Source: Candidatus Aenigmatarchaeota archaeon (GTDB taxonomy: Archaea > Aenigmatarchaeota > Aenigmatarchaeia > PWEA01 > JACRMZ01). From it: 17,664 nt of DNA. Both the position numbers and the translations under genes were made by a program. A model generated the notes under the pieces. That model saw only the letters and a program-made list of their open reading frames with translations. It made no database searches and had not been told where the DNA came from. Below are positions 1 through 17,664 of the stretch, piece after piece; positions within the stretch are counted from its first letter, which is position 1; the number at the start of each line of letters is the position of its first letter. The stretch spans positions 1 through 17,664 of the forward strand of contig JACRMZ010000097.1 in the NCBI GenBank assembly GCA_016219455.1, written 5' to 3'.

Positions 1-533
1 CCCAATTTTTTGATGGTGCCAAAAAGCTCTGGAAGCTCGTTGACGTTTGATTTCATGACGCATGTGTTCACCTGGACCTTCATGCCAAGAGACACTGCTG
101 CCTTTATTGCATCAATGCTTCTTTTCCATGTCCCCTCAACTCCCCTTATCTTTTCATGCGTTACGGCCATTCCGTCGAGGCTTATCGATATCCCAAAGGC
201 CCCTGATTCCTTGATGCCGGCAAGCGCGCTTTCTGTAAGGAGCGGCGTTGCGCTTGGGGAAACGGCGCAGGTTATGCCTTTTTGCGCAGCGTAATGCAAA
301 ACATCGTTAAGGTCCTTTCTCATCAGCGCGTCCCCTCCTGTGAAGATAATTATCGGGTACGGCATTCCAAAAGATGATATTTCGTCTATGAGTTTTTCAG
401 CTTCTCTTGTGTCCAGCTCTCCGGGAAGGGGCTTGTCTATGGCGTCGGCGCGGCAGTGCTTGCAGGCCAGTTTGCAGGCCTTTGTAGTCTCCCAGAACAC
501 AAGAAGGGGCTTTTGGCCAAAATCCCAGTGCAT
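1..533 (-). CDS. Radical SAM enzyme, MoaA/AhbD/PqqE-like (C-terminus off window)
   Basis: The first 177 residues are visible; the gene runs off the left edge. The ATG at 533 gives a protein starting MHWDFGQKPLLVFWETTKAC, and no earlier in-frame start fits better. Residues 20-27 (CKLACKHC) are the CxxxCxxC motif that binds the [4Fe-4S] cluster used to cleave S-adenosylmethionine. TGGDAL at 65-70 is the GGE-like SAM-amine motif with Asp instead of Glu, as in heme-pathway (AhbC/AhbD, NirJ) relatives. SISLDG further on matches the next core strand of the radical SAM barrel. An N-terminus reading PLLVFWETTKAC is common in the MoaA/NirJ/PqqE group, many of which carry a C-terminal SPASM domain; that part is not visible. 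The substrate cannot be told from this half. It is divergent from uL16. Confidence 0.88.
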   Translation of the reverse strand, partial: MHWDFGQKPLLVFWETTKACKLACKHCRADAIDKPLPGELDTREAEKLIDEISSFGMPYPIIIFTGGDALMRKDLNDVLHYAAQKGITCAVSPSATPLLTESALAGIKESGAFGISISLDGMAVTHEKIRGVEGTWKRSIDAIKAAVSLGMKVQVNTCVMKSNVNELPELFGTIKKL

Positions 534-555
534 AATCAATAAACCCAAAACCAGG

Positions 556-563
556 AATAAAAA
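556..563 (-). promoter_or_regulatory. TATA-like box for the radical SAM gene
   Basis: TTTTTATT on the minus strand is centred about 26 nt before the ATG at 533. This is the archaeal TATA-box distance and implies a leaderless transcript. Confidence 0.45.
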
Positions 564-609
564 CTGCAAGGTATCCAAAAGGAACGTGCCTCTCGGAGGC
601 CAAGGAAAG

Positions 610-619
610 ATATTTAAAC
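610..619 (+). promoter_or_regulatory. TATA box for uL16
   Basis: ATATTTAAAC is centred about 28 nt before the ATG at 642. A typical archaeal TATA sequence at typical spacing, preceded by an A/G-rich stretch that could be the TFB-recognition element. Confidence 0.6.
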
Positions 620-641
620 CAACGACTGAAAAGGTGTTGAT

Positions 642-1196
642 ATGGTAACTTTACGGCCTTCGAGATGCTACAGGGAAATAAAGAACAAGCCACTTACACG
701 CATCAGCATCCACAAGCCCCGGTTATCTTACATAAAAGGCGTTCCTGCTTCCAAAGTCCGCCAGTACGAAGTCGGAAGCCCGAATCAGGACCTTCCTGTG
801 AAGGCGGTCTTGGTAACCAAAAAGGCAGTCCAGATACGGCACAATGCGATTGAAGCCGCAAGGATAGCGCTCAACAAGGAGCTTGAAAAAAAGGCAGGAA
901 AATACTTCCTGAAGGTTTTGATTTACCCGCACCATGTTCTCAGGGAAAACCGCGTCGCCACAGGCGCCGGCGCTGACAGGTTCCAGGAAGGCATGAGGGC
1001 ATCTTACGGAGTCCCAGTTGGAACGGCTGCACGCGTGCGCGAAGGACAGAGGCTTTTTGAGGCGCGAGTCGAGGCTGGAAAGGAGTTCGCAATAAAAAGC
1101 GCACTCGACATGGCACGCAAAAAGCTCCCCTGCCCATGCACAGTTGTTTTTGTGAATTCAACAACGCTTCCCAGCAGCAAATCATCGTCGATCTGA
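642..1196 (+). CDS. rpl10e: Large ribosomal subunit protein uL16 (archaeal L10e)
   Basis: 184 residues, close to the usual archaeal L10e length. The opening MVTLRPSRCYREIKNKPLTR and the segment around residues 90-115 (HHVLRENRVATGAGADRFQ) are characteristic. ATGAGADRFQEGMR is the conserved loop that reaches towards the tRNA-binding sites of the 50S subunit. uL16 sits near the A and P sites and helps position aminoacyl-tRNA during elongation. The last dozen residues are Ser-rich, a variable tail in this family. The start is fixed by the family N-terminus and a TATA box 28 nt upstream; GGTG just before the ATG may act as a weak ribosome-binding site. It is transcribed alone, followed by its own promoter-bearing neighbour. 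Confidence 0.96.
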   Translation: MVTLRPSRCYREIKNKPLTRISIHKPRLSYIKGVPASKVRQYEVGSPNQDLPVKAVLVTKKAVQIRHNAIEAARIALNKELEKKAGKYFLKVLIYPHHVLRENRVATGAGADRFQEGMRASYGVPVGTAARVREGQRLFEARVEAGKEFAIKSALDMARKKLPCPCTVVFVNSTTLPSSKSSSI

Positions 1197-1213
1197 TTCT
1201 GGAAAGGGGAAGG

Positions 1214-1220
1214 TATTAAT
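1214..1220 (+). promoter_or_regulatory. TATA-like box for the 557-residue protein
   Basis: TATTAAT is centred about 28 nt before the ATG at 1245, implying a leaderless mRNA separate from uL16. Confidence 0.5.
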
Positions 1221-1244
1221 CCTTTCTAAGTAGCACTTTGTTCT

Positions 1245-2918
1245 ATGGCTCTCCATGTGGACTACGACGGGAAGCTCAGAAGGTTTATTGAATTGAAAGA
1301 CGAGGAAATAGAAGGCATGATAGGCGAGTGGGAAAGCAGACCCATGGTCATCCATTCGTTATACACATACAAGACACGCGAACAGATAGAGGAAAAGCTT
1401 CCGGGATTCTACGACTTTGTTGCAAAAACTAACCAGGAAAACTACGGCAAAAACGCAAAGGAATACACCGATAAGGTTTTCTCAGGCGAGAAGGAAAACC
1501 TGCGCCTTATGAAACTGGAAAGGATGATGTCAAACATGCTTAACTTCGATGAGCGCGGTGCCATCATACAGCACATGGCCATGTCCGAGGCCAAGATTGG
1601 CGTTCATCCAAACTACGGGGAACGCGTTGGGAAAGTCATACTTGCCGAAGAGCTTGGGGCGCATTACATCTGCCAGGCCCTGAAACTGCGGCTTTTTGAA
1701 AAGCATGTCATTGAAAAGGAGAAGGGCAACCCCGACTTCAACATAGCCGAGTACATGTCCAAACTGGATAAAGTCCCTGAATGCCAGCTAGACGCAGAGG
1801 CGCGGGCGGCACAGCTCCATTCAAGGAGGTATGGTGTCCGTGGCAACGTCGCGACAAAGTTCTCGCAAGGCGCCATTGATGATATACGTGATGTCCTTGA
1901 CAGCGCCGAAGCTGCCGCGGATTATATCAGGGTAAAATACGCGCAAAAAACCCTGAAGGACACTGGAACAGTTGAATCATATTTTACCATCGGGAAGTTT
2001 GATTCTTCCTACCTTAGGCTTGAAGAGAAGCTGAAAAAAGAAGGCGTAACGGAAAAGGACTTCGTTAACAACTACGTTATACCGCTAACGCGAAAGGGAG
2101 CAATACGGTCACTTAACCTCGATGAGACTGAACTTGAGAAGAAGATAAAGCGGGAATCGCGCGGAAGGGCAATAGACGGCTATGTAACCACCGGTGTTTT
2201 GATGGGGCTGTCTTTTGGAGGCCTTAGTCCATACACCCTTCTGGGGCCGGCATCGTCTTTTCCACTCTACATGGGGATACGGATGGTTAGGAGGCTTCCT
2301 GCAAGGGCACGGAGGGCGCTGAATGAAAGCAACAGGCCGTCGGCCAAGAGGCTCGTTAAGGCGGGAAACAAGATAAAGGACGCTTTTAAACGCCCATTTG
2401 CCGGGAGAAGCCACGGACCAAAAAAGGAGCATATTACTAGGAAAAAAATCTCCTCAAAGATGGCGGGGGGTTTCATGAAAATAGGCAGGGGTGCGAAAAA
2501 AATATCGGCTTGGCAGGGGTGGGCAAAAGCCGACAGGGGGATGAACAAGCTCACGAAAAACAAATGGTCATCGTTTAAGAAATCCGCGTATTGGGGATAT
2601 TCAAGATATGTGGATATGACAAGCGATGGGATGGTTCCGCTGGGCTCCCGCGTGCTTGATTTATACGGATACGGGGACAACTCGTGGATAAAGAAAAAGT
2701 TCACGAAGGAGAAAGTCAAGGAATCGTTTGATGAGATAGAATCATACCTTGCGGAACTCGGAGTTGACAAATCGCTTCTTGACGAATTCGATTCTGTGAA
2801 AGCAAACCTTGATGTCATTGAAAGCAGGGAGCTGGGGATGGCCCGCGGCCTGATGAAGCTCTACCCAAAGTACATTTTTGACGAATACCACGACGCATTC
2901 AAGCTCGAATCTTCCTGA
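1245..2918 (+). CDS. Unrecognised 557-residue basic protein with a central hydrophobic segment
   Basis: I do not recognise this family. Residues 1-300 are charged and mostly helical in composition. Residues 311-347 are hydrophobic and rich in Gly and Pro (TTGVLMGLSFGG, then YTLLGPASSFPLYMG) and could form one long membrane segment or a short hairpin. Residues 348-455 are strongly basic with many Lys and Arg (RRLPARARRAL, GRGAKKI), which would suit nucleic acid or phospholipid head groups. The C-terminal about 100 residues are acidic and look helical. There is no signal peptide, and I see no Walker, zinc-finger or catalytic motif. The coding stretch is long, open and has its own TATA box, so the gene is real. 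Its 3' end overlaps the convergent rhomboid gene by 20 bases. A lineage-restricted membrane-associated protein is the safest description. Confidence 0.8.
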   Translation: MALHVDYDGKLRRFIELKDEEIEGMIGEWESRPMVIHSLYTYKTREQIEEKLPGFYDFVAKTNQENYGKNAKEYTDKVFSGEKENLRLMKLERMMSNMLNFDERGAIIQHMAMSEAKIGVHPNYGERVGKVILAEELGAHYICQALKLRLFEKHVIEKEKGNPDFNIAEYMSKLDKVPECQLDAEARAAQLHSRRYGVRGNVATKFSQGAIDDIRDVLDSAEAAADYIRVKYAQKTLKDTGTVESYFTIGKFDSSYLRLEEKLKKEGVTEKDFVNNYVIPLTRKGAIRSLNLDETELEKKIKRESRGRAIDGYVTTGVLMGLSFGGLSPYTLLGPASSFPLYMGIRMVRRLPARARRALNESNRPSAKRLVKAGNKIKDAFKRPFAGRSHGPKKEHITRKKISSKMAGGFMKIGRGAKKISAWQGWAKADRGMNKLTKNKWSSFKKSAYWGYSRYVDMTSDGMVPLGSRVLDLYGYGDNSWIKKKFTKEKVKESFDEIESYLAELGVDKSLLDEFDSVKANLDVIESRELGMARGLMKLYPKYIFDEYHDAFKLESS

Positions 2919-3507
2919 AAACGATATAGCCGAAAAGAAACCCTCCAACGTGCGCCCAATATGCGATGTCAGCAGAAGTGAAGAATGAAAATATTCCGTA
3001 TACCAGCTGGACTGCCAGCCAGAACAGCGCCCAATAATACGAAGGAACATGGATGAAGGGGTCGTATCGCCCAGGAAGGAACGTAAGTATGTAGTTCTTT
3101 GGGAACAACGCCATGTGCGCTCCAATCACTCCTGCTATTGCGCCAGACGCCCCGACTGTAATCTCATGTGAAAACGGCGTGAAGAGTGCGTTCACAAACC
3201 CGGCAGCCACGCCGGCTACTATGTAAAACGCGATGAACTTTGCTTTTCCAAGGCGCTTTTCGACGCTCTTGCCGAAAATCAACAATGGCCACATGTTGAA
3301 AAGAAGGTGCGCAATGTCCCCATGGATGAATTGGGATGTTACAATGGTGCGTATGTTGTACAGCTTCAATATGTCGGCAGAAACCATCCCGTACTGTTCA
3401 TAGACCCTGTCTGTTGTCAGCAAAAACGCCGCTATGTTGATGGCAATCAACGAAACCGTCGCCGGTGGGATGCCTTTCCCAGCATCCTCATCTTTTATTG
3501 GTATCAC
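2899..3507 (-). CDS. Rhomboid-family intramembrane serine protease
   Basis: 202 residues with six predicted membrane segments, the compact prokaryotic rhomboid form. The family signatures are all present. HLLFN at 67-71 gives the HxxxN oxyanion residues. GASG at 119-122 supplies the nucleophile Ser121. AHVGGFLFG at 185-193 supplies catalytic His186. Rhomboids cut transmembrane substrates within the bilayer. The start is a GTG at 3507, 6 nt after the stop of the upstream surface-protein gene; no nearby ATG fits, and the first membrane segment begins about residue 14. The two genes probably share one transcript, so the membrane-anchored protein encoded just upstream is a natural candidate substrate, though this is only suggested by position. 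The 3' end overlaps the convergent 557-residue gene. Confidence 0.93.
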   Translation of the reverse strand: MIPIKDEDAGKGIPPATVSLIAINIAAFLLTTDRVYEQYGMVSADILKLYNIRTIVTSQFIHGDIAHLLFNMWPLLIFGKSVEKRLGKAKFIAFYIVAGVAAGFVNALFTPFSHEITVGASGAIAGVIGAHMALFPKNYILTFLPGRYDPFIHVPSYYWALFWLAVQLVYGIFSFFTSADIAYWAHVGGFLFGYIVFRKIRA

Positions 3508-3513
3508 AAATAA

Positions 3514-4899
3514 CTAGAACGCTTTCTTCTCAAAACCGGCATTCTCATTGGGCATGCCGCCAAGCTTTGTGTAATCAGAAATGTCTATGAACATTTTTCC
3601 TTCGTGCTCGCCGCTTATCTTGGCGCCTGGAAGCATGAAGTAGTCAGGCGTCCCCAAAAGAGGCATCAGGCCGTATGTCAGTATGCGTTCCTCGCCTGGG
3701 ATAAGCTCATCGAACTTCCATTCAAGCTCCACGCCGTTCTTGCGCGATAGGACATCCGGACGGACCATATTGAAGCCGCTGAGCTTTGCTATGGAAGGCA
3801 CAAAGTCCCTTATGACGACGTTCTTCAATGGCCTGCCCGTGTTGTTCTTTATCTCAAGCGCAACCTTAAACTCCTTGCCGTAATCAAACGCCGTCTTGGA
3901 AATCTTGACATTCCTGATTGTGAAATAAAACCTTGAGACTATGAAAAACGACGCTATGGAAGCCAGTAGGATTGGCCAGTAATTTATTGTGTAGAATAGC
4001 TGGACACTCTCGCCTGGAAGGAGGTTTACCGTCCAGACATACTTTGTGAACGCGCCCGCAGCGAAGGACTGCGCATTCTTTGCTGAAATTAGATAGCTCC
4101 AGATGCCCGGAACACTCACTTCCACCTGCTTGCTTGCCACGACATTTCCGATATTCTTGACGTTTATCGTCCTAAAGTCGGCTATTGGCGACCATTTTTT
4201 CGTCTCCGTTTTTGCTATTTCGTTTATTTCCTTTATGCTAAAAGACGCCTTTGATTCTGAAACTTTGGTTCCCCTGAACTCCATGGAAACTGAAGCATCG
4301 TATTTGCCTGGAACAGCCGAATCTGCCGTAGGTATGTCAAACCTTATTACGGATGTCTCTCCATCTGCCAGGTTGAAGCTTTTGGTGAACTTGCCGAGAC
4401 CGGAAACCGACACGTCAAGCTTCACGTTATCCATCGACCTCGAGCCGAAGTTGTTCACGGTTACAAACAGCGGGATTGCCTGGCCGGGTATCACTTCGCC
4501 TGCAGTCTCAACCGTCTTTATCCCGGCCCTGAAGTTTTCTATGACTGCCATGCAAATGTTCCCAAACGCTTTGATCGAATTATCAGTTGTTGAATAGCTG
4601 TACACTTCAAAGTTGTAGAATCCATTAGCAATGTTCTTTGGCGGAATGATTGAAAGGCTTATTGTCCCCTTCTTACCCTGCGGAAGCGTCACAAACCTGT
4701 CATTGTAAGTGACCCATGAACTGTACGGGCCAAGGATGCTGAAGCCAAAGGTGTCCGTCTTGTCCTGGTAGTTTATTATAGTTGCCTTGAAATCAGCCGG
4801 ATACGTGAGGCAGCTTTTCTCAGTCTCTATCCCTACCGCCTGGTCTGCAAAAACCGTGGCAACACTGAGAAGCAAGAAGAGCGCCAAGAGTTTCTTCAT
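3514..4899 (-). CDS. Signal-peptide, membrane-anchored beta-sandwich protein (CARDB/NEW3-like repeats)
   Basis: 461 residues from the ATG at 4899. I chose this start because it begins a clean signal peptide (MKKLLALFLLLSVATVFA, then DQ) and sits about 29 nt after a TATA box; the open frame extends 45 codons further upstream without family support. Residues 40-300 read as several Ig-like beta-sandwich domains. The pattern FVTVNNFGSRSMDNVKLDVS at 145-164 is typical of CARDB/NEW3-type cell-surface repeats, with similar wording near 245-265. Cys30 and Cys116 could pair outside the cell. A membrane segment follows at about 307-322. After it comes another sandwich-like domain (LEIKNNTGRPLKNVVIRDFV, about 348-367) resembling DUF11. 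The likely role is surface structure, adhesion or assembly. The specific function is unknown. Confidence 0.8.
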   Translation of the reverse strand: MKKLLALFLLLSVATVFADQAVGIETEKSCLTYPADFKATIINYQDKTDTFGFSILGPYSSWVTYNDRFVTLPQGKKGTISLSIIPPKNIANGFYNFEVYSYSTTDNSIKAFGNICMAVIENFRAGIKTVETAGEVIPGQAIPLFVTVNNFGSRSMDNVKLDVSVSGLGKFTKSFNLADGETSVIRFDIPTADSAVPGKYDASVSMEFRGTKVSESKASFSIKEINEIAKTETKKWSPIADFRTINVKNIGNVVASKQVEVSVPGIWSYLISAKNAQSFAAGAFTKYVWTVNLLPGESVQLFYTINYWPILLASIASFFIVSRFYFTIRNVKISKTAFDYGKEFKVALEIKNNTGRPLKNVVIRDFVPSIAKLSGFNMVRPDVLSRKNGVELEWKFDELIPGEERILTYGLMPLLGTPDYFMLPGAKISGEHEGKMFIDISDYTKLGGMPNENAGFEKKAF

Positions 4900-4923
4900 T
4901 ACTCTAATATAGTATAATAAACG

Positions 4924-4933
4924 ATTTATATAT
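4924..4933 (-). promoter_or_regulatory. TATA box for the surface-protein/rhomboid pair
   Basis: ATATATAAAT on the minus strand is centred about 29 nt upstream of the ATG at 4899. It supports that start over the longer open frame. Confidence 0.6.
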
Positions 4934-5113
4934 GCCTTTGAGGGGAAATACGTGCTTAAAAGGCGTTTTCTGGCTTCTAACGGCGCTTTCGGCTGAATAT
5001 AATTTAAGCTTTTTCGCCTGGCAATAGGAAACATCTCATTTTAGCAAATATTCAGAAATTAAAGATGCAAACACAACGTAAGCGCAAACGGCTTGGCCAC
5101 CAGAGAATTGGGC

Positions 5114-5308
5114 TTACTTCTTGAACCTTGCGACATCGTCGATTATGTCAACGTGCGTCAGGAACAATGTCCTGCAGCAGTAGCGCTCCAGCCCAAGTTC
5201 ATCAAGAACTGCCTTGGGCTTCTTGCCGCCTGCAACGTCCTGTTGGTATTTTTCCCATAGGTGCGCCACCGGCTTGCCGCACGTCACGCAACGGATTGGT
5301 ATTATCAT
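5114..5308 (-). CDS. rpoN: DNA-directed RNA polymerase subunit N (Rpb10 homologue)
   Basis: 64 residues, the normal size. The zinc site is complete: CVTC at 7-10 and the paired Cys44-Cys45 in ERYCCRT, which is the hallmark CxxC...CC arrangement of Rpb10/RpoN. RpoN binds the RpoD-RpoL platform and is needed for assembly of the archaeal polymerase. The ATG lies 4 nt after the uS9 stop, so it is translated as the last gene of the eL18-uL13-uS9-RpoN operon. In many archaea RpoK follows here; no RpoK-like frame is visible in the next 200 bases. Confidence 0.97.
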   Translation of the reverse strand: MIIPIRCVTCGKPVAHLWEKYQQDVAGGKKPKAVLDELGLERYCCRTLFLTHVDIIDDVARFKK

Positions 5309-5312
5309 TCAA

Positions 5313-5738
5313 TCACCTTTTTGACCTCTGCTTGTGGCGTCTGGGACCGGCTGACGAGCGGGATGGTTTGTGCGGCTCTGTCCGCCTCGGGTCTGAAACC
5401 AGCATGTTCCGATCATGCATCTCAAACATCCTATGGAGTTCTTTGTTTTTTGTTATCTTGAGTATCCCCAGTGCAATAACCTGGCGTATCGCTTCCGTCC
5501 TGCCAACAGGCCCGCCGCCTTTCACAGTGATGTCAATATCAACCTGCTTGGCGGCATCACCTGCGATTGTCAGCGGCTCTTCCATCATAAGCCTTAGCAT
5601 TTCATCATCTACCGTGTCTATAGGCGAGCCATTTATCCTGATAATGCCCTTGCCAGGCTTCACAGTTGCAATCGCCTTTGACATCTTCCTTTCCCCAACT
5701 ATGACTGAACTCTTTTTCTGTTTTGCTGCCATTATCAT
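5313..5738 (-). CDS. rps9: Small ribosomal subunit protein uS9
   Basis: 141 residues counted from 5738. The core GERKMSKAIATVKPGKGIIR, the GGGPVGRTEAIR motif and the basic C-terminus ending QRSKR are diagnostic. In uS9 this tail reaches the P-site tRNA anticodon stem-loop. Two starts are possible: ATG at 5738, which overlaps the uL13 stop as ATGA, or ATG at 5732 two codons later (MAAKQ). The ATGA overlap favours translational coupling from uL13. Second-to-last gene of the operon. Confidence 0.96.
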   Translation of the reverse strand: MIMAAKQKKSSVIVGERKMSKAIATVKPGKGIIRINGSPIDTVDDEMLRLMMEEPLTIAGDAAKQVDIDITVKGGGPVGRTEAIRQVIALGILKITKNKELHRMFEMHDRNMLVSDPRRTEPHKPSRSSAGPRRHKQRSKR

Positions 5739-6139
5739 TTGCCCCCTTTGTCGATGTTCTTTGAAATCTCCCTGAGCGTTACGTAACGGGCCCTGAGGTT
5801 TTTCCCAGTCTTCACCAGCTTCTTGCCTTGCTTGCCCGTGGGGTTGTCGTTGTAAACTTTCAGCCGCCTAAACGCATCCCTTCCGCGCGGCGTTTTTGGA
5901 AGCATTCCCCTTACAGCGTTCCTGAAAATAAGGTTGGGTGCCCTTTGCGGGAACGGACCGTGATGCACATCACCTTTCGTGAGCCTTTCAGCGTAAAATG
6001 TAAACGTGATTTGCGGCTTGCCTGAAACTATTGCCTTCTCAGAGTTTATCACAGTGACGTTCTCGCCGACAACAAGCAACTTGGAGACAATGCTTGCGAC
6101 ACGGCCCATTACCTGACCTTCTGCATCGACTATTTCCAT
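5735..6139 (-). CDS. rpl13: Large ribosomal subunit protein uL13
   Basis: 134 residues, archaeal length. The N-terminus VDAEGQVMGRVASIVSKLL and the VRGMLPKTPRGRDAFRRLKV motif are characteristic of uL13, an early-assembly protein that binds 23S rRNA. Its ATG lies one base after the eL18 stop and its stop overlaps the uS9 start, so the three genes are tightly coupled. The order eL18-uL13-uS9-RpoN is the classical archaeal arrangement. Confidence 0.96.
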   Translation of the reverse strand: MEIVDAEGQVMGRVASIVSKLLVVGENVTVINSEKAIVSGKPQITFTFYAERLTKGDVHHGPFPQRAPNLIFRNAVRGMLPKTPRGRDAFRRLKVYNDNPTGKQGKKLVKTGKNLRARYVTLREISKNIDKGGK

Positions 6140-6140
6140 A

Positions 6141-6494
6141 TCAGACCATTATCCTTATCTTGTTTCCTTTTGGATTCTTATGCGCAAGCTCCTCAAGGCT
6201 TGAGACTTTTCCCCCAGCATTCTCTATCTTCTTTGCCGCCTGCGATGAAAACGAAAACGCCCCTATCGTGAGCTTCTTGTCAATGTTCCCGTAGCTTAAG
6301 ACCTTCCCTGGAACGGCAATCACTTCGCCGTCTTTCGCATGCCTGTTTATGACTGCGAGGTTTACTGAAGCGCGTATCCTTGTTGAAACTGACAAGCGTT
6401 CCGCTAAATCCTTCCATATCTTGCCGTTCTTGCCTGCGCTTTCCAAGGCCTTTATGGTTCCCCGAAGCACCGGATTAGTAGGGCCTGTTCTCAT
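6141..6494 (-). CDS. rpl18e: Large ribosomal subunit protein eL18 (archaeal L18e)
   Basis: 117 residues, standard archaeal length. Opens MRTGPTNPVLRGTIKALESA. VIAVPGKVLSYGNIDKKLTI and the downstream AFSFSSQAAKKIENAGG are the conserved core of eL18, which is related to bacterial uL15. First gene of the operon. The ATG at 6494 is about 30-35 nt from an A/T-rich promoter shared in the opposite direction with the antiporter gene. In many archaea this gene directly follows rpoD; here rpoD is about 3.8 kb away. Confidence 0.96.
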   Translation of the reverse strand: MRTGPTNPVLRGTIKALESAGKNGKIWKDLAERLSVSTRIRASVNLAVINRHAKDGEVIAVPGKVLSYGNIDKKLTIGAFSFSSQAAKKIENAGGKVSSLEELAHKNPKGNKIRIMV

Positions 6495-6516
6495 ACCACT
6501 CTCAATCGTGATTCTA

Positions 6517-6536
6517 TGTATTTATTCTTTTATATT
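6517..6536. promoter_or_regulatory. Divergent promoter between eL18 and the antiporter
   Basis: The 64-base gap holds overlapping A/T-rich elements. TTTATATT (about 6529-6536) lies 27 nt before the antiporter ATG at 6559. On the other strand, AATAAATAC and TATAAAAG lie about 28-38 nt before the eL18 ATG at 6494. Both transcripts would have little or no leader. Confidence 0.5.
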
Positions 6537-6558
6537 GCACCCGGAACATCTATTCTCT

Positions 6559-7848
6559 ATGGAGCTCCCGGTAATTGGGGTCATTATAACGCTTGCCATC
6601 ATCCTGATGGCGGCAAAGGTCTTCGGGGAGCTTTTTGAGCGTGTTTTCAAGCTTCCATCTGTCATGGGGGAGCTTTCATCTGGCATTCTTCTTGGCTACC
6701 ATGCCCTTGGCGGAATCCCGGTTAAATTGGGGCCCATATCCATTGGGCAGCTGTTCTCATCCCCGATAACGGACCTGACGAATCCCACAAACACTGTCAT
6801 GTTCTCGTTGGGGCAGGTGGGCGCTATAGTGCTTCTTTTCTATGTCGGGCTGCAGATAGACATAAACACCGTATTGGCGTCTGGTAAAAAATCCTTCGTG
6901 ATAGCGATTGCAGGAGTGCTGCTTCCTTTCAGCCTTGGTTTCTCTTCGATGTATTTGCTGTCTGACCTGATGCCGGCTGTTCCCAGCAACCTTTTTGCAA
7001 TGGCACTTTTTGTCGGCGCGATTCTTACAGCAACATCTGTAAGCGTTACTGCACGGCTTCTGGAAGATGCCCAAAAATTGGACAGTGTTGAAGGGACGAC
7101 GATACTTTCCGCTGCCGTCATAGATGATGTCCTTGGCATCCTCATCCTCATAATGGTTGTAGGATTAACCACGCAGCAGGGATTCGAATTCTGCAGGATT
7201 TCAGGGCTGCAAACTCTTGCGACATGCCCGATACTAAAGGTCTCGGCGATGGGGACTGTTTTCCTCGCTGCCCTTGTCTACGGCGGGCTGAAGCTTCATG
7301 CCAAGACAACGGCATTCATCAAGAAGTTCAAAACTCCGGGAAGCGTGACGACCATAGCCGTTGTCTCGAGCCTCATAGGGGCTTATGTGGCGGAGAAAAT
7401 CGGCCTTGCACTTATTATCGGCGCGTTTTCAACGGGATTGTTTTTCTCAAAGACTGATGTTGTGCACACGATGAAGGAGAGGATAAAGCCGATTTCATTC
7501 ATTTTGGTCCCCGTCTTCTTCTCAAGCGTTGGGATGCTCATAGACATCGGGTCGCTTCTGTCAGGCATCCACCTTGCAATCATCATAACCGTTTTGGCAA
7601 TAGTTGGCAAGCTTCTGGGATGCGGCATTGCCGCAAAGTCCCTGGGTTTCAGCAAACGGCAGGCGCTTATCATAGGCGTTGGGATGATTCCCCGTGGGGA
7701 GGTCGCGCTGATAATAGAAGCATACGCCCTGATTGTTGGCATAATACCGATCTGGATTTTCGGCACAGTCGCTTTCATGACGCTTGTGACTACATTCATT
7801 GCCCCAATCATACTTTCAAGGCTTTTCAAAGAAGAGGTGAAAAAATGA
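6559..7848 (+). CDS. CPA2-type Na+(K+)/H+ antiporter (NapA/KefB-like membrane domain)
   Basis: 429 residues from the ATG at 6559, about 12-13 hydrophobic segments throughout. I rejected the upstream extension to 6349 because it overlaps eL18 antisense and lacks family similarity. VIDDVLGILIL contains Asp189-Asp190, the paired acidic residues of electrogenic Na+/H+ antiporters such as NapA; Kef potassium channels usually have Gln-Asp here. TATSVSVT at 158-165 is the broken-helix motif of this fold, and GMIPRGEVALI at 375-385 is the conserved late motif. No C-terminal TrkA nucleotide-binding domain is present. Expected role: exchange of cytoplasmic Na+ or K+ for protons, for pH and salt homeostasis. 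A GAGGTGA sequence near its end serves the overlapping next gene, so the two are a pair. Confidence 0.92.
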   Translation: MELPVIGVIITLAIILMAAKVFGELFERVFKLPSVMGELSSGILLGYHALGGIPVKLGPISIGQLFSSPITDLTNPTNTVMFSLGQVGAIVLLFYVGLQIDINTVLASGKKSFVIAIAGVLLPFSLGFSSMYLLSDLMPAVPSNLFAMALFVGAILTATSVSVTARLLEDAQKLDSVEGTTILSAAVIDDVLGILILIMVVGLTTQQGFEFCRISGLQTLATCPILKVSAMGTVFLAALVYGGLKLHAKTTAFIKKFKTPGSVTTIAVVSSLIGAYVAEKIGLALIIGAFSTGLFFSKTDVVHTMKERIKPISFILVPVFFSSVGMLIDIGSLLSGIHLAIIITVLAIVGKLLGCGIAAKSLGFSKRQALIIGVGMIPRGEVALIIEAYALIVGIIPIWIFGTVAFMTLVTTFIAPIILSRLFKEEVKK

Positions 7849-8222
7849 TTTCCGCGACGTTTGAAAACTACGAGATGGCATACGTTGCCTACAGGCTGCT
7901 GAAGAATGTCCTGGAGGCAGAGGGGTTCAAGATTGCCTCCGAGATAAAGGGGGATTCTCGCGCAGTCGTGATGAAACGTAACGGGGAGTCGATAAGCTTC
8001 TCATACAGGCACGTCAATCCAGTCGAAGTCGCGTTCAAAATAGACGGCGAGGACAAGCTGGTGGAACATGTAATATTGGAGTGGATGTCCGCGTTTCTTT
8101 CATCAACTGCAACAAAAATATTCGGCTTCAAAGTTAGCGACAGCACGAAATCCCGCATATCAGAGCACGTCAAGAAGATTGTCGAGGAGATGCGGAAGGA
8201 CATAGAAAAACAGGCTAAATGA
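7845..8222 (+). CDS. Unrecognised 125-residue protein coupled to the antiporter
   Basis: Starts at the ATG at 7845, which overlaps the antiporter stop as ATGA; GAGGTGA 5 bases upstream is a good ribosome-binding site. Both point to translational coupling. The protein opens MISATFENYEMAYVAYRLLK. It alternates predicted helices and strands, and a charged helical tail ends at residue 125 (KIVEEMRKDIEKQAK). It has no membrane segment, Cys cluster or recognisable catalytic motif. The size resembles the small KEOPS subunit Pcc1 or similar alpha/beta proteins, but I cannot establish homology. Being co-translated with the antiporter suggests, without proving, a regulatory or accessory role. Its stop overlaps the convergent YggU-like gene by 8 bases. 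Confidence 0.75.
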   Translation: MISATFENYEMAYVAYRLLKNVLEAEGFKIASEIKGDSRAVVMKRNGESISFSYRHVNPVEVAFKIDGEDKLVEHVILEWMSAFLSSTATKIFGFKVSDSTKSRISEHVKKIVEEMRKDIEKQAK

Positions 8223-8424
8223 CCTCTATCATCTTCTTCCGCGAGCCTGCTCCTGACAAAATGGACACGCTGGCTTTGGGTACTTTGAAATAGGAGGATA
8301 TCTTTTCAATGAGCTCTTTATTGGCTTTTCCTTTCTGAGGCGGCGATAAAACACCCACAGTAATCTCATCGCCGTTTACTTCGATAAAATCCCTGTGGAG
8401 CCTGACGGAAACCTTGTAAATCAT
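8215..8424 (-). CDS. DUF167/YggU-family small protein
   Basis: 69 residues, slightly short for the family. GDEITVGVLSPPQKGKANKE is the conserved core: the V-x-(A/S)-P-P-(Q/V)-x-G-K-A-N segment followed by a helix and SILSGAGSRKKMIEV, which ends the domain. DUF167 proteins are widespread in bacteria, archaea and eukaryotes and their biochemical role is not settled. The ATG overlaps the stop of the upstream deoxyribosyltransferase-like gene as ATGA, so the two are one transcript. The 3' end overlaps the convergent 125-residue gene. Confidence 0.9.
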   Translation of the reverse strand: MIYKVSVRLHRDFIEVNGDEITVGVLSPPQKGKANKELIEKISSYFKVPKASVSILSGAGSRKKMIEVI

Positions 8425-8807
8425 TCCGTATCGTACTTCTCATCAAGCCCAAGGAGGACGTTCTGTATGCTCTTGTGCGGCGTTCTTTTCACATCCCATT
8501 TGTTTATCAAAAACACGGGCTTTTCTTTCATCAGCGCCATCCCAAGATCAAACCTGCTTCCCTCACTCTCCTTTGTCCAGTAGACGTGGACTTCGTCTGC
8601 CCACTTCATAGCGTCCCTGTTCTCGTGGCAGATGTTGTATCCGAGACCCTGAGGGTCGTACTGGTTCGTGTCCCTTGCAGGATAGTGAACATCGCACCCC
8701 ATTTCCTCAAGCATTGAAACGTAAGTCTCAAGGAAAAACTGGTCCCTGGGGTCCGCACCCCTGACAGGGCATATTATGAATATCTTGTTTCCACCTTTCT
8801 TGACCAT
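8421..8807 (-). CDS. Nucleoside 2-deoxyribosyltransferase-like protein (PF05014 type)
   Basis: 128 residues. IFIICPVRGADPRDQFF at 9-25 is the first strand and nucleoside-binding loop. HYPARDTNQYDPQ at 41-53 and WADEVHVYW at 69-77 carry the conserved Asp region, and EGSRFDLGMALM at 82-93 is the active-site helix start. In characterised deoxyribosyltransferases and in DNPH1 the last motif reads (Y/M)ELG, with Glu as nucleophile; here it is FDLG with Asp87. The family transfers deoxyribose between bases or hydrolyses nucleotide N-glycosidic bonds, so a nucleotide clean-up role is plausible but the substrate is not inferable. A TATA box about 26 nt upstream implies a leaderless mRNA with the YggU-like gene as second cistron. 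Confidence 0.82.
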   Translation of the reverse strand: MVKKGGNKIFIICPVRGADPRDQFFLETYVSMLEEMGCDVHYPARDTNQYDPQGLGYNICHENRDAMKWADEVHVYWTKESEGSRFDLGMALMKEKPVFLINKWDVKRTPHKSIQNVLLGLDEKYDTE

Positions 8808-8826
8808 GGAAACGATTCTAAGGCAA

Positions 8827-8837
8827 ACTTTAAATAA
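8827..8837 (-). promoter_or_regulatory. TATA box for the deoxyribosyltransferase-like/YggU pair
   Basis: TTATTTAAAGT on the minus strand is centred about 26 nt before the ATG at 8807. Confidence 0.55.
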
Positions 8838-8861
8838 GCGTTTAGATTGTTAACCGCTCTA

Positions 8862-9356
8862 TCAACGGTAAATCCAGCCGTCTTTATCTTTATTTCTGTT
8901 TTGAATCAATCTGCCCCGCTTATATGTTTGTGTGTAAGTGTAACTTGGCTTTTGTTTTCTTGTTGTCCAGACAGAAAACTTTAGCTCGTCTTCGGTGTTA
9001 ATAGAATTAACATAACTCAGAATGTTTTTCATAATATTGGCTCTATATTTGGTAAAAATGACGGAATCAAGAACTCCCGTTGTATCTCCAGGATATACCC
9101 ACCATTCATGTTTTACGGGTGGAAACCACCAATGTTTCGCGTTTTTTATTCTTTGTTTATATACCACTCTTTCATCAAAAAACAGGTGACATATTTTACA
9201 AAGAGTCACCAAATTTGATTTATCATGACTTTGAGAAAATTCGTATCCTTCTACGTGTGCAATTTCCAAATCATTCTTACCTCTACACGAAACACACTTC
9301 TTATCTCTCTCTAAAACTTCTTGTTTGAGTTTATCACTAAGTGGCTGTCGTGACAT
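8862..9356 (-). CDS. HNH endonuclease-like protein
   Basis: 164 residues. CVSC at 21-24, the EIAHVEGY strand with His34, Asn48 in SNLVTLC, and CKICH at 53-57 make a zinc-supported HNH motif. The arrangement C-x2-C, then AH, N, C-x2-C-H, is that of small HNH nucleases. His34 would be the general base and the two CxxC pairs hold structural zinc. After about residue 70 the protein is rich in Trp, Tyr and basic residues, with no domain I recognise. The gene is visibly richer in A+T than all its neighbours, with AT-ending codons, and lies between host genes just downstream of tRNA-Leu. This suggests recent transfer. There is no adjacent methylase or toxin partner, so it could be a defence nuclease, a remnant of an integrated element or a free-standing mobile gene. 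Confidence 0.85.
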   Translation of the reverse strand: MSRQPLSDKLKQEVLERDKKCVSCRGKNDLEIAHVEGYEFSQSHDKSNLVTLCKICHLFFDERVVYKQRIKNAKHWWFPPVKHEWWVYPGDTTGVLDSVIFTKYRANIMKNILSYVNSINTEDELKFSVWTTRKQKPSYTYTQTYKRGRLIQNRNKDKDGWIYR

Positions 9357-9380
9357 ATTCGATGACTGAATAACAAGGTT

Positions 9381-9390
9381 CTAATATTTG
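9381..9390 (-). promoter_or_regulatory. TATA-like box for the HNH gene
   Basis: CAAATATTAG on the minus strand is centred about 29 nt before the ATG at 9356. The HNH gene therefore appears to have its own leaderless promoter and is not simply read through from tRNA-Leu. Confidence 0.45.
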
Positions 9391-9397
9391 ATTTGAT

Positions 9398-9460
9398 GAA
9401 ACTTTTCGTAGTATTGTGTGGTAGCCCTCGGGCATCTTCTAGCCTATGACGAAAAGTTTC
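9398..9460. repeat. Perfect 12-bp inverted repeat abutting the 3' end of tRNA-Leu
   Basis: GAAACTTTTCGT at 9398-9409 and ACGAAAAGTTTC at 9449-9460 are exact reverse complements separated by 39 bases. The right arm ends at the base directly adjoining the encoded CCA (9461-9463). The spacer contains a smaller GCCC-TC-GGGC palindrome. As RNA it would form a 12-bp stem in the tRNA trailer. It could be a processing or termination structure, or terminal repeats of a small element. Confidence 0.8.
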
Positions 9461-9585
9461 TGGTGCGGGGGAAGAGATTCGAACTCTCGAAGGCACTAAG
9501 CCACAGGATATCTTCATTGCATCAAGCTCGATACTTAAGAAGCCAATCTTAAGTCCTGCCCCGTTGGCCGCTTGGGTACCCCCGC
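9461..9585 (-). tRNA. tRNA-Leu(UAA) with a 38-nt anticodon-loop intron
   Basis: The acceptor arms GCGGGGG (9585-9579) and CCCCCGC (9471-9465) pair fully. The discriminator A is followed by an encoded CCA at 9463-9461. The T-arm is GAGAG-TTCGAAT-CTCTT. The anticodon stem CAGGA pairs with TCCTG around loop CTTAAGA, giving anticodon UAA at 9551-9549. A 15-nt variable arm (GGC/GCC stem) fits the long class II arm of Leu. The mature tRNA is 87 nt with CCA. The intron lies at the canonical 37/38 position, and a TATA box lies 26 nt upstream. Confidence 0.93.
9510..9547 (-). other. Intron of tRNA-Leu(UAA), position 37/38
   Basis: Removal restores the 7-nt loop CTTAAGA closed by CAGGA/TCCTG. The 3' splice bulge reads ATA, cut AT/A. 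The central helix pairs only C32, U33 and U34 with AAG, plus an A-G mismatch, so the bulge-helix-bulge is relaxed. Exact ends can shift by up to two bases because of a repeated AT. The intron contains CTTAAGT, a perfect 7-nt complement of exon bases spanning the anticodon. Confidence 0.85.
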
Positions 9586-9606
9586 TTAATTGTGTTTTCT
9601 CGCCTG

Positions 9607-9615
9607 ATTATAAAT
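9607..9615 (-). promoter_or_regulatory. TATA box for tRNA-Leu(UAA)
   Basis: ATTTATAAT on the minus strand is centred 26 nt before the tRNA 5' end. It begins 2 bases after the stop codon of the upstream gene. Confidence 0.6.
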
Positions 9616-9616
9616 C

Positions 9617-10300
9617 TCAGATGGGCTTCTGCTCATGCCTTCCCCTGAAGGAAAGCCGCTCGTTTACGCGGCCGTACCCTTCGGAAATGTAATAAAACTC
9701 CTTCTTGCCCGTCTCGTTCCATTTGTCACGCGAGTTCTTCTCCAGCTTTTCGAAAACTGGGTATATTTCATCCAATCTGTAGTTCATCATCTCGTCGCTT
9801 TCGTACTTTGAGAAGTTCCTTTTGAACCAGCCCTTTGCGCCTGAACCAAAGGAGTCTTCGCGCTCCTGCGCAAGGTCGTAATACTTCTGGATCTTTTCTT
9901 CAAGTTTTTCCGAAACGCCGATTTCCAGAAGGGAGCTGCTGTCGACATCAACGATGCTTTCTGGAGAAAGCTTCCGGAGCGCGTTGTTGAACGACCTCCT
10001 CTTGCCTGCCTCACGCCACGTCAACGCTCCGAAGAAAGCCGCGGCTGGCGCCGCGGTTATTGGGTTGAAGCTTGAAAGAATCCCGAAATAACCGCCACAG
10101 AACGCGTCGTACGATGTCATGATAGTATTCAGAGTTTTCTCATTGCCTATGTACTCCTTTACCGCATCCTCCTTCAAAGAAGTCGAATAAAAAATTATCT
10201 CGCTGTCCGGTTTGATGAGCTCCTTGAAGCCGAACTTCAGCCCCTGTCCCCTGAACTCGACCCCAACGTAGGGGATTTCAACGAACTCAAGCTTCCTCAT
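9617..10300 (-). CDS. Unrecognised 227-residue protein with a hydrophobic hairpin
   Basis: Starts with ATG at 10300, 25 bases after the rpoD stop, with no strong ribosome-binding site or separate TATA box. It may be the distal gene of the uS13-RpoD transcript. Residues 1-60 look like a small alpha/beta region. Residues 64-96 (YDAFCGGYFGILSSF, then ITAAPAAAFFGALTW) are hydrophobic and broken by Asn-Pro, as in a membrane hairpin. The rest, including 131-200, is charged and helical. There is no signal peptide and no motif that I can assign. It may be a lineage-specific membrane-associated protein. The arrangement (soluble arm, short hydrophobic hairpin, charged tail) loosely recalls the 557-residue unknown in this window, but I see no sequence similarity. 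Confidence 0.75.
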   Translation of the reverse strand: MRKLEFVEIPYVGVEFRGQGLKFGFKELIKPDSEIIFYSTSLKEDAVKEYIGNEKTLNTIMTSYDAFCGGYFGILSSFNPITAAPAAAFFGALTWREAGKRRSFNNALRKLSPESIVDVDSSSLLEIGVSEKLEEKIQKYYDLAQEREDSFGSGAKGWFKRNFSKYESDEMMNYRLDEIYPVFEKLEKNSRDKWNETGKKEFYYISEGYGRVNERLSFRGRHEQKPI

Positions 10301-10325
10301 CGCTTTATGATTGGACGGAATTCTA

Positions 10326-11102
10326 TTAATCCTTCTCGAAACTCGCGACTTCGGAGCTCCAGCCCTTTATTATCTCGCATGCCCGATCCACAATCTGCTC
10401 GACTGGTATCGTGTAGCTCTCGACCATCACAATGAAGCTGTCATCGATGCCCTTTATGGTTATCGCGCCGGGCTCGGCGACTTCAACGCAATGATTGCAA
10501 AGCGTGCATTTCTCCTCGTTCTTCACAAGGGGGGCTTCCTTTCCCATCTCAAAAACTTTTGTCGGGCAAATGTCAACTATCTCCTCGGCGTTGTCTATCT
10601 TCCGTTTGTTGACCTTCACTGATGGATAATTCTGGTAGCTTGCGATTCCGGATTGCCACTTGCTGTGCTCTTTGCCCACACCAAGGCGTGCAAACGCCTC
10701 AAGCTTGACATGATGGCCCTCAAGAAGCTTCACAATGGGCATGTTCTGATGAACGGGCTTGACTCCCTCCGGGCATCTTAAGTCGCCTGAATAAACCATG
10801 CATGGCCCCTTTGCCTCCAGCGTAAACACGGCTTGGCAATTGCTGCACCCTTCGCCTTTGCAATCGCATTCGCTCCTCATCTTGAAAGCGACGTCTGAAG
10901 ACAATGGTATGTGCCCCAACCTCTGGGCAATGAGCTCATCGAAAAGTGCCGAGTTGTTTTCAGTGACCTTGATGTAATCTACAGCAAGGACTGGTATCGC
11001 TGTCATGACTGCTCTCCGAAACGAGTTCATGAAAGCCGTTGAAACGCCCTCAACTGACATCCTTACCTTGTTGTCCTTCTTTTCTATTATGTTGATTTTC
11101 AT
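10326..11102 (-). CDS. rpoD: DNA-directed RNA polymerase subunit D (Rpb3/alpha homologue)
   Basis: 258 residues. The N-terminal dimerisation region contains GVSTAFMNSFRRAVMTAIPV (19-38), the alpha/Rpb3 signature. Cys79, Cys81, Cys86 and Cys89 form the Rpb3-like zinc loop. A ferredoxin-like insert at about 170-215 carries Cys179 (in CP) and C199TLC202NHC205, the four ligands for one [4Fe-4S] cluster; the second set is replaced by Glu-Pro at 210-211. Archaeal RpoD proteins vary in having such clusters, which are thought to stabilise the D-L heterodimer. The ATG follows GGTGG, a good ribosome-binding site, 15 bases after the uS11 stop. The protein forms the assembly platform with RpoL, RpoN and RpoP. 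Confidence 0.97.
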   Translation of the reverse strand: MKINIIEKKDNKVRMSVEGVSTAFMNSFRRAVMTAIPVLAVDYIKVTENNSALFDELIAQRLGHIPLSSDVAFKMRSECDCKGEGCSNCQAVFTLEAKGPCMVYSGDLRCPEGVKPVHQNMPIVKLLEGHHVKLEAFARLGVGKEHSKWQSGIASYQNYPSVKVNKRKIDNAEEIVDICPTKVFEMGKEAPLVKNEEKCTLCNHCVEVAEPGAITIKGIDDSFIVMVESYTIPVEQIVDRACEIIKGWSSEVASFEKD

Positions 11103-11117
11103 TTTCCACCTTTCAGA

Positions 11118-11507
11118 CTACAGTCTCCTTCCTTTCCTGCCGCCTGGCTTTCTTGTCGTATCGTGCGGTATGGGAGTAACGTCCTCTATGCCTATTATCC
11201 TTAAACCGACTCTTGCTATTGCCCTTATTGCAGGCTGTGCGCCCTGCCCGGGATTCTTTGAATCATGGCCGCCTGGTGCGCGGACTTTTATGTAGACCTT
11301 CGTGACGCCTTTTTCCATCGCCTGCTCAGCCGCTTTTCTGGCAGCCTGCATTGCTGGAAATGATGAGCCCTTCTCCCTGTCTTTATCTGTCATCATGCCG
11401 CCTGATATCCTGCTTATCGTCTCTGCGCCTGTTATATCGGTAACGTGGACTATGGTGTTGTTCCCTGAGGAATAAACGTTGACGATCCCTGTTTTGTCTG
11501 CCATCAT
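11118..11507 (-). CDS. rps11: Small ribosomal subunit protein uS11
   Basis: 129 residues, archaeal length. [20 protein letters not shown], the [20 protein letters not shown] segment and the C-terminus [18 protein letters not shown] are conserved in uS11, a platform protein near the mRNA exit and E site. Start choice: ATG at 11507 overlaps the uS4 stop (ATGA); the immediately following ATG is an alternative that only drops one Met. Operon order uS13-uS4-uS11-RpoD is the standard archaeal one. Confidence 0.97.
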
Positions 11508-11965
11508 TTCACCTTGAGAGTTATTTTGTCTTCAAGAGACTTCGGTATCATTGCCGAAGGCCACTTGAGCCTCCTTTCCCCCACAAGGACGAGGCCATGC
11601 GCTATGAGCTGCCTTGCATGCTTTGCAGTTGAGGCAAGGCCTTTCCTGAAGACTATTGTCTGAAGCCTTCGATTAAGTATGTTTTCGAGCCTGACATTGA
11701 GCACGCTGTCCAGTGTCGGACTCTCGATGAGCCCCAACTTATCAAGCTTTGCAAGGAATTCCTTCTCAGTCTTCTCGTTTCTTTGCGCCCGGAGAGACCT
11801 TGCAAGCCCCCTTATGCTCGTGAGCTTTGCCTCTGCCTTCCAAATCTCCTGCTTCCGCTTGAGGCCGAACTCCTTCATTATCTTTCCTTCCTTCTCTATC
11901 CGCGCCTCATCCCAAGGCTTAAGCGGGCGGGAATACTTCTTCTTCTGTTTTCTTGGATGCCCCAT
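11504..11965 (-). CDS. rps4: Small ribosomal subunit protein uS4
   Basis: 153 residues, a little short for archaeal uS4. [20 protein letters not shown] is the archaeal N-terminus. [20 protein letters not shown] followed by [17 protein letters not shown] (about 93-130) is the S4 RNA-binding domain. The protein nucleates 30S body assembly. The N-terminal zinc-binding cysteines of bacterial uS4 are absent, as in archaea. The ATG lies 4 bases after the uS13 stop and the stop overlaps uS11. Confidence 0.97.
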
Positions 11966-11969
11966 AAAA

Positions 11970-12488
11970 TCACTTCTTCTTTTCCTCTTTCTTTGCCGGC
12001 GCCTTTGCAGGGGCTGCGGCTGCTGAGCGCACTTCCTTTTTCTTTATGACACCAAGCGCTCCCTTGGATGTACGGAAAGATGACCTCGTCCTTTGGCCGC
12101 GCACTGGCAACCCCTTCCTGTGCCTGACTCCCTTGTATGAACCTAATCTTTTGACGAATTCAAGATCCTGCCTGTGGGTTATGTCAAGGTCTGCTGAAGT
12201 AAGATGGGATGTTTTTCCGGTGAATGGGTCGTCCCTGCGATTGAGAAGATATTTCGGGAACGTCGGTTTTTCAAGAGTGCCTTTCAATTTGTCAACGTCT
12301 GCTTCAGAAAGCTGGCCCATTTTTGCATTCGGGTCAATGCCTGCATTTTTCAGCATCGCATTTGCTATGGAAAAACTTATCCCCTTCACTTTGAGAAGCG
12401 CATTCCTCACGCCCCTGTTTCCGTCTAAGTCTGCGCCGAGGAATCTGACGATTCCCCTCCCGTCGTCCTTGTTGGTCTGTTTATCCAA
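11970..12488 (-). CDS. rps13: Small ribosomal subunit protein uS13, with Ala/Lys-rich tail
   Basis: 172 residues. IVRFLGADLDGNRGVRNALL, the helix-two-turn-helix segment after it, and GVRHRKGLPVRGQRTRSSFR identify uS13, which contacts the head of the 30S subunit, the P-site tRNA and bridge B1. The start appears to be TTG at 12488: there is no ATG before the conserved core, the offset matches the family, and GAGGG lies 7 bases upstream. The end is a low-complexity tail, AAAAPAKAPAKKEEKKK, beyond the usual terminus. A TATA box 54 nt upstream leaves a leader of about 28 nt, unlike the leaderless genes around it. First gene of the operon. Confidence 0.95.
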   Translation of the reverse strand: MDKQTNKDDGRGIVRFLGADLDGNRGVRNALLKVKGISFSIANAMLKNAGIDPNAKMGQLSEADVDKLKGTLEKPTFPKYLLNRRDDPFTGKTSHLTSADLDITHRQDLEFVKRLGSYKGVRHRKGLPVRGQRTRSSFRTSKGALGVIKKKEVRSAAAAPAKAPAKKEEKKK

Positions 12489-12536
12489 AAATTTCCCTCT
12501 TTATCCCTCGATTACGTCTTTTATTTTGAGACCAAG

Positions 12537-12547
12537 CATATATAAAC
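12537..12547 (-). promoter_or_regulatory. TATA box of the uS13-uS4-uS11-RpoD operon
   Basis: GTTTATATATG on the minus strand, 54 nt before the TTG start. The implied start site near 12516 gives a short leader carrying the GAGGG ribosome-binding site. Confidence 0.6.
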
Positions 12548-12598
12548 CTTTCTGAACCGCAAGTAATTCCGAAAGTGGATTTTACGTGCATAGAAGCC

Positions 12599-13267
12599 TT
12601 ATTTTATCTCAAATGTTTCGAAAATACCTTCCGCAAGGCTGGGAAATGAAAGATCCCCCTCTATGTCACCAAAGGCTGACAAATACTCAACCGTCATTGT
12701 TAAGCCATGCGTCTTTCCTGACACCTCATTGAATACCAGCATATCAAAACGGCTCTGGTTAAGCTCTTTCGAAAGTCTGTAGAAGTTTACATGCATAACA
12801 GATGCGATTTTTCCATCCTTTAGGCGTATTTTGTGGCCTTTTGCCGGATATTGATCATAGAAAACTCTGTCTTTGTTGGAGGTATACCCACTTTTCCAAT
12901 CATCCGTCGCTTCTTCAAGCGAGGCGTATTTTCTACTTGTAAGACTCCACAAGTTCACGATAACTGGACCGTTTTTGTAAAAAGGTTTAAACGTAACTCC
13001 GTCCCCTCTGTAATACGTTTCCAAGTGGGTCCCTTTTACATATTCTTTATCCAACGACCACCATCCTTCAGGAACGTGAAACTTGTATTCTTCTGTATCT
13101 ACAATTTGACTCAAATTAAATCCGGTTTTGTTATGAAAAATGACAGGATCCTCAAGCACATCTAACTTTCCTGCCTGACCTTGCTGACCAACACAGCCAA
13201 CAATCAGGGCTAATGCTAACACTGAAGTTATTTTTATTTTATCTGTGATGTGCTTGTTTGGAACCAC
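12599..13267 (-). CDS. Putative secreted lipoprotein, 222 residues
   Basis: GTG start at 13267, preceded by AGGAGA with good spacing; no in-frame ATG is suitable. Residues 11-25 give a signal peptide ending in a lipobox, ALIVGC, so Cys25 is the probable lipid anchor. It is followed by a flexible VGQQGQAGK linker. The mature part is about 195 residues of beta-rich sequence with conserved-looking aromatic turns (FHVPEGWWSLDKE at about 63-75). The wording around PEGW recalls PsbP-like or other small extracytoplasmic beta domains, but I cannot assign a family. It has no Cys other than the anchor. It stands alone, downstream of the tRNA-Ser gene on the same strand. The likely place is the outer face of the cytoplasmic membrane. 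Confidence 0.8.
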   Translation of the reverse strand: MVPNKHITDKIKITSVLALALIVGCVGQQGQAGKLDVLEDPVIFHNKTGFNLSQIVDTEEYKFHVPEGWWSLDKEYVKGTHLETYYRGDGVTFKPFYKNGPVIVNLWSLTSRKYASLEEATDDWKSGYTSNKDRVFYDQYPAKGHKIRLKDGKIASVMHVNFYRLSKELNQSRFDMLVFNEVSGKTHGLTMTVEYLSAFGDIEGDLSFPSLAEGIFETFEIK

Positions 13268-13300
13268 ACGTTTCTCCTAACTCTATTGTATTCTGTTTTT

Positions 13301-13311
13301 CGTATTAAACG
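13301..13311 (-). promoter_or_regulatory. TATA-like box for the lipoprotein gene
   Basis: CGTTTAATACG on the minus strand is centred about 39 nt before the GTG start. It leaves a leader of roughly 12 nt that includes the AGGAGA ribosome-binding site. Confidence 0.4.
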
Positions 13312-13338
13312 TCGTGGAGTTTGGCGCCGAGGGAGGGA

Positions 13339-13411
13339 CACTCAGAGCCCTTCCTTTTACTGGAGAAGCCCCCAACAACAGGGAGCTTTCTTTTCCCAAA
13401 AGAAGGGCTCA
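13339..13411 (-). other. Intron 3 of tRNA-Ser(UGA): T-loop, position 59/60, 73 nt
   Basis: It splits TTCAAA/T in the T-loop. The splice motif is complete: outer helix GGGGG/CCCTC; central 4-bp helix TTCA/TGAG; 3-nt bulges AAT (cut AA/T) and TGT (cut TG/T); inner helix GAGCCCTTC/GAAGGGCTC (9 bp, extendable through TTTT/AAAA with one bulged G). Excision recreates a T-arm identical to that of tRNA-Ser(GGA). Confidence 0.92.
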
Positions 13412-13443
13412 TTTGAACCCCCGTGAGCAAAAGCTCACCGGAT

Positions 13444-13527
13444 CTCTTTACAGGGCAATGCCTGTCGATTCATCATCTCCGCCATTCAGAGTCAAGCCAT
13501 GAGCTCATCCTCGACTGACGTCGAGTA
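13444..13527 (-). other. Intron 2 of tRNA-Ser(UGA): anticodon loop, position 37/38, 84 nt
   Basis: Excision rejoins CTTGAA to A and restores a 7-nt loop closed by CCGGA/TCCGG. The splice bulges AAT and AGA flank a weak central helix (C-G, U-A, U-A plus a G-A mismatch). Two strong hairpins sit near the ends: CTCGAC/GTCGAG at 13510-13525 and ACAGG/CCTGT at 13450-13465. ATGAGCTCAT at 13499-13508 is a perfect palindrome. Box C/D-like words are also present. Confidence 0.87.
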
Positions 13528-13543
13528 TTCAAGTCCGGCGCGT

Positions 13544-13571
13544 TAAGTCAGCGGATACGTAGATCCAGCTT
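13544..13571 (-). other. Intron 1 of tRNA-Ser(UGA): D-loop, about position 20/21, 28 nt
   Basis: Splice motif: central 4-bp helix GGTC/GACT (one G-U pair) with 3-nt bulges CAA (cut CA/A) and TAA (cut TA/A), and inner hairpin AGC-T-GGAT/ATCC-GCT. Excision leaves the 13-nt D-loop AAGCCAGGTCCAA, the same length and nearly the same sequence as AAGCCTGGTCCAA in tRNA-Ser(GGA). Confidence 0.88.
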
Positions 13572-13617
13572 TGGACCTGGCTTCGCTACCTCGGCATGTT
13601 AACTAATTATAATGGTA

Positions 13618-13625
13618 GCTTAAAT
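13618..13625 (-). promoter_or_regulatory. TATA-like box for tRNA-Ser(UGA)
   Basis: ATTTAAGC on the minus strand is centred 27 nt before the tRNA 5' end. Confidence 0.5.
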
Positions 13626-13697
13626 GGGTTTCGCGCTAAAGAGGCCAATATTTCGCTATCTCTTCACCCACGGGGCAAATCTAGTGATGGCTGAAGC

Positions 13698-13724
13698 AAA
13701 AAATAAATGCGGGCCCTTCGGCCC
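13698..13724 (-). terminator. G+C-rich hairpin with T-tract after the TraB/TIKI-like gene
   Basis: On the minus strand, GGGCC-GAAG-GGCCC is followed by GCATTTATTTTTT, starting about 10 bases after the stop codon. A hairpin is not required for archaeal termination, but the T-tract is. It separates this gene from the tRNA-Ser promoter. Confidence 0.5.
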
Positions 13725-13733
13725 CAAAAAGGC

Positions 13734-14447
13734 TTAGTATTTGAAAGCTTCTACCCACTTCTCGTCCTTTTCCTTGAAACCAAGCTCTTTGGTTATGTAC
13801 TCTTCTATCCCAGTCATGTGGGCAGCGCCGTAGAACACTGCAACTTCATTTGCTTCCTTGGAATCGAAGATGCTTTTAAGCCTCTGGTTGACAACTTCGT
13901 TCCTTCCCTTTGCAATGTACATGTCTTCCATTGGCAACGGGCCGTCGCCTGTTACTGTTCGTGCGATCATCTCCCTCTGGCTCATGGATTTCTGGGCTTT
14001 CATCTGCTCAGCCATCTTTGCGTTGTCTTGGGAAAACATTGTCCCTATGAGCTTCTGTAATTGCTCCGGGTTCAATGAGTTCTGTATCATCTCATCCATC
14101 GAGACATCACACGGCTCCCAGTTGTCCCCTAAGTTGAAGTAATCGATTTCTTTTGTCTGGTACTTCAGGCCTCCAGTCATCATTGACATGAACCACGCCA
14201 TGCCTTCGTTCATGATATTTCCAAACATATCACGCTGGCCTTTTCCGCGCGCGTCTTTGCTCCCGACTCCCTCATAAAGGACTTTCTCCTTCGAATCGGA
14301 GTAACTCTTTATCTCATTAAAGAACTCGCTCTCGCCAACGTGAACGCAGCTCACGAGGCTTATCTCGTTTCCCTTCTCGTCAGCGTACGTCTTTATCGCC
14401 GCTTCAAGAGACTTCTTTCCCTCATCTAACCGTAGGAACTTTGACAT
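13734..14447 (-). CDS. TraB/GumN/TIKI-like protein
   Basis: 237 residues from the ATG at 14447, which follows GGGTGAT; the longer frame begins with TTG at 14471 and lies too close to the TATA box. SCVHVGESEFF at 33-43 carries His36 of the GxxH-like motif. KVLYEGVGS at 55-63 carries Glu59. GRNEVVNQRL at 181-190 matches the conserved Arg-Asn helix, and FYGAAHMTGIEEYI at 205-218 is the second His motif (His210). These are the invariant elements of the TraB/PrgY/GumN/TIKI superfamily, proposed to be metal-dependent peptidases (shown for TIKI). Residues 75-165 form a Met-rich helical insert. There is no signal peptide or membrane segment, so it is probably cytoplasmic. The substrate is unknown. 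Confidence 0.8.
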   Translation of the reverse strand: MSKFLRLDEGKKSLEAAIKTYADEKGNEISLVSCVHVGESEFFNEIKSYSDSKEKVLYEGVGSKDARGKGQRDMFGNIMNEGMAWFMSMMTGGLKYQTKEIDYFNLGDNWEPCDVSMDEMIQNSLNPEQLQKLIGTMFSQDNAKMAEQMKAQKSMSQREMIARTVTGDGPLPMEDMYIAKGRNEVVNQRLKSIFDSKEANEVAVFYGAAHMTGIEEYITKELGFKEKDEKWVEAFKY

Positions 14448-14476
14448 TTCTATCACCCATGACACAATCAAGAGAC

Positions 14477-14490
14477 AATAAATAAAAGCT
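14477..14490 (-). promoter_or_regulatory. TATA-like region for the TraB/TIKI-like gene
   Basis: GCTTTTATTTATTG on the minus strand is centred about 37 nt before the ATG at 14447. It leaves a short leader that includes the GGGTGAT ribosome-binding site. Confidence 0.45.
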
Positions 14491-14516
14491 AAACTAGCGC
14501 GGGGGTTAACTTTTTG

Positions 14517-14681
14517 TTAGAACCTGTGGGCGTCCTCGATGAGCATATCAGGTATTCCATCGATAATCGAGTACTTCAAACGGCAGTTGTGGCAAAATAT
14601 GGCATCCTGCTCTTTTTTCAGCTCCAAGTCGCCCTTGCATTTGGGGCACGCAAGAATCTCCATCAACTCGTCAAGGCTCAT
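14517..14681 (-). CDS. Trm112-like/YcaR-family zinc protein
   Basis: 54 residues, opening MSLDELMEILACPKCKGDLE. Cys12-x2-Cys15 and Cys30-x2-Cys33 (FCHNC) form a zinc ribbon, and YSIIDGIPDMLIEDAHRF is the conserved C-terminus of the Trm112/UPF0434 family. In eukaryotes and archaea Trm112 activates methyltransferases that modify tRNA, rRNA and release factors. In bacteria the YcaR form is less understood. The short length and the DGIPDML ending resemble the YcaR form. A TATA box 26 nt upstream implies a leaderless mRNA. No methyltransferase partner is adjacent. Confidence 0.9.
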   Translation of the reverse strand: MSLDELMEILACPKCKGDLELKKEQDAIFCHNCRLKYSIIDGIPDMLIEDAHRF

Positions 14682-14701
14682 AGATGAATCTTAGAGAGAA
14701 A

Positions 14702-14712
14702 GTTTTTATAGC
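14702..14712 (-). promoter_or_regulatory. TATA box for the Trm112-like gene
   Basis: GCTATAAAAAC on the minus strand is centred 26 nt before the ATG at 14681. Confidence 0.6.
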
Positions 14713-14792
14713 CGTTGCTTTTATTGGCGTTTAGTACGTAGAGTGTTTTGGTGGGAGGCTAATTTTTTCTGGTCTTCACTGCCCAAAGCTAT

Positions 14793-14802
14793 CCTTTTAA
14801 AG
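14793..14802 (+). promoter_or_regulatory. TATA-like box for tRNA-Ser(GGA)
   Basis: CCTTTTAAAG is centred about 30 nt before the tRNA 5' end. The rest of 14713-14792 shows nothing I can assign. Confidence 0.5.
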
Positions 14803-14827
14803 ATGGCTCACCAATAGAAAAAAGTTT

Positions 14828-14916
14828 GCTGGGATGGCCAAGCCTGGTCCAAGGCGCCAGACTGGAAATCTGGTGAGCGAAAGCTCGCGGGGGTTCAAAT
14901 CCCTCTCCCAGCGCCA
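14828..14916 (+). tRNA. tRNA-Ser(GGA), intronless
   Basis: GCTGGGA pairs with TCCCAGC; the discriminator G is followed by an encoded CCA. D-arm GCC-AAGCCTGGTCCAA-GGC, anticodon stem CCAGA/TCTGG with loop CTGGAAA (anticodon GGA), variable arm GAGC-GAAA-GCTC, and T-arm GGGGG-TTCAAAT-CCCTC. It is 89 nt with CCA and is the in-window template for reading the three-intron tRNA-Ser(UGA). Confidence 0.97.
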
Positions 14917-14954
14917 TGCAGCCTTTTGCCGCTTTCTAATGGAAATGATTTCGA

Positions 14955-15326
14955 TTACTTTTCCACAAGCTCATAATAATCCAGAATTTTCCCTATGAGG
15001 GAGCCGTACTTTTTGTCAAGCGTGGCGCGCATCTTGTTTCCCATAAGGAGTATCGAATCACCGTCATCGTTGCGGAACTCCCTCTCGCCGTGATGCTCCC
15101 CGAAGGAAAACATCTCATGGAAGCCGTGATCGAATGTGATCATTATCAGCTCACGGTCATTCTCAAAGTCCCTGCTCAGAACGCATTTGAAACCGTCTTT
15201 GTGCTTGTGGATTTCAACAGAACTCTCGCCCCTTATCAGCGTGATGAAATAATCCGATATTTGGTAGCGTTTTGCCTCGCGTTTGTTGGCAAGAAAATCT
15301 TCGTAGGCTTCATCAAACGGGCCCAT
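14955..15326 (-). CDS. Unrecognised 123-residue protein
   Basis: ATG at 15326, 4 bases after the stop of the upstream small gene, so the two form an operon. It opens MGPFDEAYEDFLANKREAKR. The middle part alternates strands (YFITLIRGESSVEIHKH, FKCVLSRDFE, LIMITFDHGFHEMFSFG), and a His-rich stretch includes GEHHGE. A helix closes the protein. The pattern is that of a small alpha+beta domain. It has no membrane segment and only one Cys. I cannot assign a family or function. Confidence 0.7.
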   Translation of the reverse strand: MGPFDEAYEDFLANKREAKRYQISDYFITLIRGESSVEIHKHKDGFKCVLSRDFENDRELIMITFDHGFHEMFSFGEHHGEREFRNDDGDSILLMGNKMRATLDKKYGSLIGKILDYYELVEK

Positions 15327-15330
15327 AAAT

Positions 15331-15696
15331 CTAGAGGGCTTCCTTTTTCTTCCCGTCGTAGTTTGTAGAGATCCCGTTGGAGTTCAAAAAATCCCTCCAT
15401 TGGAACAGCGATTCATATAACGAGTCATTGTACATCCTCTCGCACCCTTGCCCGCAGCCATTGTTTTCGCATTTGCTTTCTTTGTACGAGACTTCTGTAA
15501 ACCCATCACTGTCCAAAGAGTCCGCGTGCAGTTCGAGTTCAACGTCCCTGTATATAGACGAGCCATGTGCCGGGCTGAACCGTTTCTTGTAGTTTATCAT
15601 GCCAGAAAGCTTCGCGTTCGTTATGCCCTTCTTTTTGCACTTCCCGGCAAAGCCCTCTATTCCGTCAGCCATCCCAAAAAACCGTTTTATTCCCAT
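15331..15696 (-). CDS. Unrecognised 121-residue Cys-containing protein
   Basis: I start it at the ATG at 15696 (MGIKRFFGMADGIEGFAGKC), which follows GAGGGTGG, a good ribosome-binding site; an in-frame GTG two codons earlier is inside that site. Cys76, Cys81 and Cys85 in CENNGCGQGC, with Cys20, could bind a metal. The central region (VELELHADSLDSDGFTEVSY) looks beta-rich. First gene of a two-gene operon with the 123-residue protein, divergent from uL3 across a shared promoter. No family recognised. Confidence 0.7.
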   Translation of the reverse strand: MGIKRFFGMADGIEGFAGKCKKKGITNAKLSGMINYKKRFSPAHGSSIYRDVELELHADSLDSDGFTEVSYKESKCENNGCGQGCERMYNDSLYESLFQWRDFLNSNGISTNYDGKKKEAL

Positions 15697-15730
15697 TTCC
15701 ACCCTCTGTAAAGATGTAAGAAAAAGGTGA

Positions 15731-15742
15731 AGTATTTATACT
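15731..15742. promoter_or_regulatory. Near-palindromic TATA element shared by uL3 and the divergent operon
   Basis: AGTATTTATACT reads as AGTATAAATACT on the other strand. Its centre is about 34 nt from the uL3 ATG and about 41 nt from the 121-residue gene's ATG, so one site could direct both transcripts from the 74-base gap. Confidence 0.5.
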
Positions 15743-15770
15743 GGACGATAGGTAATATGCAAGGATAATT

Positions 15771-16724
15771 ATGCCATGGGTACATAAACCGCGTTCGGGG
15801 AGCTTGGGCTACTGGCCCAGGAAACGAGCCAAAAGAATCTTTCCTTCAATTGAAAACTGGCCTGCTTCCAAGGACGCAAAGCCAATCGCCTTTGCCGGAT
15901 ACAAGGCAGGGATGCTGACTGCGATACTGAAGGACAACCGGAAAGGTTCTGTGACACTTGGGCAGAATGTCGCCAAGGCCGTTACAGTAATCGACTGCCC
16001 TCCTATTTTTGTTATTGGCGCTCGCGGGTACAATGACGACCCCGTTACGACAATATTCTGCTCCGAAGACAAAGTTCCCAAGGACCTTAAAGGGAGAGTT
16101 TCAATCGGCAAGAAGGGACTCGATTCCCTTAAGCACGAAAAAATAAAGGAAATCCGCCTGGTCTGCTCGACTCAGCCCCGCGCATCAGGAATTGGAAAAA
16201 AGGAACCGGAAATCTTTGAGATTCCATTGGGCGGAGAAATCGGGAAGCAGCTGACTTATGTGCAGGAAAAGTTGGGCAAGGAGATAACGATAAAAGACAT
16301 CTTCAAGGAAGGGGAGTATATTGACGCCATTGCCGTCACAAAGGGCAAAGGGTTCACAGGAAGCGTCAAGAGGTTCGGAGTCAAGATCCTTACACGGAAG
16401 AAAAAGCGCGGGCACAGGAAAGTCGGCGCCATTGGCTCTGAAGGAATCGGAAGGCTTCTATTCAGCGTCAATTTCCCAGGCCAGCACGGCTACCACAGAC
16501 GCACGGAGTTCAACAAGGCGATTATCAAGATAGGCAATGAGGAAAAGGTGAATCCTAAGGGCGGGTTTGTAAACTACGGCGAAGTGAACTCCGACTACTG
16601 CATAATAGACGGGAGCCTGCCGGGACCCAAGAAGCGTTTGGTAGTCCTAAGGGCTCCGATAAGGACGACGCAGCAATACAGGTATGAATTCAAGAACGTT
16701 GAGTTACTTACACAACAGGCATGA
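15771..16724 (+). CDS. rpl3: Large ribosomal subunit protein uL3
   Basis: 317 residues, near the archaeal length of about 330-340. MPWVHKPRSGSLGYWPRKRA is the archaeal N-terminus. AIAVTKGKGFTGSVKRFGVK (about 185-204), KKRGHRKVGAIGS and GQHGYHRRTEFNKAI are the conserved core, including the loop that reaches the peptidyl transferase centre. uL3 is one of the first proteins to bind the 23S 3' domain. First gene of the uL3-uL4 operon, as in the standard archaeal S10-type cluster. Confidence 0.97.
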   Translation: MPWVHKPRSGSLGYWPRKRAKRIFPSIENWPASKDAKPIAFAGYKAGMLTAILKDNRKGSVTLGQNVAKAVTVIDCPPIFVIGARGYNDDPVTTIFCSEDKVPKDLKGRVSIGKKGLDSLKHEKIKEIRLVCSTQPRASGIGKKEPEIFEIPLGGEIGKQLTYVQEKLGKEITIKDIFKEGEYIDAIAVTKGKGFTGSVKRFGVKILTRKKKRGHRKVGAIGSEGIGRLLFSVNFPGQHGYHRRTEFNKAIIKIGNEEKVNPKGGFVNYGEVNSDYCIIDGSLPGPKKRLVVLRAPIRTTQQYRYEFKNVELLTQQA

Positions 16725-16728
16725 TTTT

Positions 16729-17529
16729 GTGAAAGCAAACATTATTGACATGGCAGGGAAAAATAACGGCACCATAGAGCTCCCTGTAGTTTTCAAAACA
16801 CCTTACAGGCCGGATTTAATACGGAGAGCGGTTCTGGCATTCCAGGCAAATGAACGGCAGGCATACGGCACGGACTGGATGGCCGGCAAGCGGTCCTCGG
16901 CACACTACGAAGGCTCGCGTCACGTTGCACCTGACCAGCTTATGATGAACCGTGAAATGGCAAGGATGGCAAGAATCCACGGGCATGCTCCAGGGCATCT
17001 TAACATGAGAGCGCGTACAGTGCCGCAGGCCGTAAAGGGCCGCAGGGCGCACCCCCCGAAACCTGAGGCAATATGGACCCAGAAGATAAACAGCAAGGAA
17101 AGCAAGTTTGCACTGATGAGCGCGATTGCAGCGACTGCAAACATCGATGCTGTAAAAGAACGGGGCCACATTTTCAAGGAAGTCCCTATCATAGTAGATG
17201 GCATTGAGAAGCTCCAAAAAACGAAGGATATGCTGGCGTTCCTGGAGAAAATCGGGCTTTCCGAAGAAGTTGAAAGGACTTCTGAAAAGAAGATCCGCGC
17301 CGGGAAAGGGAAAATGCGTGGAAGGAAATACAAAACCAAAATCGGTCCGCTTTTCGTTGTGAAAAATACCGAGACCGTTTTGAAAGCGGCCGGAAACATT
17401 TTGGGCGCCCACGTTTCTGACGTTAAGTCGCTCAATGCTGAAATATTGTCACCAGGCGCTCACGGCGCACGATTGACCATCTGGTCAAAGGAAGCCATTG
17501 AAGAATTAAAAAACCACTTTAAGGGATGA
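16729..17529 (+). CDS. rpl4: Large ribosomal subunit protein uL4
   Basis: 266 residues from a GTG at 16729, 4 bases after the uL3 stop. The protein then opens KANIIDMAGKNNGTIELPVV, which matches the usual uL4 N-terminus; an ATG at 16684 would add 15 unrelated residues overlapping uL3. The extended loop at about 50-115 (RHVAPDQLMMNREMARMARI; then RTVPQAVKGRRAHPP) lines the peptide exit tunnel. KMRGRKYKTKIGPLFVV and ILSPGAHGARLTIWSKEAIE are the conserved C-terminal core. The stop overlaps the next ATG. Confidence 0.96.
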   Translation: MKANIIDMAGKNNGTIELPVVFKTPYRPDLIRRAVLAFQANERQAYGTDWMAGKRSSAHYEGSRHVAPDQLMMNREMARMARIHGHAPGHLNMRARTVPQAVKGRRAHPPKPEAIWTQKINSKESKFALMSAIAATANIDAVKERGHIFKEVPIIVDGIEKLQKTKDMLAFLEKIGLSEEVERTSEKKIRAGKGKMRGRKYKTKIGPLFVVKNTETVLKAAGNILGAHVSDVKSLNAEILSPGAHGARLTIWSKEAIEELKNHFKG

Positions 17530-17664
17530 TTGATATGAAAGGCTTGTTTGAACGTAAAAAATGGGGTGCCGCGGAAGCTTTTGAGGATTTTGGCAAGTGC
17601 AATAAACTTTCGAAGGTTTACAAAACTAACGGCGGGTATCTAAAAATGTTCCGTTCACCATCAA
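17526..17664 (+). CDS. Unrecognised protein after uL4 (C-terminus off window)
   Basis: The ATG at 17526 overlaps the uL4 stop as ATGA; a second in-frame ATG at 17535 is possible. The 46 visible residues continue MKGLFERKKWGAAEAFEDFG, then a Lys-rich stretch, and stay open to the edge. In most archaea uL23 follows uL4, but there is no uL23-like start here (typically a P-x-(V/T)-(S/T)-E-K motif within the first residues). Either a lineage-specific gene has been inserted in the operon or uL23 is displaced. Confidence that it is coding is moderate, given the tight coupling. Confidence 0.6.
   Translation, partial: MIDMKGLFERKKWGAAEAFEDFGKCNKLSKVYKTNGGYLKMFRSPS

Follow-up and report, generated by a model that had tools for sequence, protein, structure and literature searches.

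A three-intron tRNA-Ser(UGA) gene and a single-domain EndA in an intron-rich lineage of Aenigmatarchaeota

Can a tRNA gene that is two thirds intron be a working gene, and which enzyme would splice it? Positions 13322-13595 of the window raise this question. The window is the whole stretch of DNA analysed here (17,664 nt), contig C96 of the assembly of a Candidatus Aenigmatarchaeota archaeon (G000; 866,430 bases, 121 contigs, 64.76% complete). We consider it highly probable that the locus is the working, probably the only, gene for tRNA-Ser(UGA), that its precursor is spliced by EndA and RtcB, and that its introns are part of a lineage-wide gain.

The gene lies on the minus strand, with its 5' end at 13595 and an encoded CCA at 13324-13322. 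Of its 274 nt, 67.5% is intron: a D-loop intron (28 nt), one at 37/38 (84 nt) and one at 59/60 (73 nt) separate four exons of 24, 16, 32 and 17 nt. A preliminary description had given the same coordinates and three introns of these lengths and had omitted the strand. Read by eye on the plus strand, the locus lacked a fitting T-arm and had the wrong discriminator, and the minus strand was adopted.

13572..13595, minus strand: exon 1 of tRNA-Ser(UGA); 5' sides of the acceptor stem and the D-stem, with the greater part of the D-loop; the splice boundary can slide by as much as 2 nt
13544..13571, minus strand: D-loop intron, 28 nt; bulge-helix-bulge (BHB) whose central helix is GGUC:GACU and whose inner hairpin is AGC..GCU; the outer helix is not adjacent
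13528..13543, minus strand: exon 2; 3' side of the D-stem, 5' side of the anticodon stem and the loop as far as nt 37, including anticodon UGA
13444..13527, minus strand: anticodon-loop intron at 37/38, 84 nt; relaxed BHB
13412..13443, minus strand: exon 3; nt 38, 3' side of the anticodon stem, variable arm, 5' side of the T-stem and the T-loop as far as nt 59
13339..13411, minus strand: T-loop intron at 59/60, 73 nt; hBHBh' (GGGGG-UUCA-(AAU)-GAGCCCUUC .. GAAGGGCUC-UGAG-(UGU)-CCCUC)
13322..13338, minus strand: exon 4; nt 60, 3' sides of the T-stem and the acceptor stem, G73 and encoded CCA
14828..14916, plus strand: tRNA-Ser(GGA), intact, comparison gene (ARAGORN, Rfam)
9461..9585, minus strand: tRNA-Leu(UAA) with a single 38-nt intron at 37/38

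Removal of the three introns left a complete cloverleaf, as it does for archaeal BHB tRNA introns. The spliced form, 89 nt long, shows a class II variable arm, anticodon UGA, G73 and the encoded CCA, and its acceptor stem has 7 bp (GCCGAGG/CCTCGGC); ARAGORN called this form tRNA-Ser(tga). Its D-loop length and T-arm match those of tRNA-Ser(GGA), as previously described. On the raw window, both ARAGORN and the Rfam tRNA model (E ≤ 1) found tRNA-Ser(GGA) alone and missed tRNA-Ser(UGA), bearing out the earlier warning that scanners may overlook a gene of this composition. An HNH-endonuclease ORF (PF01844; window 8862-9356, minus strand) lies directly downstream of the intron-bearing tRNA-Leu(UAA).

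We scanned the window with our own intron-aware scanner, in which stems and conserved positions earn points and every intron costs a penalty. Three hits reached at least 60: Ser(GGA) at 84, Leu(UAA) at 78 and Ser(UGA) at 68, the last with three penalties paid. Dinucleotide-shuffled versions of the window (n = 33) never scored above 59 (mean 54.5, sd 2.2). An enlarged scanner reached no more than 56 on one shuffle of 165 kb of relatives' DNA, and none of its hits there had CCA.

The splice-site motifs were scored by our own BHB score against 300 shuffles of each intron (P values uncorrected). The BHB of the T-loop intron is textbook (nine-pair inner helix by eye; P = 0.003), that of the D-loop intron is fair (4-pair central helix and inner hairpin, without an adjacent outer helix; P = 0.047) and that of the anticodon intron is relaxed (P = 0.056). 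Of the two textbook motifs claimed before, one therefore stands. Introns reached P ≤ 0.05 in 21/26 cases in G000, and in 10/26, 13/25 and 5/10 cases in its relatives G003, G010 and G007; the tRNA-Ser(UGA) of G003 gave 0.433 (D-loop), 0.005 (37/38) and 0.060 (59/60). Because many of the relatives' junctions fail a strict score, either relaxed motifs are tolerated there or some of our calls misplace the junction.

The same tRNA is interrupted elsewhere in the order, which has 14 genomes in our data set. tRNA-Ser(UGA) carries three introns in five of the six genomes of family f5 (G004, G007, G009, G011, G013) and was not found in the sixth, G012. The f5 introns lie at 37/38 (43-64 nt), in the V-arm (16-20 nt; ends chosen by the best BHB, which lacks an inner helix in G013) and at 59/60 (22-42 nt), with none in the D-loop. 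The single-contig genome G003 of family f4 has the plan of the window gene, with introns in the D-loop, at 37/38 and at 59/60 (C1:32484-32698). The 37/38 and 59/60 sites are thus common to all of these genes; the intron sequences differ. The window is one contig of 121, and an assembly chimera or misassembly might in principle have created the insertions. We give this almost no credence, since they sit in three loops where their removal restores a tRNA and a similar architecture occurs in assemblies of other genomes.

We compared six spliced tRNA-Ser rows, five distinct UGA sequences and the one intact GGA. All 144 cells of the 24 pairs were standard pairs, and two-sided changes occurred in 7/24 pairs (0/500 shuffles as high; slid partners gave none). 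Three of the seven (5-82 in the acceptor stem, 49-59 in the V-arm and 64-78 in the T-stem) are already seen when just the five UGA rows are compared; the remaining four depend on the intact GGA gene. Pairs 5-82 and 64-78 connect exons kept apart by introns in the window gene. The count of further pair types was ordinary (191/500 shuffles as high).

These data bear on whether the locus is instead a decayed copy, a pseudogene invaded by insertions whose true counterpart lies in the missing third of the genome. The incompleteness of the assembly and the two BHBs that are not textbook would fit such a history. A pseudogene should show broken stems or lost constraint; here every stem pairs and covaries with relatives. 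The search for another tRNA-Ser(UGA) proposed in the preliminary description, run on G000 with the spliced sequence (E ≤ 0.1), returned only pieces of the gene itself, Ser(GGA) and one T-arm, that is, no second copy in an assembly 65% complete, in which an intron-split copy could escape. A TATA-like sequence was seen by eye upstream of the gene. A decayed copy is unlikely because three introns recur in two other families (with 37/38 and 59/60 shared, including in single-contig G003), the stems covary and no second copy was found; we rate the full scenario as very improbable. UCA is the commonest Ser codon in 15 hand-picked window ORFs (63/3633 codons; AGC 53).

For a working gene, transcription would yield a precursor holding the 274 nt. 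EndA would cut each intron at its BHB (six cuts), and RtcB would join the exons (three joins) into an 89-nt tRNA reading UCA codons.

We then tallied introns across called tRNA genes, defined by a score of at least 65 with CC at the 3' end, or of at least 80; these genes are samples from model hits, pattern hits and chosen stretches rather than whole gene sets. Introns were present in 17/25 genes of G000 (8, 10, 5 and 2 genes with zero, one, two and three introns; 1.04 introns per gene), 19/21 of G003 (2, 10, 5 and 4; 1.52 per gene) and 13/16 of G010 (3, 6, 2 and 5; 1.56 per gene). The single-contig genomes G003 and G010 are denser in tRNA introns than G000. Besides Ser(UGA), Lys(UUU) has three introns in G000 (C51:13-192; D-loop, 30/31, 37/38), and the scanner called no four-intron tRNA in G000 or the relatives scanned. 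Several introns per tRNA at noncanonical positions, a trait of Thermoproteales, are therefore found here too. tRNA-Ser(UGA), described earlier as unusual for a gene outside that group, is not exceptional within its own lineage.

The tallies retain four G010 parses that seem incorrect on inspection by eye and could conceal further introns (307533, 327136, 330625, 795419), as well as three genes in whose spliced form ARAGORN finds no tRNA (G003 698590 and 831659, G010 327136). Five G003 candidates fell below the rule (16314, 825491, 850148, 759173, 823401), G010 Pro(GGG) at 309078 was called in one scan and absent from another and stands outside the tally, and G007 was scanned and left out because the scanner misparses V-arm introns. 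Three loci are odd in other ways. A tRNA 3' part with T-arm and CCA in G000 (C19:1241-1262, minus strand) has no recognised 5' part nearby and could reflect a long intron, a split gene or a truncation. A tRNA-Thr(UGU)-like gene in G003 (C1:831659-831731) has the T-loop GGCAGAG instead of TTCRANY. Three intronless tRNA genes in G010 (C1:219406-220659) lack an encoded CCA; the other 13 called G010 genes have both introns and CCA.

Intron number affected detection. Across 62 genes with zero, one, two or three introns, ARAGORN returned the called anticodon from the raw gene in 12/13, 16/26, 0/12 and 0/11 cases, and from the spliced form in 12/13, 25/26, 11/12 and 11/11 (long D-loops trimmed to 10 nt). 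The Rfam tRNA model (E ≤ 0.001) found 2-10 tRNAs in seven f2-f4 genomes, 13-30 in six f5 genomes and 16 in G000; the usual archaeal number of tRNA genes is ~35-46. Intron density may explain why two single-contig genomes yield only 8 and 5 tRNAs at this threshold. tRNAs hidden by introns matter for annotation and for estimates of genome completeness. Our literature search, which covered titles and abstract openings outside subscription journals, found no treatment of tRNA introns in the phylum Aenigmatarchaeota.

Intron sequences are shared between tRNAs and between positions. When introns and 60-nt trailers of G000 were aligned pairwise, 57/1225 pairs outscored the best of 1225 shuffled pairs; 26 of them matched two introns, 22 an intron and a trailer, and 9 two trailers (trailers can overlap the neighbouring gene). 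A hairpin consensus gave six matches at E < 2e-4, all at tRNA genes: three in 37/38 introns, one in a D-loop intron and two just after CCA. The latter place this tRNA-intron hairpin family in the 3' trailers of two tRNA genes (G000 C37:1057-1090 and C37:4236-4258). Among pairs picked by eye before testing, 44/48 aligned columns agree between the 59/60 intron of G010 Cys(GCA) and the G010 Val(CAC) intron at 37/38, and 33/35 agree between the D-loop and T-loop introns of G010 Ala(UGC); in G003, the Ser(UGA) intron at 37/38 is similar to those at 59/60 in Tyr and Ala.

The window gene contributes its T-loop intron alone to the 57 pairs, in three pairs scoring 11.0-11.5 against a null maximum of 10.5, hardly above chance. 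Similar introns in different tRNAs, as in Thermoproteales, thus characterise these genomes; the window gene's own introns are only a marginal case. By analogy with Thermoproteales, where part of the published account (PMC4033280) describes intron transposition, the shared sequences may reflect transposition, and a lineage-wide gain would have spread intron sequences to new tRNAs and new positions (37/38, D-loop, 59/60). Palindromes like GACGCACAC..GTGTGCGTC recur by eye around and inside tRNA genes, in G000 tRNA flanks and introns (L018, L019, L022, L024, L025) and in G010 (C1:787752).

Genes for EndA and RtcB, the machinery of archaeal BHB introns, are present; RtcB was not found in G010. The EndA of G000 is a single unit of 177 aa, 61-72% identical to EndA of 13 loci (L026-L038; 12 named Candidatus Aenigmatarchaeota or Aenigmarchaeota, one only 'archaeon'). 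PF01974 matched exactly one gene in 8/8 genomes of the order outside f5, including single-contig G003 and G010, and PF02778 one gene in 7/8, with one more match below the cut-off in G002. These eight genomes thus have one single-domain catalytic EndA gene without a partner gene, as in alpha4-type enzymes, and we found in them no heteromeric EndA with a specific loop of the Thermoproteales kind. Aligned with the M. jannaschii enzyme, the order's single-domain EndA adds no residues at the position of the ASL, and it is ~4 residues short there of the three-unit, ASL-bearing chain of epsilon2/ARMAN EndA. K32 of the G000 enzyme was considered as an ASL substitute; it aligns with ARMAN-2 K161 but is not conserved in the order. 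According to a review, the A. pernix CSL superposes on the ASL (PMC6379350, cited from a partial text, as are the other publications here).

By sequence, the G000 EndA is single-domain and M. jannaschii-like (alpha4-type), presumably a homotetramer. This supplies the EndA classification suggested earlier; the broad-specificity, loop-bearing enzyme that had been expected was sought and not found. An alternative is that the gene is real and a heteromeric EndA with an overlooked second subunit cuts its introns. According to the portions of PMC4090602 and PMC6379350 cited here, most organisms with noncanonical introns have a heteromeric or three-unit EndA, and the G000 assembly is incomplete; the PF01974 and PF02778 counts in eight genomes, two of them single-contig, argue against a second subunit. 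We regard this alternative as unlikely, with a small but real chance. Under our preferred reading of a single-gene enzyme, the alpha4-type EndA must accept relaxed motifs.

One catalytic residue of this EndA is atypical. Ala or Thr occupies the position of the triad Lys (ARMAN-2 K282, A. fulgidus K287) in all 24 rows of an alignment. Among the best 120 of 1699 EndA homologues, Tyr and His are each present in 120/120 and Lys in 0/120 (108 Ala, 12 Thr), so the Tyr-His-Lys triad of alpha4-type enzymes is incomplete. Five aligned solved structures have Lys at this place (M. jannaschii, M. kandleri second domain, ARMAN-2, A. fulgidus and N. equitans), and Ala there is reported, in the part of PMC12397907 cited, to abolish cutting by ARMAN-2 and A. 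fulgidus EndA. Two other lysines are conserved in the same best 120 (L030 EndA numbering): K115, in the Tyr-His stretch (120/120), and K122, two residues after His (118/120). From the alignment, we propose that K115 or K122 stands in for the catalytic Lys.

Ala or Thr at the catalytic position was seen in EndA of Aenigmatarchaeota (L001:1273-1806, L030 and the 120 homologues listed) and in three Nanohaloarchaea rows. The Lys-rich Tyr-His insertion and the missing Lys were considered as marks of intron-rich lineages and set aside, both also occurring in the Nanohaloarchaea rows. Because the same residues occur in Aenigmatarchaeota and Nanohaloarchaea outside the order, and introns were counted inside it only, any link between Lys loss and intron number is hypothetical. 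Compared with the single-gene alpha4 EndA of M. jannaschii (1a79), the order's enzyme has ~6 extra residues between Tyr and His and Ala/Thr in place of the catalytic Lys. It has the long Lys-rich Tyr-His stretch in common with the N. equitans alpha subunit (3iey_A), which, unlike it, retains the Lys and is accompanied by a second subunit (3iey_B).

Multi-intron tRNAs are not new in themselves. Thermoproteales have up to three introns per tRNA and intron sequences common to different tRNAs (PMC8450103, PMC4033280), with a mean of 0.84 introns per tRNA gene in one published count (PMC8450103), and recorded noncanonical archaeal positions include 20/21, 29/30, 30/31 and 59/60 (PMC4090602). The genomes studied here resemble them in both traits and differ in belonging to another branch, Aenigmatarchaeota, and in having one single-domain EndA without extra ASL-site residues in place of a heteromeric, loop-bearing enzyme. 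Nor are such tRNAs now known mainly from Thermoproteales, as had been stated. Asgard Atabeyarchaeia/Freyarchaeia, another lineage, which we compare by tRNA genes alone, are similarly intron-rich, with introns in 92-95% of tRNA genes, more than half of them with several and often at noncanonical positions (PMC11291895, excerpt). The red alga C. merolae has a tRNA-Ile(UAU) with three introns (D-arm, 37/38, T-arm), the D- and T-introns being removed before the anticodon intron, and its EndA is reported in the passages cited to lack ASL and CSL (PMC9602550, PMC6379350). It is like the present case in its three introns and an EndA without ASL; unlike it, it is a eukaryote with an expected three-subunit enzyme and introns at 12/13 and 53/54. 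Overall, the earlier interpretation is supported in part.

The distinguishing features here are the lineage and the enzyme. In the review sections cited, multiple noncanonical archaeal tRNA introns go with heteromeric or loop-bearing EndA and one canonical intron with alpha4/alpha2-type enzymes (PMC4090602, PMC6379350), loop-less C. merolae being named as a eukaryotic exception (PMC6379350). A one-gene EndA without ASL and without the catalytic Lys, beside up to three introns per tRNA, runs against this trend and makes the determinant of EndA specificity directly testable. A wider picture is possible, although we lean slightly against it: the whole order would have intron-saturated tRNAs, most families would use a one-gene EndA that lost the catalytic Lys, with K115 or K122 replacing it and allowing relaxed BHBs (an alternative to ASL and CSL as a source of broad specificity), and the introns would be small mobile hairpins landing in D-loops, anticodon arms, T-loops and 3' trailers.

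Family f5 has a different EndA, a fused two-domain protein of ~365 aa (G007:C61; G009:C36 and C26, G009 having two such frames). Both f5 C-terminal domains that we read have Ser at the catalytic Lys position.
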